The notes under the pieces: generated by a model | Seen by the model: only the letters and a program-made list of their open reading frames with translations | Database searches by the model: none | Told to the model about the DNA's origin: nothing | Shown here: in pieces, positions 1 to 64,000 of the stretch | How the letters are laid out: every line of letters starts with the position of its first letter | Position numbering within the stretch: position 1 is the first letter of the stretch | DNA from: Mesorhizobium terrae | GTDB lineage: Bacteria > Pseudomonadota > Alphaproteobacteria > Rhizobiales > Rhizobiaceae | NCBI RefSeq assembly: GCF_008727715.1 | Contig: NZ_CP044218.1 | Coordinates: 3,613,501 to 3,677,500 of the forward strand | Length of the DNA: 64,000 nucleotides | Direction of reading: 5' to 3' | Made by a program: the position numbers and the translations under genes

Positions 1-211
1 GGTTTCGGCGTTGCTGTTGCTCGGTGTCGCCGCCTGCAGTGAAAACAGCGGCGGCGGCAGTGGTACCGGCACGGACAAGACCACGACGGAAAGCACGACG
101 CCGCCTCCCGCCGACGTGCAGCCGATGAAGCCTGCGACCCCGCAGGCGCAGCCGCCAGCCGACAACACCATGAAGCCGGCGCAGCCGAACTCCACGGCAC
201 CGGCGCAATAA
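1..211 (+). CDS. Small proline/threonine-rich lipoprotein, 5' end outside window
   Basis: Only the C-terminal part is present. The frame is open from the window edge and ends at TAA 209-211. The visible start is a run of hydrophobic residues followed by V-A-A-C, which fits a lipobox, so the protein is probably a lipoprotein processed by Lgt/LspA. The rest is low complexity, rich in Gly, Thr, Pro, Gln and Ala, with two M-K-P-A repeats and no recognisable domain. A rho-independent terminator follows about 55 bp downstream. The function is unknown; proline-rich periplasmic lipoproteins of this kind often act as spacers. The true start codon must lie upstream of base 1. Confidence 0.6.
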   Translation, partial: VSALLLLGVAACSENSGGGSGTGTDKTTTESTTPPPADVQPMKPATPQAQPPADNTMKPAQPNSTAPAQ

Positions 212-267
212 GCGCGGGAAGTCCTGGCTTGAAGCGGCCGGTCGATGCCGGCCGCGCAAAAACGAAG

Positions 268-296
268 AAGGCCGGGCGTGTCCCGGCCTTTTTCTT
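268..296 (+). terminator. Rho-independent terminator
   Basis: A 9-bp perfect stem (268-276 paired with 282-290) with a 5-nt loop is followed directly by a T-rich run. It ends the lipoprotein transcription unit and separates it from the minus-strand DUF899 pair, whose last stop is at 332. Confidence 0.8.
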
Positions 297-331
297 GGTT
301 TCTAGCGGTCAGTTGTCGAGACGTTCTGGTC

Positions 332-637
332 TCAGACGGAAAATCCGCGATCCGGCCGGTCTGCATCGACCGACCTGCCAGCGCGGCCGGCAACGAGCCG
401 CAGCCAGGGCGGCAGGTGGAAAGCGCTCATCAGCAGATACATCATCACCATGCCGTTGAGCGGCAGGGCGTCCGCCATGGAGGAGCAGATCATGTCCGCC
501 CCTCCGGTGACGGCGCTGAGCAGCGCCATTGCAGCGAAGGTCGGCGTGGCAGCGAGGCAGAGCCAATCCGTGAAGCCTGCCGTTGCGCCGCGCGGCCCGT
601 TGGGCGTGTTGCTTCCGGTTCGATCAAGCGCGAACAT
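332..637 (-). CDS. Small membrane protein encoded behind the DUF899 gene
   Basis: A 101-residue protein with two hydrophobic stretches, about residues 27-48 and 58-82, so probably a two-helix inner-membrane protein. The ATG at 637 lies only 6 bp beyond the stop of the DUF899 gene, so the two are probably co-transcribed and translationally coupled. No clear Shine-Dalgarno sequence is seen. I recall similar small proteins behind DUF899 genes in rhizobia, but the function is not known. The long overlapping upstream part of this open frame is a shadow of the DUF899 gene. Confidence 0.55.
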   Translation of the reverse strand: MFALDRTGSNTPNGPRGATAGFTDWLCLAATPTFAAMALLSAVTGGADMICSSMADALPLNGMVMMYLLMSAFHLPPWLRLVAGRAGRSVDADRPDRGFSV

Positions 638-642
638 AGTCG

Positions 643-1437
643 TTACGCCCGACCGTATTCGTCGTTGCGGCGCCACCAGAAACCGGTTTCGTTGCGGCCT
701 TTGGGAGCACGGTCCAGCCACTGATACATGCCCCAGATACCGTCCAGGCCACGCGAATAGGCGGAATAGGTGTGGTAGACCTGCCCGTCTTCCAACACGA
801 AGGCGCTGAGGCCGGGCAGATCGCGCAAGAAGGTGGCAGCGTCGGTTCCGGTCGTGGCGGCAAACTGGGCGACCGGACTGTCGTCGTCGCGCGGCTGCGA
901 TTTGCTGTCGGTCAGTTCCGCTGCTGGTCCAGCCATCGCTGGCTCGCGGCGATAGTTGTAGTCGATGCCGGCGCGCTGCTGCTCTTCGCTGAACCAGACG
1001 CCGAAATCGCTGTTGAAATCGCTGCCGAAGGAGGAAGCCCAGTCGAAGCTCCATCCCATGCGCTGCCTGTAAGCGAGCAGCTTTTCCAGCGGTGCCCGCG
1101 AGATGGCGGTGAAGGCAACGTCATGGTTTTCGAGGTGCACGACGCTGCCGTTGACGCCGTCGGCGATCGAGGAGCAGGAGGGGCAACCGGCCTTGTAGTC
1201 GGGGCCGAACATGAAATGATAGACGAGCAGCTGCGAGCGGCCCTTGAAGAGGTCGACCAACGAGGCGCTGCCGGCGGCGGTGTCAAAGCGATAGTCCTTG
1301 TCGATCCGCACCCATGGCAGTTTTTGGCGCAGCTCGGCCAGTGCGTCGCTGCGCCGCGTCAATTCCTTTTCGGCCGCGAGCAGGTCGAGCCGCGCTTCGA
1401 GCCATTGTTTGCGCGTTCCTGTCACATGCATCGTCAT
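643..1437 (-). CDS. DUF899 family thioredoxin-like protein
   Basis: This 264-residue protein belongs to the DUF899 family, which has a thioredoxin-like fold. A C-P-S-C motif at residues 85-88 follows the typical block containing F-M-F-G-P, and the C-terminus has the family ending rich in W, R and Y. The start at 1437 is chosen because AAGGAG lies about 7 bp upstream; a longer reading frame to 1473 has no such site. The biological role is not established; the CxxC suggests a redox or peroxide-related activity. It is divergently transcribed from a regulator at 1557 and is followed by a small membrane protein gene, so the three may form one regulated unit. Confidence 0.85.
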   Translation of the reverse strand: MTMHVTGTRKQWLEARLDLLAAEKELTRRSDALAELRQKLPWVRIDKDYRFDTAAGSASLVDLFKGRSQLLVYHFMFGPDYKAGCPSCSSIADGVNGSVVHLENHDVAFTAISRAPLEKLLAYRQRMGWSFDWASSFGSDFNSDFGVWFSEEQQRAGIDYNYRREPAMAGPAAELTDSKSQPRDDDSPVAQFAATTGTDAATFLRDLPGLSAFVLEDGQVYHTYSAYSRGLDGIWGMYQWLDRAPKGRNETGFWWRRNDEYGRA

Positions 1438-1556
1438 CGAACGTCTCCTTGTGAACTCTCGGCGGACCGTCACTGGTCCGGCCGTTTGCTTCGGAATAGG
1501 ATCAGGCTAAGCCCGGAGCGCGCGATGGCGGGAGTTACAAATTTGACGGGATTGCC

Positions 1557-2777
1557 ATGGACTCGCTGATCACCGCGGCAGCCCGCGCTCTGGCGGCCGG
1601 TGATCCGCTTGGCGCCTTGAAGCGGGTCGGCCTGCGCGATGACGCGCCGGCGCTGGCTTTGCGCGGTATCACCATGGCGCAGCTTGGCGACTTCGCCCGG
1701 GCAAAGATGCTGCTCAAGAACGCGGCGCGTGCCTTTGGTCCGAAGGAAGCGGTGGCGCGCGCGCGTTGTGTCGTCGCCGAAGCCGAGATCGCGCTGGTCT
1801 CGCGCGACCTCGGCTGGCCGGTGAAGGCGCTCGATGCCGCCCGAGCGACGCTGGAAGCCCATGGTGATCGCGTCAACGCTGCTCACGCGCGCAATCTCGA
1901 AATCCGGCGCCTGCTGTTGATCGGCCGCCTCGACGAAGCCGAACGCCTGCTGACGGAAGCCGACGTCGGACCCTTGCCACCGGCGGCAAGGGCTTCGCGC
2001 GAGCTGGCGGCGGCCGGCATCGCGATCCGGCGCCTGCAGACCAGGGCTGCGCGGGCCGCTCTTGCGCGGGCCGGCGAGGCAGCGCGCCAGTCGGGCATCG
2101 GCGCGTTGATCGCCGAGGTGGAGAGCGCCGCCGTGGTGCTTGAGGCACCCGCCGCGCGGCTGATCGCCCATGGGCAGGCACGCCCCTTGCTGCTCGACGA
2201 GGTCGAGACGCTGCTGGCGTCCGGGTCGCTGGTGGTCGACGCCTGCCGCAACGTCGTGCGCGGCGGCGGCATCGTGGTGCCGCTGGCGACGCGCCCGGTG
2301 CTGTTCGCCCTTGTGCGCGAACTGGCTGAAGCGTGGCCGGGCGATGTGTCCCGAAGCACACTTCTGCTGCGTGCCTTTGGCGCGAAATATGCCGATGAAT
2401 CGCATCGTGCGCGGCTGAGGGTCGAGATCGGTCGCCTGCGCGCGGAACTCAGGATGCTGGTCGAGGTGAACGCGACCAGCGAGGGTTTTGCGCTTGCGCC
2501 GCGCCGGTCCGCCGATGCGGTGGTGCTGGCACCGCCCGTCGAGGAGGAAAATGCGGCGGTGCTGGCTTTCCTGGCCGATGGCGAAGCCTGGTCGAGCTCG
2601 GCTCTGGCACTCGCGCTCGGCGCCAGCCCGCGCACGGTTCAGCGGGCGCTGGAGCAGTTGGCCGCGGCCGGCAAGGTCCACTCGTTCGGCCGTGGCCGGG
2701 CGGTTCGCTGGATGACGCCGCCGGTGCCGGGTTTCCCGACAGCCTTGTTACTCCCGGGACCGCTGCCGAGCGACTAG
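1557..2777 (+). CDS. Regulator with two predicted winged-helix domains
   Basis: A 406-residue soluble protein. Residues 1-200 are alanine-rich and helical, resembling TPR-like repeats. Residues about 240-315 follow the pattern of an OmpR/PhoB-type DNA-binding domain (R-P-x-L-F, then a helix with R-L-R-V-E-I-x-R-L-R, then a basic wing). Residues 330-387 form a second winged-helix pattern of the kind used to choose between DNA sites. There is no receiver domain. It is divergent from the DUF899 gene (119-bp gap) and 64 bp upstream of a beta-propeller gene, so it probably controls one or both. The domain assignments are by eye; the regulatory role is inferred. Confidence 0.7.
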   Translation: MDSLITAAARALAAGDPLGALKRVGLRDDAPALALRGITMAQLGDFARAKMLLKNAARAFGPKEAVARARCVVAEAEIALVSRDLGWPVKALDAARATLEAHGDRVNAAHARNLEIRRLLLIGRLDEAERLLTEADVGPLPPAARASRELAAAGIAIRRLQTRAARAALARAGEAARQSGIGALIAEVESAAVVLEAPAARLIAHGQARPLLLDEVETLLASGSLVVDACRNVVRGGGIVVPLATRPVLFALVRELAEAWPGDVSRSTLLLRAFGAKYADESHRARLRVEIGRLRAELRMLVEVNATSEGFALAPRRSADAVVLAPPVEEENAAVLAFLADGEAWSSSALALALGASPRTVQRALEQLAAAGKVHSFGRGRAVRWMTPPVPGFPTALLLPGPLPSD

Positions 2778-2841
2778 AGTGGCTTTGAAGGACAGGAGCC
2801 GCAGGGCTCCGTGCTCCAATATTGAAACACGAGGCTGAACC

Positions 2842-3486
2842 ATGAAACGCACCGCCGCCGAAATCATCCGCGAATACGGTCCCTTTCCGGGCGTCGAAAA
2901 GGTGGCTGGCGTGACCTTCGATGGCCGCAATGTCTGGTTCGCCTCCGGCGACAGATTGAACGCGCTCGACCCGGCAAGCGGCGAAACCGTGCGCTCGATC
3001 GATGTTGCCGCGCATGCCGGAACTGCTTTCGATGGCCAGCATCTCTACCAGATCGCCGAGGACCGCATCCAGAAGATCGATCCAGCGAGCGGGCGCGTTC
3101 TGGCAACGATCCCGGCACCCGGCGGCGGTGGCGATTCCGGCCTTGCCTGGGCCGAGGGCTCGCTATGGGTGGGGCAGTATCGCGATTGCAAGATCCACCA
3201 GATCGATCCGGAGACGGGAACCATCCTGCGCACGATTTCCTCCAACCGCTTCGTCACCGGGGTGACCTGGGTGGACGGCGAACTCTGGCACGGCATGTGG
3301 GATGGCGAGGAGAGTGAGGTCCGGCGTGTCGATCCGAAGACCGGAGAGGTGCTGGAACGGCTGGAGTTGCCGGCCGGCTCAGGCGTTTCCGGGCTTGAAT
3401 CCGACGGCGGTGACCGCTTCTTCTGCGGCGGCGGCCACTCCAGCAAGATAAGGGCGGTGCGCCGGCCGAACCGGACGGCCGCCTAG
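2842..3486 (+). CDS. YncE/glutamine-cyclotransferase-like beta-propeller protein
   Basis: A 214-residue protein built from about five repeats of the type [F-D-G-x-x-[LV]-[WY] ... I-D-P-x-[ST]-G-x-[VI]-L], typical of PQQ-like, YncE and glutaminyl-peptide cyclotransferase propellers. There is no signal peptide, so it appears cytoplasmic. GAGG lies 7 bp upstream of the ATG. Conserved catalytic acids of true plant-type glutamine cyclotransferases cannot be confirmed by eye, so only the fold is assigned. It follows the two-domain regulator in the same direction and may be its target. Confidence 0.7.
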   Translation: MKRTAAEIIREYGPFPGVEKVAGVTFDGRNVWFASGDRLNALDPASGETVRSIDVAAHAGTAFDGQHLYQIAEDRIQKIDPASGRVLATIPAPGGGGDSGLAWAEGSLWVGQYRDCKIHQIDPETGTILRTISSNRFVTGVTWVDGELWHGMWDGEESEVRRVDPKTGEVLERLELPAGSGVSGLESDGGDRFFCGGGHSSKIRAVRRPNRTAA

Positions 3487-3575
3487 GGCGTTATCGCTCA
3501 AACGGCTTTCGCCGAACCGGCCCATGACGCGATCGTGCCTTGATAGCGCCATGCGCTTGGTTCTAAGAGAAGCGC

Positions 3576-4295
3576 ATGTCGATTTGGGACCGCATTGGTG
3601 ATTTCATCGCCCGCCTTTCCGCCTCCGCCACGGCTGGCATCGCCGAGGTGGTCGAGGCCGTGCGCACGGTGTTTTCCGGCGACGCGGAACTGCGCCGGCG
3701 CGTCTCGTTCTCGGTGGCGATGATCGCGCTGTCGGCCAAGATGGCCAAGGCCGACGGCGTCGTCACCCAGGACGAAATCCGCGCTTTCCGCGAGATTTTC
3801 GAAGTGCCGCCGGAAGAGACGCATAATGTGGCGCGGCTCTACGATCTGGCCAAGCAGGACGTTGCCGGCTTCGAGGCCTATGCCGAGAAGATGGCGGGGC
3901 TGTGCGGCTCCGGCCACGCCAACTGCATGATGCTGGAAGATATTCTCGACGGTCTCTTCCACATCGCCACCGCCGACGGCGTTTTGCATGAGCGGGAAGG
4001 GCAGTTCCTGCACCGGGTCGCCGAAATCTTCCGCATCGAGGACGTGCATTACCAGCGTATCATGGCGCGGCATGTGCATCTTGGCGCCGACGACCCCTAT
4101 GTCGTGCTCGGCATCGAGCGCGGCCAGCCCTTCACCGAGGTGAAGAAGCGCTACCGCAAGCTGGTGTCCGAAAACCACCCGGACCGGCTGATCGCGCGCG
4201 GCCTGCCGCAGGAATTCATCAAGATCGCGACGACGCGTGTTGCCGCGATCAACGCGGCCTACGAGTTGATCGAACGGGACCTCGCCCCGGCATGA
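3576..4295 (+). CDS. DjlA-like TerB/J-domain co-chaperone
   Basis: A 239-residue protein with a TerB-like helical domain at about residues 40-165 (two acidic A-D-G-V repeats, near residues 59 and 133) and a C-terminal J domain at about 172-236 with the H-P-D motif at residues 201-203. J-domain proteins stimulate the ATPase of DnaK. Unlike Escherichia coli DjlA, no clear N-terminal membrane helix is visible. Its stop codon overlaps the amidase start by 4 bp, so the two are translationally coupled, a pairing that recurs in rhizobia. Confidence 0.85.
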   Translation: MSIWDRIGDFIARLSASATAGIAEVVEAVRTVFSGDAELRRRVSFSVAMIALSAKMAKADGVVTQDEIRAFREIFEVPPEETHNVARLYDLAKQDVAGFEAYAEKMAGLCGSGHANCMMLEDILDGLFHIATADGVLHEREGQFLHRVAEIFRIEDVHYQRIMARHVHLGADDPYVVLGIERGQPFTEVKKRYRKLVSENHPDRLIARGLPQEFIKIATTRVAAINAAYELIERDLAPA

Positions 4296-5056
4296 GCGGC
4301 TTTTCGCCCGACCATGCCGGAGCAGACGTCAGGGTATCGCCCAATTTCGGCCCGCGCCGCGGACCGTTCCGGCCAGACATGATCGTGCTGCACTATACGG
4401 GCATGGCGAGCGGAGAAGGCGCCGAAGCCTGGTTGTGCGACCCGGCGAGCGAGGTGTCGTCGCATTATCTGGTGCACAAGGACGGGCGGATCGTGCAGAT
4501 GGTGCGCGAAAGCGACCGTGCGTGGCACGCGGGCAAGAGTTTCTGGCGCGGCCATGCCGACATCAACTCGGCTTCCGTTGGTATCGAGATCGTCAATCCC
4601 GGCCATTCCCTGGATTATCCGCCTTATCCGAAGCGGCAGATCGAGGCGGTGATCGGGCTTTGCGCCGGGATTGTGGCTCGCCACGGCGTCGTGCCGGAAC
4701 GTATTCTGGCGCATTCGGATGTGGCACCCGGTCGCAAGGTCGATCCCGGCGAAAGGTTTCCGTGGAAGGCGCTGCATGCTGCCGGCATCGGCCATCTGGT
4801 GCCCGCGGCGCCGATCCGGCAAGGGGCGGCATTGCGCGAAGGCGACCAGGGCGCTCAGGTCGAGGAATTGCAGTCGCTGCTGGCGCTTTACGGCTATGGT
4901 CTTGGAATCACGAGGATTTTCGACCCCGCCACGCGGATCGCGGTAGAGGCCTTCCAGCGTCATTTCCGGCCGCGCCTCGTCGACGGCGTCGCCGATGGCT
5001 CGACGATCAGGACGTTGAAGCGGCTGGTTGCTTCCGCGGCGGCAAGTCTAGCCTGA
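4292..5056 (+). CDS. N-acetylmuramoyl-L-alanine amidase (AmpD/AmiD type) with peptidoglycan-binding domain
   Basis: A 254-residue amidase_2 (PGRP-like) enzyme that cleaves the bond between N-acetyl- or anhydro-muramic acid and L-alanine of peptidoglycan fragments. Likely zinc ligands are H34 (in H-Y-T-G-M), H141 (in A-H-S-D-V-A-P-G-R) and D151. Residues about 180-250 form a PG_binding_1 domain. No signal peptide is seen, so it may work in the cytoplasm on recycled muropeptides as AmpD does, although the binding domain is more typical of AmiD. It overlaps the djlA-like gene by ATGA. The family call is firm; the AmpD versus AmiD role is uncertain. Confidence 0.85.
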   Translation: MSGFSPDHAGADVRVSPNFGPRRGPFRPDMIVLHYTGMASGEGAEAWLCDPASEVSSHYLVHKDGRIVQMVRESDRAWHAGKSFWRGHADINSASVGIEIVNPGHSLDYPPYPKRQIEAVIGLCAGIVARHGVVPERILAHSDVAPGRKVDPGERFPWKALHAAGIGHLVPAAPIRQGAALREGDQGAQVEELQSLLALYGYGLGITRIFDPATRIAVEAFQRHFRPRLVDGVADGSTIRTLKRLVASAAASLA

Positions 5057-5077
5057 CCATCGTTGCGCTTCCGTTTA

Positions 5078-5096
5078 ATATTACAATTTGTAATAT
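5078..5096. promoter_or_regulatory. AT-rich 19-bp perfect palindrome, candidate operator
   Basis: ATATTACAA, one central T, then TTGTAATAT: two perfect 9-bp arms in an otherwise GC-rich genome. It lies 22 bp after the amidase stop and 147 bp before the lytic transglycosylase start, so it may be an operator in that promoter region. There is no T-run, so it is not an ordinary terminator. The binding protein is unknown. Confidence 0.4.
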
Positions 5097-5242
5097 GAAT
5101 TGAATTGCCCGGCCTTCATTGCCGCCAAATCGGGTTTCAAAGGCAAGTCCACACCAATGCCGGACTATTGCCAAGGCTAGTTCGTCATTCATGACAGGAT
5201 GTAGCGCGAAGTTCTTCGCGCGGCCAAGAAAAACAGGATCGT

Positions 5243-6007
5243 ATGCAAAAACCGTTCGTTGTAGCGGCAGCCTTTGCTGCCGGGATGATTTCTATTGCCT
5301 TCACGTCGCAGGATAGCGCCGCGGCCAGTCCAAGGGCTGACCAGACCGCCCCAGCCGCCAATCAGACGATAGCCAAGCCGGCCAAGGCCAAGCAGGTCGT
5401 GGCGCGCTCCAAGACCGCTGCCGAGCCGTGCCCCTATCTGTTCGGCTGCGCGAAGGACAACAAGACCGCGTCGAACACCAAGGCCGGCAAGACGGTCAAG
5501 GTCGCCAAGGGCGACAGGGTCAGCAAGGGCGACAGGGTCGGCAAGGCCAGGAGGAAAGTGATGGTCGACATGACGACCACAGCCTCGATCGCGCCGCGCA
5601 CCACCAAGCCTTATTACGCCGGTGGAACCGACGTGCGTTATTCCGATATCGTCGCCCGCTATGCCGCCAGCTACGGCGTGCCGGCCAGGCTGGCGCATGC
5701 CGTCATCAAGGTCGAAAGCAACTACCGGCCCGGTATGGTCGGCAGCGCCGGCGAGATCGGCCTGATGCAGATCAAGCCTGCCACCGCGCGCATGATGGGC
5801 TACAGCGGCTCGGCCAACGGGCTGCACAACCCCGAGACCAACATCAAATACGGCATGAAGTATCTGGCGATGGCGCAGGAGCTCAGCGGCGGCACCACCT
5901 GCGGCACCATTCTCAAATACAATGCCGGCCATGCCGCCAAGCGCATGAACCCGATCTCGGCGGCCTATTGCCGGAAGGTGCAGGCGCAGCTCGGCGGCGC
6001 CAGCTAA
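5243..6007 (+). CDS. Secreted lytic transglycosylase (SLT family)
   Basis: A 254-residue protein with an N-terminal signal peptide (residues 1 to about 27), a lysine-rich low-complexity linker (about 35-125) and a C-terminal soluble-lytic-transglycosylase domain (about 130-252). The catalytic glutamate is E158 in V-E-S-N-Y, followed by G-E-I-G-L-M-Q-I-K-P-A-T-A and a later Y-N-A-G-H. It should cut peptidoglycan between MurNAc and GlcNAc in the periplasm. The linker contains two copies of K-G-D-R-V encoded by an 18-bp tandem repeat. It is transcribed alone, with the RNase P RNA gene next. Confidence 0.88.
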   Translation: MQKPFVVAAAFAAGMISIAFTSQDSAAASPRADQTAPAANQTIAKPAKAKQVVARSKTAAEPCPYLFGCAKDNKTASNTKAGKTVKVAKGDRVSKGDRVGKARRKVMVDMTTTASIAPRTTKPYYAGGTDVRYSDIVARYAASYGVPARLAHAVIKVESNYRPGMVGSAGEIGLMQIKPATARMMGYSGSANGLHNPETNIKYGMKYLAMAQELSGGTTCGTILKYNAGHAAKRMNPISAAYCRKVQAQLGGAS

Positions 6008-6051
6008 GCACGATCTCCTTGGGACCCATTTGAGCCGGCTGCGGTTTTCGT

Positions 6052-6080
6052 TTGCCTTTTCGCTTGCGAATGCCTTTATA
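6052..6080 (+). promoter_or_regulatory. Sigma-70 type promoter of rnpB
   Basis: A -35 element TTGCCT at 6052-6057 and a -10 element TTTATA at 6075-6080 are separated by exactly 17 bp. The predicted transcript start is 6-8 bp downstream, at the first pairing bases of the RNase P RNA, which supports both calls. Confidence 0.7.
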
Positions 6081-6085
6081 CGCCC

Positions 6086-6480
6086 TGCCAGCCGGCCGGG
6101 CGGCCGCACCAGCAAGAGCCGAAAGGCTGCGGGTGAGGAAAGTCCGGGCTCCATGGAGACACGGTGCCGGTTAATGGCCGGCGGGGGCGACCCCAGGGAA
6201 AGTGCCACAGAAAGCAAACCGCCGCGGTTCTCCGCGGCAAGGGTGAAAGGGTGGGGTAAGAGCCCACCGCGCGACCGGCAACGGGAGCGGCAGGGCAAAC
6301 CCCACCGGGAGCAAAACCGAATAGGGGCGGTACGAGGGGAAACCCTCAGGGCTGTTTCCGGCCCACCGCCCGGGTAGGTTGCGTGAGGCGTATGGCAACA
6401 TGCGCCCAAGATGAATGGCCGCCACGTTCCGCTCCGCAAGGGGCGGGGCCATACAGAACCCGGCTTATAGGCCGGCTGGC
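6086..6480 (+). ncRNA. rnpB: RNase P RNA (bacterial type A)
   Basis: The catalytic RNA of RNase P, which removes 5' leaders from pre-tRNAs. The 5' segment 6087-6097 pairs with the 3' segment 6470-6480 to form helix P1. Conserved core segments are visible: the GAGGAAAGTCCGGGCTCC block near 6134, GGGTAAGAGCCCACCGCG near 6253, and the 3' core ending before the P1 strand. Length, about 395 nt, suits alphaproteobacteria. A T-run follows at 6481. A good promoter lies immediately upstream. The exact ends are inferred from P1 pairing. Confidence 0.95.
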
Positions 6481-6563
6481 ATTTTTCTCAGGATTTCAGT
6501 GGCTTCGGGCGACTTGATCGGATTTCGATTCAGGTCGTTCGGAGTTTGATTCAGCCGCGCCGC

Positions 6564-7682
6564 CTAAGCCGCCGCAATCCTGTCCAGCGATGCCTTGATC
6601 GCAGCCCACAAATCCTCCGCCGGCTCGCAGCCGATCGCCAGCCTGACGAAACCGGGCGGCACGGCGTCGCCGCGCTTGGTGCGGCGCTCGGCCGAGGTGT
6701 GGACCCCGCCGAAGGAGGTGGCGGCGGCCATCAGTTCGCAGCCATTGATGAAATTCTCGGCCTCGTCTTCCGACCCGAGCACGAAGCTGATGAGGAAGCC
6801 GAAGCGCTCCATCTGCGTGCTGGCAAGGTTGTGCGACGGGTCGCCGATGAGACCGGGAAAGCGGAGCGCCTTGACCGCCGGATGCGCCTTGATGCGCGGC
6901 GCGATCAGCTCTGCCGATGTACACATGCGGTCGAAACGCACATCGAGCGTCTCCAGCCCGCGATGCAGCAGCCAGGCGTCGAAGGGGCTCGGAATGCTGC
7001 CCGAAGTGGTGCGCCATTCCTTCACGGCCGCCATGACGTCAGCGTTGCGGCTGGCGACATGGCCGGCCAGCACGTCGGAATGGCCGTTCGGCGCCTTGGT
7101 GTCGGCCGCCACGACGATGTCGGCGCCGAGGTCGAGCGGGCGCTGGCCGAAGGGCGTCATGGTGGTGTTGTCGACGATAAGCAGGCCGCCGGCCTTGTGG
7201 ATCGCTTCGGCGGCGGCCGCGATGTCGCAGATATCCAGCATCGGATTGGAAGGGCTTTCGACGAAGACCAGCCGGTAGCCGTCAAAACCGCCGTCGAGGA
7301 AGGAGGCTGTCGGGCGGGTGTCGAAATGGACCCCGAAGGCGCGCAGGAAGCGATCAGCCAGGATGCGTGTGGTGTGGTAGCCGTCGGTCGGCAAGAGGAT
7401 GCGGTCGCCGGTTTTCAGAAGCGCGAAGAACGCCGCGGAAATCGCCGCCATGCCCGACGGGAAGGCAAGGGCCGGCGCGTTCTCCAGATAAGACAGCATC
7501 TCTTCGGTTCCATCCCAGGTCGGGTTCGAGAACCGGCCATATTGATGGAAGCCGGTCGAATCGCCGGGCGCATGGAAGGTGGATGCCATCGTCAGCGGTA
7601 GGGGAATGGAATCGCCCTTGGACAGACCGTCGCGCCTGAGATGAAGGAGCCCGGCGGCGCGGGAGGGAGCTGTTTCGGACAT
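6564..7682 (-). CDS. Cystathionine gamma-lyase/synthase-like PLP enzyme
   Basis: A 372-residue member of the Cys/Met metabolism PLP-dependent family (trans-sulfuration enzymes). Recognisable are Y-G-R-F-S-N-P-T near residue 48, F-P-S-G-M-A-A-I near 74, the D-N-T aspartate near 171, and the PLP lysine K196 in D-T-K-A-P-N-G-H-S-D. In most family members that motif reads T-K-Y-x-x-G-H-S-D, so this is a divergent member and its exact substrate is open. The start at 7682 is preferred over the 22-codon longer frame because family proteins begin there; the ribosome site is weak. It is divergent from the dcw cluster. Confidence 0.8.
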   Translation of the reverse strand: MSETAPSRAAGLLHLRRDGLSKGDSIPLPLTMASTFHAPGDSTGFHQYGRFSNPTWDGTEEMLSYLENAPALAFPSGMAAISAAFFALLKTGDRILLPTDGYHTTRILADRFLRAFGVHFDTRPTASFLDGGFDGYRLVFVESPSNPMLDICDIAAAAEAIHKAGGLLIVDNTTMTPFGQRPLDLGADIVVAADTKAPNGHSDVLAGHVASRNADVMAAVKEWRTTSGSIPSPFDAWLLHRGLETLDVRFDRMCTSAELIAPRIKAHPAVKALRFPGLIGDPSHNLASTQMERFGFLISFVLGSEDEAENFINGCELMAAATSFGGVHTSAERRTKRGDAVPPGFVRLAIGCEPAEDLWAAIKASLDRIAAA

Positions 7683-8097
7683 GGCGGATCTCGGGAAAAG
7701 GTCTCTGGAGAGGGTTGGAAAGCGTCGAAGCGGCGCTCGGGCGAGCATTTCAAACGCTATGCCTCGCTGCTTGCCGGGGCAAGGGCGGAGCCACTCTTAA
7801 ACACTTCGTTAGGCTTAATGGAGGATAAATACGGCAGTGCCCGCAATGTCACCTTCTAAGGGGTTTGTGAAGCCTGTTCCCGTTGACGCCCATGATACCC
7901 CATGATATCCCATCTCGCTAATCAAGCCTTCGTTTCGTGTCAGGGTGAAGCGTACGCCGAACGGCCAACCGCGTCGGCTGTGCGTGTGTCGTTTTTCGCT
8001 CCGTCCGGCGCGGTGGGCCTGGTGAAGGGGCCGTGCCGCGGCGGCATGGCTGCGAGGATGTTGAGAGGTGCAGCGGCGCAAGCGGCTGTAGCGCGTC
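7683..8097. other. Divergent intergenic region between the PLP enzyme and mraZ
   Basis: A 415-bp stretch without a supported gene. It contains a CtrA-like box TTAA-N7-GTTA (7797-7811), the dcw promoter with three phased MraZ boxes (7883-7912), and about 185 bp of leader before mraZ. An open frame running from 7902 into rsmH is a frame-shifted shadow over mraZ. No strong Shine-Dalgarno sequence is seen before mraZ. Confidence 0.6.
7883..7912 (+). promoter_or_regulatory. dcw promoter overlapped by three MraZ-type boxes
   Basis: Three CCCA boxes at 7889, 7899 and 7909 are exactly 10 bp apart; the first two are CCCATGATA units followed by C or T. CCCA is the reverse complement of TGGG, the core of the MraZ boxes known from Escherichia coli. 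A -35-like TTGACG (7883-7888) with a 17-bp spacer leads to TATCCC (7906-7911), so the boxes lie within the promoter. MraZ autoregulation of the cluster is the simplest reading. Confidence 0.7.
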
Positions 8098-8556
8098 ATG
8101 GACCGTTTTCTATCAAGCGCGGTGAACCGGATCGACGCCAAGGGGCGCGTCTCGGTGCCTGCGCATTTCCGCACGGTCCTGCAGAAACGCGGCTATTCGG
8201 AACTCTATGCACTGCGCTGCCTGGACCAGGCGGCGATGGATGTCGGCGGGCTCGATCTGCTCGACCGTTACGAGCAACGCATTGCGCAGGAGGATCCGTT
8301 CCTGCAGACGGCGGACGACATGTCCTTCTTCTGCCATGGCGACGGCACCTTCCTGAAGCTGGATCAGGATGGGCGCGTCACGTTGACCGATTTCATTCGC
8401 GAGCATACCGGAATAACAACCGAAGTGGCCTTCGTGGGGAGGGGCAGTTTTTTCCAGATATGGGAGCCGGGACGGCTGGCCGCCTATGGGGCGGCCGCGC
8501 GGTCCAGGCTCTTGCATCTTCGGCAGGGGACGAAGCCAGGGGAGCGGCCGGAATGA
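8098..8556 (+). CDS. mraZ: MraZ transcriptional regulator of the dcw cluster
   Basis: A 152-residue protein with two AbrB-like MraZ repeats: residues about 7-55, starting with the typical [11 protein letters not shown], and about 80-125, with the matching D-x-D-G-R-V-T-L. MraZ forms ring-shaped oligomers that bind repeated TGGG-type boxes in its own promoter; such boxes lie about 190 bp upstream. The stop overlaps the rsmH start (ATGA, 8553-8556), so translation is coupled. It opens the division and cell-wall cluster. Confidence 0.95.
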
Positions 8557-9569
8557 CGGCGGGCCACGGCGATGATCTCCACGCCGCTGGCGGACCGGCC
8601 CGCCACATTCCGGTCCTCCTCGCCGAGGTCGTCGAGGCACTGGCGCCGCAGCGCGGCGAGGTGATCGTCGACGGCACTTTCGGCGCGGGCGGTTACACCA
8701 GGGCGGTTCTAGACAGCGGCGCATCGGTGATTGCCATCGACCGCGATCCGGACGCGATTTCAGCGGGCAGGGCGCTTGAACAGCAGGCCGACGGCAGGCT
8801 CCGCCTCGTCCATGCGCCTTTTTCGACGCTCGACCAGCATGCCGAGGGCGTCGACGGCGTCGTGCTTGACATCGGCGTTTCGTCCATGCAGCTCGACCAG
8901 GCCGAACGCGGGTTTTCCTTCCGTTTCGACGGTCCGCTCGACATGCGCATGGCGCAGTCGGGGATGAGCGCCGCCGACGTGGTCAACACCTTCAAGGCGG
9001 GCGACCTTGCCCGCATCTTCGGCTTTCTCGGCGAGGAGCGCCATTCGGGCCGCATTGCCCGCATGATCGAGACGCGGCGCGAGAAGAAGCCGTTCGAGCG
9101 CACGCTCGATCTCGCCGACGCCATCGAAACCCATATCGGCCGCAAGCCGGGCGACAAGATCCACCCGGCGACGCGGGTGTTCCAGGCGCTGCGCATCTTC
9201 GTCAATGACGAGCTTGGCGAACTGGCCATGGCACTGATCGCCGCCGAGCGGGTGCTCAGGCCCGGCGGGCGGCTCGTCGTCGTCACCTTTCATTCGCTGG
9301 AAGACCGCATCGTCAAGCGCTTCATCGCCGACCGCTCCGAACAGGCGGCCGGCTCGCGCCATATGCCGGAGACGCAGATCCGCACCGCCACGTTCCGCAA
9401 GGCGGGCGGCGGCGTGACGGCGGGCGAGGCCGAGCTTGCCGCCAATCCGCGCGCGCGTTCGGCCAGGCTGCGCGCCGCGATCCGCACCGAGGCGCCGGCC
9501 CGCGCGGGCGACCTGTCCATCTTCGGCCTTCCAAAACTTCCCGGCGTCAGCAAGCCGGGCGAGAGGTGA
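8553..9569 (+). CDS. rsmH: 16S rRNA (cytosine-1402-N4)-methyltransferase RsmH (MraW)
   Basis: A 338-residue SAM-dependent methyltransferase that methylates N4 of C1402 in 16S rRNA in the decoding centre. The start is inside an open frame that runs in from 7902; the true ATG at 8553 overlaps the mraZ stop and is followed by the family start H-I-P-V-L-L-x-E-V. The SAM-binding [10 protein letters not shown] is at residues 40-49, and V-T-F-H-S-L-E-D-R near 247 is the family signature. ftsL starts 4 bp after the stop. Confidence 0.95.
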
Positions 9570-9573
9570 GCGC

Positions 9574-10119
9574 GTGTTCCGTACCAGTGACATCATCCTG
9601 ATCGCCGTCATGGTCTCGGCGGCGGCCATGACCTACAAGATCAAGCGCGACGCCGAGGTGCAGCAGACCGCGGTCTACAAGCTGCAGTCTCAGATACGCA
9701 CCGAGGAAGAGACGATCGAACTGCTCAGGGCCGACTGGAGCCTGCTGACGCAGCCGGCCCGCCTGCAGAAGCTGACCGAACTCTACAAGACACAGCTCAA
9801 TCTCCAGTCCGTCGATGCGCGCCAGGTGGTCGGGCTGGATGACCTGCCGCAGCGGCCGCCGCTCTCCATCGAAGACATCATGGCCGAGAATGGCGCTGCC
9901 GGCATCGACAAGGAAAAGACCGCATCGATCGCCAAGGACAAGGCGGCGGAGAAACCAAAGCTGGCAGCCAAGGCCGCGGACAAGGCGAAGCCGGCCGACA
10001 AGAAGATTGCCGCCGTCGCCAAGCCGAAACCCGTGGCGAAGGACAAGGCGGCCAGCGCCGCCAAGCCGACTTCACTGGACAAGATCGCGCAACAGATCGA
10101 GGCTGGAGCTGACGAATGA
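9574..10119 (+). CDS. ftsL: Cell-division protein FtsL (GTG start)
   Basis: A 181-residue bitopic protein starting at GTG 9574, with GAGAGG upstream overlapping the rsmH stop. Residues about 6-20 form the membrane helix, followed by a heptad-rich periplasmic coiled coil (about 28-72) that pairs with FtsB/DivIC-type partners and FtsQ. The C-terminal part (about 105-170) is a long Lys/Ala/Pro-rich tail typical of alphaproteobacterial FtsL and absent from the short enterobacterial one. The assignment rests on topology, size and position between rsmH and ftsI, because FtsL sequence is poorly conserved. Confidence 0.85.
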   Translation: MFRTSDIILIAVMVSAAAMTYKIKRDAEVQQTAVYKLQSQIRTEEETIELLRADWSLLTQPARLQKLTELYKTQLNLQSVDARQVVGLDDLPQRPPLSIEDIMAENGAAGIDKEKTASIAKDKAAEKPKLAAKAADKAKPADKKIAAVAKPKPVAKDKAASAAKPTSLDKIAQQIEAGADE

Positions 10120-11828
10120 TCGGCGTTCTCAACAAGCTCCTGAAACGTTCGCCGCGCAGCGACAACGGCTCGATCGTCCTCGACAGCGCCCGCAAGGCGA
10201 CCGGCGGCAAGACGCGCACCCGCGTCGTCATGACGATGACGGTGTTTTTCGGCATCTACATCGCCATCACCGGTCGGCTGGTGTGGCTGGGCTTCCAGGG
10301 GCCGAGCGATTCCGGCCCGCCGCCCAGCCGGGTGACGGCTTCGCGGCCCGACATCGTCGACCGCAATGGCGAGGTTCTGGCCACCGACATCAGGACGTCG
10401 TCGCTGTTCGCCGAGCCGCGCCACATGGTCGATGCCGACGAGGCGATCGAGAAGCTGGCGACCGTGCTGCCGGAAATCGATTACGAGCAGACCTACAAGA
10501 AGTTGAAGAGCGGTGCCGGTTTCGTCTGGCTACAGCGCCAGCTGACGCCGAAGCAGCAGTCGGAAATCATGCAGCTCGGCATTCCCGGCATCGGCTTCCG
10601 CACCGAGAAGCGGCGCTTCTATCCTGCCGGCGAGACGACCTCCTATGTTGTCGGACTGACCAACATCGACAACCAGGGCATCTCCGGCATGGAGAAGTAT
10701 ATCGACGATCAGGGGCTGGCCGACCTGCAGCAGTCGGGCCTCGCCGTTGCCCGCGATCTGAAGCCGGTCAAGCTGTCGATCGACCTGCGCGTCCAGCACA
10801 TCGTGCGCGACGAGGTCGCGACCGCGATGGAGAAGTATCATGCGATCGCCGCCGGCGGTGTCGTGCTCAACATCAAGACCGGCGAAGTGATGGCGATGGC
10901 CTCGGTGCCGGATTTCGATCCCAACAATCCTTATAACGCCCAGGAGAAGGACCGGCTGAACCGCATGTCGGCCGGTCTTTACGAGATGGGCTCGACCTTC
11001 AAGAGCTTCACCACCGCCATGGCGCTGGATTCCGGCAAGGTGACGATGGACTCCAAGTTCGATGCCTCGCGTCCGATCACCATCGGCCGCCAGACCATCC
11101 GCGACTTCCACGGCAAGGGCCGCGTTCTGTCGGTGCCGGAAGTGTTCATCTATTCCTCCAACATCGGCTCGGCCAAGGAAGCCGACGTCGTCGGCATCGA
11201 AGGCCACCGCGAGTTCCTGCACCGCCTCGGCGTGCTGGAAAAGATGAAGACCGAACTGCCGGAAGTGGCCAAGCCCACTGAGCCGAAAGTCTGGAAGAAG
11301 GTGCATTCGATCACCGCCGCCTTCGGCCACGGCATCTCGACCACGCCGCTGCAAACGGCGGTCGGTTGCGCGGCGCTGATGAATGGCGGCTTCCTGATCC
11401 AGCCGACCTTCCTGACCCGCACCGCCGATCAGGCGATGGACGTCGCCAAGAAGGTGGTCAGCGAGAAGACCGTGGAGGGCATGCGCTATCTCTACACGCT
11501 GAACGCCGAAAAAGGCTCCGGCAAGAACGCCCGAGTCGCCGGCTATCGCGTCGGCGGCAAGACCGGCACTGCGGAAAAGGTCATCAACGGCCGTTATTCG
11601 AAGGATGTCCGCTTCAACGCCTTCGTGGCGGCGTTCCCGATGGACGATCCACAATATATCGTGTTGACCATCATCGACGAGCCGAAGCCGGAAAAGCCCG
11701 GCATGGGCGCCACCGCCGGCTCCAACGCCGCGCCGATGGTGGCCAACATCATCCGCCGCTCGGCGCCGATGCTTGGCGTCAAGCCCGATTTCGGCCAAGA
11801 AAATGCGGCAACGATGGTGTCCTACTGA
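10116..11828 (+). CDS. ftsI: Septal peptidoglycan transpeptidase FtsI (PBP3, class B)
   Basis: A 570-residue class B penicillin-binding protein that cross-links septal peptidoglycan together with FtsW. One membrane helix lies at about 38-58, the pedestal/dimerisation domain at about 75-215 and the transpeptidase domain at about 250-550. Catalytic motifs are S-T-F-K near residue 293, S-S-N near 347 and K-T-G-T near 482. The start overlaps the ftsL stop by ATGA. The stop is followed by a GC-rich hairpin with a T-run before murE. Confidence 0.96.
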   Translation: MIGVLNKLLKRSPRSDNGSIVLDSARKATGGKTRTRVVMTMTVFFGIYIAITGRLVWLGFQGPSDSGPPPSRVTASRPDIVDRNGEVLATDIRTSSLFAEPRHMVDADEAIEKLATVLPEIDYEQTYKKLKSGAGFVWLQRQLTPKQQSEIMQLGIPGIGFRTEKRRFYPAGETTSYVVGLTNIDNQGISGMEKYIDDQGLADLQQSGLAVARDLKPVKLSIDLRVQHIVRDEVATAMEKYHAIAAGGVVLNIKTGEVMAMASVPDFDPNNPYNAQEKDRLNRMSAGLYEMGSTFKSFTTAMALDSGKVTMDSKFDASRPITIGRQTIRDFHGKGRVLSVPEVFIYSSNIGSAKEADVVGIEGHREFLHRLGVLEKMKTELPEVAKPTEPKVWKKVHSITAAFGHGISTTPLQTAVGCAALMNGGFLIQPTFLTRTADQAMDVAKKVVSEKTVEGMRYLYTLNAEKGSGKNARVAGYRVGGKTGTAEKVINGRYSKDVRFNAFVAAFPMDDPQYIVLTIIDEPKPEKPGMGATAGSNAAPMVANIIRRSAPMLGVKPDFGQENAATMVSY

Positions 11829-11842
11829 GTGATTCTTAAGAG

Positions 11843-11867
11843 GCGCGCCGGGATGCGCGCCGTTTTG
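11843..11867 (+). terminator. Terminator-like hairpin between ftsI and murE
   Basis: A 7-bp all-GC stem (11843-11849 with 11856-11862), loop of 6 nt, then G and TTTT. It sits in the 58-bp gap between ftsI and murE, the first real gap in the cluster. It may act as a partial terminator or as an mRNA-processing stabiliser rather than a full stop, because murE and later genes have no obvious separate promoter here. Confidence 0.5.
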
Positions 11868-11886
11868 TTGCAATGACTGGGGTTCG

Positions 11887-13335
11887 ATGAAACTTAGAGA
11901 TCTAGCCGGTGTCCTGCCTGTCGAGGCTTCCTCCGACACAGCGGTGACCGGCGTCGCTTCGGATTCGCGGCAGGTCCGTACCGGCAATCTGTTCTTTGCG
12001 CTGGCTGGCTCGAAGGCCGATGGCGCGACCTTTGCCGCGGACGCTGCCAAGCGCGGTGCATCGGCCATCGTTGCCGCGCGCGGTGCCGGCCTTTCCGGCC
12101 TCGGCGTGCCGGTGATCTCCGTGGATGATCCGCGCCACGCGCTGGCGCTCGCGGCAGCCCGTTTCTTCGGCGGCCAGCCTGAAACCATGGTCGCCGTCAC
12201 CGGCACCAGCGGCAAGACCTCGGTCGCCGCCTTCACCCGCCAGATCTGGGACCATGCGGGGTTTGCCGCCGCCTCCATCGGCACTACCGGGGTCGTAGCG
12301 CCAGGCCGCGACGAATACGGTTCGCTGACCACGCCGGACCCGGTCGCGTTGCACCGCCTGCTCAAGGAACTGGCCGACGCCGGCGTCACCCATGCCGCGA
12401 TGGAAGCCTCCAGCCATGGCCTCGACCAGCGCCGGCTGGACGGCGTGAAGCTCGCTGCAGGCGCGTTCACCAATCTCGGTCGCGACCATATGGATTACCA
12501 CCCGACGGTCGAGGACTATCACCGCGCCAAGCTGCGCCTGTTCGATGCGCTGCTGCCCAAGGGCGCGCCGGCGGTGATCTTCGCCGACGACCCGTGGTCG
12601 GCCCCGACCGTTGCCGCCGCAAAAGCGGCCGGGCTTTCCGTGCTCACCGTCGGCCGCCATGGTGATTTCCTGCAACTCAAGCGCGTCGAGCACGAGCGCC
12701 ATCGGCAGCGGGCCGAAATCGAGGCCGACGGCGTCATCTACGAGATCGACCTGCCGCTGGCCGGCGACTTCCAGATCTATAATGCGCTGGTTTCGGCCGG
12801 GCTGGCGATGGCCACCGGCACGCCGGCGGCCAAGGCCCTGGCTGCTCTCGAAAAGCTGAAGGGCGCGCCCGGTCGGCTCGACCTGGTCGGTACGACCTCG
12901 GTCGGCGCGCCGGTCTATGTCGATTACGCCCACAAGCCGGACGCGCTGGAGAATGTGCTGTCCTCGGTGCGGCCCTTCACCACCGGTCGCGTCCTGGTGG
13001 TGTTCGGCTGCGGCGGCGACCGCGACCGCGGCAAACGCCCGATCATGGGCGAGATCGCCACGCGACTGGCCGACGTCGTCATCGTCACAGACGACAACCC
13101 GCGCTCGGAAGTGCCGCAAGAAATCCGCGCCGCCATCATGGCGGCGGCGCCCGGCGCCATCGAGATCGGCGACCGCCGCAAGGCGATCCACGAAGCGGTG
13201 GCGATGCTCGATGCCGGCGACACGCTGATCGTGGCCGGCAAGGGCCATGAGGAAGGGCAGACCGTCGGCGCCGAAACGCTGCCGTTCTCCGATCACGAGG
13301 AGGTGCGCGCCGCACTCAGGGAGCGTGCCGCATGA
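11887..13335 (+). CDS. murE: UDP-MurNAc-tripeptide synthetase MurE (meso-DAP adding)
   Basis: A 482-residue Mur ligase that adds the third stem-peptide residue using ATP. The P-loop G-T-S-G-K-T-S is near residue 107. The D-D-N-P-R motif near residue 402 is the hallmark of enzymes selecting meso-diaminopimelate rather than lysine, consistent with a Gram-negative wall. The active-site lysine region precedes it. It overlaps murF by 4 bp (ATGA). ATG 11887 follows a short spacer after the ftsI hairpin with a weak ribosome site. Confidence 0.96.
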
Positions 13336-14762
13336 GCCATCTGTGGACCGCCGACGCCCTTGTTGCCGCCCTTGACGGCCGCCCGATCGGCGCCATGCCG
13401 GAAGGCGTCAGCGGCATTTCCATCGACAGCCGCACATTGCAGCCGGGCGAGGCCTTCTTCGCCATCAAGGGCGACGCGATGGACGGGCACGACTTCGCCA
13501 CCGCCGCCATCAAGGCCGGCGCCGGCGTTCTCATCGTCGCCGAAGGCAAATTACCGGCGCTTGGCCGGCTGACCGCGCCGATGATCGTGGTGCCCGACGT
13601 GCTGGCATCGCTTGAAAAGCTCGGCGTGGCGTCGCGCGCGCGTTCCCGCGCCAGGATCATCGCGGTGACCGGCTCTGTCGGCAAGACCACCACCAAGGAA
13701 GCGCTTCGTCACGTCCTGTCCGTGGTCGGCAAGGTGCATGCCTCGGCCGCCTCCTTCAACAACCATTGGGGCGTGCCGCTGACCTTGGCGCGCATGCCGC
13801 AGGACACCGACTACGGCGTCTTCGAAATCGGCATGAACCATCCCGACGAGATCCGGCCGCTGGTGAAGATGGTGCGCCCGCATGTCGCCATCGTCACTTT
13901 GATCGCGGCCGCCCATCTCGGCTTCTTCCGCAATCTGGACGAGATCGCCAAGGCCAAGGCCGAAATCTTCGAAGGGCTGGAGCCGGAAGGCGCGGCGCTG
14001 CTCAACCGCGACGACCCGCGCTCGACGCTGCTGGCTAAGATGGCGCGCCAGGCCGGTGTCGCCCATGTCTTCGGCTTCGGCGAGGCGCAGCGCTCCACCT
14101 ATCGCCTGGTCGACTGCGTGCTTGCGGCCGACCATTCGGTCATCACCGTCAAGATCGCCGGCAAGGAATTGGTGGCGCGCGTCGGTGCGCCAGGACGGCA
14201 TATCGCGCAGAATGCGCTGGCGGTGCTGGGTGCGGCCCATCTCGTCGGCGCCGAGGTTACGCGTATCGCCGAGGCCCTGGCCGACCTGTCGGCGGCACCG
14301 GGCCGTGGCCTGCGCCATGTGCTCGGCCTGCCCGGCGGCACGGCGACGCTGATCGACGAAAGCTACAACGCCAACCCGACCTCGATGCGCGCGGCGTTGA
14401 CGCTGCTGCGCGACACGCCGGTGGCCGAAGGCGGACGCCGCGTCGCCGTGCTCGGCGACATGCTGGAACTGGGCTCGCAGTCGCAGAAGCTGCATGCCGC
14501 ATTGGCCGAGCCTGTAACGGAGGCGGGCGCCGACATGGTGCTGCTCGCCGGACCTGATATGCAGGCCCTGGCGGAAGCGCTGCCGGCCGAGGCGAACGTC
14601 ACTTACATGCCAACCACCGACGCGCTGAAGCCTGCGCTCATCAAGGCCTTGCAGCCGGGCGACGTGGTGATGGTCAAGTCATCGAAGGGTATCGGCTTCG
14701 CCAAGCTGGTCGACACTCTGGTCAAGACATTTCCGGCGGAGACCGCCGCAACGCAGATTTGA
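13332..14762 (+). CDS. murF: UDP-MurNAc-pentapeptide synthetase MurF
   Basis: A 476-residue Mur ligase that adds D-Ala-D-Ala to the UDP-MurNAc tripeptide, the last cytoplasmic precursor step. The P-loop [10 protein letters not shown] is near residue 113; [10 protein letters not shown] and G-M-N-H-P-D-E-I are family blocks, and D-E-S-Y-N-A-N-P is near residue 340. It overlaps murE upstream; mraY starts 22 bp downstream, and D-Ala-D-Ala would come from DdlB encoded further along. Confidence 0.96.
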
Positions 14763-14784
14763 AGGCCCCGGGGGACGAAAACGC

Positions 14785-15867
14785 ATGTTCTGGCTTCTCG
14801 TCGACTTTGCCGACCACGTCACGGTCTTCAATGTCTTTCGCTACATCACCTTCCGCACCGGCGGCGCGCTGATCACGGCCGCCCTCATCGTCTTCATCTT
14901 CGGGCCGACGATCATCAATTCGCTGCGTGTGCGCCAGGGCAAGGGGCAGCCGATCCGCGCCGACGGGCCGCAGACGCATTTCAAGAAGGCCGGCACGCCG
15001 ACCATGGGCGGGCTGATGATCCTGACCGGCATCATCGGCTCGTCGCTTCTGTGGGCGAACCTGACCAGCATCTATGTCTGGGTAGTGTTGTTCGTCACGC
15101 TCGGCTTCGGCGCCATCGGCTTCTATGACGACTACCTCAAGGTCACCAAGCAGTCGCATCTCGGCTTTTCCGGCAAGGCGCGCCTGGCGCTCGAATTCAT
15201 CATCGCCGGCATCGCCGCCTGGATCATCATGCGCAGCGGCCAGCCGCCGTTCTCCTCCTCGCTGACCTTTCCGTTCTTCAAGGAACTGATCATCAATCTC
15301 GGTTTCTTCTTCATCCCCTTCGCCGCCTTCGTGGTGGTGGGCGCGGGCAACGCCGTGAACCTGACCGACGGTCTGGACGGCCTCGCCATCGTGCCGATCA
15401 TGATCGCGGCCGCCTCCTTCGGCGTCATCGCCTATCTGTCGGGCAACGCGGTGTTCGCGGAGTATCTGCAGATCCATTTCGTGCCGGGCACCGGCGAACT
15501 GGCGGTGATCCTGGGCGCGGTGATCGGCGCCGGCCTCGGCTTCCTGTGGTTCAACGCGCCGCCCGCGGCGATCTTCATGGGCGATACCGGTTCGCTGGCG
15601 CTTGGCGGATTGATCGGCACGGTGGCGGTCGCGGTCAAGCACGAGATCGTCATGGCCATCATCGGCGGCCTGTTCGTCCTGGAAATCCTCTCGGTGATCA
15701 TCCAGGTCGGCTACTTCAAGATGACCGGCAAGCGTGTGTTCCTGATGGCGCCGATCCATCACCATTTCGAAAAGCTCGGCTGGACCGAGAGCCAGGTCGT
15801 CATCCGCTTCTGGATCATCGCCGTCATCCTGGCGCTGATCGGCCTCTCCACCCTCAAGCTGCGATAG
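14785..15867 (+). CDS. mraY: Phospho-MurNAc-pentapeptide transferase MraY
   Basis: A 360-residue integral membrane protein with about ten helices that transfers phospho-MurNAc-pentapeptide to undecaprenyl phosphate to make lipid I. Diagnostic motifs are F-x-D-D-Y-L-K near residue 115, [10 protein letters not shown] near 192, F-M-G-D-T-G-S near 266 and the histidine-rich P-I-H-H-H-F-E near 325. The length matches the family. It is 22 bp after murF and 7 bp before murD. Confidence 0.97.
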
Positions 15868-15874
15868 GCCCTGC

Positions 15875-17275
15875 ATGATCCCGGCTACATCCTTCGCAGG
15901 CAGACGCGTTTCACTGTTCGGGCTCGGTGGGTCCGGCATCGCGACCGCGCGTGCCCTGATCGAGGGCGGCGCCGAAGTGCTGGCCTGGGACGACAATCCC
16001 GAGAGCGTGGCGAGGGCACAGGAGCAGGGCGTTACCACGGGCGATCTGCGCGGCGCCGACTGGGCGGGCATTTCCTCGCTGGTGTTGTCGCCCGGCGTGC
16101 CGCTGACCCACCCCAAGCCGCATTGGGTGGTGGAGTTGGCGCGCGCGGCAAGCGTCGAGGTGATCGGCGACGTCGAACTGTTCGCGCGCGAGCGCAACAG
16201 GCTGCAGGCGGATGCACCCTTCATCGCCATCACCGGCACCAACGGCAAGTCGACGACCACGGCGCTGACTTCGCATATCCTGAAATCGGCCGGACGCGAC
16301 ACCCAGATGGGCGGCAATATCGGCCGCGCCGTGATGACGCTCGATCCGCCTGCGGCGGGCCGCCACTATGTGGTGGAGTGTTCGTCCTACCAGATCGATC
16401 TCGCACCCTCGATCAACCCGACCGCCGGCATCCTGCTCAACCTGACGCCGGATCACCTCGACCGGCACGGCACGATGCAGCACTACGCGTCGATCAAGGA
16501 ACAATTGGTGGCGGGTTCCGAAACCGCGATCATCGGCGTCGACGACGCCTGGTGCGCGCAGATCGCCGACCGGCTCGAGCGCGCCGGCAAGGAAGTCATC
16601 CGCATCTCCAAGCGGCTGCCGCTCACCGACGGCTATTTTGCCGACGGCACCAATCTGATGGAAGCCGTGCACGGGCGCTACAGCCGCGTCGGCTTTCTGG
16701 AGGGCATCGGCTCGCTGCGTGGTCAGCACAACGCGCAGAACGCGCTGGCGGCGGTCACCGCCTGCCTGAAAGTCGGGCTGGAACTCGGCGAGATCCAGGC
16801 CGGGCTGGAGAGCTTCCCGGGCCTCGCGCACCGCATGGAGCAGGTCGCCCGCAAGGATCACGTGCTGTTCATCAACGATTCCAAGGCAACCAATGCGGAT
16901 GCCGCCGCACCGGCGCTGTCGTCTTTCCCGCGTATCTACTGGATCGCGGGCGGCCTGCCCAAGGAAGGCGGCATCGAACCGCTGCGCGGTTTCTTCCCGC
17001 GCATCGCCAAGGCCTATCTGATCGGCGAGGCCGCCCCGGCCTTCTCGGCGACGCTCGGCGAGGCGGTGCCCTACGAGATCGCCGGCACGCTGGCGACCGC
17101 GGTGGAACGCGCGGCGGCGGAAGCCGCCCGGGACGAGAGCGGCGAGGCGGTGGTGCTTCTGTCGCCGGCCTGCGCCTCCTTCGACCAGTTCAAGAATTTC
17201 GAGGTGCGCGGCGAAGCCTTCAGGCAAGCCGTCGCTGCTATTGATGGCGTGAAACCCATCGGAGGGACACGATAA
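15875..17275 (+). CDS. murD: UDP-MurNAc-L-alanine:D-glutamate ligase MurD
   Basis: A 466-residue Mur ligase adding D-glutamate to UDP-MurNAc-L-Ala. An N-terminal Rossmann-like domain begins with F-G-L-G-G-S-G; the P-loop G-T-N-G-K-S-T-T is near residue 121; [10 protein letters not shown] and N-D-S-K-A-T-N are typical. The stop TAA shares one base with the ftsW ATG (TAATG at 17273-17277), so the two are coupled. Confidence 0.96.
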
Positions 17276-18435
17276 TGGCCGCCAGCCGTCTCGACAAAAG
17301 CCCCGTTGCAACCTGGTGGTGGACCATCGACCGATGGTTCCTGGCGGCGTTCCTGTCGCTGATGGGACTGGGCATCGTGCTGTCCTTCGCCGCCAGCCCG
17401 GCGGTGGCGCAGCGCATCGGCCTCGACCCGTTCCATTTCGCCACGCGCCAGATCATCTTCACCGTGCCGGCGCTGTGCGTGATGCTGGCCGTGTCCTTCC
17501 TCGAACCACGGCAGATACGGCGCATGGCCGTCATCATGCTGTGCATCATGCTGGTGCTGATGGTGGCGGTGCTGTTCGTCGGCGTGGAGGTAAAGGGCGC
17601 GCGCCGCTGGATTTCCTTCGCCGGCCTGTCGGTACAGCCTTCCGAATTCCTCAAGCCGGCCTTCGTCGTGCTGTGCGCCTGGCTGTTCGCCGAACACAAG
17701 CGCCAGCCCGACATTCCAGGCAATGTGCTGGCCATGATCCTGCTCGGCCTCGTCGTGGCGCTTCTGGTGGCGCAACCTGACTTCGGCCAGACTATGCTGG
17801 TGACCGGCACCTGGGGCATCATGTTCTTCATGGCCGGCCTGTCGTGGCTGTGGATCGTCGTGTTGGGCGCAATGGGCGCCACCGGCGTGTTCGCGGCCTA
17901 TACGATCCTGCCGCACGTCGCCGGCCGTATCGACCGCTTCCTGACCGGCGAGGGCGACACCTATCAGGTCGACATGGGCAAGGAGGCGCTGATCAATGGC
18001 GGCTGGTTCGGCGTCGGACCGGGCGAGGGCACGGTCAAGCGCGTCATTCCCGACAGCCACGCCGACTTCGTGTTCTCGGTGGCGGGCGAGGAATACGGGC
18101 TGATCATGTGTTTCTTCATCATGACCATCTTCGCCTTCATCGTGCTGCGCGGCCTCAACACGGCGCTGAAGGAGCATGACGACTTCACGCGTTATTCCAT
18201 CGGCGGCCTGGTCACCATTTTCGGCCTGCAGTCGATCATCAACATGGCGGTGAACCTGCAGTTGATGCCGGCCAAGGGCATGACGCTGCCCTTCATCTCC
18301 TATGGCGGCTCCTCGCAGATCGCGATCGCCATCTCCATGGGCATGGTGCTGGCATTGACCCGCAAGAAGCCCGAGAAACGCAAGTCGCTGGGCGGCCTGC
18401 AAGGCTACGCCTCGCGCGTCATGCCGGCGGAGTAG
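17275..18435 (+). CDS. ftsW: Septal peptidoglycan polymerase FtsW (SEDS family)
   Basis: A 386-residue protein with about ten membrane helices, of the SEDS (RodA/FtsW/SpoVE) glycosyltransferases that polymerise lipid II with FtsI. V-K-G-A-R-R-W-I near residue 105, Q-P-D-F-G-Q-T near 165, H-A-D-F-V-F-S-V-A-G-E-E-Y-G near 262 and P-F-I-S-Y-G-G-S-S near 340 are the family signatures. The position next to murD and murG identifies it as FtsW rather than RodA. murG starts 12 bp downstream. Confidence 0.95.
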   Translation: MAASRLDKSPVATWWWTIDRWFLAAFLSLMGLGIVLSFAASPAVAQRIGLDPFHFATRQIIFTVPALCVMLAVSFLEPRQIRRMAVIMLCIMLVLMVAVLFVGVEVKGARRWISFAGLSVQPSEFLKPAFVVLCAWLFAEHKRQPDIPGNVLAMILLGLVVALLVAQPDFGQTMLVTGTWGIMFFMAGLSWLWIVVLGAMGATGVFAAYTILPHVAGRIDRFLTGEGDTYQVDMGKEALINGGWFGVGPGEGTVKRVIPDSHADFVFSVAGEEYGLIMCFFIMTIFAFIVLRGLNTALKEHDDFTRYSIGGLVTIFGLQSIINMAVNLQLMPAKGMTLPFISYGGSSQIAIAISMGMVLALTRKKPEKRKSLGGLQGYASRVMPAE

Positions 18436-18447
18436 ATCGGCGCACAT

Positions 18448-19575
18448 ATGGCAAAGGGGGTTATTCTACTCGCGGCCGGCGGCACCGGCGGACACCTGTT
18501 TCCCGCAGAGGCGCTGGCGCATGAGCTGATCGGACGCGGCTGGGCGGTGCATCTGGCCACCGACGACCGCGCTTCGCGCTTTGCCGCGCATTTTCCGGCA
18601 ACGGCCGTGCACACGATCCGCGCCGCCACCATGGGTTCGAAGAACCCGTTCGCGCTGGCTGGCGCGATGTGGCGCATCTGGCAGGGCGTCAGGCAGGCTT
18701 CCAGCGTCATCGGCCGCATCAAGCCCGAAGTGGTTGTCGGTTTCGGCGGCTATCCGACGCTGCCGCCGGTGTTCGCGGCGACGCGGCGCAAGGTGCCGAC
18801 CGTCATCCATGAGCAGAACGCTGTGATGGGCCGCGCCAACCGGGCGCTGTCGGCCAGGGTCGACGCCATCGCCGGTGGCTTCCTGCCCGAGGACGCCAGC
18901 ATCGCCGGCGCCAAGACCGTCACCACCGGCAACCCGGTGCGGCCGCCCGTGCTCGAAGCCGCCAAGACGCCCTATGTCGCGTCGGCCGGCGAGGATCCCT
19001 TCCGCCTTCTGGTGTTCGGCGGCAGCCAGGGCGCCCAGTTCTTCTCAGATGCCATCCCCGCGGCAATCGCGCTGCTGTCCGAAAACCAGCGGCGGCGGTT
19101 TTCCGTCGTCCAGCAGGCGCGCGCCGACGATGTCGGCAGGGTCAAGGACGCCTATGCGAGGCTCGGCATCGAAGCGCAGGTCTCGCCCTTCTTCACCGAT
19201 ATGGCGCAGCGCATCGCCGCCGCCCATCTGGTGATTTCGCGCTCCGGCGCCTCGACCGTTTCGGAGATCGCCGTGATCGGCCGGCCGGCGCTGCTGGTGC
19301 CTTATCCGCACGCGCTCGACCATGACCAGGCGGCGAATGCCGCCGCGCTGGCGGCGGCCGGCGGCGGTGAGGTGCACCCGCAATCGACGCTGACGCCGGA
19401 GGTGGTCGCCGGGCTGCTTGGTGTGGCGATGGAGGAACCGGAGCGGCTGGCCGGCATGGCGGCTGCGGCGAAGTCGGTCGGACGCCCACACGCGGCGCGG
19501 TTGCTCGCCGACCTGACAGAGGCTATTGCCTCGCGCAGAACCGTGGAAGAATTCAGGAAGGATAGAAGCGCATGA
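18448..19575 (+). CDS. murG: UDP-GlcNAc lipid I transferase MurG
   Basis: A 375-residue GT28 glycosyltransferase that converts lipid I to lipid II on the inner face of the membrane. The N-terminal [10 protein letters not shown] is the family G-loop, V-G-F-G-G-Y-P-T follows near residue 93, H-E-Q-N-A-V-M-G near 115, and the C-terminal domain has V-F-G-G-S-Q-G-A-Q and R-S-G-A-S-T-V-S-E. It overlaps murC by ATGA. Confidence 0.96.
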
Positions 19576-20978
19576 AGATGCCGCAGACGATCGGGCTCGT
19601 GCATTTCATCGGCATCGGCGGCATCGGCATGAGCGGCATTGCCGAGGTTCTGCACAATCTCGGCTACAAGGTGCAGGGTTCCGACCAGGCCGAAAGCGCC
19701 AATGTGCAGCGCCTGCGCGACAAGGGCATCGAGTGCTTCGTCGGGCACCGCGCCGAAAATCTCGGCGAGGCCGAGGTGGTGGTGGTCTCGACCGCCATCA
19801 AGAAGGCCAACCCCGAACTCGCGGCAGCGCGCGAGAAGAACCTGCCCGTCGTGCGCCGCGCCGAAATGCTGGCCGAGCTGATGCGCTTCCGCAACGCGGT
19901 CGCCATCGGCGGCACCCATGGCAAGACCACGACGACGTCGATGGTGGCGACGCTGCTCGAAGCCGGCGGGCTCGACCCGACCGTCATCAATGGCGGCATC
20001 ATCAACGCTTATGGCACCAATGCGCGCATGGGCGACGGCGAATGGATGGTGGTCGAGGCCGACGAGAGCGACGGCACCTTCCTGAAGCTGCCGGCCGATG
20101 TCGCCGTCGTCACCAACATCGATCCCGAGCATCTCGACCACTACGGCTCGTTCGACAAAGTGCGCGAAGCCTTCCGCCAGTTCGTCGAGAACGTGCCGTT
20201 CTACGGTTTTGGCGTCATGTGCACCGACCATCCGGAAGTGCAGGCGCTGGTCGCCCGCATCGAGGACCGCCGCGTCATCACCTATGGCGAGAATACGCAG
20301 GCCGACGTGCGCTTCGCCAACCATCGCATGGAGGGCGCCACCTCGCGCTTCGACGTCGTCATCCGCAACCGCAAGCGCGGCGGCGAGACGGTGATTTCCG
20401 ATCTCAGCCTGCCGATGCCCGGCCGCCACAACGTCTCCAACGCGACAGCGGCGATCGCCGTCGCCAATGAGCTCGGGATTTCCGCCGAGGCGATCAAGAA
20501 GGGCCTGTCCGCCTTTGGCGGCGTCAAGCGCCGCTTCACCCACACCGGTTCGTGGAACGGGGTCGAGGTGTTCGACGATTACGGCCACCATCCGGTCGAG
20601 ATCAAGGCGGTGCTGAAGGCCGCGCGCGACGCCACCAAGGGCCGCGTCATCGCCATTGCCCAGCCGCATCGCTTCAGCCGCCTGCACGATCTGTTCGACG
20701 AATTCTCGTCCTGCTTCAACGATGCCGACACGGTGATGGTGGCGCCGGTCTACACCGCCGGCGAGGATCCGATCGAAGGGGCGACCTCCGACGCGCTGGT
20801 CTCGCGGATCCGCTCCGGCGGCCATCGCGACGCGCGCTACATCGAAGGGCCTGCCGATATCGCGCCGATCGTGCGCGGTCTGGCGAAAGCCGGCGACTTC
20901 GTCGTCTTCCTCGGCGCCGGCAACATCACGCAATGGGCCTATGCGCTGCCGAAGGAACTTGCCGGGGCAGGATCATGA
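19572..20978 (+). CDS. murC: UDP-MurNAc:L-alanine ligase MurC
   Basis: A 468-residue Mur ligase that adds L-alanine to UDP-MurNAc, the first stem-peptide step. It begins with [14 protein letters not shown], has a P-loop G-G-T-H-G-K-T-T at residues 113-120, E-A-D-E-S-D-G near 160 and D-D-Y-G-H-H-P near 335. It overlaps murG upstream and murB downstream (ATGA at 20975-20978). Confidence 0.97.
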
Positions 20979-21940
20979 CACGCGGCGATGCGCTGCTGGA
21001 AAAGCTCGGCGACAGGCTGGCCGGCCTGCGCGGCCGCATCACGCCCAATGCCGAGATGGACAAGATCACCTGGTTCCGCGCCGGCGGCCTGGCCGACGCG
21101 CTGTTCCAGCCGGCCGACGAGGAAGACCTTGCCGCTTTCCTGAAGGCGGTGCCGGAGGACGTGCCGCTGACCATCGTCGGCGTCGGCTCGAACCTTCTGG
21201 TGCGCGACGGCGGCATTTCCGGCTTCGTCATCCGGCTTTCCGCCAAGGGTTTTGGCGAGGCTGAGGTGGTCGGGTCGACCCAGATCAGGGCAGGGGCCGC
21301 GACGCCCGACAAGCGGGTGGCGGCGGCGGCGCTCGAGGCCGGTATCGGCGGCTTCCATTTCTACCACGGCATTCCGGGCGCGATCGGCGGGGCGCTGCGC
21401 ATGAATGCCGGCGCCAATGGCGTCGAGACGCGCGAGCGGGTCGTGGAAGTGCGGGCGCTTGACCGCAAGGGCGAGCTGCATGTGCTGACCAACGCCGACA
21501 TGGGTTATGCCTACCGGCATTCGGCGGCGCCGGCCGATCTCATCTTCACCTCGGCGCTGTTCGAAGGCTTCGCGGAAGACAAGGACGTCATCAAGGCGGC
21601 GATGGAAGCCGTGCAGCACCATCGCGAGACGGTGCAGCCGATCCGCGAGAAGACCGGCGGCTCGACCTTCAAGAACCCGGAAGGCACTTCCGCCTGGAAG
21701 GAAATCGACAAGGCCGGCTGTCGCGGGCTGATGGTGGGCGGCGCCCAGATGTCGCCCATGCACTGCAACTTCATGATCAACACCGGCACCGCGACCGGCT
21801 ATGACCTCGAAAATCTCGGCGAGACGGTGCGCGAGCGCGTGCTGGAACATTCCGGCATCCGCCTGCACTGGGAAATCAAGCGCATCGGCAAGTTCCGCGC
21901 CGGGCACGAGGTGCAGGAATTCCAGGGGCAGCTGCTCTAG
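20975..21940 (+). CDS. murB: UDP-N-acetylenolpyruvoylglucosamine reductase MurB
   Basis: A 321-residue FAD enzyme that reduces enolpyruvyl-UDP-GlcNAc to UDP-MurNAc. The true ATG at 20975 overlaps the murC stop; the open frame runs in from 20552 but that part is a murC shadow. T-W-F-R-A-G-G near residue 30, G-S-N-L-L-V-R-D near 71, [10 protein letters not shown] near 130 and G-S-T-F-K-N-P near 229 are typical, with the catalytic serine in the last. It is the last dcw gene before the accessory block. A GC-rich hairpin (21925-21950) spans its stop codon. Confidence 0.96.
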
Positions 21941-21971
21941 CCGCTGCCCCCTCGCGTCGCGCTTGGCGCCG

Positions 21972-22781
21972 TCACAGGCCGTGGGCCGAAAAATCCCATC
22001 TGGCGGAATTGACCCAGCCCTTGCCCATGGCGATCGTGCCCTTGCGGTTGAGGACGACGTGCCGCCATCTGGGCGCTGCCGTTCCCGAGCGCAGATAGCT
22101 CATGCACAGGATTTCCAGTTTCTCGGCGTCGGCGGTGTCGCGCCAGGCGGCGCCGTTCTTCTTGGCGTCGGTTATGTGGCCGCTGGGGCCGGCGCGCGTC
22201 GCCAGGAAATCGCAGATCAAATCGTCGACGCGGTCGGGACTGTTCAACCGGATGAAATCGGAAACCCGTCCGGGCGTCAGGCCTTCAAGCCCGCCATTCT
22301 GGGTGACGATGTCGAAGAACCAGCAGAAAAGCCGCTTCGAGGGCGCCGGCCGCCCGGCCTCGCTTGCCCAGGCGGCGGCGCGGTCGAATGCCCTTTGCGC
22401 CACCGCTTCTATCCGGATGCGTTGCTGCTCGCGCATAGCCGGGCTGCCCATCAGCGCCTGCAACTCGGCTTTCGGCCTGGCCCTCAGCGTCGTGCCGCTC
22501 TGCCAGCTGCGAACGATGGCCAGCCCCCTCGAAACCGAGGTGCCGCAGGCCGCCCACAACTCCTGTCCAAAGGTGGGCATCAGCGCCCAAACCTCGGCCT
22601 GCCCAACAGCGATGACCATAGGCTGCAGCGAGCCCTTGCCGATATTCCATTGCAGCGCGCCGCAGGAAATTCCCATGCCGTCGAAATCGCCGACAGCGGC
22701 GCGGTAAGGATCTCCCGATGTCTCGAAGCCAGGCGTGATGGCGACGGCGGATGCGATCCAATCTTGTGCTGGCCTGGCCAT
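21972..22781 (-). CDS. Lysozyme/chitosanase-like protein of unknown function
   Basis: A 269-residue soluble protein with no signal peptide or membrane helix. The segment G-D-F-D-G-M-G-I-S-C-G-A-L-Q-W-N near residue 31 resembles the lysozyme-like fold of bacterial chitosanases and peptidoglycan hydrolases, in which a glutamate and an aspartate are catalytic; the catalytic pair cannot be confirmed here. A strong GGAGGGG lies 4-5 bp before the ATG. It lies convergent to murB, inside the block that splits the dcw cluster. Substrate (peptidoglycan or chitin-like polymer) and location are open. Similar proteins, as I recall, are scattered in rhizobia and burkholderias. Confidence 0.5.
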   Translation of the reverse strand: MARPAQDWIASAVAITPGFETSGDPYRAAVGDFDGMGISCGALQWNIGKGSLQPMVIAVGQAEVWALMPTFGQELWAACGTSVSRGLAIVRSWQSGTTLRARPKAELQALMGSPAMREQQRIRIEAVAQRAFDRAAAWASEAGRPAPSKRLFCWFFDIVTQNGGLEGLTPGRVSDFIRLNSPDRVDDLICDFLATRAGPSGHITDAKKNGAAWRDTADAEKLEILCMSYLRSGTAAPRWRHVVLNRKGTIAMGKGWVNSARWDFSAHGL

Positions 22782-23160
22782 GGTTCCCCTCCGTGGTGAA
22801 CAGCTGATTCAAGCTACTCCGTCCATGCACTATTTCAATCAATTGCCGTGTATCTCAGGTTGTATTTTGAGTTGTTTCGGTTGCAGGAGCGGTCGTGGGA
22901 ATCAGGTCATTTTGTTTGAAATTGCGGCGGCTTTTATTCTACTTCCTCACCCTTCGAAGAATTTGCGATCATCTAAACTGACAGCGACAGAACATGCTTG
23001 CCGTCCGGATCAAGACAATTTATGTCTATACATAAATCGAGACTGGACCAGCACGCCGGGGAACAATCAAACAGGCTGGACCAGTGCCGTCGAAGCGCGA
23101 TAGTGCTTTGACGTGGCGGTCTTTAGGTGCCGTGAAACGGCCGTTTTTAGGGAGGCGTCA
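22782..23160. other. Relatively AT-rich intergenic promoter region
   Basis: A 379-bp stretch without a supported gene, between divergent genes. It has lower GC than its surroundings at 22850-23040, an inverted repeat at 23018-23037, a direct repeat of CTGGACCAG at 23043 and 23076, and a 12-bp palindrome AAACGGCCGTTT at 23135-23146 just before the binding-protein ribosome site. Short open frames crossing it have no ribosome site. Confidence 0.5.
23018..23037. promoter_or_regulatory. Inverted repeat ATTTATG-N6-CATAAAT, candidate GntR-type operator
   Basis: Two perfect 7-bp arms around TCTATA. The core ATG-N6-CAT with AT-rich flanks resembles operators of FadR/FCD-class GntR regulators, which often control solute-uptake operons, and a -10-like TATACA overlaps its right half. 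It lies about 125 bp before the ABC binding-protein gene. No GntR gene is in the window. Confidence 0.4.
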
Positions 23161-24003
23161 ATGATATCGAAGAACGCAGCGAAACTGGTGTTGGGCGGCC
23201 TGTTGGCCGGCATGATCTCGTCGGCCCATGCGGGCGAGACGCTGGATCGCGTCATGAAGAACAAGGTGCTGGTGGAAGTGACCGACCAGGCCTATCCGCC
23301 GTTCTCCTTCATCGACGACAAGGGCGAGGTGGTCGGCTTCGACGTCGACATCGCGCGCGAATTCGCCAAGCGGCTGGGCGTCGAACTGAAGGTCGAGACG
23401 CCGTCCTGGGAAATCATCACCGCCGGCAACTGGAAGGGCCGCTGGGACATCTGCATCTGCTCGATGTCGCCGACCGCCGAGCGCGCCAAGGTTCTGGACT
23501 TCGTCACCGAATATTACGGCGCGCCGGCGGTGATCGCCGTCAATGCCGCCAACACCTCGATCACGAGCGCCAAGGACCTGACCGGCAAGAAAGTCGGCGT
23601 CCAGGCCGGCACGCCCTATGAGAAGTATTTGCAGAAGGAACTGGTCGACGAGGTGCCGGGCAAGGCGCCTTCGAAGCCGAACTTCCCCTTTGGCGACCTG
23701 ACGGCCCAGCCCTACGACACCGAGGATTTTGCCTTCCAGGACCTCGGTCTTGGCGACGGCAAGCGGCTCGACGCCGTGATCGCCGGCTACATGACGGTTT
23801 CCGACCGCGTCAAGAAGTCGGAAGGCAAGCTCAAGATCGTCGGCGAGGACCTTTATCACGAGACGATCATGGTGGCCTCCGACAAGGGCGACCCGGAATG
23901 GGAAGCCAAGATCAAGGAAATCTTCAAGTCCATGTATGACGACGGCACGCTGAAGAAGATTTCCGAAAAGTGGGTTGGCCGCGACATTTCGGCCAAGCAG
24001 TAG
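23161..24003 (+). CDS. Amino-acid ABC transporter periplasmic binding protein
   Basis: A 280-residue family-3 solute-binding protein. The signal peptide ends about residue 24 (S-S-A-H-A then G-E-T-L). The mature part starts with the usual L-V-E-V-T-D-Q-A-Y-P-P-F-S-F and has G-F-D-V-D-I-A, I-C-S-M-S-P-T-A-E-R and G-K-K-V-G-V-Q-A-G-T blocks that line the amino-acid pocket. AGGGAGG lies 5 bp before ATG 23161; a longer frame to 23113 lacks a ribosome site and would bury the signal peptide. The permease gene follows 11 bp later. Confidence 0.9.
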   Translation: MISKNAAKLVLGGLLAGMISSAHAGETLDRVMKNKVLVEVTDQAYPPFSFIDDKGEVVGFDVDIAREFAKRLGVELKVETPSWEIITAGNWKGRWDICICSMSPTAERAKVLDFVTEYYGAPAVIAVNAANTSITSAKDLTGKKVGVQAGTPYEKYLQKELVDEVPGKAPSKPNFPFGDLTAQPYDTEDFAFQDLGLGDGKRLDAVIAGYMTVSDRVKKSEGKLKIVGEDLYHETIMVASDKGDPEWEAKIKEIFKSMYDDGTLKKISEKWVGRDISAKQ

Positions 24004-24014
24004 ACGGTCAGGGC

Positions 24015-24830
24015 GTGGCGGCGGAACAATCAACCGGCAAGGCGCGCATCAGCGCGGCGGACAAGGCGTTCCGCGTTCGCGTCGCCGTCGTCTGGCTGGT
24101 GTTGCTTACGCTGTTCGTCGCCTTCTTCCTGTCCTTCGGGCTCGATCTGCCCTTTATCGTCGACAAGTTCCCGGCGCTGGCTGGCTTCACGCTCAGCCGC
24201 GCCGGTTTCATCCAGGGCGCCGTGCTGACGCTCTATGTCTGCTTTTTCTCCATCATCGCCTCGGTGGTACTGGGGTTGCTGTCGGCGCTCGGCCGCCTGT
24301 CGAAAAGCGCCGTCGCCTACGGCATTTCCACCTTCTACACCTCCTTCTTCCGCGGCACGCCGCTGCTGGTGCAGATCTTCCTGATCTATCTCGGCATTCC
24401 GCAGATCGGGCCGGTGCCGGCGGCCATCCCGTCCGGCATCATCGCGCTGTCGCTCAACTATGGCGCCTATCTCAGCGAAATCTTCCGTGCCGGCCTGTTG
24501 TCGGTGCCGGCTGGCCAGCGGGAGGCCGGCTTGGCGCTCGGCCTGCACCCTTGGCAATTGATGCTGAAAGTGGTGATGCCGCAGGCGATCCGCGTCGCCA
24601 TCCCGCCGACCGGCTCGCAATTCATCTCCATGTTGAAGGATTCCTCGCTGATCTCGGTGATGGGCGTGACCGAGCTGATGTTCGTGGCGCAATCCTACGG
24701 CCGCTCCAGCTATCGCTACATCGAGATGCTGACCACGGCGGCGGCGATCTACTGGTTCATGTCGATCATGCTCGAGCTCGTACAGTCGCGGCTGGAGAGC
24801 CATTACGGTAAGGGCTATCGCGCCCGCTAG
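24015..24830 (+). CDS. Amino-acid ABC transporter permease (HisM/GlnP type, GTG start)
   Basis: A 271-residue inner-membrane permease with about five to six helices. Residues about 65-265 form the BPD_transp_1 domain, including F-F-R-G-T-P-L-L-V-Q and the coupling-helix EAA loop R-E-A-G-L-A-L-G-L near residue 172. The GTG at 24015, 11 bp after the binding-protein stop, fits the family N-terminus; the open frame from 23970 overlaps the upstream gene. No ATPase gene follows: the next gene is convergent. The pair must borrow an ATPase encoded elsewhere or be a remnant. Confidence 0.88.
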   Translation: MAAEQSTGKARISAADKAFRVRVAVVWLVLLTLFVAFFLSFGLDLPFIVDKFPALAGFTLSRAGFIQGAVLTLYVCFFSIIASVVLGLLSALGRLSKSAVAYGISTFYTSFFRGTPLLVQIFLIYLGIPQIGPVPAAIPSGIIALSLNYGAYLSEIFRAGLLSVPAGQREAGLALGLHPWQLMLKVVMPQAIRVAIPPTGSQFISMLKDSSLISVMGVTELMFVAQSYGRSSYRYIEMLTTAAAIYWFMSIMLELVQSRLESHYGKGYRAR

Positions 24831-24851
24831 TGGCCCGGCAGCGCCGGGCCA
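24831..24851. terminator. Convergent hairpin between permease and MFS genes
   Basis: A perfect 9-bp GC-rich stem (24831-24839 with 24843-24851) with a 3-nt loop, right after the permease stop and 18 bp before the MFS stop. There is no long T-run on either strand, so it may stop transcription in both directions only partly. Confidence 0.45.
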
Positions 24852-24868
24852 TGCCGCGGCAGGCCGGG

Positions 24869-26317
24869 TCAGGCGCCGTCGCCCGGTGTCTTCGACTGGG
24901 ACACCAGCGCGACCAGGATGCTGAGCACGACGCCTGCCGTCGCGATCCAGAAGGCCGTCTGCATGCCTGCGGTGACCGCATGGCGCAGCGCATCCCCGGT
25001 CAGCCCGCCGACATGCTGGTTGGCGACCGCGATCAGCACGGCGAGACCGATGGCGTTGCCGACATTGAGCGTGGTGGAGGCCATGCCGGAGGCAACGCCC
25101 TGCTGGTCGTGGTGCACGCCGGATGCGGCGGCGATCCACATCGCCGTCCAGACGATGCCCTGGCCGATGCCCGAAACGATGAGGCCTGGTGCCAGCGCGA
25201 GGTAAGTGCTGTCCGGCGTTGTCGCCGGCACCATCAGCGCCGTGCCGATGGCGCCGATCGCCATGCCGCCGATCAGGCTTGAGCGGTTGGAGAAACGGGT
25301 CGACAGGCGTGCCCCAAGCTGCGTGCCGGCGGCAATCGCGATCGACGGCACGAGAAAGGCGACGCCGGTCTCCAGGGCGGAAAAGCCCTGCACGTTCTGG
25401 AACAGCACGGTGAGGAAGTAGGGCAGGGTGCCGAACGTCGCCATGTAGAGGAAGGTGATCGTCATCCCGGTGACAAGGCTGCGGTTGCCGAACAGGCGCA
25501 GCGGCATCAACGGGTCGGAACTTTTCGCCTCGATGATGGCGAAGGCGACGAGAAACAGCACCGCGAGCGACGCGCTCCACAGGATCGAGGGCGACAGCCA
25601 GCCATATTCCGGGCCCTGGACGAGAGCGAAGACCAGCAGGGTCGCGCCGGCGGTCACCGTCACCGCGCCGGCAAGATCGAAGCTGCGGTGCTCGTGGCGT
25701 TTCGGGTCGCGCGGGATGACGAGGAACGCGGCAACGATGGCGATGCCGGCCAGAAGCACGTTGACATAGAAAACGGACGGCCAGCCGAACATGCCGGTCA
25801 GGAAGCCGCCGGCGAGAGAGCCGATGGTCAGGCCGCTGGCGCCGGCCCCACCCCAGACCGCAAGCGCGCGGTTGCGTTCCGGTCCTTCCGCGAACAGCCG
25901 GTTGACCAGCGAGAGCGTCGCCGGAAACAGGAAAGCGCCGCCGATGCCCTGCACGGCGCGTGCCGCGATGATGATTTCGGGCGACCAGGCCATGCCGCCG
26001 ACCAGCGACGACAGCGCGTAAAGCCACAGCGCGAAGATGAACATGCGGCGCTGGCCTATCAGGTCGGCGGCGCGCCCGCCGAACAACAGGAAGCCGCCGG
26101 TGAAGACCGTATAGACGCTGACCACCCATTGCAGCGTCTGGCTGGAAAAACCGAGCCCAGCGCCGATCTCCGGCAAGGCCACGAAGACGATGTTGAGGTC
26201 GAGCGCGATGATCAGCTGCGCAAAAGCCAGCAGGGCAAGCGTCGCACCCCGCTGTGCCCTGGTTCGTCCGGCCGAAGCCATGGCGCCGTGGGATACGGCC
26301 TCGTTCGATGCACTCAC
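24869..26317 (-). CDS. DHA2-family MFS drug exporter (EmrB/QacA type, GTG start)
   Basis: A 482-residue transporter with an expected 14 membrane helices. Motif A G-G-R-A-A-D-L-I-G-Q-R-R lies between helices 2 and 3 near residue 72, and R-A-V-Q-G-I-G-G-A is near 109. D-L-N-I-V-F-V-A-L-P in helix 1 carries the motif D1 typical of proton-driven multidrug exporters. The GTG at 26317, with AGGAGA 9 bp upstream, is chosen over an ATG at 26407 that would lie in the operator region. It is divergent from a TetR gene. Substrates are unknown. Confidence 0.88.
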   Translation of the reverse strand: MSASNEAVSHGAMASAGRTRAQRGATLALLAFAQLIIALDLNIVFVALPEIGAGLGFSSQTLQWVVSVYTVFTGGFLLFGGRAADLIGQRRMFIFALWLYALSSLVGGMAWSPEIIIAARAVQGIGGAFLFPATLSLVNRLFAEGPERNRALAVWGGAGASGLTIGSLAGGFLTGMFGWPSVFYVNVLLAGIAIVAAFLVIPRDPKRHEHRSFDLAGAVTVTAGATLLVFALVQGPEYGWLSPSILWSASLAVLFLVAFAIIEAKSSDPLMPLRLFGNRSLVTGMTITFLYMATFGTLPYFLTVLFQNVQGFSALETGVAFLVPSIAIAAGTQLGARLSTRFSNRSSLIGGMAIGAIGTALMVPATTPDSTYLALAPGLIVSGIGQGIVWTAMWIAAASGVHHDQQGVASGMASTTLNVGNAIGLAVLIAVANQHVGGLTGDALRHAVTAGMQTAFWIATAGVVLSILVALVSQSKTPGDGA

Positions 26318-26340
26318 GGTGACAATCTCCTGTATCGTTC

Positions 26341-26406
26341 TTTGTTGATCGACAAATAACTTGAGCTTGCATCGCGCTGTCAAGCGAATTATTTGTTGAT
26401 CAATCA
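26341..26406. promoter_or_regulatory. Twin operators of the TetR/MFS divergon
   Basis: Two near-identical AT-rich sites in opposite orientation: TTGATCGACAAATAA at 26345-26359 and TTATTTGTTGATCAA at 26389-26403, reverse complements at 14 of 15 positions. Each has its own GATC-centred dyad. They lie between the MFS GTG and the TetR start; the second abuts the TetR ribosome site, so binding could repress both genes. Confidence 0.65.
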
Positions 26407-26421
26407 AGAATGGAGATGCGG

Positions 26422-27027
26422 ATGGCGCGGCCCCGGGAATTCGATCGTGACGAGGCCCTGGCGAAGGCGCGCGACGCCTTCTGGACGCGCGGCTATGAAG
26501 GCACGTCGATGGCCGATCTCGTCTCCGAACTCGGCATCGCCTCGGCCCGCATCTACGCCGCCTTCGGTTCCAAGGAAGACCTGTTCCGCGAAGCCATCGG
26601 TCTCTACGAGGTGAAGGAAGGCGGCTTCGTCGACCGCGCGTTGGCGCAGGAGCCGACGGCGCGGCTTGCGGTTGCGAGGATGCTGCGCGAGGCGGTCGAA
26701 ACCTACACGAGGCCCGGCAAGCCGTGGGGCTGCATGGTGGTGACGGCGGCGACCAATTGCGCGGCCGAGAACAGCCGCGTGCAGGAGTGGCTGGCCGAGC
26801 GACGGCGCCAGCAGACGGCGGCCATCGCCGGCCGGCTGGCGCGTGCCGTGCGCGATGGCGAACTGGTCGAGGATGCCGATGTCGGGCGTCTCGCCGACTA
26901 TCTGACCTCGGTCATGCACGGTCTTTCGGTGCAGGCCCGCGATGGCGTTTCCAGTGAGCGCCTTGCCGCGCTTTGCGAACTGGCGCAGCAGGTCGTCGCT
27001 GGCTTTCTCAAGCCACGCGCCAGCTAA
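26422..27027 (+). CDS. TetR-family repressor of the adjacent MFS exporter
   Basis: A 201-residue regulator. The N-terminal helix-turn-helix spans about residues 8-52 (T-R-G-Y-E-G-T-S-M-A-D-L, then A-R-I-Y-A-A-F-G-S-K-E-D-L-F), and the C-terminal part resembles TetR_C ligand domains of the AcrR/YxaF group with C-M-V-V-T-A-A-T-N. ATG 26422 is preferred because GGAG lies 6 bp upstream and M-A-R-P-R-E is the usual beginning; an ATG at 26410 is possible. Control of the divergent exporter is inferred from context and the shared operators. Confidence 0.85.
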   Translation: MARPREFDRDEALAKARDAFWTRGYEGTSMADLVSELGIASARIYAAFGSKEDLFREAIGLYEVKEGGFVDRALAQEPTARLAVARMLREAVETYTRPGKPWGCMVVTAATNCAAENSRVQEWLAERRRQQTAAIAGRLARAVRDGELVEDADVGRLADYLTSVMHGLSVQARDGVSSERLAALCELAQQVVAGFLKPRAS

Positions 27028-27151
27028 GTTCGCTATCTCGAAAGGCGTGGCGATTGCCGCCGCATCCGTTGCAGGAAAGACTCAAAACGCCGGCTTTCGA
27101 GCGACTTTTTTCGAGAAAGTGAATCGCTCGGAATCATAAGGGCTTGTCAGT

Positions 27152-27169
27152 GAATCAACTCTCTGATTC
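27152..27169. repeat. Inverted repeat GAATCA-N6-TGATTC upstream of ddlB
   Basis: Two perfect 6-bp arms in the 282-bp gap before ddlB, in a cluster of GAATC and GATTC words (27121-27170). It could be an operator or a remnant of a dispersed repeat. The rest of the gap shows no gene and no strong promoter. Confidence 0.3.
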
Positions 27170-27309
27170 TTTGGGGCTACAGCGTTTCCTGATTTGAGTC
27201 GTTCGACGCGTGGGGCCGCGTTCCATCTGGGGAAGTCATTCTCCGGACGTGGGCGATTCATGGCTAGGAAACTGAAATTGAAGACCCGCCGCTAGAGGGA
27301 TGACGGGGT

Positions 27310-28236
27310 ATGAAGAACAAACATGTGGCCGTCTTGCTGGGAGGTTTTTCGTCCGAGCGGCCCGTGTCTCTGTCGTCCGGCAAGGCATGTGCGGATGCGC
27401 TGGAGGCGGAGGGGTATCGCGTCACGCGCGTCGATGTCGGTCGCGATGTTTCGGCGGTTCTCGCGGAGTTGAAGCCCGATGTTGCCTTCAATGCGCTGCA
27501 TGGTCCGTTCGGCGAGGATGGCACGATCCAGGGTGTGCTCGAATATCTCGACATTCCCTATACGCATTCCGGCGTGCTCGCCTCGGCGCTTGCCATGAAC
27601 AAGGAGCAGGCGAAGCGGGTTGCGAAGGCTGCGGGCATTCCTGTTGCTGAATCCAAGGTCACCAGCCGTTTCTCGATCAAGAACGAACACCCGATGAAGC
27701 CGCCTTATGTGGTGAAGCCGGTGAATGAGGGGTCGAGCTTCGGCGTCGTCATTGTCAAGGAAGGGCAGACCCATCCGCCGCAGCTGATTTCCTCTCCGGA
27801 GTGGAATTACGGCGAGGAGGTCATGGTCGAGCGCTACATCCATGGGCGCGAGCTGACCTGCGCGGTGATGGGCGATGTCGCGCTTGGGGTCTGCGAAATC
27901 ATCCCGACCGGCCATTCCTTCTACGATTATGATTCAAAATACGTTCCGGGCGGCTCAAAACACGAGGTGCCCGCTAAAATTTCACTAAATATTTACCAAA
28001 AAATACAGACACTGGCCCTCAAGGCTCACCAAGCGATCGGCTGCCGGGGCGTCTCCCGGTCGGACTTCCGTTACGATGACCGTTATTCCGAGAACGGCGA
28101 GGTTGTCTGGCTGGAGGTTAACACCCAGCCCGGCATGACGCCTACGTCTCTGGTGCCGGAAATCGCCGCGCATGCGGGGCATTCGTTTGGCGAGTTGTTG
28201 AGTTGGATGGTGGAGGAGGCGTCGTGTCGGCGTTGA
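27310..28236 (+). CDS. ddlB: D-alanine-D-alanine ligase
   Basis: A 308-residue ATP-grasp enzyme that joins two D-alanines for MurF. It starts [16 protein letters not shown] and has [12 protein letters not shown] near residue 63, [12 protein letters not shown] near 138, and R-G-V-S-R-S-D-F-R and [10 protein letters not shown] near the end. A patch at 27930-28012 is very AT-rich with rare codons and may hide a promoter for ftsQ. The gene overlaps ftsQ by 13 bp and resumes the dcw order after the accessory block. Confidence 0.96.
27974..28012 (+). promoter_or_regulatory. AT-rich patch in ddlB: candidate ftsQ promoter with CtrA-like box
   Basis: About 27% GC in a GC-rich gene, using codons such as CTA, ATA, AAA, ATT and TCA that are rare around it. 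CTAA-N7-CTAA (27974-27988) has the exact spacing of the CtrA consensus TTAA-N7-TTAA with one change per half. TTCACT (27981-27986) and TACAGA (28004-28009) are 17 bp apart. ftsQ starts about 210 bp downstream. Confidence 0.45.
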
Positions 28237-29165
28237 ACTGGGGACAGAACGGAAGGCGGGGCGCGATGCCGCGCGCCGGCCTCGGTGCGTCCTCGTGGTT
28301 CGACCGTTTCGTGCTGCCGAAGATGCTGCGCAAGCCCATGCGCACGCTGGGCCGCTTGGGCCGCGGCGACTTCACCGCGCCGCCCTTCACCGCTACCGCG
28401 ATGACGGCGGTGCTGATGGCTTCCAGCCTGACCTATGGCGCCTATCTCGGCGGTCATCTCGACGGTTTCGTGCAGGACGTGACCGCTCGCACCGGTTTCG
28501 CCGTCGACCAGATCAAGGTGGTCGGCAATCGCGAAACCTCCGAAATCGACATTCTCGACAAGCTGGACCTCAATGGCTGGACCTCGCTGGTCGGCTTCAG
28601 CGCCGAGGGCGCGCGCGAGCGCATCGCCTCGCTGCCCTGGGTCGAGGGCGTGGCCGTTCGCAAGATCTACCCGCATCTGCTGGAAGTCCGCATCGAGGAG
28701 CGTCAGGCCTTCGCCATCTGGCAGCGCGGTTCCGATCTTTCGATCATCGAGCGCGACGGCCGCGTGATCGCTCCATACATCGGCGGCGACCAGTCCAGGC
28801 TGCCGCTTCTGGTCGGCGTCGGCGCGCCGGAACATGCGCCGGACCTGATGGCCAAGGTTGCGGGTTTCGCCGATCTCGCCAAGCGCGTGCGCGGCTATAT
28901 CCGCGTCGCCGAGCGGCGCTGGGATCTGAAGCTCGACAACGGCATCACCATCAAATTGCCTGAAGACGGGATCGACCAGGCTCTTGCCGACCTGGCGCGC
29001 ATGGATCGCGAGAAGGGGATTCTGTCGCGCGATATCGCCGCGGTCGACATGCGCCTTCCCGACCGGCTGACGGTGCAGCTGACGCCCGAGGCGGTCACCG
29101 CCCGCGATGCGGCGCTGAAGGAACAATCCAAGATGGCCAAGCGCAAGGCGGGGCAGCAGATATGA
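28224..29165 (+). CDS. ftsQ: Cell-division protein FtsQ (GTG start)
   Basis: A 313-residue bitopic division protein: cytoplasmic tail to about residue 50, one membrane helix about 53-72, POTRA domain about 85-155 ([12 protein letters not shown]) and the FtsQ beta domain beyond. It recruits FtsL/FtsB partners to the septum. GTG 28224 follows GGAGGAGG by 4 bp inside the end of ddlB; the open frame starts 21 bp earlier but lacks a ribosome site. It overlaps ftsA by ATGA. Confidence 0.93.
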
Positions 29166-30469
29166 GTTGGCTCGGCGGCAACAATGACGCAGCCTCGCGC
29201 CGGTCCGGCATCCTCACGGTGCTCGACGTCGGTTCGAGCAAGGTCTGCTGCGTGGTGGCCAAGCTCAAGCCGCGCGAGGATGGCAACCTCCTGCGCGGTC
29301 GCTCGCATCGCATCCAGGTCATCGGCATCGGGCATCAGAAGTCGCATGGCGTGAAGTCGGGCGTGGTGATCGACCTCGATCGCGCCGAGCACGCCATCCG
29401 CCTGTCGGTCGACGCCGCCGAGCGCATGGCCGGCCTTACCGTGGATTCGCTGATCGTCAACATGACGGCCGGCCGCCTGAAGAGCGAAACCTTCAACGCC
29501 ACCATCAATCTCGGCGGCCACGAGGTCGACGAGAACGACATCAAGCGCGTGCTCGCCGCCGGCGCCAAGCAGGCGCTGAAGTCGGAACGCGAAGTCATGC
29601 ATGCGCTGCCGGTCGGCTTCTCGCTCGACGGCGAGCGCGGCGTGCGCGATCCGCGCGGCATGATCGGCGATACACTCGGCGTGGACATGCATGTCATGAC
29701 CGGCGACTCCGCACCGCTGCGCAACCTCGAACTTGCCATCAACCGTTCGCATCTGTCGGTCGAGCGCATGATTGCCACGCCTTATGCCGCGGGTCTTGCG
29801 GCACTGGTCGACGACGAGCTCGAAATGGGCGCGGCCTGCATTGACATGGGCGGCGGCACCACGACGATTTCCGTCTTCTCGGAAGGCAAGTTCGTCTATG
29901 GCGACTCGATCCCGGTCGGCGGCAATCACGTTACGCTCGATCTCGCCAAGGGCCTGTCGACGTCGCTGGAAGCGGCCGAGCGCCTGAAAGTCATGCATGG
30001 CTCGGCACTGCCGGGCAGTGCCGACGACCGCGACCTCGTCACCATCCAGCCGATCGGCGAGGAGGGCGAAGCGCCGCAGCAAATTCCGCGTTCGGTGATG
30101 ACACGAATCATTCGCGCCCGTATCGAGGAAACGCTGGAGCTGCTGCGCGAGCGGCTGAACAAGTCCGGTTACGGCAATGTGGTGGGCAAGCGGGTCGTGT
30201 TGACCGGCGGCGCCAGCCAGCTGGCCGGCATGCCGGAAGCGGCCCGCCGCGTGCTGGGCCGCAATGTGCGCGTCGGGCGTCCGCTCGGTGTCGCCGGCCT
30301 GCCGGAAGCGGCGAAGGGTCCAGCATTCTCGACCGCGGTCGGGCTGATGATTTATCCGCAGGTCGCCTCTTTCGAGAGCCGGTCTACGTTTGGGGTCTCG
30401 CGTTTCAAGATGACGGGAACGGGCGGGAGACTGCATCGGATGGGTCAGTGGTTGAGAGACAGTTTTTAG
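29162..30469 (+). CDS. ftsA: Cell-division protein FtsA
   Basis: A 435-residue actin-like ATPase that tethers FtsZ to the membrane. V-L-D-V-G-S-S-K is the phosphate-1 loop near residue 20, D-M-G-G-G-T-T phosphate 2 near 228, and V-L-T-G-G-A-S-Q-L the adenosine motif near 344. The last residues (G-R-L-H-R-M-G-Q-W-L-R-D-S-F) form the amphipathic membrane-targeting helix. The ftsZ start lies 72 bp downstream; the gap carries AGGACGAGG as ribosome site. Confidence 0.96.
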   Translation: MSWLGGNNDAASRRSGILTVLDVGSSKVCCVVAKLKPREDGNLLRGRSHRIQVIGIGHQKSHGVKSGVVIDLDRAEHAIRLSVDAAERMAGLTVDSLIVNMTAGRLKSETFNATINLGGHEVDENDIKRVLAAGAKQALKSEREVMHALPVGFSLDGERGVRDPRGMIGDTLGVDMHVMTGDSAPLRNLELAINRSHLSVERMIATPYAAGLAALVDDELEMGAACIDMGGGTTTISVFSEGKFVYGDSIPVGGNHVTLDLAKGLSTSLEAAERLKVMHGSALPGSADDRDLVTIQPIGEEGEAPQQIPRSVMTRIIRARIEETLELLRERLNKSGYGNVVGKRVVLTGGASQLAGMPEAARRVLGRNVRVGRPLGVAGLPEAAKGPAFSTAVGLMIYPQVASFESRSTFGVSRFKMTGTGGRLHRMGQWLRDSF

Positions 30470-30541
30470 TTGAGTTGACGGGGACAGCCCCAAAGGCGGC
30501 CGCGACGGCGAAGCGGCGGTAAAGGCAAAAGGACGAGGACT

Positions 30542-32221
<1,680 letters not shown>

Positions 32222-32249
32222 TCTTCTGACGGATTGTAACAGTTGTTAA

Positions 32250-32280
32250 CAGGCAGGCGGGCAACCGCCTGCCTGTTTGC
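32250..32280 (+). terminator. Rho-independent terminator after ftsZ
   Basis: A perfect 11-bp stem (32250-32260 with 32265-32275) closed by a GCAA tetraloop of the stable GNRA class and followed by TTTGCTTG. It lies 28 bp after the ftsZ stop and separates ftsZ from lpxC. Confidence 0.8.
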
Positions 32281-32493
32281 TTGAATAGCTTTTGAAAAAC
32301 AAATAGTTATGATGAGCTTTCTTGCTCCCGTTGCCGTTACATCGGGTAAGAAAGCGTGATTTGGAACCTGCCTGACGGACCACTATCTTCCGCTGGCACT
32401 GAACGGTGGCGGGTATTTTTGGGGATGTGCCCCGCCAACCGAATGATCAAAGGCGCTACCAGAGAAGCCGACAGGCCGCGCCAAAAAGGGCAC

Positions 32494-33438
32494 ATGGGGA
32501 TCAGTTTGCAGGACTACCAGACAACCCTGAAAGCGCGCGCGACATTGACCGGTATCGGCGTCCATAGCGGCACCACGGTCACCGTCCACTTTCTTCCCGC
32601 CGACGCCGACACCGGCATCGTTTTCCAGCTGACCGACGGCGACCAGCCGGCGCGCGAATTTCGTGCGCTCGCCTCCGAAGTCGGCGCCACCGACCTGTGC
32701 ACCATGCTCGGCGACCCCGCCGGCCAGCACATCGCCACCGTCGAACATCTGATGGCCGCCGTGCTCGGGCTCGGCATCGACAATCTGGTCATCGAGATCG
32801 ACGGCCGCGAGGTTCCCATTCTCGACGGATCGTCGATCCAGTTCGTGGAAGCCTTCGACCAGGCGGGCATCGAGGTCCTGGCGGTAAAGCGCCGCTTCAT
32901 CCGCATCCTCAAGACCGTCCGCATCGAGAATGGCGCCTCCTGGGCCGAGTTCCGGCCCTATTCGGGCACGCGCTTCGAGGTCGAGATCGATTTCGAGAGC
33001 CCGGCCATCGGCCGCCAGAACTTCGCCACTGATCTGACCGCCGACACTTTCCGCCGCGAGATCGCGCGCGCCCGCACCTTCGGTTTCATGAAGGATGTGG
33101 AGCGGCTATGGGCGGCCGGCTACGCGCTCGGCTCCTCGCTCGACAATTCGCTGGTGATCGGCCACGACCACCACATCATCAATGTCGGCGGCTTGCGCTA
33201 TCCCAACGAATTCGCGCGTCACAAGACGCTGGACGCCATGGGCGACCTGGCGCTGGCTGGCGCGCGTTTCATCGGCTGCTTCCGCTCCTATCGCGGCGGC
33301 CACCGGCTGAACGCTGCGGCGCTGCGCCGGCTGTTGTCGGACCGCAGTGCCTTCGAGGTGGTGGAAACGACGCGGCGTGGCCGCACCGGCGAAATGAACG
33401 CCATCAGCGCGCCGGTCTACGCTCCCTGGACGATCTGA
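32494..33438 (+). CDS. lpxC: UDP-3-O-acyl-N-acetylglucosamine deacetylase LpxC
   Basis: A 314-residue zinc deacetylase, the committed step of lipid A synthesis. Zinc ligands are H85 (in T-V-E-H, with E84 catalytic), H243 and D247 (H-K-T-L-D); H270 in R-G-G-H is the general acid. ATG 32494 with AAGGG 3 bp upstream is chosen; the open frame runs 46 codons further up without homology. An AT-rich 60-bp stretch (32280-32330) before it probably contains its promoter, because a terminator ends the ftsZ unit. Confidence 0.95.
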
Positions 33439-33637
33439 ACGCCACCGGCTTCCGGCAGCGTACGGCGCCTGTTGCGCGGACGCATCACCGGGTCGGCAAA
33501 TTAGTGCGTGCCAATTCACGGCGGATTGCGCCACAAAATTGCACGATTGCAGGGCGATAGCGTTGCCGCGCGCGGCGGTTTTGGTTTATGGCTGCTCGCC
33601 GACGAAGGCAATGACGCCGAGAGGGCGAATTTCGATC

Positions 33638-34510
33638 ATGTTTTTCAAACAGGCCGACCATCTGAAAGCGCCGGCAACGGCGACCCTTTTGGCACTTTCG
33701 ATGCTTGCCGCGCCGCTCCTGCTTTCGGGCTGCATGTCCTCCGAAAAGGACATCGATCTGTCGACCTATGTCGACAACACCGAGCCGGGCGATGTGCTCT
33801 ACAACCAGGCTCTCGCCAATCTGAACGCCGGCCGCCTCGATGAGGCGGCAAAGAAGTTCGCCGCCGTCGACCGTCAGCATCCCTATTCGGAATGGGCGCG
33901 CAAATCGATGGTGATGAGCGCCTTCACCAATTACCGCCAGGCCAATTACGATGACGCCATCAGCTCGGCCAAGCGCTACCTGACGCTTTATCCCTCGACC
34001 GACGATGCCGCCTACGCGCAGTACATCATCGGTCTCAGCTACTTCAAGCAGATCGAGGACGTCACCCGCGACCAGAAGGAAGCCAAGCTGACGATCCAGA
34101 CCATGCAGGAACTGGTGACCCGCTGGCCGAATTCGGAATATGCCGAGGACGCCAAGGCTAAGATCCGCGTCGCCAACGATCAGCTCGCCGGCAAGGAAAT
34201 GCAGGTCGGCCGCTATTATCTGGAGCGCAAGGAATATCTGGCCGCCATCAAGCGCTTCCGCACGGTGATCGAGAATTATTCCAACACCCGCCACATCGAA
34301 GAGGCTTTGGCCCGCCTGACCGAGGCCTATTATGCGCTGGGTCTCATCGACGAGGCGCAGACGGCGGCCGCCGTGCTTGGCCAGAACTATCCAGACAGCC
34401 AGTGGTACAAGGATTCTTACAAGCTGCTGCAGAGCAAGGGCCTGCAGCCGCGCGAGAATGCCGGCTCGTGGATTTCCAAGGCCGGCAAGCTGATCACCGG
34501 CGGCGCCTGA
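33638..34510 (+). CDS. bamD: Outer-membrane assembly lipoprotein BamD
   Basis: A 290-residue TPR lipoprotein of the BAM complex that inserts beta-barrel proteins into the outer membrane. Signal peptide with lipobox L-L-S-G-C, the lipidated cysteine at residue 32. Five TPR motifs follow (first near residue 50: [16 protein letters not shown]). ATG 33638 starts at the signal peptide; a longer frame to 33539 is unsupported. A 7-bp GC hairpin (34530-34550) lies between it and recN. Confidence 0.94.
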
Positions 34511-34580
34511 TCGTCCTGCTGTCAAGATTGCGCGCCTGATGAGGGCGCGCATCAACCATCGTTGATGCTATAGAGCGCCG

Positions 34581-36254
34581 ATGCTCTCCAGGCTATCGAT
34601 TCGCGATATCGTCCTGATCGAACGGCTCGACATCGATTTCGCGCCGGGGCTTTCCGTTTTGACCGGCGAAACGGGCGCCGGCAAATCCATCCTTCTCGAT
34701 GCGCTGTCGCTGGCGCTCGGCGCGCGCGGCGATGCCTCGCTGGTGCGCCACGGTGCCGCCCAGGGGCAGGTGACGGCGGTGTTCGACGTGCCGCGCAACC
34801 ATCCGGCGCGCGAAATCCTGGCCGAGAACGCCATCGAGGACGACGGCGACATCATCCTGCGCCGCCTGCAGACGAGCGACGGGCGCACGCGCGTCTTTGT
34901 CAACGATCAGCAATCCTCCGTCACGCTGATGCGCGACATCGGCCGTGCGCTGGTCGAAATCCACGGCCAGCACGACGATCGCGCACTTGTCGATCCCGGC
35001 GCCCACCGCGATTTGCTCGACGCCTTCGCCGGTCATCTCGGCATCGTGCGCGCCACCAGCGAAGCCTGGCGATACTGGCGCGCCTGCGAGCAGGATCTGG
35101 CGCGCCACCGCGCCAAGGTGGAGGCTGCCGCCCGCGAGGCCGACTATCTGCGCGCCGCCGTCGCCGAGCTTTCCAAACTCGATCCGCAGCCGGGCGAGGA
35201 AACCGAACTGGCGGACCTGCGCACCACGATGATGCGGGCCGAAAAGATCGCCGCCGAGATCCACGACGCGCAGGACGTGCTGTCGGGCCAGTCCTCGCCG
35301 CTGCCGCAACTGGCCAGCCTGCTGAGGCGCCTGCAGCGCAAGGCCGGCGAGGCACCCGGCCTGCTCGAAGACGTGGTGAAATCGCTGGACGAGGCATTGA
35401 TCTCGCTCGATGCCGCGCAATCGGGCGTCGAAGCGGCTTTGCGTGCCACCGAATACGATCCGCAGCGGCTGGAGAAGGCCGAGGAGCGGCTGTTTTCGCT
35501 GCGCGCCGCCGCGCGCAAGCACAATGTCACCGTCGACAATCTCGCCCAATTGCGTGACACGATGTCGGCCGATCTTGCCGATCTCGACGCCGGCGAGGAA
35601 AAGCTGCACGGCCTGGAAAAGCAGGCGGCGGTTTCGCGCGAGGCCTATGACCTTTCGGCGGCGCAACTGTCTGGCCTGCGCCATGCGGCGGCGACATCGC
35701 TCGCCAAGACGGTGATGGCCGAGCTGCCGGCGCTCAAGCTCGAACGCGCCGACTTCCTTGTCGAGATTTCCACCGAGGCGGACAACCGTCTGGAGGAAGG
35801 CATCGACCAGGTCGAATTCTGGGTGCGCACCAATCCGGGAACACGGCCGGGGCCGATGATGAAGGTTGCCTCCGGCGGCGAGCTGTCGCGTTTCCTGTTG
35901 GCGCTGAAGGTGGCGCTGGCCGATCGCGGCTCGGCGCCCACCCTGGTGTTCGACGAGATCGACACCGGTGTCGGCGGCGCGGTGGCCGATGCCATCGGCC
36001 AGCGGCTGGCCAGGCTGTCCAAGCGCGTGCAGGTTCTGTCGGTCACCCATGCGCCGCAGGTGGCGGCGCGCGCGGCGACGCATTTCCTGATTTCGAAATC
36101 GGGCGGCAGCGAGCGTGTCGCCACCGGCATTGCCGAGATGGATCGTCCCGCGCGCCAGGAAGAAATCGCGCGCATGCTGGCCGGCGCCACCATCACCGAC
36201 GAGGCCCGCGCCGCGGCGGAACGGCTGCTCAGGGAAAATCTGGCTTCGTCCTAG
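34581..36254 (+). CDS. recN: DNA repair ATPase RecN
   Basis: A 557-residue SMC-like protein of double-strand-break repair. Walker A G-E-T-G-A-G-K-S is near residue 30; an interrupted coiled coil spans about 150-370; the ABC signature S-G-G-E-L-S-R-F is near 434 and Walker B L-V-F-D-E-I-D-T-G near 455. The order bamD-recN-ligA is typical in rhizobia. The next small gene starts 15 bp downstream. Confidence 0.95.
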   Translation: MLSRLSIRDIVLIERLDIDFAPGLSVLTGETGAGKSILLDALSLALGARGDASLVRHGAAQGQVTAVFDVPRNHPAREILAENAIEDDGDIILRRLQTSDGRTRVFVNDQQSSVTLMRDIGRALVEIHGQHDDRALVDPGAHRDLLDAFAGHLGIVRATSEAWRYWRACEQDLARHRAKVEAAAREADYLRAAVAELSKLDPQPGEETELADLRTTMMRAEKIAAEIHDAQDVLSGQSSPLPQLASLLRRLQRKAGEAPGLLEDVVKSLDEALISLDAAQSGVEAALRATEYDPQRLEKAEERLFSLRAAARKHNVTVDNLAQLRDTMSADLADLDAGEEKLHGLEKQAAVSREAYDLSAAQLSGLRHAAATSLAKTVMAELPALKLERADFLVEISTEADNRLEEGIDQVEFWVRTNPGTRPGPMMKVASGGELSRFLLALKVALADRGSAPTLVFDEIDTGVGGAVADAIGQRLARLSKRVQVLSVTHAPQVAARAATHFLISKSGGSERVATGIAEMDRPARQEEIARMLAGATITDEARAAAERLLRENLASS

Positions 36255-36269
36255 ATGAGCGGAGGGACC

Positions 36270-36680
36270 ATGGCGTTCGCGATCAAGGCGGAAGTGAGTG
36301 ACCCCCGGGCCAAGACGCTGACCTTTACGGCGCAAAAGACCATGTATGGCGGCAAGCGCATCGCGCCGGGCGATACGCTGTTTGTGTTCGCCAGCGAGAA
36401 CGAGGGCGGGCAGGGGCTGATTGCGCGGGGCGTGGTCACCGCCGCCGAGGCGGTCGCGCGCAAGGCCGACGTCGAGCGGCAGACGCCACGGGTGAGCATC
36501 GCGGTGACCTGCACCGCCTTTGCCAGGCGGCCGCTGGGGCGCGGTGAGCTGAAGCGCTTCAAGGATTGGGACGACGGCCGGCCGGAGAGCGAGCTCAATT
36601 TCAAATTCTACCGCCAGGCCACCAACAAGATCGTCGGCATCTCCGACGAGACGGCGGCATTCCTGGACGGATTTTTCTGA
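36270..36680 (+). CDS. Conserved hypothetical protein, possibly PUA/EVE-like fold
   Basis: A 136-residue soluble protein of mixed beta and alpha pattern, with G-D-T-L-F-V-F-A-S-E-N-E-G-G followed by L-I-A-R-G-V-V, a layout reminiscent of small PUA/ASCH/EVE nucleic-acid-binding domains. That resemblance is weak and no function is claimed. ATG 36270 is chosen because GGAGGG lies 3-4 bp upstream; an ATG at 36255 directly after the recN stop has no ribosome site. It is probably co-transcribed with recN. Confidence 0.65.
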   Translation: MAFAIKAEVSDPRAKTLTFTAQKTMYGGKRIAPGDTLFVFASENEGGQGLIARGVVTAAEAVARKADVERQTPRVSIAVTCTAFARRPLGRGELKRFKDWDDGRPESELNFKFYRQATNKIVGISDETAAFLDGFF

Positions 36681-39485
<2,805 letters not shown>

Positions 39486-39486
<1 letters not shown>

Positions 39487-40178
39487 TGTCGGCCGTGTTC
39501 ACCGGCTTCGGCCAGAAGGCCATTCCGTTCCTCAAGGCGCTGGATTTCCACCAGAACCGGGAGTGGTTCCACGAAAACCGCGACCTGTTCGAAAAGGAGC
39601 TGCGCGAGCCGCTCGGCGATCTGGTCGAAACGCTGACCGAGCGGTTTGGCGCCGCCGGCCTCGGCCTGCGCGGCGACCGCAAGAAGTCGCTGTTCCGCAT
39701 CAACCGGGACGTGCGCTTTTCGAAGGACAAAAAACCCTACAACACCCATGTCTCGGCCATTCTGTCGCCGGACGGCACCAAGTCGGATTTGGGTGTTTTC
39801 TTCTTCTATCTCGGGCTCGACGCCTGTTTTGCCGCCGTCGCCTGGTGGCAGCCGGACGCCGCATTGCTGCAGGCGCTGCGGCGAGCCATCGAAACCCGGC
39901 CCGCTGAATTCCGCAAGCTGGTCGCAGCACTTGGCAAGGGCGGGTTGGAGTTCGGCACGCAAGGCGCGATGAAGCGCATGCCGCGCGGCTTCGAGCATGT
40001 CGTGGATGCCGATCTCGCCGCGGCCATCCGCAACCGCCATTTCGTCGTTCGCCAGACTATCGATCCCGCCGACATTCACACGCCGGCGCTGGCCGACCAG
40101 CTCGCAGCCTTCGCGGTTCACGCCAGGCCGCTGCTTGACTGGGGCAGGGCCATTCAGGGAAGCGTAGCGCCGCAATGA
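39486..40178 (+). CDS. DUF2461 (TIGR02453) family protein
   Basis: A 230-residue protein of the TIGR02453/DUF2461 family, recognised by F-L-x-x-L-x-x-x-N-x-R-E-W-F-x-x-N-R at the start, and R-I-N-R-D-V-R-F-S-K-D-K-x-P-Y-N-T-H near residue 72. The biochemical role of the family is unknown. The ATG shares a base with the ligA stop, suggesting coupled translation. Confidence 0.85.
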
Positions 40179-40278
40179 ACGGCCCGACCTATCATTTTCG
40201 CTGATCGTTTGGCTCAAGCGAATTGGTGTGACAACCAGCCGCCGGCTACCTAAATACGGCCTTCCACAGGAGAGGCCG

Positions 40279-41031
40279 ATGTCGTCGCAAGCGATCGCCG
40301 AAAGGTCCCGGGCCAGCGAATTCTGGCAGGGCGTGCGGCTGAGCACGCCGGTTGTCGTGGCTTCGGCGCCGTTCGCCATGCTGTTCGGGGCGCTTGCCGT
40401 CGACAATGGTTTTTCGGTCGTCGAGGCGATTTTGATGAGCGCCACCGTCTATGGCGGCGCCAGCCAGATGGTCGGCATCGAGCTGTTCGGCCAGCATGTC
40501 GCGCCCTGGCTGATCGTGCTTTCGATCTTCGCCGTCAATTTCCGCCACGTGCTTTATTCGGCCGGCATCGGCCGGCGCATCGCCCATTGGCCGGTCGTGC
40601 AGCAGGCGCTCGGCTATTTCATCCTGACCGATCCGCAATACGCCATCTCGGAACGCAAGGCTGAAAGCGGCGAGACGGTCAGCTTCATCTGGTATCTGGG
40701 GCTCGGCCTGCCGGTCTATGTGTTCTGGGTGGTCGAGACCGCGCTTGGCGCCTATTTCGGCAAGCTGATCACCAACACCCATTCGCTCGGCATCGACTTC
40801 CTGCTGCCGATCTATTTTTTCGGTCTGGTCATGGGTTTCCGCAAGCGGCCGCTGTGGCTGCCGGTGGTGGCGGTCAGCGCGGTTGCCTCGATCATCGCCT
40901 ACAAGACCGTCGGCTCGCCCTGGCATGTCTCGATCGGCGCGGTCGCCGGCGTGCTGCTCGCCGTCATCCTGCCGCCGCACCATAGCGGCGTCGGCGTCAA
41001 GCCTGGCGACGAGATGGAGGAACAGCCGTGA
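40279..41031 (+). CDS. azlC: AzlC-family branched-chain amino acid exporter, large subunit
   Basis: A 250-residue membrane protein with about seven helices; A-P-F-A-M-L-F-G-A-L near residue 27 and S-A-T-V-Y-G-G-A-S-Q near 56 are typical of AzlC. Together with AzlD it exports branched-chain amino acids or analogues such as azaleucine. ATG 40279 follows AGGAGAGGCCG; the frame from 40228 is longer without support. It overlaps azlD (GTGA). Confidence 0.88.
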   Translation: MSSQAIAERSRASEFWQGVRLSTPVVVASAPFAMLFGALAVDNGFSVVEAILMSATVYGGASQMVGIELFGQHVAPWLIVLSIFAVNFRHVLYSAGIGRRIAHWPVVQQALGYFILTDPQYAISERKAESGETVSFIWYLGLGLPVYVFWVVETALGAYFGKLITNTHSLGIDFLLPIYFFGLVMGFRKRPLWLPVVAVSAVASIIAYKTVGSPWHVSIGAVAGVLLAVILPPHHSGVGVKPGDEMEEQP

Positions 41032-41324
41032 GTTCGACCTTCTGGATCATCATCGCGGCGGCGATTGCAACATACCTTACCCGGGTCGGCGGCCATTTGG
41101 TCATCTCGCGCTTCGAGCGTGTGCATCCGCGCGTCGAGGCCGGGCTGAATGCGGTGCCGGCCGCGGTGCTTACCACGCTGGTGGCGCCGGCGGTGCTTGG
41201 CGCCGGTCCGGCCGAATGGGCGGCGCTCATCGTGGCAGGGGCCGTCTCGCTGCGCGGCGGGCTGCTGTCGATGTTCTTGGCGGGCGCCGCGGTGCTGATC
41301 TTGGCGCGCCAGTTCGTGGCGTAA
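41028..41324 (+). CDS. azlD: AzlD-family small exporter subunit (GTG start)
   Basis: A 98-residue protein with three or four membrane helices and the AzlD pattern I-A-T-Y-L-T-R-V-G-G-H, then a G-L-N-A-V-P-A-A-V-L-T segment. It begins at GTG 41028, overlapping the azlC stop, with a GGAGG sequence 6-7 bp before it (41016-41020). It forms the second half of the AzlCD exporter. Confidence 0.88.
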   Translation: MSSTFWIIIAAAIATYLTRVGGHLVISRFERVHPRVEAGLNAVPAAVLTTLVAPAVLGAGPAEWAALIVAGAVSLRGGLLSMFLAGAAVLILARQFVA

Positions 41325-41358
41325 GCACCTTTCCACTGGGGGAAGGTTGGTGCCTTAC
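41321..41358. terminator. Convergent hairpin containing both stop codons (azlD / pepP)
   Basis: Long imperfect inverted repeat: the left arm GTAAGCACCTTTCC (41321-41334) pairs with the right arm GGAAGGTTGGTGCCTTAC (41341-41358) with small bulges. The TAA stops of azlD and, on the other strand, of the pepP-like gene lie inside the arms. It probably serves as a shared terminator. Confidence 0.6.
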
Positions 41359-43181
41359 AGCGGTGCCGTGGCCTTTTCCAGCCAGGCCAGCGTCTCGCCA
41401 TCCACCATCGGTCCGATCTCGGCCAGGACGCGGGCGTGATAGGCATCCAGCCATTCAAGCTCGGCCTTGGTCAGGAGATCGGCGCGGATCAGCCGGCGGT
41501 CGATGGGTGCGAGCGTCAGCGTCTCGAAGTTGTGCATGGCGATGTCGCCGCCTTCGATTTCCTCCGCCGGCGTGACGATGATCAGGTTCTCGATGCGGAT
41601 GCCGTAATGGCCTTCCTTGTAATAGCCCGGCTCGTTGGACAGCATCATGCCGGCCAGAAGCTTCTCCGTGCCGGTGCGGGCGATGCGCTGCGGGCCTTCA
41701 TGCACGGCGAGGTAGGAGCCGACGCCATGGCCGGTGCCGTGGGCGTAATCGCAGCCATGCTGCCACAGGGCCATGCGGGCGACGGCGTCGATCTCGGAAC
41801 CGCGCGTGCCGGCCGGGAAGCGCAGCATCGAAATGCCGATCATGCCCTTGAGCACCAGCGTGAAGCGTTCGCGCATCTCTTCCGACGGCTTGCCGATGGG
41901 GACGGTGCGGGTGATGTCGGTGGTGCCGTCCTGATATTGCGCACCGGAATCGAGCAGGAACAGCTCGTCCTTTCCTAGCTTGCGGTTGGTCTCGGTGGAG
42001 ACGCGATAATGCATGATGGCGCCATTGGGGCCAGCGCCCGAAATCGTGGCGAAGGACACATCGCGCAGCGACATCTGGGTTTCCTCGCCGGTTTTGCGGC
42101 GTACCTCTTCCAGCCGCTTGACGACGGTGATCTCGTCGAGCGTGCCTGGCTTCTGGCGCTCCAGCCAGCACAGAAGCTTGGCCACGGCGGCGCCGTCACG
42201 GCGATGCGCGGCGCGGCTGCCGGCGATCTCGGCCTGGTTCTTGGTGGCACGCGGGATGCGGGCGGGGTCGGCGGCGGCAATGACGGTGCCGCCATTGTCC
42301 TCGACCAGCATACGCAGCCGGTCGGCGGCGAGAACCGGGTCGAGCGCGACCTTGGCGCCGCCTTTTGCGAGGGCCACGACAGCGCCCTCGAATTCGGCTG
42401 GTTCGTGCAGATCGCTGAGCTGGGTGAGATAGGCGGCCACGGTGCGCGAAAACTTGCGGCTGTCCATGAACAGCTGGTGCTTGCCGTTGGCCGCCAGGAT
42501 GGCGAAGCCGAGCGCCAGCGGGGTGTGGGGCACGTCGCCGCCACGGATGTTGAAGGCCCAGGCGATGGAGGAGGGGTCGGTCAGCACGGCATGAGTAGCG
42601 CCGTCCTTCTCGATCGCTGAAGCCAGTCTCGCCAGCTTGTCCTTGGCGAGTTCGCCGGCGAAGGATTGGGGATGCAGTTCGACCGGTGCGATCGGCGCAT
42701 CGGGCTGGTCGTCCCAGATGAGATCGATCGGGTTCGCGGTCACCGGAACCAGTTCAGCACCGGACCTTGCCGCGCCTGCCTTCAGCGCCTTCACTTCAGC
42801 GATGGTGTGCAGCCAGGGATCGAAGCCGAGCCGTGCGCCCTTGCCGAGGTTCTCCGAAATCCACGAAGCGGGCGGATTGTCGATCAGGCTCTCGATGACG
42901 AAGATGTCGAGATCGACCTCGGCGCGCACCTGCAGCGTGTAGCGGCCGTCGACGAAGACGAAGGCACGGTCGCCGAGCACGATGGCGACGCCGGCCGAGC
43001 CGCTAAAACCGGTCAGCCAGCGCAGCCGCGCCGAGCGCTCGGGCACATATTCGCCCTGATGCTCGTCGGCGCGCGGCACCATGAAGCCGTCGAGGCCGTT
43101 GTCGGCCAGCCATCGGCGCAGCCTGGCAACGCGCGGCTTGCCCACGGTGGGATCGCCAGCGGGGTCGAAGGTCTGGAACAT
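41355..43181 (-). CDS. pepP: Xaa-Pro aminopeptidase (M24B, AMPP type)
   Basis: A 608-residue enzyme of the eukaryote-like long aminopeptidase P group: two creatinase-N-like domains (about 15-150 and 160-315), an M24 metallopeptidase domain (about 325-540) and a C-terminal extension. Metal ligands are visible in D-S-G-A-Q-Y-x-D-G-T-T-D, H-G-T-G-H-G-V-G, N-E-P-G-Y-Y and F-E-T-L-T. It removes N-terminal residues preceding proline in the cytoplasm. The gene symbol is by analogy. Confidence 0.88.
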   Translation of the reverse strand: MFQTFDPAGDPTVGKPRVARLRRWLADNGLDGFMVPRADEHQGEYVPERSARLRWLTGFSGSAGVAIVLGDRAFVFVDGRYTLQVRAEVDLDIFVIESLIDNPPASWISENLGKGARLGFDPWLHTIAEVKALKAGAARSGAELVPVTANPIDLIWDDQPDAPIAPVELHPQSFAGELAKDKLARLASAIEKDGATHAVLTDPSSIAWAFNIRGGDVPHTPLALGFAILAANGKHQLFMDSRKFSRTVAAYLTQLSDLHEPAEFEGAVVALAKGGAKVALDPVLAADRLRMLVEDNGGTVIAAADPARIPRATKNQAEIAGSRAAHRRDGAAVAKLLCWLERQKPGTLDEITVVKRLEEVRRKTGEETQMSLRDVSFATISGAGPNGAIMHYRVSTETNRKLGKDELFLLDSGAQYQDGTTDITRTVPIGKPSEEMRERFTLVLKGMIGISMLRFPAGTRGSEIDAVARMALWQHGCDYAHGTGHGVGSYLAVHEGPQRIARTGTEKLLAGMMLSNEPGYYKEGHYGIRIENLIIVTPAEEIEGGDIAMHNFETLTLAPIDRRLIRADLLTKAELEWLDAYHARVLAEIGPMVDGETLAWLEKATAPL

Positions 43182-43293
43182 GGGCTAAAACCTGCGGGCT
43201 ATTGGATTGCGTGGCCGGACCGTAACCGCATGGCCGATGCCTGACAATCGGCGCGGTGTGGTCCAGAAGTCTGGAGCGGGATGCGTGGCTATG

Positions 43294-44166
43294 TCAGCGC
43301 TTCATGTGGATGGTCACCCAGCCTTCGCGATGGGTGGTGCGTACATGGCGGAACTGCTGGCCGGCATAAGCCGCCACCACGGCGTCGCGCTGGCGGTCCA
43401 GAATGCCGGACAGCACGATGGAGCCGCCAGGGGCCAGGTATTTCGCCATTTCCGGTGCCAGTTTCATCAGCGGCCTGGCCAGGATATTGGCGACGATCAG
43501 GTCGAAGGGGGCACGGGCGGCAAAGACCGGGTGATGGAAACCAGGCGCGGTCACCGCCTCGACCAGCGACGAAACCTGGTTCAGCCGCGCATTGGCGACG
43601 GCGACCTCGATGGCGACAGGGTCGATGTCGGTGGCCAGAACCGGGATATGGGCGAGGCGCGCGAGCGCGATGGCCAGCACGGCGCTGCCCGTGCCGAGAT
43701 CAAGCGCATTGCGCGGCTTTTCGCGGATCGCCACCCGCTCCAGCATAGCGAGGCAGCCGGCGGTGGTGCCATGGTGACCGGTGCCGAAGGCAAGGCCCGC
43801 CTCGATCTCGATGGCGATGTCGCCGGCGTGGCGCATCTGGCGGTCATGCGCGCCATGGACGAGGAAGCGCCCGGCGCGCACCGGTTTCAGCCCATCCAGC
43901 GAACGTGCCACCCAGTCGACATCCGGCAACACCTCGCGCTCGACCGGCCTGGACAGGCCAAGCGAGGCTAGCTCGGTCTTCAGGCGGGCCTCGATCGGCT
44001 CGATGTCGCCATCGGCGTAGAGCGAAACTTCGTGCAGGTCCCGATCCTCGTCGAGTTCCAGCACGGCGATCGGCAAGCCGTCCTCCTCGAACACCAGTTC
44101 GAGAGCGGCGAAGACGCGGTCGGCCTCGGCCTTGGAAGCGGTCAGAAAAAGGCGCGTCTGGCCCAT
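43294..44166 (-). CDS. prmA: Ribosomal protein L11 methyltransferase PrmA
   Basis: A 290-residue SAM-dependent methyltransferase that trimethylates L11. [12 protein letters not shown] near residue 146, followed by [13 protein letters not shown] and the N-I-L-A-R-P-L motif, identify it. ATG 44166 is used with the upstream ACAGGTG as ribosome site; a GTG two codons earlier (44172) is the alternative. It lies between the SCO gene and pepP on the same strand. Confidence 0.92.
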
Positions 44167-44207
44167 GGGCACCTGTCTTGCGGCTCGGCCGCGTTAAAGG
44201 ATCTTGC

Positions 44208-44786
44208 TTAGCCGTCTTTGGCCAGCCGCTTCAATTTGGCAAGTGCGGCGTCCGGGTTTTCCTCATAGGCGATGGTGCCGAAGAAGTCGCCCTTGCGGTT
44301 GAGCATCAGCACGGAAGCGGTGTGGTCCATGGTGTAGTCGCCGCCGCTGGTCTCGACCCGCTTGAAATAGATGCCGAACGACTTCGCCATGGCGCGCACC
44401 TTGTCGGGATCGCCGGTGATGCCGACGATGCGGTCGGAGAAATTGCCGACATAGGCCTTGATGACGTCAGGCGTGTCGCGCTCCGGATCGATGGAGACGA
44501 AGTAGGCCTTGATGTTCTTGCCGTCGTCGCCCAGCGTCTTCAGCCAGCCGGAGAGTTCGAACAGCGTGGTCGGGCACACTTCCGGGCAATGGGTGAAGCC
44601 GAAGAACAACACGGTCGGCTGGCCGCGGAAGGCCGCTTCGGTGACGGGCTGGCCGGTCTGGTCGGTCAACGCGAAGGGCGCGCCGAAGGGTTGGCCGCCA
44701 TAGTGGCCGCGATACCAGTCGAAGGTCAGCCAGCCGATGCCGGCGGCCATGAGCACGAGAATGCCGATGAGGATTGAGCGCATCAT
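44208..44786 (-). CDS. SCO1/SenC-type copper chaperone
   Basis: A 192-residue membrane-anchored thioredoxin-fold protein that helps build the copper site of cytochrome oxidase. Anchor helix at about residues 4-22; copper ligands C67 and C71 in H-C-P-E-V-C-P and H155 in M-D-H-T-A-S. All three are present, so it should bind copper. It is the first gene of a minus-strand run (SCO, prmA, pepP). A frame start one codon later is equally possible. Confidence 0.92.
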   Translation of the reverse strand: MMRSILIGILVLMAAGIGWLTFDWYRGHYGGQPFGAPFALTDQTGQPVTEAAFRGQPTVLFFGFTHCPEVCPTTLFELSGWLKTLGDDGKNIKAYFVSIDPERDTPDVIKAYVGNFSDRIVGITGDPDKVRAMAKSFGIYFKRVETSGGDYTMDHTASVLMLNRKGDFFGTIAYEENPDAALAKLKRLAKDG

Positions 44787-44998
44787 GGGAAGGGTCCGGG
44801 CAGAAGTTCGTTTGCGGTTTCGGTAGCCGGTCCGTTTTCAGGACTTGCACGGCGAGACCATGTTCGGCGGCGACATTATCGCCTTGCCGAAACGAGCGCA
44901 AAGTGCGTCATTGCCGCAACCTGGACTGCGGACCGCCTTGCAAGCAGCAGGTGGCGGGCCCAAGTGAAGGTGGCATCAACGTAGCCAAGGAGGCTTTC

Positions 44999-45502
44999 TT
45001 GCTTCACAGCACGACGCGAAAACTGATTGGCGGGGCGCTGGTCGGCTCGCTGCTCGTCGCCGCCGGCGCGACCTTTGCCCAGGAGGTCGGCAAGGTCGGT
45101 GTCGACTGGTTGGGCAACGACATCATCGTGGAAGCCATCAAGGACCCGAAGGTCGAAGGCGTGACCTGCCACGTTTCCTATTTCGATCGCGGCGTCATCG
45201 ACCGGCTGCAGAAAGGCAACTGGTTCGAGGACCCGTCGGACTCGGCCATTTCCTGCCAGCAGACCGGGCCGCTCAGCATCGGCGACATCGACCTCGGCAA
45301 GGGTGGCGAAGAGGTGTTCAAGCAGGGCATCAGCCTGATCTGGAAGAAGCAGGTGGTGAACCGCATCTACGACAAGGCCAACAACACGTTGGTCTACCTG
45401 TCGCATTCGCGCCAGGTGCAGAACGGCTCGGCCAAGATGGCGATCTCGACGGTGCCGCTCTACAACCAGAACGTCGCCTGGAAGAACGGCAAGCCGCAAT
45501 AG
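44999..45502 (+). CDS. creA: CreA family periplasmic protein (TTG start)
   Basis: A 167-residue exported protein of the CreA family. A signal peptide occupies about residues 1-25 (G-S-L-L-V-A-A-G-A-T-F-A-Q), then the family block V-G-V-D-W-x-G-N-D-I and V-x-G-V-T-C-H-V-S-Y. No ATG fits: the only strong ribosome site, AAGGAGG (44986-44992), lies 6 bp before TTG 44999 in frame, so TTG is the likely start. The open frame continues upstream to 44774 without family homology. Function of CreA is unknown. Confidence 0.85.
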   Translation: MLHSTTRKLIGGALVGSLLVAAGATFAQEVGKVGVDWLGNDIIVEAIKDPKVEGVTCHVSYFDRGVIDRLQKGNWFEDPSDSAISCQQTGPLSIGDIDLGKGGEEVFKQGISLIWKKQVVNRIYDKANNTLVYLSHSRQVQNGSAKMAISTVPLYNQNVAWKNGKPQ

Positions 45503-45543
45503 CCCGGCTTGCGAGGTCTGGCTGCCCGGCGTAAAGCCGGGTC

Positions 45544-46182
45544 ATGGACCGCAACGACCAACTCGTGCCGAAGGATCGGGAGCCTCGCATCCACCCGACC
45601 GCGGAGCTGAAATCCTGTCGCCTCGGCCGCTATTCGGCCATAGGCGAGCGCGTCGTGCTGCGCGAGGTGACGGTCGGCGACTTCTCCTATTTCGAGCGCC
45701 ATGCCGAGGCCATCTACACCAGCATCGGCAAGTTCTGCTCCATCGCAGCCAACAGCCGCATCAATGCGCTGGAACATCCGATGGAGCGGCTGACCACGCA
45801 CAAGGTCAGCTACCGGCCGAACGAGTATTTCCGCTGGCTGGGCGTCGACAACGGTTTCCGCGAGCGGCGCCGGGCGAGGCCGGTGACGATAGGCCATGAC
45901 GTCTGGGTCGGCCATGGCGCGGTGATCCTGCCGGGGGTGAGCATCGGCAACGGTGCGGTGATAGGCGCCAATGCCGTCGTATCGCATGATGTGCCGGCCT
46001 ATATGATCGTCGCCGGCGTGCCGGCGAGGCCGCTGCGCCGGCGCTTCAGCGAGGAGATTGCCGCGCGCATCGAGACGCTGTCCTGGTGGGACTGGCCACC
46101 GGAGGTGCTGGCCAGGGCTGTTCCGGACATGCAGGCGCTCGCCATCGAGGCCTTTCTCGACCGCTGGGAACGGGAAGCCTAG
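45544..46182 (+). CDS. Hexapeptide acyltransferase of the phosphonate-linked TIGR03308 type
   Basis: A 212-residue left-handed beta-helix acyltransferase. R-L-G-R-Y-S-A-I-G and G-K-F-C-S-I-A-A-N-S-R-I-N near residues 30 and 62 and V-T-I-G-H-D-V-W-V-G-H-G-A-V-I-L-P-G-V near 117 are typical; H121 and H127 are candidates for the catalytic base. The pattern matches the family usually encoded with phn (C-P lyase) genes, but no phn gene is nearby. A 6-bp hairpin (45525-45541) sits just before the ATG and might limit translation. Confidence 0.8.
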   Translation: MDRNDQLVPKDREPRIHPTAELKSCRLGRYSAIGERVVLREVTVGDFSYFERHAEAIYTSIGKFCSIAANSRINALEHPMERLTTHKVSYRPNEYFRWLGVDNGFRERRRARPVTIGHDVWVGHGAVILPGVSIGNGAVIGANAVVSHDVPAYMIVAGVPARPLRRRFSEEIAARIETLSWWDWPPEVLARAVPDMQALAIEAFLDRWEREA

Positions 46183-46461
46183 GCCGGCTTCAGGTCATTT
46201 TCACCAGCACCTCGTCTCAGTTCTTAACCATGAGTGTTTGCGCGGAGATATCGCGCAAGCTCAATTTGGTGTTCGCGGTAACCATTCTTGGTAACCAAAT
46301 TATTTAACGTAAAACATTAAAGTTAAAAATTGGAAAACATCGTGTATTCCTAAATTACACTTCGCTCATACTTGTGTAGTTTGTGATCATGTGTACTATC
46401 AATCCTCAGAGGTACTGATGAAGAGGCGCAAGTAAACACTGTTGTAACAAGGAGAGAAGTC
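46183..46461. promoter_or_regulatory. AT-rich upstream region of the glycine-rich secreted protein
   Basis: A 279-bp gap in which 46260-46450 is strikingly AT-rich for this genome, with repeated TTAAA and AAATT words. Such tracts attract the rhizobial H-NS-like silencer MucR/Ros. AAGGAGAG lies before the start at 46462. No gene is seen here. Confidence 0.45.
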
Positions 46462-46773
46462 ATGAAGAAATTCGCGATTGTACTCACTGCCGCAGTTGTT
46501 TCGTTTTCAACCGTCAGCGCTTATGCCGGCGGCTTCGGTTCCCACGGCAACAGCAACAACTCGGGCGGTGGGCTCATCAACATTTCCCCCGGCATCGCCC
46601 TGGGAGACATCGGCATCCTGAACGGCTCGCCGATCCTCAGCGGCAACAACACGCAGGTCGGTGGTATCCTGAACGGCGTGGGCGTCGGCATCCTGGGTGT
46701 CGGCACCGGTCTCAGCAAGGTCACCAACACCATTCTCGGCGGTGGCAACACTTATAAGCTCGGCAAGCACTGA
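46462..46773 (+). CDS. Small secreted glycine/asparagine-rich protein
   Basis: A 103-residue protein with a clear signal peptide (cleavage after A-Y-A, about residue 22) and a mature part of Gly, Asn, Ile and Leu, with approximate repeats of the type I-L-x-G-x-x-[IV]-G and no cysteines. It is unlike any enzyme; it may be a surface or matrix protein, or a small beta-rich export. AAGGAGAG 8 bp before the ATG, and a terminator follows, so it is a monocistronic, well-expressed unit. The family is not recognised. Confidence 0.7.
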   Translation: MKKFAIVLTAAVVSFSTVSAYAGGFGSHGNSNNSGGGLINISPGIALGDIGILNGSPILSGNNTQVGGILNGVGVGILGVGTGLSKVTNTILGGGNTYKLGKH

Positions 46774-46812
46774 GCATCAGGGGCGGTTTGCCTGAACAAG
46801 GCAATCCGGGGG

Positions 46813-46850
46813 GCGGGAGGGTTTTGCAGCCCTTCCGCTTTTGCCTTTTC
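46813..46850 (+). terminator. Rho-independent terminator of the small secreted protein gene
   Basis: A 9-bp stem with one G-T pair (46813-46821 with 46830-46838), an 8-nt loop, then TTTTGCCTTTT. It lies 40 bp after the stop and before the convergent outer-membrane-type gene. Confidence 0.75.
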
Positions 46851-46916
46851 AGGATTTGAGGATCATCCGATCATCTGAGCGCGCGATGCTGGTTTGCCCG
46901 GCGCGCATATTGGCGG

Positions 46917-48101
46917 TCAGATCTTGGCGCGCAGCGCGATAAAAGTATCGACGGTGTTCTCACGCACGTCGATCACCGTCTTGAAGGTGCGGGTCACATC
47001 CACCCGCAGCACCACGGCGGCGCGGGCGCTCGCGTCATAGGTAGCTTCCGCGTAGAAGATGCGCTTGCGCTCCACATTCTCCCACAAAAGATTGCGCTTG
47101 AACTCGCAGGCAACACCAGAGGCGAGCTTCAGGTCCTCGCGCAGCTTATAGCCGACCTCGAATTCGCCGCGGTTGACCCAGGAAGCGAGCGGGTCGTCGC
47201 TGTCGGCGGTTTCGTAACGGCCGTACCATGTGCCGCGCAGGTCGAAACCCTTTGGCAAAGGCTTGGCGAAGGTGAGCTGCCAGGCCGGTCGGATGCGCGA
47301 ATAGGTGTCGTCGGCGCCATGCAGCAGCTCAGCGCCCAGCGCGAGGCCCGCAGTGGCGCCGCCAGCCCCGACATAAGTGATCTCGCCACGCAGGCCGTAT
47401 TGGTTGAGCGAAACGCCAACCGGCGGACTGCCGAGCCGCTCGACGGCGATGCGCAGCGCCGTCGCCTGGACGCCCAGGGTGAACTGACCGAGCGTACGCA
47501 CCAGTTTGATCGCGACCTGCGCGTTGCGCTTGTCGGGGTCGAGCTTGCTGGGCAGGAAGATGTCGTTCTCGAAATGCGTGAGGCCGGCTTTTTCGAAGCT
47601 GGTCGTGGCGTCGACGATGAGCGCGGTGGCGTTGCCGAGGTCCAGGCCGACCTGCACCTGGCCACTCACCACCTGCTTCAGCGTGCGGGTGCCGATCACG
47701 ACGGGGCCGAAGTCGATATGGTCGCCCTTGGTGGTGGCGTTGTAGGCGAGGGTGCCGCGCAGTTCGAGGCCGCCGGCGAGGCGACGGAAAGCCTGCACCT
47801 GTACGCCGCCGGCGCGGTCGTCCTCGATGGTGACCTCGTCATGGCGCGTCGCTTGGCCTTCGGCGTTCAGCGAAACATAGGCGTCCTCGTCGCCCCATTT
47901 GCGGAAGAAAGTGCCGCGCAGCAGGGAATACCAGTCGGCGACTGGCTTATCGCTCCGCATCGCATTGGTGGTGTAGTGACGCTCGATGCTGGTGGTGATG
48001 GTTGGCTGCAGCGCCTCGCCAGCGCGGGCTGGGGTGCCGGCCAAGCCGAATGCGACGCTGGCGGTCAAGATCAGCGATCCGCCCAGCGCCCTTGCCGTCA
48101 T
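46917..48101 (-). CDS. Predicted outer-membrane beta-barrel protein
   Basis: A 394-residue protein with a signal peptide (residues 1-27, ending A-R-A then G-E-A-L). The remainder is a series of alternating hydrophobic/polar strands separated by charged turns, and the last residues (T-F-I-A-L-R-A-K-I) look like a terminal strand, though they end in isoleucine, not phenylalanine. Similar proteins are annotated as outer-membrane beta-barrel or DUF2460-like proteins, but no family is certain. It is convergent to the small glycine-rich secreted protein; its start lacks a strong ribosome site. Confidence 0.6.
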   Translation of the reverse strand: MTARALGGSLILTASVAFGLAGTPARAGEALQPTITTSIERHYTTNAMRSDKPVADWYSLLRGTFFRKWGDEDAYVSLNAEGQATRHDEVTIEDDRAGGVQVQAFRRLAGGLELRGTLAYNATTKGDHIDFGPVVIGTRTLKQVVSGQVQVGLDLGNATALIVDATTSFEKAGLTHFENDIFLPSKLDPDKRNAQVAIKLVRTLGQFTLGVQATALRIAVERLGSPPVGVSLNQYGLRGEITYVGAGGATAGLALGAELLHGADDTYSRIRPAWQLTFAKPLPKGFDLRGTWYGRYETADSDDPLASWVNRGEFEVGYKLREDLKLASGVACEFKRNLLWENVERKRIFYAEATYDASARAAVVLRVDVTRTFKTVIDVRENTVDTFIALRAKI

Positions 48102-48451
48102 TTGTGCCCAGGTCCCGCCAGTGTTTCGGGCATGATGGCATCTCCAGATACCAGACCCCTTCCGCCTGCTAGTGCGAAGCGGAAGGGGCCCGAGGTACCG
48201 CTCAAGGCGGAAGAGCAGACATCATTGCCTGCAAGTTCAAATTTTGCATAGAATCCATAAAAATATATTACCGTGTTATTATATACAGAACTTAAGATGT
48301 ATTCGTTCTGATCTCGGAGAGTTCAAGAACGCGCGGCCGCGTGCTGAAAACTGTACGCTGTACTGCTTTTCGAGATGAAGTAGAAGTGTGCGCTGCACAA
48401 TGGACTTGGTGTTGCCGCGATCCGCCGGTAGAAGGGGCGCATCGGCATATC
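48102..48451. other. Divergent intergenic region with AT-rich core
   Basis: About 350 bp between the outer-membrane-type gene and a small helical protein gene. 48230-48310 is AT-rich, with TATATTA and TTATTATATA words suited to -10 elements, and is the probable promoter region for both genes. Open frames through it lack ribosome sites. Confidence 0.45.
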
Positions 48452-48751
48452 ATGGGCCTCGACGAAACATTGACCGACTGGCTGGAGATCCTGAAACAGG
48501 AAACCGCGACCGGCGAGCGCATGAGTCGCGAGGTGCCGGAGATGCTCACGCATCCCGAGATCAGCGAGCAGCAGGTCAGGACTCTGTTTTCGGCGCTCGA
48601 GAAGCAGGTCGATTTCGCTGAGAAGCTCAGGCTAGCCCTGGAAAAGTTCGACCACGACTTTCCCGTCATCACCGCCGCGGAGCGGCTCGAAGAACGCTAT
48701 GCCGATCTCGCTGCTACCGTGGCGGAGAAGCTGAAGGCGATGCGGCGCTAG
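48452..48751 (+). CDS. Small helical protein of unknown function
   Basis: A 99-residue acidic, helix-forming protein with heptad-like spacing (M-G-L-D-E-T-L-T-D-W-L at the start, later E-R-L-E-E-R-Y-A-D-L). The start is uncertain: ATG 48452 looks best by composition but has only a distant GAAGGGG; the frame is open to 48341. It ends 4 bp inside the convergent TMEM175-like gene. No family recognised. Confidence 0.5.
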   Translation: MGLDETLTDWLEILKQETATGERMSREVPEMLTHPEISEQQVRTLFSALEKQVDFAEKLRLALEKFDHDFPVITAAERLEERYADLAATVAEKLKAMRR

Positions 48752-49332
48752 CCTTGTTTTTCGTGCAGCTGTCGTTCGAAGCGTTTGTCGGGCACGAACC
48801 ACATGGCGGCGACACATACGTAAAGCGCGAGGCCGAGCCACTGGTTGACGAAGGCGAGCGCGACCGCCGCCAGATAGATGACCACCGAGAGCTTGCCCTT
48901 CAGGTCATTGCCCAGCCCGCGCGCGAAGGCGGTCTGTGGTCCGTGCAGCCGGCGAAGGGCGGTGACCAGCAGCCAGTAGGCTATGCCGCACAGCACCAGG
49001 TCGATGCCGTAGACGGCGACCGGGACCGGCGCGAAATGGTTCTCGCCCATGAAGGCGGTGGTTGCCGGCATCAGCGACAGCCAGAACAAAAGATGCAGGT
49101 TCGCCCATAAAACGCGGCCGTCCACCCGTTCCACCGTGTGGAACATGTTGTGCAGGTTGTTCCAGTAGATGCCGACATTGACGAAGGACAGCACGTAGGA
49201 CAGGAAGATCGGCCACTGCGGCACCAGCGCCGAGAAGGTTTCGCCTTCGGGCACTTTCAGTTCCAGCACCATGATGGTGATGATGATGGCGACGACGCCG
49301 TCGGTGAATGCTTCGACGCGGCCTTTGCCCAT
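48748..49332 (-). CDS. TMEM175/DUF1211 family membrane protein
   Basis: A 194-residue protein with about five to six helices. The first helix begins R-V-E-A-F-T-D-G-V-V-A-I-I-I-T, the signature of DUF1211/TMEM175 potassium channels (usually R-x-x-x-F-S-D; here T replaces S). Bacterial members conduct potassium as tetramers; whether this one does is inferred. It is monocistronic. Confidence 0.85.
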   Translation of the reverse strand: MGKGRVEAFTDGVVAIIITIMVLELKVPEGETFSALVPQWPIFLSYVLSFVNVGIYWNNLHNMFHTVERVDGRVLWANLHLLFWLSLMPATTAFMGENHFAPVPVAVYGIDLVLCGIAYWLLVTALRRLHGPQTAFARGLGNDLKGKLSVVIYLAAVALAFVNQWLGLALYVCVAAMWFVPDKRFERQLHEKQG

Positions 49333-49407
49333 GCTCTCTCCCGCTGCAGCCTATGGTAGAATCAGCTGCAAGCCATCATAGAGCGGCCAGGCTAGGCTAG
49401 GAAAGGT

Positions 49408-50742
49408 TCAGACGCCGCGACCATTGTCGGCGACGGTGGCCGCCTTGCCGCGCGAACTGCCGCCCACTACCACCAGCCGCTTGATCTTGCCCTGCTTGAA
49501 GGCGGCGAGGAAGCGCTTGTAGTCCTTGAAGGCAACGCAGCCATGCGACTGCGCGCGGCCGCCGCGCAGCAGATAGGAATGCGCGAGCAGGCCGGTGCGG
49601 CCATGCTTGGTCTTGCCGTCGGTGGGGGTGAGGCGGATCGCCTCGACGCCGTGGAACAAGGATTCCCGCATCGACAGATTGTAGGTGTCGGGCGGCGTCG
49701 GGCCGCGCATCTTCTGGTTCACGTAGCGGACATTGTCGGCCATTTCGCCAATGCCGGAATGCGCCTCCAGCCTGGAGCCATCGGGCATGGTGACGGTGGC
49801 GGAGGCGATGTCGTAGACGGCGGTACCGTTGCCGGCACGGGCGCTGGAGCCGGGCGAAGAGAACAGGTTGCGGAACGCTTGGCCAAGACCGCCGCTTTCC
49901 GCCGGATTGTCCGGTCGCGCATAGGCGAGCACCGGCTGCGACGGTTGGGTGATGCGCTTCGGCTTCGGGGCCGGTGGGGTCACGGGCTGAGGTGTCGCCT
50001 CGGCACGGCGCGGCTTTTCTTCCGCCTTCGGGCGCTCTTCGGCGCGAGGGCGATAGACCGGCAGCGGTCCGCTGTCCGGCACGGCGGCGAAAGCGGGCGC
50101 GTCGGTCTGGCCGGGATCGGCCAGCGCGATCTCCTGATCACCACTGTCGTCCTGCTGGTCGGGCAGCACCAGGCTCGCCACCAGAACATCGCGCACGGCG
50201 GCGTCGGGCGTCGGCGATGGCTCGGCGAAACCGAGCTCGACATTGGACGGGCCAGAGAGCGCGAGCGCAACGCGCGCGGCGCGTTCCGGCTCGGCGAGCT
50301 GCGGGCCGAAACGATCGGCGTCGGGCGTTGCGGAAATCGATGCGGTTGCGGCGAAGCGTTCACCGAGCGGGGCGTTCGCCACCAAAGCGGCAGCGGCTGC
50401 CGTCTTGGCCTTTTCCGCCATCGCCAGCTTCTCTGCCTCGGCCTGCCGTCGGAATTTCGCCCATTCGCGCGCGACAAGCGCTTGTTTGAGCTTGGACGCC
50501 GCTTCGCCACCGCGCGGATCGACCATGGCGGTGCTGGCACGCACGGGCATGAAATGCGCATTGGCGCGGATCGAAGTGGCGGCCGAATAGGCGCCCGCGA
50601 CGGTTGCCAGCGACCATAGCGCAAGGGCAACACCCGCGCCGGGGATGGCCACCCAGGCGACTAATTTGCCCGAGCGGGCGAGGATTTTTTTCAGACCGTT
50701 TGCGGAACCGCCGCCCCGGACTACTTCACGCGCGAACGCCAT
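49408..50742 (-). CDS. Membrane-anchored DUF2778 (Tlde1-like) YkuD-fold enzyme
   Basis: A 444-residue protein with one membrane helix (about residues 28-52), a long Ala/Pro-rich periplasmic linker (about 60-300) and a C-terminal DUF2778 domain (about 310-432). The catalytic motif is H-S-Y-L-L followed by S-H-G-C-V-A-F, with the cysteine near residue 401, as in L,D-transpeptidases. Salmonella Tlde1 of this family is a type VI effector acting on peptidoglycan; this anchored form with no effector genes around is more likely a wall-remodelling enzyme. The start at 50742 is chosen; the frame is open to 50913. Confidence 0.75.
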   Translation of the reverse strand: MAFAREVVRGGGSANGLKKILARSGKLVAWVAIPGAGVALALWSLATVAGAYSAATSIRANAHFMPVRASTAMVDPRGGEAASKLKQALVAREWAKFRRQAEAEKLAMAEKAKTAAAAALVANAPLGERFAATASISATPDADRFGPQLAEPERAARVALALSGPSNVELGFAEPSPTPDAAVRDVLVASLVLPDQQDDSGDQEIALADPGQTDAPAFAAVPDSGPLPVYRPRAEERPKAEEKPRRAEATPQPVTPPAPKPKRITQPSQPVLAYARPDNPAESGGLGQAFRNLFSSPGSSARAGNGTAVYDIASATVTMPDGSRLEAHSGIGEMADNVRYVNQKMRGPTPPDTYNLSMRESLFHGVEAIRLTPTDGKTKHGRTGLLAHSYLLRGGRAQSHGCVAFKDYKRFLAAFKQGKIKRLVVVGGSSRGKAATVADNGRGV

Positions 50743-51231
50743 GCCAACCGAACTTCTTTCAATCGGCGCTACACGTGGAAACCGCGCTACCCATTCGCCC
50801 GCCGGGAGGCCGGCGAAGCGGCGCGTTCCATTGCCGATCGTCTCAAAGGATGGACAAAGATGGTTAACCAATCCCTGTGATGCCCCTCTTTGGATTGGAG
50901 CCCGCCGCGACAAACCCTCCTAAAAAGGCAAGAAAGCGGCAAAAACGCCACATGGCAAGGATTTTTGTCCGATTCACCCAAAGAAAATGACGTTAGGGAA
51001 GGGCGTGGAAGCGGCCCGCGCAGGAGATGAAAAGCCAAGTGCATGGCGTTTCAAGCTTCGAATGCGGCGCGTTTCCGGGAGGCCGGGCGCAGACATCACC
51101 GACCCTCGGCGATGGCTTGGATCGTCGAGGCTTGGCGAAGTTCACCAAGCCTCTTCAGGCGCTTGCGGCAAGCGCTTCTGTCTGTTTGAGCTTGTTGGCC
51201 GGGTTAAAAATTGAACGCGTTCGGCGGTTTC
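50743..51231. other. Gene-free stretch between uvrD and the DUF2778 gene
   Basis: 489 bp, both flanking genes on the minus strand. It contains the promoter side of the DUF2778 gene, a GGTTAACC word near 50869 and two strong adjacent hairpins at 51127-51177, likely the uvrD transcript end. Short open frames here are unsupported. Confidence 0.5.
51127..51177 (-). terminator. Two adjacent hairpins downstream of uvrD
   Basis: Hairpin 1: perfect 9-bp arms 51127-51135 and 51145-51153. Hairpin 2: 7-bp perfect core 51159-51165 and 51169-51175, extendable by two pairs. On the minus strand they come 55-105 bp after the uvrD stop, without a long T-run, so they may end or protect the transcript. Confidence 0.45.
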
Positions 51232-53997
51232 TCACACCGCCGTCACGAACCCGTCCAGCACCTTCTTCTGGCCGGCGCGGTCGAAATCGATGGTCAGCTT
51301 GTTGCCGTCGATCGCGGAAATATTGCCGTTGCCGAACTTCTGGTGGAAGACGCGGTCGCCGACCTTGAAGGCCGATGGCTGGTCGGCGACGGACTTCGCC
51401 ACCAATTCACCCTCGATGGTGCGGCCCTTCACCGAAGTGCGGCCGGCGCCGTAGCCGGAATCGACCTCGCCATAGCCGATGCGCTCGACCTGGTGGCCGC
51501 TGCGCGTGCCCCAATTGCGGCTGGTCGCCTCGGTGCGGTTTTGTTGCGCGCGTGCCCAACCGGGCGTGGCATAGCTGTTGGAGAAGGCGCCGCCCTGGCC
51601 CCTTTCTTGTCCGGCTGCGCCGCCTTTCTGGTCGCCACGGCCGGCAAAACCGCCGGACGGCGAGCCGAGGCTGTCGAAGCGCGAGGCGCCGTAAGGGTTC
51701 TGGCGTCCGGCTGAAAAACCGCCGCGCCCGGAAGCGAAGGCACCGCCGCCATAAGGATTGCCGTAGCCGCCATAGTTCGAGCCACCGCCCTCCTGCACCT
51801 CGACATGGGCTTCCGGCAATTCGTCGAGGAAGCGCGACGGGATGGTCGATTGCCACAGCCCGTGAATGCGGCGGTTGGAGACGAACCACAGATGCAGGTT
51901 CTTCTTGGCGCGGGTGAGGCCGACATAGGCCAGCCGCCGTTCCTCTTCCAGGCCCGAGCGGCCGCCTTCGTCCAGCGCGCGCTGGTGGGGAAACAGGCCT
52001 TCCTCCCAGCCGGGCAGGAACACGGTCTCGAACTCCAGCCCCTTGGCCGAATGCAGGGTCATGATCGAGACGGCGTCGAGACCCTCATTCTGCTCGGCGT
52101 CCATCACCAGCGCGACATGTTCGAGGAAGGCGCGCAGCGATTCATACTCCTCCATGGAGCGGATCAGCTCCTTGAGGTTTTCGAGACGACCCGGCGCGTC
52201 GGCCGAACGGTCGTTCTTCCACATGTCGGTGTAGCCGCTCTCCTCGAGAATTGTCTCGGCGAGTTCGGTGTGCGGCGTGGTGTCGAGCAGGCTTTGCCAA
52301 CGGGCGAAGTTGGCGGCGACCTCGCGCAAGGCGGCGCGCGGCTTCGGCTTCAGTTCGTCGCTTTCGGCGAGCTTGCCGGCGGCCTCCAGCATCGGAACGC
52401 GCAGCGCGCGCGCCGTGTCGTGGATCTGGCGGATGGTGGCGTCGCCGAGGCCGCGCTTCGGCACGTTGACGATGCGCTCGAAGGCAAGGTCGTCGGCGCC
52501 CTGGGCGACGACGCGGAAGAAGGCCATGGCGTCGCGGATTTCCTGGCGCTCGTAGAAGCGCGGGCCGCCGATGACACGGTAGTTGAGGCCGATCTCGATG
52601 AAGCGATCCTCGAAGGAGCGCATCTGGAAGGAGGCGCGCACCAGGATGGCCATGTCGTTCAGCTTGTGGCGGTCTCGCTGATAGGCCTCGATGGTCTCGC
52701 CGACGGCGCGTGCTTCTTCGTCGGAATCCCAGGCGGCGTGCACATTGACCTTGGGGTCTTCCGGGTCGGGCCGGTCGGTGAACAGCGTCTTGCCGAGGCG
52801 GCCTTCATTGTGGGCGATGAGATGGGCGGCGGCACCCAGGATATGGGCGGTGGAGCGGTAGTTGCGCTCCAGGCGGATGACGGTGGCACCCGGAAAATCC
52901 TTCTCGAAGCGCAGGATGTTGTCCACCTCGGCGCCGCGCCAGCCATAGATCGACTGGTCGTCGTCGCCGACGCAGCAGATGTTGACGAGGTTTCTTTCCC
53001 TCTCCCCGTTCACGGGGAGAGGGTGGTCCGCAGGACCGGGTGAGGGGCGGGAGCTCGCCTCGGAGACGTTTGCGCCGCCCCTCATCTGCCTGCCGGCATC
53101 TTCTCCCCGTGAACGGGGAGAAGAGGGCTGTTTCGGTCGCTGCGCGAGCAGCCTGAGCCACATGTACTGAGCGGTGTTGGTGTCCTGGTATTCGTCGACG
53201 AGGATGTATTTGAACTTGCGGTGGTACTCGGCCAGCACGTCGTGATGCTGGCGGAAGATGCGGATCGGGTGCAGCAACAGGTCGCCGAAGTCGCAGGCGT
53301 TCAGCGTGGTCAGCCGGTCCTGATAGGCACGGTAGAGCTCGCGGCCACGGCCATTGGCAAAGGCGCGCGCATCGCCTTCCGGAATCTCGTCGGGGCCGAG
53401 ACCCTTGTTCTTCCAGCCGTCGATCATCTGCGCGAAGGTGCGCGGCGCCCAGCGCTTGTCGTCCAGCCCCTCGGCCTGGATCAGCTGCTTGATCAGACGG
53501 ATGACGTCGTCGGTGTCGAGGATGGTGAAGTCCGAGCGCAGGCCGGCAAGTTCGGCATGGCGGCGGAGCAGCTTGACGCCGATGGAGTGGAAGGTGCCCA
53601 GCCACGGCATGCCCTCGACCGCCTCGCCGACGAGGATGCCGACGCGCTGCTTCATCTCGCGCGCGGCCTTGTTGGTGAAGGTGACGGCTAGGATCTGCGA
53701 AGGGAAGGCGAGGCCCTGGCTGAGGATATGGGCGATGCGGGTGGTGAGCACGCGTGTCTTGCCGGTGCCGGCGCCGGCCAGCACCAGCACGGGACCTTCG
53801 GTGGTTTCCACCGCCTGGCGCTGCTCGGGGTTCAGCCCCTTCAGATAGTCGGGCGGGTTGTTGTGGCCCTGGCGGGCGGCCATGGCGCGGGCGGCGATGC
53901 CGGAGGGGCCTGACTGTGGTGCGGGTGCACGCGCGCTGTCGAAACGCGGAGCATCGTCCTCGTCGAAGAAGGGCATGTCGTGGGGGTCGCCGGCCAT
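51232..53997 (-). CDS. uvrD: UvrD/PcrA superfamily 1 helicase with in-frame palindromic insertion
   Basis: A 921-residue 3'-5' DNA helicase for excision and mismatch repair. Walker A (G-A-G-T-G-K-T) near residue 77, V-D-E-Y-Q-D-T-N near 272, G-D-D-D-Q-S-I-Y-G-W-R-G near 341 and later R-L-A-Y-V-G-L-T-R-A are classical motifs. Residues about 292-334, between motifs II and III, are encoded by a 126-bp palindromic repeat and absent from typical UvrD. A Gly/Tyr/Asn-rich linker (about 725-825) precedes a PcrA-type C-terminal domain. ATG 53997 follows CGGAGG by 5 bp. Confidence 0.93.
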   Translation of the reverse strand: MAGDPHDMPFFDEDDAPRFDSARAPAPQSGPSGIAARAMAARQGHNNPPDYLKGLNPEQRQAVETTEGPVLVLAGAGTGKTRVLTTRIAHILSQGLAFPSQILAVTFTNKAAREMKQRVGILVGEAVEGMPWLGTFHSIGVKLLRRHAELAGLRSDFTILDTDDVIRLIKQLIQAEGLDDKRWAPRTFAQMIDGWKNKGLGPDEIPEGDARAFANGRGRELYRAYQDRLTTLNACDFGDLLLHPIRIFRQHHDVLAEYHRKFKYILVDEYQDTNTAQYMWLRLLAQRPKQPSSPRSRGEDAGRQMRGGANVSEASSRPSPGPADHPLPVNGERERNLVNICCVGDDDQSIYGWRGAEVDNILRFEKDFPGATVIRLERNYRSTAHILGAAAHLIAHNEGRLGKTLFTDRPDPEDPKVNVHAAWDSDEEARAVGETIEAYQRDRHKLNDMAILVRASFQMRSFEDRFIEIGLNYRVIGGPRFYERQEIRDAMAFFRVVAQGADDLAFERIVNVPKRGLGDATIRQIHDTARALRVPMLEAAGKLAESDELKPKPRAALREVAANFARWQSLLDTTPHTELAETILEESGYTDMWKNDRSADAPGRLENLKELIRSMEEYESLRAFLEHVALVMDAEQNEGLDAVSIMTLHSAKGLEFETVFLPGWEEGLFPHQRALDEGGRSGLEEERRLAYVGLTRAKKNLHLWFVSNRRIHGLWQSTIPSRFLDELPEAHVEVQEGGGSNYGGYGNPYGGGAFASGRGGFSAGRQNPYGASRFDSLGSPSGGFAGRGDQKGGAAGQERGQGGAFSNSYATPGWARAQQNRTEATSRNWGTRSGHQVERIGYGEVDSGYGAGRTSVKGRTIEGELVAKSVADQPSAFKVGDRVFHQKFGNGNISAIDGNKLTIDFDRAGQKKVLDGFVTAV
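52998..53123. repeat. 126-bp palindromic repeat inside uvrD coding sequence
   Basis: Two strong dyads bound it: 12-bp arms around TC at 52998-53023 and 11-bp arms around GA at 53100-53123, both built on CTCCCCGT/ACGGGGAG. Inside, TGAGGGGCGG (53041-53050) pairs with CCGCCCCTCA (53075-53084), and GGTCC/GGACC forms a small hairpin near 53025. This is the layout of rhizobial intergenic palindromic elements. Its length is 42 codons exactly, keeping the frame. Confidence 0.8.
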
Positions 53998-54264
53998 TTC
54001 GCCTCCGAATGTAGTGATTCGGGCGAGAAAGGCCAGCAATGTTCACACACTGTTCCCTAATTTGGCGGGTTTGCGGGCCATTGACGCCACCAGCAGGATG
54101 CGGCTAGCGTCGATTACGGCTCGACGCAGCCGGCAGTCCGCGCCCCGAAATGGGTATGGCGAATGCGTCGCGACACTTCAGTCTGGTCCTTGTCCCTTGG
54201 GGCGAAGGCGCCGGCAATGCGGACCCCGGTGAAGCCTGAGCGCCCTGACGAGAAGGATCGCATT

Positions 54265-54831
54265 ATGCGCACATTCCTGGATGCCAAGGCGATGGCGAAA
54301 GCCATGCGCGAGACGCTTGCCGTCAAGAAAATCGACATTTCCCATTCCGAGGCGCTGGAGATCGTTGCCTGCCAGTTCGGCCTCGACAATTGGAACATCC
54401 TGTCCGCCCGGATCGAAGACAGAGCCGGGCAGGCGGGGGCACCGGCCGCCGATGCAGGCGATATCACCTTCGAACAGGCGGTTCCGATCGTGCGTATCTT
54501 CGACGTCGCCAAGGCGCACGAGTTCTATCTCGGCTTCCTCGGTTTCACGGTGGATTGGGAGCATCGCTACGGCGATAATTTCCCGCTCTACACGCAGGTA
54601 TCCCGGGCAGGCCTCAGGCTGCATCTGTCCGAACATTCGGGCGACGCCAGCCCGGGCGGCAACATGGTCGTCTATATGAGCGGCGTCGAGGCCTTCCAGC
54701 GCGAACTGGCGGCGAAGGACTACCGCTACATGAAGCCCGGGCTGGAAAAGGTCGACGACCGGCTGGAGGTCGAGGTCATCGACCCGTTCGGCAATCGCAT
54801 CCGTTTCATGCAGATCGTGACGGCCGGCTGA
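54265..54831 (+). CDS. Glyoxalase/bleomycin-resistance-fold protein
   Basis: A 188-residue protein: an N-terminal helical segment (residues 1-52, with I-S-H-S-E-A-L-E-I-V-A-C-Q-F-G and W-N-I-L-S) found in a subgroup of glyoxalase-superfamily proteins, and a VOC domain at about 70-186 (V-P-I-V-R-I-F-D-V-A-K-A-H-E-F-Y, ending V-I-D-P-F-G-N-R-I-R-F). Bleomycin-binding members share this fold; the substrate here is not known. ATG 54265 has GAAGGA 7-8 bp upstream; the frame from 54163 is unsupported. A terminator follows. Confidence 0.82.
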   Translation: MRTFLDAKAMAKAMRETLAVKKIDISHSEALEIVACQFGLDNWNILSARIEDRAGQAGAPAADAGDITFEQAVPIVRIFDVAKAHEFYLGFLGFTVDWEHRYGDNFPLYTQVSRAGLRLHLSEHSGDASPGGNMVVYMSGVEAFQRELAAKDYRYMKPGLEKVDDRLEVEVIDPFGNRIRFMQIVTAG

Positions 54832-54861
54832 CCGGCAGTACCGCTGCGGTTCAGAGCTGTG

Positions 54862-54900
54862 GCCGGAAGGCATGGCCTTCCGGCTTCTTGCGCCCTTTTT
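54862..54900 (+). terminator. Rho-independent terminator after the glyoxalase-fold gene
   Basis: A perfect 10-bp stem (54862-54871 with 54875-54884) with a 3-nt loop, followed by TTCTTGCGCCCTTTTT. It also faces the convergent minus-strand gene ending at 54904. Confidence 0.7.
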
Positions 54901-54903
54901 CTT

Positions 54904-55338
54904 CTAGAGGCCGAGCTGACTCTTGAGGCCCGGCACGGAATCCAGCACCTGGCTGGTCAATTGCGGACCGGCGGCGGTTTTCGCCTGCTGGATCAGCGTG
55001 GCGGCGGCCTGCTGGATCTGCGCCATGCTGAGGCCGGTCGATTCCAGCTGCGCGACGCCGTTGACCAGCGCGCCGGCCTTGCCACCGAGGATGCCGCCGA
55101 GCGCCGACTGCAGCGAACCGAGCAACCCGCCGCCACCGCTGGCGGGAGCCGCGCTCATCACGTCATATTGCTGGGCGAGCTGGTCGGCGCCCGGCAGCTT
55201 GGCGAACCACGGCTCGACCGTGGCGGCGTCGACTTCATGCTGGATGACCGACAGGATGGTGCCGACCACCTTTTCCGTCGTCGGCTGGTCTATGCTGGTT
55301 TTCTGCGCAATCGTATTCACAACGTCCTGGGCATTCAT
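54904..55338 (-). CDS. DUF2267/DUF937-like small protein
   Basis: A 144-residue soluble protein: a helical N-terminal half (I-A-Q-K-T-S-I-D-Q-P-T-T-E-K-V-V-G-T-I-L) like DUF2267/DUF2780-type proteins, a Gly-rich middle (S-G-G-G-G-L-L-G-S) and an amphipathic C-terminal half. ATG 55338 follows AAGGTGAG; the frame open to 55416 is a GC-rich extension. Function unknown. Confidence 0.65.
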   Translation of the reverse strand: MNAQDVVNTIAQKTSIDQPTTEKVVGTILSVIQHEVDAATVEPWFAKLPGADQLAQQYDVMSAAPASGGGGLLGSLQSALGGILGGKAGALVNGVAQLESTGLSMAQIQQAAATLIQQAKTAAGPQLTSQVLDSVPGLKSQLGL

Positions 55339-55486
55339 GGGGCTCACCTTTCGCCATATCCGTGCCCGTTGCGCGGGCTCCGGCAAAGCATGGAATGGTC
55401 GCTCGGACGAGGCCATTCACTTCGTCGTGATTCGACGCTCTGGACGGGCTCCTTATTCTGGCCGGCGTTGACCGCGGGAGTATGAC

Positions 55487-56356
55487 ATGACCAGGCCGGC
55501 CATCACCCAGGCGATGATCGACGCCTATGACGAATACACGCATCTGACGCTCGACCGTCGCGGCTTCATGGACAAGCTGACCCGCTTGGCCGGCTCCGGC
55601 GCCGCGGCTGCCGTCATCGCGCCGCTGCTGTCGGCCAATGCCGCGGCGGCATCCATCGTCGCGGCCGACGATCCGCGCGTGAAAGCGCAGGATATTACCT
55701 ATCCCGGCAGCAATGGCGCCGTGAAAGCCTATCTGGTGCGGCCTGCGAAACAGGACGGCAAGGCAGGCACGGTTGTCGTCGTGCACGAGAACCGGGGCCT
55801 GAACGAGCATATCCGGGACATCGCGCGTCGCGTCGCTCTGGAAGGTTTCGTCGCGCTGGCGCCGGACCTTCTGTCGTCGCTCGGCGGTACGCCGGACGAC
55901 GAGGACAAGGCGCGCGAGATGATCTCGCAGCTTGATGCCGACCGCACGGTTACCGACGCGGCGGCGTCTATCGCTTTCTTGAAGGCCGACGCCAATGGCA
56001 AAGTCGGTGCGATCGGCTTTTGCTGGGGCGGCGGCATGGTCAACCAGATGGCGGTCCACGCGCCGGACCTTGCGGCCGCCGTCGCTTATTACGGCATGCA
56101 GCCGAAGGCCGAGGACGTGCCCAAGATCAAGGCGTCGCTGCTGTTGCATTATGCCGGCCTGGACGAACGCATCGACGCCGGCATCGACGCCTTCCGCGCG
56201 GCGCTCGACGCCAACAAGAAGGATTACAAGATTTTCGTCTATGACGGCGTCAACCACGCCTTCAACAACGATACGTCGGCGGCGCGCTATGACAAGAAGG
56301 CGGCGGATCTCGCTTGGGAGCGCACCACCACCTTCCTGAAGCAAAAACTCGCCTGA
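55487..56356 (+). CDS. Tat-exported dienelactone hydrolase family protein (YghX-like)
   Basis: A 289-residue alpha/beta hydrolase. The N-terminus has a Tat-type motif D-R-R-G-F-M-D near residue 23 and a hydrophobic stretch ending A-N-A-A-A-A (about 35-55), so it is probably exported folded. The nucleophile is C179 in G-F-C-W-G-G-G; H-E-N-R-G-L-N near 100 and the final N-H-A-F are typical of dienelactone hydrolases. The natural substrate is unknown. The next gene is convergent, 13 bp away. Confidence 0.85.
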   Translation: MTRPAITQAMIDAYDEYTHLTLDRRGFMDKLTRLAGSGAAAAVIAPLLSANAAAASIVAADDPRVKAQDITYPGSNGAVKAYLVRPAKQDGKAGTVVVVHENRGLNEHIRDIARRVALEGFVALAPDLLSSLGGTPDDEDKAREMISQLDADRTVTDAAASIAFLKADANGKVGAIGFCWGGGMVNQMAVHAPDLAAAVAYYGMQPKAEDVPKIKASLLLHYAGLDERIDAGIDAFRAALDANKKDYKIFVYDGVNHAFNNDTSAARYDKKAADLAWERTTTFLKQKLA

Positions 56357-56369
56357 ACGTCGAGGGGGC

Positions 56370-57251
56370 TCAGTTGCGCGCCGGCGCCGGCTTGTGCATG
56401 GCAACGCCGGCCACCACCAGCGCGACGCCAGCGAGGTCCTTCATCTCGGGTATCTGGCGCAACACGATAGCACCGATCAGTGTCGCCACGGCCGGCAGCA
56501 GCGCCAGCATCAGCGCAAAGGTGGCGCGCGGCAGGCGAGCCATGGCGAACTGATCGCAGATGTAAGGAATAACCGAGGAACAGATGCCGACGCCGGCGGC
56601 CGCCATCAAAAGCATGGGCGAGGAAAAGGCGGGCAGGGCTTGTCCGAAGCCGACCGGCAGCACGACGACAAAGGCGACCGCCATTGCGGCGCCGAGGCCG
56701 GTCAGGCCGCCTGTTTCGGCGCGCGAAACGCGATGGCCGAGCACGATGTAGGCAACGAACAGGCCGCCATTCAGGAAAGCGAAACCCAGGCCGACGGGAT
56801 CGCTTGCCCAGCGGATGTCGATGAGCATGAGGACGCCAGCGACAGCGACGACCAGCGCCGCGACATTGCGGGCGCTGCGCAGGCCGACCAGTGCCACGCC
56901 GATGGTGCCGACGAATTCGATCGCCGCCACCAGCGAGATCGGCAGGCGGTCGAGCGCCAGGTAAAAGGAGCAATTCATGATCGCGAGGCAGACGCCGAAG
57001 GCAACCAACAACCGCCTGGTGGCCGCATCGGTATGCGCGAAGGTGCGCCATGGCCGCGTCAACGGCAGGAAGATGAGCGCCGCGACACCGATGCGCAACC
57101 AGGCCATGCCAAGCACGCCGATCTGCGCGAAAAGCAGCACCGCGAAAGCCGGACCAAGGTAATGGAAGACGGCGCTGACGAGGAACCAGGCCGGTGCGGG
57201 GATGCTGGTCACCAGCCGGCTGGTAGCAAGGGGTTGCGCTTGATCGCTCAT
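56370..57251 (-). CDS. EamA/DMT-family exporter (RhtA-like)
   Basis: A 293-residue transporter with ten membrane helices in two EamA repeats (about 15-140 and 155-285). Y-L-A-L-D-R-L-P-I-S-L-V-A-A-I-E-F-V-G near residue 95 is characteristic of RhtA-type threonine/homoserine exporters. It is divergent from an Lrp-type regulator, the common arrangement for amino-acid exporters, so it probably exports an amino acid sensed by that regulator. Confidence 0.85.
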   Translation of the reverse strand: MSDQAQPLATSRLVTSIPAPAWFLVSAVFHYLGPAFAVLLFAQIGVLGMAWLRIGVAALIFLPLTRPWRTFAHTDAATRRLLVAFGVCLAIMNCSFYLALDRLPISLVAAIEFVGTIGVALVGLRSARNVAALVVAVAGVLMLIDIRWASDPVGLGFAFLNGGLFVAYIVLGHRVSRAETGGLTGLGAAMAVAFVVVLPVGFGQALPAFSSPMLLMAAAGVGICSSVIPYICDQFAMARLPRATFALMLALLPAVATLIGAIVLRQIPEMKDLAGVALVVAGVAMHKPAPARN

Positions 57252-57267
57252 GGCATCATCATCGCAG

Positions 57268-57283
57268 GGAAAACAGCTTTTCC
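57268..57283. promoter_or_regulatory. Inverted repeat GGAAAA-N4-TTTTCC, candidate Lrp operator
   Basis: Two perfect 6-bp arms around CAGC in the 93-bp gap between the divergent EamA and Lrp genes. AT-rich dyads like this are typical Lrp/AsnC targets. It is the only clear symmetry in the gap. Confidence 0.35.
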
Positions 57284-57344
57284 ATATGAGCGGATGGTGC
57301 CCTGGAAACTCGATATGCCTTGAAAACGGAGATGGTTTTGACCG

Positions 57345-57839
57345 ATGAGACTCGGAAACGAAAATGCCGACATCGATGCGATCGACGTGAAGCTGCTGCG
57401 GCTTCTGGAAAAGGACGCGCGGACCAGCATCGCGGAGCTTGCGCGTTCGGTGGGGCTGTCGGCGCCGAGCGTGGCCGAGCGGATCAGGCGGTTGCAGGAA
57501 AGCGGCGTGATCGAGGCCTACACGGTGCGCATCAGTTCGACCGCGCTTGGCCTGCCGCTTTCGGCATGGCTGCGTATCAGGCCCGTGCCCGGCCAGCTTG
57601 CTACCGTCGCCGAAATCATCCGCGGCCTGCCGGAGATCGCCTTATGCGATCGCGTCACCGGCGAGGATTGTTTCATCGCGCTTGCCCATGTCGGTTCGGT
57701 CGCCGAGCTGGAGCGGTTGATCGACCGCATCATTCCCTATGCGATGACCAACACGGCGATCATCCAGTCTTCGCCGGTTACCGCGCGTTCGCCATTGAAG
57801 GCGGCGCTGCGCGCGCTTGGGCATGATGCGGAGAGATGA
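57345..57839 (+). CDS. Lrp/AsnC-family transcriptional regulator
   Basis: A 164-residue regulator with an N-terminal helix-turn-helix (about 8-68: I-D-A-I-D-V-K-L-L-R-L-L-E-K-D-A-R) and a C-terminal AsnC/RAM ligand domain (about 75-150). It probably senses an amino acid and controls the divergent EamA exporter. ATG 57345 gives the canonical N-terminus; the open frame at 57320 is in another frame. Confidence 0.9.
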   Translation: MRLGNENADIDAIDVKLLRLLEKDARTSIAELARSVGLSAPSVAERIRRLQESGVIEAYTVRISSTALGLPLSAWLRIRPVPGQLATVAEIIRGLPEIALCDRVTGEDCFIALAHVGSVAELERLIDRIIPYAMTNTAIIQSSPVTARSPLKAALRALGHDAER

Positions 57840-57990
57840 TGGGCCGGGACAAGGGCGTGGAAGCCGGCAAGCGTTTCCCGAAATCCACAGTGCCGCCTTG
57901 TTATCGCCGCCGCGCGCGAGTTTAGTCTTGCCCCGTGGGCGCGGTCGTTTAAGTCTGTCGGCGCTACTAGAAGCCAGTCAAGGCGATGTC

Positions 57991-58278
57991 ATGGAAAAAC
58001 CATTCGACCCCAAAGGATCCGGACCCAGAATGGACGATAATTTCGACAAGGCCGCCATCGCCGTCATCATCGTGTTCGGCGCGTTGATCATTGGCGGGCT
58101 GATGGCAGCCAACCTCGTCATGGGCCACCGCAACGGCTTCCTTTATGCGCTGGGTGCCGCCGGCACCGCCTGGATCGCCGGCCACATGATCCTGTTCGAC
58201 CTGCCGCGCGCCTATGCGTTCATGGTGGCGGCGTCCTTCCTTTTGGCCTTCGCCTCGACGCTGTCGCTGGTGACCTGA
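57991..58278 (+). CDS. Small integral membrane protein
   Basis: A 95-residue protein with three predicted helices (about 20-42, 50-67, 73-93) after a short hydrophilic, Asp/Lys-containing N-terminus. No family recognised. ATG 57991 with AAGG upstream is favoured; the open frame to 57817 begins inside the regulator gene. A terminator follows about 60 bp downstream, so it is a short independent unit. Confidence 0.65.
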   Translation: MEKPFDPKGSGPRMDDNFDKAAIAVIIVFGALIIGGLMAANLVMGHRNGFLYALGAAGTAWIAGHMILFDLPRAYAFMVAASFLLAFASTLSLVT

Positions 58279-58337
58279 AGGCGCGGGCGCGAACGGGTTC
58301 GCCCAGGAATTTCACACATTCGGCTAAGCATTTGTGG

Positions 58338-58365
58338 AGAGGCGTGCATGGCGCGCCTCTTTTTG
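58338..58365 (+). terminator. Rho-independent terminator, probably shared by convergent genes
   Basis: A 9-bp stem with one G-T pair (58338-58346 with 58352-58360), 5-nt loop, then a TTTTT run. It lies 59 bp after the small membrane protein stop and 14 bp before the end of the minus-strand small gene, which could use it in reverse. Confidence 0.75.
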
Positions 58366-58378
58366 ACGTGGCCGGAAT

Positions 58379-58576
58379 TCAACCCGGCCCGCGTTTCGAG
58401 CGCGCCTGCTTGAGGATGGCGCGCCAGCGCAGCATGTCAAAAGGGATCGGCTCGTTGGAGTTGGCGATCTGGAAGATTTCGTTGTTGAGGTTCTTCAGCG
58501 AACGCCAGAAATCGTAGTCGCTGATGCGCGGGTCGGCGGCCAGCTTGGCCGAGAGAGCCTCGATGTCGATTTTCAT
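58379..58576 (-). CDS. Small conserved hypothetical protein
   Basis: A 65-residue, mostly helical soluble protein with D-Y-D-F-W-R-S-L-K-N-L-N-N-E-I-F-Q-I-A near its middle and a basic end. The start at 58576 is chosen because GAAGGAC lies 5 bp upstream; the frame is open 31 codons further. Function unknown; it has the look of a short rhizobial conserved gene. Confidence 0.6.
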   Translation of the reverse strand: MKIDIEALSAKLAADPRISDYDFWRSLKNLNNEIFQIANSNEPIPFDMLRWRAILKQARSKRGPG

Positions 58577-58733
58577 GCTCGTCCTTCGGCCGGCTTCCTC
58601 CGGCCATCCTCCGCGCTTCGTGCCGGCCTCCCGCTGCCGTGTTTTCGTGCGCGCCGCTGATTCGCTCAACGGCGCGAAACGGCTTCTCCCCGTTCAATAT
58701 TGATTAAGGTTAACGCAGCCGATGCGGCTTCAT

Positions 58734-59219
58734 CTAGACCGTCTTTCGGCGGATGCCGATCGAACGACCGGCGCGTTCGGGGAGGGCCAGGCCGGCATGG
58801 GCGGCGCGCATCGCTTCCACCTTGGCCAGCACATCCGCCGGGAAGGGAGCGACCTTCGGCCCGCTCATGTCGACATGCAGCGAAAGCGATTCGGATGTGG
58901 CGGCCAGCCAGCCGTCGACATGGCGGATTTCCTGATAGACGCGCAGCCGCTTCTCATCGTGGTCGAGAAGCTGGAAGGTGGCGGTCACCTTGTGGTCGAG
59001 ATGCAGTTCCTGCACGTAGCAGACATGCACTTCGGCCGTGTAGATGGTGAGCTTGCGGCCCACGGCATAGTCTGGCCCCATGCCCATCAGCTCGAAGGCT
59101 TCGTCCGAACAGCGGTCGAACAGCACGTTGTAATAGGCCATGTTGAGGTGGCCGTTATAGTCGATCCAGTCCTTTTGGATATCCATGACGCGGGAGACAA
59201 AAGGGGCGGGGATGGGCAT
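58734..59219 (-). CDS. Hot-dog fold thioesterase (4HBT type)
   Basis: A 161-residue acyl-CoA thioesterase-like protein. D-W-I-D-Y-N-G-H-L-N-M-A-Y-Y near residue 17 contains the acidic and histidine residues of the 4HBT active-site region, and the hot-dog strand pattern continues to about 140. It resembles betainyl-CoA-type or YbgC-type thioesterases; the substrate is unknown. ATG 59219 has AGAGGA 9 bp upstream; the frame to 59594 is antisense to the next gene. Divergent from the FAD dehydrogenase. Confidence 0.82.
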   Translation of the reverse strand: MPIPAPFVSRVMDIQKDWIDYNGHLNMAYYNVLFDRCSDEAFELMGMGPDYAVGRKLTIYTAEVHVCYVQELHLDHKVTATFQLLDHDEKRLRVYQEIRHVDGWLAATSESLSLHVDMSGPKVAPFPADVLAKVEAMRAAHAGLALPERAGRSIGIRRKTV

Positions 59220-59321
59220 CGCGTAGTTTCCTCTGGCGCTGGACAAAGCCGAATGGCACGGCAGACTACGTGTCCATAAGGTGAGAGCAAGGGCCGCGCT
59301 GGTCCATTCGCGGAGGAAAGC

Positions 59322-60749
59322 ATGGCCCTGAGCGACCTCGTATCGGTCGAACGCAACGAGGAAGGTATTGCCGCCGTCCTCGGTATCCTGAAACTGCAGC
59401 TCGACGAGCGCTTTCAGACCGGGCAGGCGATCCGCGAGCAGCACGCCCACACCACCACCTATATCCCGACACAGGCGCCGGATGGCGTCGCCTTCTGCGA
59501 GACGACGGAAGAGGTACAGGCGGTGGTGCGGGCCTGTGCTGCACACCACGTGCCGGTGATCGCCTTCGGTGTCGGTACCTCGCTGGAGGGCCATGTCAAC
59601 GCGCCGGGCGGCGGCATCTCGGTCGACCTGTCGCGCATGAACCGGATCCTCGCCGTCAATGCCGAGGATCTCGACTGCCGGATAGAGCCTGGCGTGACGC
59701 GCGAGCAGCTCAACCAGTATCTGCGCGACACCGGCCTATTCTTCCCGATCGATCCCGGCGCCAACGCCACTTTGGGCGGCATGGCGGCGACCAGGGCATC
59801 GGGCACCAATGCGGTGCGCTATGGCACCATGCGCGAGAATGTCCTGTCGCTGACGGCGGTGATGGCAGACGGCGAGGCGGTGACGACCGGCAAACGCGCC
59901 AGGAAGAGCTCGGCCGGCTATGACCTCACTCGGCTTCTGGTCGGTTCGGAGGGCACGCTTGGCATCATCACGGAACTGACGCTGAAGTTGCAGGGCATTC
60001 CGCAGGCGATTTCGGGCGGCGTCTGCCCGTTCCCGACGCTGGAGGCGGCGTCGCGGGCGGTGATCCAGACCATCCAGATGGGTATTCCGGTTGCGCGTAT
60101 CGAATTGGTCAACGCGTTGCAAATGCGGGCGATGAAAGCCTATTCCAAGCTCGATTATCCCGAGAGCCCATGCCTGTTCCTGGAATTCCACGGCAGCGAT
60201 GCAGGCGTGGCCGAACAGGCGGAGACCTTCGGCATGATCGCCGAGGAAAACGGCGGCGGACCGTTTCTGTGGACCACCGTTGCCGAGGAGCGGACGAAGC
60301 TGTGGAAGGCGCGCCATGATGCCTATTGGGCCTCGCTGACCTTGCGGCCCGGCGCGAAAGGACTGTCCACCGACGTCTGCGTGCCGATTTCGCGATTGGC
60401 GGAATGCGTGGCTGCAACCGAGGCCGACATCGCCGAGATGGGGTTGATCGCGCCGATCGTCGGCCATGCCGGCGACGGTAACTTCCACGTGCTGGCGTTG
60501 ATGAACCCGAACGATGCCGGCGAGGTGGCGCTGGTCGAGCGCTTTGTCGCCCGGCTCAACGTGCGGGCGATCGCGATGGAGGGCACCTGTACCGGCGAGC
60601 ACGGCATCGGCCAGGGCAAGGCCGGGTTCCTGAGAGCCGAGCACGGTCGCGGCGTCGACGTGATGCGCCAGATCAAGCATGCGCTCGATCCGCTAAACAT
60701 CATGAACCCGGGCAAGATCCTGCCGGCCTCGGCCAATCCGCCGCATTGA
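59322..60749 (+). CDS. FAD-linked D-2-hydroxyacid (D-lactate-type) dehydrogenase
   Basis: A 475-residue GlcD/Dld-like flavoprotein. PCMH FAD-binding domain at about 52-230 (F-G-V-G-T-S-L-E-G-H, P-G-A-N-A-T-L-G-G-M, L-L-V-G-S-E-G-T-L-G-I) and C-terminal oxidase domain with G-H-A-G-D-G-N-F-H, G-T-C-T-G-E-H-G-I-G and the final M-N-P-G-K-I-L. It resembles cytochrome-linked D-lactate dehydrogenase of alphaproteobacteria. No glcE/glcF genes follow, which favours D-lactate over glycolate. Confidence 0.9.
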   Translation: MALSDLVSVERNEEGIAAVLGILKLQLDERFQTGQAIREQHAHTTTYIPTQAPDGVAFCETTEEVQAVVRACAAHHVPVIAFGVGTSLEGHVNAPGGGISVDLSRMNRILAVNAEDLDCRIEPGVTREQLNQYLRDTGLFFPIDPGANATLGGMAATRASGTNAVRYGTMRENVLSLTAVMADGEAVTTGKRARKSSAGYDLTRLLVGSEGTLGIITELTLKLQGIPQAISGGVCPFPTLEAASRAVIQTIQMGIPVARIELVNALQMRAMKAYSKLDYPESPCLFLEFHGSDAGVAEQAETFGMIAEENGGGPFLWTTVAEERTKLWKARHDAYWASLTLRPGAKGLSTDVCVPISRLAECVAATEADIAEMGLIAPIVGHAGDGNFHVLALMNPNDAGEVALVERFVARLNVRAIAMEGTCTGEHGIGQGKAGFLRAEHGRGVDVMRQIKHALDPLNIMNPGKILPASANPPH

Positions 60750-60906
60750 TCGTCCGGACAGGCTCGGCTACTGCCATTTCGTCCAATCGGGAATTTTATG
60801 CGCAGAGACGTTCATCGCTGAATGCCGGTCACGACCGGGAGGCCGCAAGGCCGATGCTGGCGCGTGCGCGCCACTCTCTGAAACTAAAAATTCCAAGGAC
60901 ATTTCC

Positions 60907-61386
60907 ATGATAAAAGACCGTGGCGCGACGATCCGCGCCTATCGTGACGATCTCGACCGTGACCGGCTCGCCGAAATCTGGCTGGCGGCGTCGCGGGTCG
61001 GCCATCCTTTCCTGAGCGAGACGGAACTGCTCGATCAGCAGGCCAAGGTCAGGAATACCTACCTGCCACAAGCCGAGAATTGGGTCGTCGAGGACAATGG
61101 CAGCCAGGTCGGGTTCATCGGCCTGATCGACAATTTCATTGGCGGGCTGTTCGTCGACCCGACCGCGCATGGCAGCGGGCATGGCAAAGCGCTGGTGCTG
61201 TACGCCGCAACGCTGAAAGGAACGCTCGACCTGGAGGTCTATGCGGCCAATGTGGCGGCCATAGGCTTCTATCGACGCTTGGGGTTCCTTGAAGTCTCAC
61301 GAAGCCAGCGGGACGATGAGGGCACATCGCGCGAGGTCGTCCTGATGCAGCGGCCGGCGTCGGAACAAGGCTGTCCCGGCAGATAA
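60907..61386 (+). CDS. GNAT-family N-acetyltransferase
   Basis: A 159-residue acetyltransferase with the GNAT layout: I-R-A-Y-R-D-D-L-D-R near the start, V-G-F-I-G-L-I-D and L-F-V-D-P-T-A-H-G-S-G-H-G-K-A-L (acetyl-CoA loop) near residues 60-100, and N-V-A-A-I-G-F-Y-R-R-L-G-F near 118. ATG 60907 follows AAGGAC by 6 bp. The substrate is unknown; similar proteins act on small amines or protein N-termini. Confidence 0.85.
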   Translation: MIKDRGATIRAYRDDLDRDRLAEIWLAASRVGHPFLSETELLDQQAKVRNTYLPQAENWVVEDNGSQVGFIGLIDNFIGGLFVDPTAHGSGHGKALVLYAATLKGTLDLEVYAANVAAIGFYRRLGFLEVSRSQRDDEGTSREVVLMQRPASEQGCPGR

Positions 61387-61393
61387 AACAAAA

Positions 61394-61421
61394 CGGGCGG
61401 AACGGTGAGCCGTTCCGCCCG
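61394..61421 (-). terminator. Terminator of the DUF3011 gene (bidirectional hairpin)
   Basis: A perfect 12-bp stem (61394-61405 with 61410-61421), loop TGAG. On the minus strand it is followed by TTTTGTTTT (complement of 61385-61393), so it mainly ends the minus-strand DUF3011 gene; it also lies 8 bp after the GNAT stop. Confidence 0.8.
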
Positions 61422-61440
61422 CCTCTCGGTCACATTGCGG

Positions 61441-61848
61441 CTAGCAATCGCCGTTGAAGAAGCAGTCGTCCCGACGGCGATCGTCATAGCGACGGTCGTA
61501 ATAGGGATCGTAGTCGCGGCGCCGTTCGATGATGATGCCGCCGCCATTGTCGTCATAGTAACGACGCACGGGGCGACGGCTAGGCGAACCTTCGCCGAAG
61601 ACGGCGCGGCACCCACCATCGACCCAGATGGTACCTGAATCACGGTCGTAACCCCAGGTGCGGTTGCGGATGCAGGGGCTGTCCGATTTCTGTCGCAGGA
61701 TGACGGCGGATCGGAAATCGGCTTGGCATTCGTTGTATTGGTCGCCATTGGACGAACATGTCACGGTGCGCCCGGCGCTGGCCGGTACGGTGGAAACGCC
61801 CACAAGGGCGGCAAATCCGATGAGGGAGGCGGCGGCTATTCTGAACAC
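61441..61848 (-). CDS. DUF3011 domain secreted protein
   Basis: A 135-residue exported protein: signal peptide (about 1-25, ending A-S-A then G-R), DUF3011 domain about 26-88 with the family pattern V-T-C-S-S, C-I-R-N-R-T-W-G-Y and I-W-V-D-G-G-C-R-A-V-F, and a basic, Arg/Tyr/Asp-rich tail ending in two cysteines. DUF3011 proteins of proteobacteria are periplasmic and of unknown role. A strong terminator follows its stop. Confidence 0.82.
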   Translation of the reverse strand: MFRIAAASLIGFAALVGVSTVPASAGRTVTCSSNGDQYNECQADFRSAVILRQKSDSPCIRNRTWGYDRDSGTIWVDGGCRAVFGEGSPSRRPVRRYYDDNGGGIIIERRRDYDPYYDRRYDDRRRDDCFFNGDC

Positions 61849-62073
61849 GGTTGGATCTCTATTTCAGTATGAGCTCATTTTATGAAACGCCCCCCGACCC
61901 GACAAGACGCGGCCAGGCAGTGCAAGGCGAAACTAGCGCGTGGATTTCGTCATTTTTCCATCAGCGACATTCACGAATGCACCGACAAATGTAATGGATT
62001 GCGAGATGCCACTTTATCAACGCAGCATTGCCGTTAGATTGCGGGCACATTTTTACCCAGCGGTTTCGGAGTG

Positions 62074-64000
62074 ATGCTCGCACGCCTGTTCGTTATCTTC
62101 GGTGGCCTGTTCGTGCTGGCGCTGCTTGCGGCGCTGGTGGTGCCGCCGTTCATCGACTGGACGGGCTACCGTGCCGACTTCGAGCGCGAGGCGAGTGCCA
62201 TCCTTGGCCGCAAGGTGACAGTGAAAGGCAGCGCCACGGCGCGGCTGCTGCCGTTCCCGTCGGTGACCTTCACCGACGTGTCAGTGGCGGGCGGTCCCGG
62301 CGGTGCTGCTGCAATGACGGTCGACACCTTCTCGATGGATGCGGAGCTGGCGCCGTTCCTGCGCGGCGAGGTGCTGATCTTCGATATGCGGCTGGTGCGA
62401 CCCAAGGCGACGATCGGCATCGCGGCGGATGGGAAGGTCGATTGGACGGTGCGGCCGTCTTCGCCCTTCGATCCTGCGCAAGTTTCGATCGAAAAGCTGA
62501 CGGTGACCGGCGGTTCTGTCGAACTGCGCCAGGAGGCGAGCGGCCGCACCCATCTTTTGAGCGATATCAATGCCGTCGTCTCGGCAAAATCGCTGGCCGG
62601 ACCGTGGCGCATGGAAGGTGCGCTGAAGGCCGACGGCGTGGCCACGCGCGTCAATGCTACGACCGGCAAGGCGGACGGGGCCGGCAAGATCGCGCTGAAG
62701 GTCAAAGCCGACCCCGAGGGTTACCCGTTGTCCTTCGAGACAGACGGCACGGCTGGCGTCGAGGACGGCAAGGCGCTTTATGCAGGCCAATTCCGCCTGT
62801 TTGGCGACAATGGCGCCCGGCCGGCCGCCGAAGGCAAGCCGGACGCAGGCGCGACGGGCACTGCGGAAGGTGGCAAGGCACCGCCCGGCTATCGGTTGAC
62901 CGGTAAATTCCAGCTCGATCACAGCAAGCTGGCCGTCAACGAATTCCGTTTCGAGACCGGGCCGCTCGACAATCCTTATTCGGCCGACGGCAAGGCCTCA
63001 ATCGACCTCGGTGCCGACCCGCGCTTCGCCATCACCGCCAGCGGCGCCCAGGTACAGTTCGACGAGGCATCCGGCGCAGGTCCGGGCGTGACGATGCCGC
63101 AACGCGTTGCGGCGCTGGAGCGGGTTCTGCTCGCGCTGCCCAAGCCGGCCATGCCCGGCACGGTCGAGGTGAAGCTGCCGGCGGTGGTGGCGGGTGACAC
63201 CACGATCCGCGACGTTGCCGTATCGGCCGAACCCACCAGCGGCGGATGGGCGGTCAAATCGCTGGCGGCGACGTTGCCCGGCCGCGCCACATTGGAAGCC
63301 GACGGACTGCTCGGCGTCGACGGGGAAGTGCGGTTCACCGGCTCGCTGCTCCTGGCGGTGGCGCAACCTTCCGGCTTTGCCGCCTGGTTGTCGAAAGATG
63401 TCGATGAGGCGATCCGCCGCCTGCCTGGAGCGGGATTCCGCGCCAAGGTCGACCTGACCGATGCCCGCCAGAAGTTCGACGACCTCGAACTGGCGCTCGG
63501 CAAGGCCAGCTTTCGCGGCAGCCTCGACGCCAACCAGTCGACCGGAGCGAGGCCGGCCGTGGCGATGCAGTTGGAAGGCAGCGCCCTCGATGTCGAAGGG
63601 CTGACGGCGTTCGCCTCGCTATTCGTATCGGACAAGGGTTCCAGCCGCTTCGCCGCGAGCGATCTGGACGCCAAGATCAAGGCCGGGCCGGTCAATGCCT
63701 GGGGCTTTTCCGCCGACACGCTGGACACTGCGCTGCGGTTGCGCGCCGGTACGCTGGAGATCGACAAATTGTCGATCGGCGGATTGGCGGGCACGGCGGT
63801 GAGCGCGACAGGCCGCATCAAGGATTTTCCGGCCGCGCCGACCGGCAGTCTCGATGCTTCGATGCTGGGTGACGACCTGGCACCGCTGATCGACACGGCG
63901 GCCAGCCGCTTCCCGGACAATCGGGTGCTGTCGGCGCTGTCAGAGCGCGGCAAAGCGTTTCCGGGGCTGTTCGCCGATGCGCGCCTCGACGTGGTGATGA
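62074..64000 (+). CDS. AsmA-family inner-membrane protein, 3' end outside window
   Basis: The first 642 codons of a large protein that continues past base 64000. One N-terminal membrane helix (about residues 4-25), then the AsmA start V-V-P-P-F-I-D-W, and a large region of repeated beta-helical segments rich in L-x-L and G-x-[AV]. AsmA-like proteins span the periplasm and are linked to lipid transport between membranes. ATG 62074 is used (a GTG one codon earlier is the alternative, both with GGAG very close). Rhizobial members often exceed 1000 residues. Confidence 0.82.
   Translation, partial: MLARLFVIFGGLFVLALLAALVVPPFIDWTGYRADFEREASAILGRKVTVKGSATARLLPFPSVTFTDVSVAGGPGGAAAMTVDTFSMDAELAPFLRGEVLIFDMRLVRPKATIGIAADGKVDWTVRPSSPFDPAQVSIEKLTVTGGSVELRQEASGRTHLLSDINAVVSAKSLAGPWRMEGALKADGVATRVNATTGKADGAGKIALKVKADPEGYPLSFETDGTAGVEDGKALYAGQFRLFGDNGARPAAEGKPDAGATGTAEGGKAPPGYRLTGKFQLDHSKLAVNEFRFETGPLDNPYSADGKASIDLGADPRFAITASGAQVQFDEASGAGPGVTMPQRVAALERVLLALPKPAMPGTVEVKLPAVVAGDTTIRDVAVSAEPTSGGWAVKSLAATLPGRATLEADGLLGVDGEVRFTGSLLLAVAQPSGFAAWLSKDVDEAIRRLPGAGFRAKVDLTDARQKFDDLELALGKASFRGSLDANQSTGARPAVAMQLEGSALDVEGLTAFASLFVSDKGSSRFAASDLDAKIKAGPVNAWGFSADTLDTALRLRAGTLEIDKLSIGGLAGTAVSATGRIKDFPAAPTGSLDASMLGDDLAPLIDTAASRFPDNRVLSALSERGKAFPGLFADARLDVVM

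Follow-up and report, generated by a model that had tools for sequence, protein, structure and literature searches.

A palindromic repeat in frame in uvrD of Mesorhizobium terrae and a UvrD loop occupied by unrelated repeat families in Rhizobiales

Palindromic repeats as a source of new protein segments have been studied mainly in Wolbachia and Rickettsia. In rhizobia, the Rhizobium-specific intergenic mosaic elements (RIME), reportedly described by Osteras in 1995, are said to be intergenic elements roughly 100 bp in length, with large palindromes at both ends. The Rickettsia palindromic elements (RPE; Ogata et al. 2000, 2002) occur in the reading frames of several conserved genes that are unrelated to one another, and the evidence for protein segments derived from palindromic repeats comes so far, in the accessible text of two papers (PMC2229807, PMC10969869), mainly from Rickettsia and Wolbachia, which have small intracellular genomes. 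GTAG/CGTC REPs (Di Nocera et al. 2013) also occur inside genes, many of them for DNA repair, including those of UvrD/Rep helicase and DNA polymerase I; in recB of two Xanthomonas they lie at about the same site, while other genes of this category carry them at different sites, and intergenic copies are found near the 3' ends of convergent genes (consulted parts of PMC3733652).

The palindromic element within uvrD

The window analyzed here is a stretch of 64,000 nucleotides of the M. terrae genome. Its minus strand carries a uvrD/pcrA-type helicase gene at 51232..54000, the 5' end being approximate and the open frame continuing to 54039. The product matches PcrA/UvrD relatives of known structure and scores 768 bits against NCBIfam TIGR01073 (pcrA), under the equivalog cut-off of 911. 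A palindromic element, which we call type E, occupies 52998..53124 of the minus strand and is an in-frame part of KQPSSPRSRGEDAGRQMRGGANVSEASSRPSPGPADHPLPVNGERERNL; according to the list of open reading frames, the uvrD frame is stop-free across it. Upstream lie motif II (DEYQDTN) and a helix (53125..53196, minus strand, DEYQDTNTAQYMWLRLLAQRPKQP), and downstream lies motif III (GDDDQS; 52951..52986, minus strand, VNICCVGDDDQS). The insertion point corresponds to PcrA residues 242|243. The original prediction of a 126-bp element at 52998..53123, between motifs II and III and with two strong bounding dyads, was right about the element, its position and its dyads, and one base short on its length, which is 127 bp.

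Both dyads have arms of 12 nt that are 100% complementary: dyad 1 at 52998..53023 (CCCTCTCCCCGT-tc-ACGGGGAGAGGG, arms 52998-53009 and 53012-53023) and dyad 2 at 53099..53124 (TCTTCTCCCCGT-ga-ACGGGGAGAAGA, arms 53099-53110 and 53113-53124). Terminal inverted arms of 25 nt, 92% complementary (53001-53025 and 53097-53121, span 53001..53121), close one long hairpin, which encloses an internal dyad (53041-53050 and 53075-53084, span 53041..53084). The coding strand of the element folds at -87.8 kcal/mol, against a shuffled mean of -54.35 (sd 4.15; z -8.06), and none of 200 shuffles was as low. Element E has terminal inverted repeats, as MITEs do; inspection of its ends (start CCCTCTCCCC, end GGGGAGAAGA) found no GTAG/CGTC REP tag, and a comparison by eye of filled and empty uvrD alleles, whose junctions vary, found no target-site duplication. 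Its sole Rfam matches, the microRNA models MIR1437 and MIR1858, scored about 35 bits, far under their gathering thresholds (168 and 137), and were dismissed as hairpin noise.

The spacer between motifs II and III is 82 aa here, against 38 aa in four empty alleles of the genus and 33 aa class-wide, hence 44-49 extra residues. The frame is thus kept, as had been proposed, but the gain is not exactly the 42 residues first estimated. In a modest structural model built from 34 sequences (mean pLDDT 66.3, pTM 0.43), UvrD residues 280-323 have pLDDT below 50 and no secondary structure. The insert is thereby predicted to be a disordered stretch between the helix and the motif III strand, in agreement with the surface loop that had been expected before DDDQS.

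Copies of the element and reuse of one UvrD loop

Searching the M. terrae genome with element E and short flanking sequence yielded 37 match rows, which we combined by hand into 23 places: 18 intergenic, one at an ORF edge and four in frame in the unrelated genes uvrD, cobN, ftsY and polA. The last was named from its sequence and from genus-wide matches, not by family search; 10 polA loci were readable. The copy inside polA spans 1452-1573 of its own stretch (L351), and three copies between genes span 1436-1488 (L352), 1515-1561 (L353) and 1464-1550 (L354) of theirs. At least 8 of the 18 intergenic copies are bordered by convergent ORFs, several of them at most 10 bp from a stop codon. E-like matches were also found in 179 records of rhizobial plasmids, including 90 from Rhizobium and 64 from Sinorhizobium; the places on Sinorhizobium meliloti plasmids are 72-73% alike over the entire element or 86% over half of it. 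The expected recurrence in the genome was therefore confirmed, and the presence in four unrelated genes supports the suggestion that Rhizobiales have protein-coding palindromic elements comparable to RPE. Comparable inserts were also seen in cobN, ftsY, polA and the gene of PDH E2.

The UvrD motif II-III loop is a hotspot in Rhizobiales for unrelated repeat families. Among 79 Rhizobiales UvrDs (the best 80 of 588 loci, less L106, which the search pattern missed), 33 have at least 12 extra residues in this spacer; the only other place with as many is the C-terminal linker, and there is none elsewhere in the helicase core. Different families fill the loop in different genera. By our reading of the sequence, three inserts (L080, L090 and L098) consist of CGTC, a stem and a CCA tail. 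A search for homologous proteins from locus L110 gave 7999 matches, with 120 close ones among those listed, and was set aside in favor of genomes from across the class.

The claim that typical UvrDs lack these residues fared differently at two scales. Class-wide (30 best-scoring loci, 27 readable), the spacer is 33 aa in 26 loci and 38 aa in one, so the residues do not recur in these distant UvrDs. Within the genus the site is usually filled, by inserts of other families: of the 128 alleles that could be read, 124 have an insert and four are empty (loci of 130 of the 146 genus genomes were fetched, and 128 were readable by pattern). The two remaining loci are one with the frame broken inside the insert (L230, genome G047) and one with an open spacer of 222 aa (L238). 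Type E is found in the source genome alone (1/128), and the four closest relatives of this genome carry A1. The commonest family, A, occurs alone in 63 of the 128 alleles, and at least 7 alleles are composite, e.g., D+A1, F+A1 and G+A2; L226 and L232 carry the label A1 in spite of F-like residues ahead of A.

When six inserts of the genus were searched in their own genomes, all but A had further places. Those of family B were mostly half-length, and two of the three further places listed for D in genome G025 are in ftsY. All six inserts taken from other genera recur in their own genomes, one of them (L084) at one or more places among the matches listed. Type F had no other match, and type A had 0-2 other partial matches per genome, which leaves A unsupported as a dispersed repeat.

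Kinship of the inserts and linkage to their flanks

To which copies are the uvrD inserts most closely related? The nearest relative was another uvrD insert in 21/21 cases for C, 6/6 for D and 17/19 for B (44/46 in total), in a comparison with 3, 12 and 12 dispersed copies chosen from the top matches in nine genomes, and with 6 of the 25 B inserts left out as too short. In the B tree, the uvrD copies are not set apart from the dispersed ones. Alleles of one family have common junction residues, and DNA gaps within families come in multiples of three in A2 (3/3), B (32/32) and C (40/40); the figure for A1, 48/137, comes from an ambiguous alignment. Third codon positions are more variable than first and second ones in all five families measured, in C only slightly, and A1, A2, B and C show loose constraint at the first and second positions. 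The third-position difference is 0.084 in D, 0.116 in C and 0.263 in A1, with 0.250 in the upstream flank. D inserts differ by 0.045 and their flanks by 0.100. Among pairs with at most 20% flank mismatch in a gap-free comparison (240/325 pairs for A1, 352/406 for A2, 216/300 for B, 172/210 for C and 10/15 for D), the insert was more alike than the flank in 18/240, 56/352, 22/216, 63/172 and 10/10, respectively. In most same-family pairs, then, similarity is lower in the insert than in the flank, which limits clear signs of recent spread to D and, in part, C.

Insert family is weakly linked to the surrounding sequence. The kappa between family and the 150+150 bp flanks is 0.24 (0.14 and 0.12 for single sides), against 0.37-0.83, mean 0.63, for 20 overlapping control windows in the same gene. 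In the first 30 bp of flank, same-family and different-family values are 0.125 and 0.143 upstream and 0.088 and 0.088 downstream. Among 30 mutual nearest pairs there are 16 with inserts of different make-up: 13 pairs have no family in common, and 3 have A in common. On the flank tree we counted 68 family changes against a shuffled mean of 86.4, with 0 of 200 shuffles as low. Genomes G103 and G114, which we use to illustrate the exchange, are 96.6-98.7% alike around uvrD; since they are less alike at cobN (92%) and ftsY (93-94%), the transfer of longer stretches around uvrD is conceivable too, and linkage may have been lost in part through earlier recombination within the flanks. That a composite ancestor lost its parts differentially seems unlikely: composites are few, yet the recent ancestors of discordant pairs would need to have been composite. 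That the site is reused by different families and reshuffled among species goes beyond the original prediction, which also did not take in the REPs already reported from DNA-repair genes of other bacteria, UvrD/Rep helicase among them.

Possible origins of the loop alleles and comparison with known systems

We consider it probable that dispersed repeats were captured in frame in a tolerant loop of UvrD, and that the loop alleles were then exchanged between species in short tracts. A copy of a dispersed hairpin repeat would enter the only loop of the UvrD helicase core that tolerates insertions, a surface turn between motifs II and III, and be translated as a disordered loop that leaves the helicase functional; E itself is a putative capture of this kind. 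An indirect sign of translation in the cell is that gaps in A2, B and C come in multiples of three; the protein is presumably made, with the loop having little effect on activity. Separate Rhizobiales lineages would have captured unrelated repeat families. Within the genus, at least C and D, and largely B, seem to go back to one or a few captures each, and their alleles would pass from one species to another in short exchanged tracts centered on the insert, presumably through homologous recombination with incoming uvrD DNA. Such exchange may perhaps be started by breakage at the hairpin, for which SbcCD-type cleavage is a possible route. Counting against this reading are the scarcity of dispersed A and F copies, the third positions of A1, which differ as much as those of the flank, and the mixed B tree.

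Repeated independent insertion and deletion at the same loop in each species, with selection keeping in-frame events, would account for the different families in different genera, the lone E among relatives with A1, the composites and the mixed B tree. We nevertheless regard it as rather unlikely, because uvrD copies of C, D and mostly B are closest to each other rather than to the sampled dispersed copies, and alleles of one family have the same junction residues. The nearly random placement of families on the flank tree and the rarity of empty alleles might instead reflect diversifying selection, with old alleles circulating across species and a loop surface recognized by a phage, a plasmid or a partner protein. 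This seems improbable to us, given low-complexity residues, disordered in a modest model, with loosely constrained first and second codon positions; we know of no partner of this loop, and a reason specific to UvrD would not explain the inserts in cobN, ftsY, polA and PDH E2.

If the insert acted as nucleic acid, through an mRNA hairpin or a DNA cruciform tuning uvrD transcription or translation, its amino acids would be incidental. Its very stable fold fits such a role, as does the terminator-like or 3' stabilizer-like position of the intergenic copies between convergent ORFs and close to stop codons; families that replace one another, four empty alleles and the excess of variation at third positions make it very improbable. 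An artefact of assembly or gene calling, or a pseudogene, which the frame-broken allele of G047 might suggest, has a negligible chance of explaining 128 of 130 genus loci that read in a single frame through the site, many in single-contig genomes, and the open spacer of L238.

Capture followed by exchange could be taken further, tentatively: the UvrD loop of Mesorhizobium and its relatives might be a modular trans-species polymorphic cassette, with a few old repeat-derived alleles continually reshuffled in tracts that hardly exceed the insert in length, through palindrome-provoked gene conversion at the locus or selection for loop variety. In that case dispersed selfish repeats would now be interchangeable segments of a core repair enzyme, and perhaps also of CobN, FtsY and PDH E2. 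These large genomes of soil bacteria offer palindromic repeats in core genes and more than 100 comparable natural alleles of one loop, so that the question of drift or function is directly testable by swapping loops. They also make the locus a natural archive of the recombination tracts that surround a palindrome.

As far as the description given above goes, E resembles RIME in being rhizobial, about 100 bp long and bounded by palindromes; E is found in genes as well. The L080, L090 and L098 inserts, by our own reading, fit the description of CGTC REPs in the consulted parts of PMC3733652; E differs from GTAG/CGTC REPs as described there by the absence of the tag, by the reuse of one UvrD site across many families and genera, and by the reshuffling of inserts. 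A full-text search, covering the accessible parts of PMC3733652, PMC2229807, PMC10969869, PMC2873474 and PMC2267715 among other openly readable papers, found no report of in-frame repeats in rhizobia, of a reused UvrD loop or of the swapping of its inserts. Intragenic REPs, including those of UvrD/Rep helicases, are already published. As far as the consulted descriptions of RPE go, E is RPE-like in a functional sense, as a hairpin with terminal inverted repeats within the range of about 100-150 bp, dispersed, in frame in unrelated conserved genes (4 of 23 places) and absent from orthologues. E differs in belonging to another order with large genomes and in being mostly intergenic (18/23), and at its uvrD site, unlike the sites of RPE, several families make use of a single protein loop, their alleles being reshuffled from species to species.

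The element in uvrD and its copies elsewhere

Element E is a dispersed palindromic repeat of 127 bp (52998-53124) within uvrD, which lies on the minus strand, and it falls between the sequences encoding helicase motifs II (DEYQDTN) and III (GDDDQS). A dyad search revealed two perfect dyads of 12 nt, outer arms of 25 nt that are 92% complementary, and an internal dyad. The RNA of its coding strand is predicted to fold as a single closed hairpin (-87.8 kcal/mol, z of -8.06, none of 200 shuffles as low), and the ORF listing shows no stop across it in the uvrD frame. Alignment to PcrA places the insert between residues 242 and 243 of that protein; the best NCBIfam match of the window's uvrD is pcrA, with a score under that model's cut-off. 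In an AlphaFold2 model of modest quality (mean pLDDT 66.3), UvrD residues 280-323 have pLDDT values below 50 and no secondary structure, and are flanked by a helix (263-273) and by the motif III strand (328-332).

Searching the 6.02 Mb genome of M. terrae with E gave 37 matches, which we merged by hand into 23 places. By ORF calling from codon usage, with the window as training set, 18 of these are intergenic, one overlaps the edge of an ORF (locus L003), and four are wholly intragenic and in frame: in uvrD, cobN (protein P0001), ftsY (P0002, N-terminal region), and polA (locus L351). NCBIfam scores above the cut-offs confirmed CobN and FtsY, and polA was assigned by sequence. Convergent ORFs flank at least 8 of the 18 intergenic copies, several of which are at most 10 bp from a stop codon. 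An open frame is easy to obtain for E, since on average 2.4 of the six frames lack stops (19 copies in this genome). E also matches 179 plasmid records, including 90 of Rhizobium and 64 of Sinorhizobium; 29 of the 30 plasmid matches listed have no annotated gene beneath them in the gene table used, which is incomplete.

Repeat families at a single helicase loop

All 146 Mesorhizobium genomes had a uvrD match. We fetched 130 loci, of which 128 were readable with a spacer (the residues from motif II to motif III) of at most 200 aa. The others were L230 (genome G047), whose frame is broken within a C insert, and L238 (G003), with a spacer of 222 aa that includes a proline run. By DNA similarity, the 128 alleles comprise families A1 (33), A2 (30), B (25), C (21), and D (6), the composite F+A1 (4), four empty alleles, and one allele each of E (that of M. 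terrae), G, A2+A1, G+A2, and D+A1. The families are partly related, with stretches shared by E and G, by A1 and A2, and among the stems of B, C, and D. The A1 inserts of six genomes (L172, L189, L202, L207, L227, L237) contain a nested short in-frame segment, RDAEGAQKR.

Six inserts (E, A1, B, C, D, G) were searched for in their own genomes, and other places were found for all except A1. Those of B were mostly half-length, and two of the three listed for the D insert of G025 are in ftsY. In other genera, six of six inserts (Tianweitania and Ensifer one each, Rhodopseudomonas and Bradyrhizobium two each) match elsewhere in their own genomes; the insert of L084 had one other place among the matches listed. 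F inserts had no other match in their own genomes, and A inserts (A1/A2) had zero to two other partial matches per genome. Given these sparse matches, A, the commonest family, may be a repeat that is old or has degenerated, or no repeat at all.

We also surveyed the best 80 of 588 uvrD loci from genome contigs. In the 79 readable ones, spacers range from 33 to 117 aa and are visibly unlike in sequence. The loop is a hotspot: measured against a reference of 33 aa, 33 of the 79 UvrDs are longer by 12 residues or more at the motif II-III point, and the C-terminal linker is the only other region where any gained as many. Class-wide, with each family represented by one genome, uvrD was matched in 114 of 115; among the best 30 loci, the spacer is exactly 33 aa in 26 of the 27 readable and 38 aa in the other (same order), and in 67 further alignments, typed from the alignment table, the net gain is at most 25 aa. 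Hence, the loop is short and almost constant in length outside these lineages, among the families sampled.

Reading frame, linkage, and age of the inserts

Within families, DNA gaps are divisible by three in 3/3 cases for A2, 32/32 for B, and 40/40 for C, and in 48/137 for A1, whose alignment is ambiguous; D has no gaps. Divergence at the first two codon positions is 1.4-2.8 times that of the upstream flank in A2, B, and C inserts, at least three times in A1, and lower than the flank's in D. Judging by gap lengths and codon positions, UvrD would thus be kept whole, with the frame of the insert guarded and its residues mostly just loosely constrained.

Linkage between the inserts and the surrounding uvrD gene is weak. 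There is some clustering of families on the flank tree (137 rows, including nine outgroup loci), since the family label changes 68 times compared with a shuffled mean of 86.4, and none of 200 shuffles was as low. Nearest neighbours (115 alleles, 150 bp each side) agree in family at a rate of 0.50 versus 0.34 by chance, i.e., a kappa of 0.24; 20 overlapping 90-bp control windows elsewhere in uvrD, divided into classes with similar chance agreement, gave kappas of 0.37-0.83 (mean 0.63). Family agreement does not rise toward the insert, and in the first 30 bp same-family pairs are scarcely more similar than different-family pairs. Make-up differs in 16 of the 30 mutual nearest pairs; 13 of the 30 have no family in common, as do 7 of the 16 pairs at most 5% divergent. 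For example, the flanks of G103 (A1) and G114 (C) are 2.5% different, mismatches beginning 64 bp upstream and 33 bp downstream. As their identity is lower in cobN (92%) and ftsY (93-94%), their uvrD region may have been exchanged as a whole.

Each of families B, C, and D looks to have been captured on one or a few occasions. A uvrD insert has another uvrD insert as its nearest relative in 21/21 cases for C, 6/6 for D, and 17/19 for B, against 12, 12, and 3 dispersed copies, respectively, from the top matches of own-genome searches. The D tree splits uvrD inserts from dispersed copies (80% of bootstrap trees). The C tree does too, with a single long-branched row as the exception; in the B tree there is no such split, and two dispersed copies fall among the inserts. 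D inserts have a divergence of 0.045 versus 0.100 in their flanks, and third-codon-position divergence is 0.084 in D, 0.116 in C, 0.172 in A2, 0.193 in B, and 0.263 in A1, compared with 0.250 upstream. The low values of D and C indicate that at least these two families spread after the genes carrying them had diverged. In most same-family pairs of A1, A2, B, and C, the insert is less similar than the flank, which is expected of loosely constrained sequence and counts against late spread.

Other genes, proposed mechanism, and known systems

Other genes carry such inserts. cobN had a match in 41 of 41 genus genomes; its loop 1, readable in 26 of 30 loci, spans 27-30 aa where there is no insert, and E, B-like, or C/D-like inserts bring it to as much as 105 aa; at site 2, readable in 12 of 30, the inserts are B-like and reach 89 aa. 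These sites (L241-L270), with different repeat families, lie directly before VPILFYRS and FPFRAATFG. The polA copy in M. terrae, of the E/G kind (L351 1452-1573, i.e., C2:2562551-2562672), was found in that genome only; 10 of 30 polA loci were readable, and the other nine lack it. The smaller contig of this genome has more UvrD-like helicase matches (G000:C1:42626-44389, 50455-51756, 127396-128676). The N-terminal region of ftsY has two D repeats in G025 (L340, confirmed by NCBIfam), and ftsY of G114, identified by its place (L348), has one; L345 (G017), L347 (G075), and L343 (G124) resemble D-bearing ftsY. The D-type repeats of these five loci form a branch separate from the uvrD D inserts. 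Pyruvate dehydrogenase E2 (dihydrolipoamide acetyltransferase) has two C repeats flanking a conserved middle segment in L332 (G114), L333 (G124), and L331 (G017). The frame of L331 is broken, and L331 and L333, being partial pieces, score under the cut-off of the family model. In L345 the frame shifts between the two D copies, and the two broken frames of G017 may indicate assembly errors.

Most likely, repeats abundant between genes would occasionally be captured in a surface turn of UvrD that tolerates insertions, and frame-keeping variants would survive; such tolerance would account for the loose constraint on residues. Loop alleles would then be swapped between species by homologous recombination with tract ends near the insert; short tracts might result from hairpin breakage or from the highly identical motif II and III coding sequences on both sides. 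Diversifying selection on the loop, a less probable alternative, would explain why several families persist and why empty alleles are scarce.

In the literature searched, we found no account of many repeat families using one and the same helicase loop across Rhizobiales, nor of UvrD loop inserts reshuffled among species. In-gene palindromic repeats as a kind are already known, since in-frame Rickettsia palindromic elements are described in passages of two papers (PMC2229807, PMC10969869), and intragenic repetitive palindromes of the GTAG/CGTC type in parts of Di Nocera et al. 2013 (PMC3733652). There, many of the genes concerned are DNA-repair genes, those of UvrD/Rep helicase and DNA polymerase I among them, and repeats between genes adjoin the 3' ends of convergent genes; the sites differ among such genes, except for recB in two Xanthomonas.
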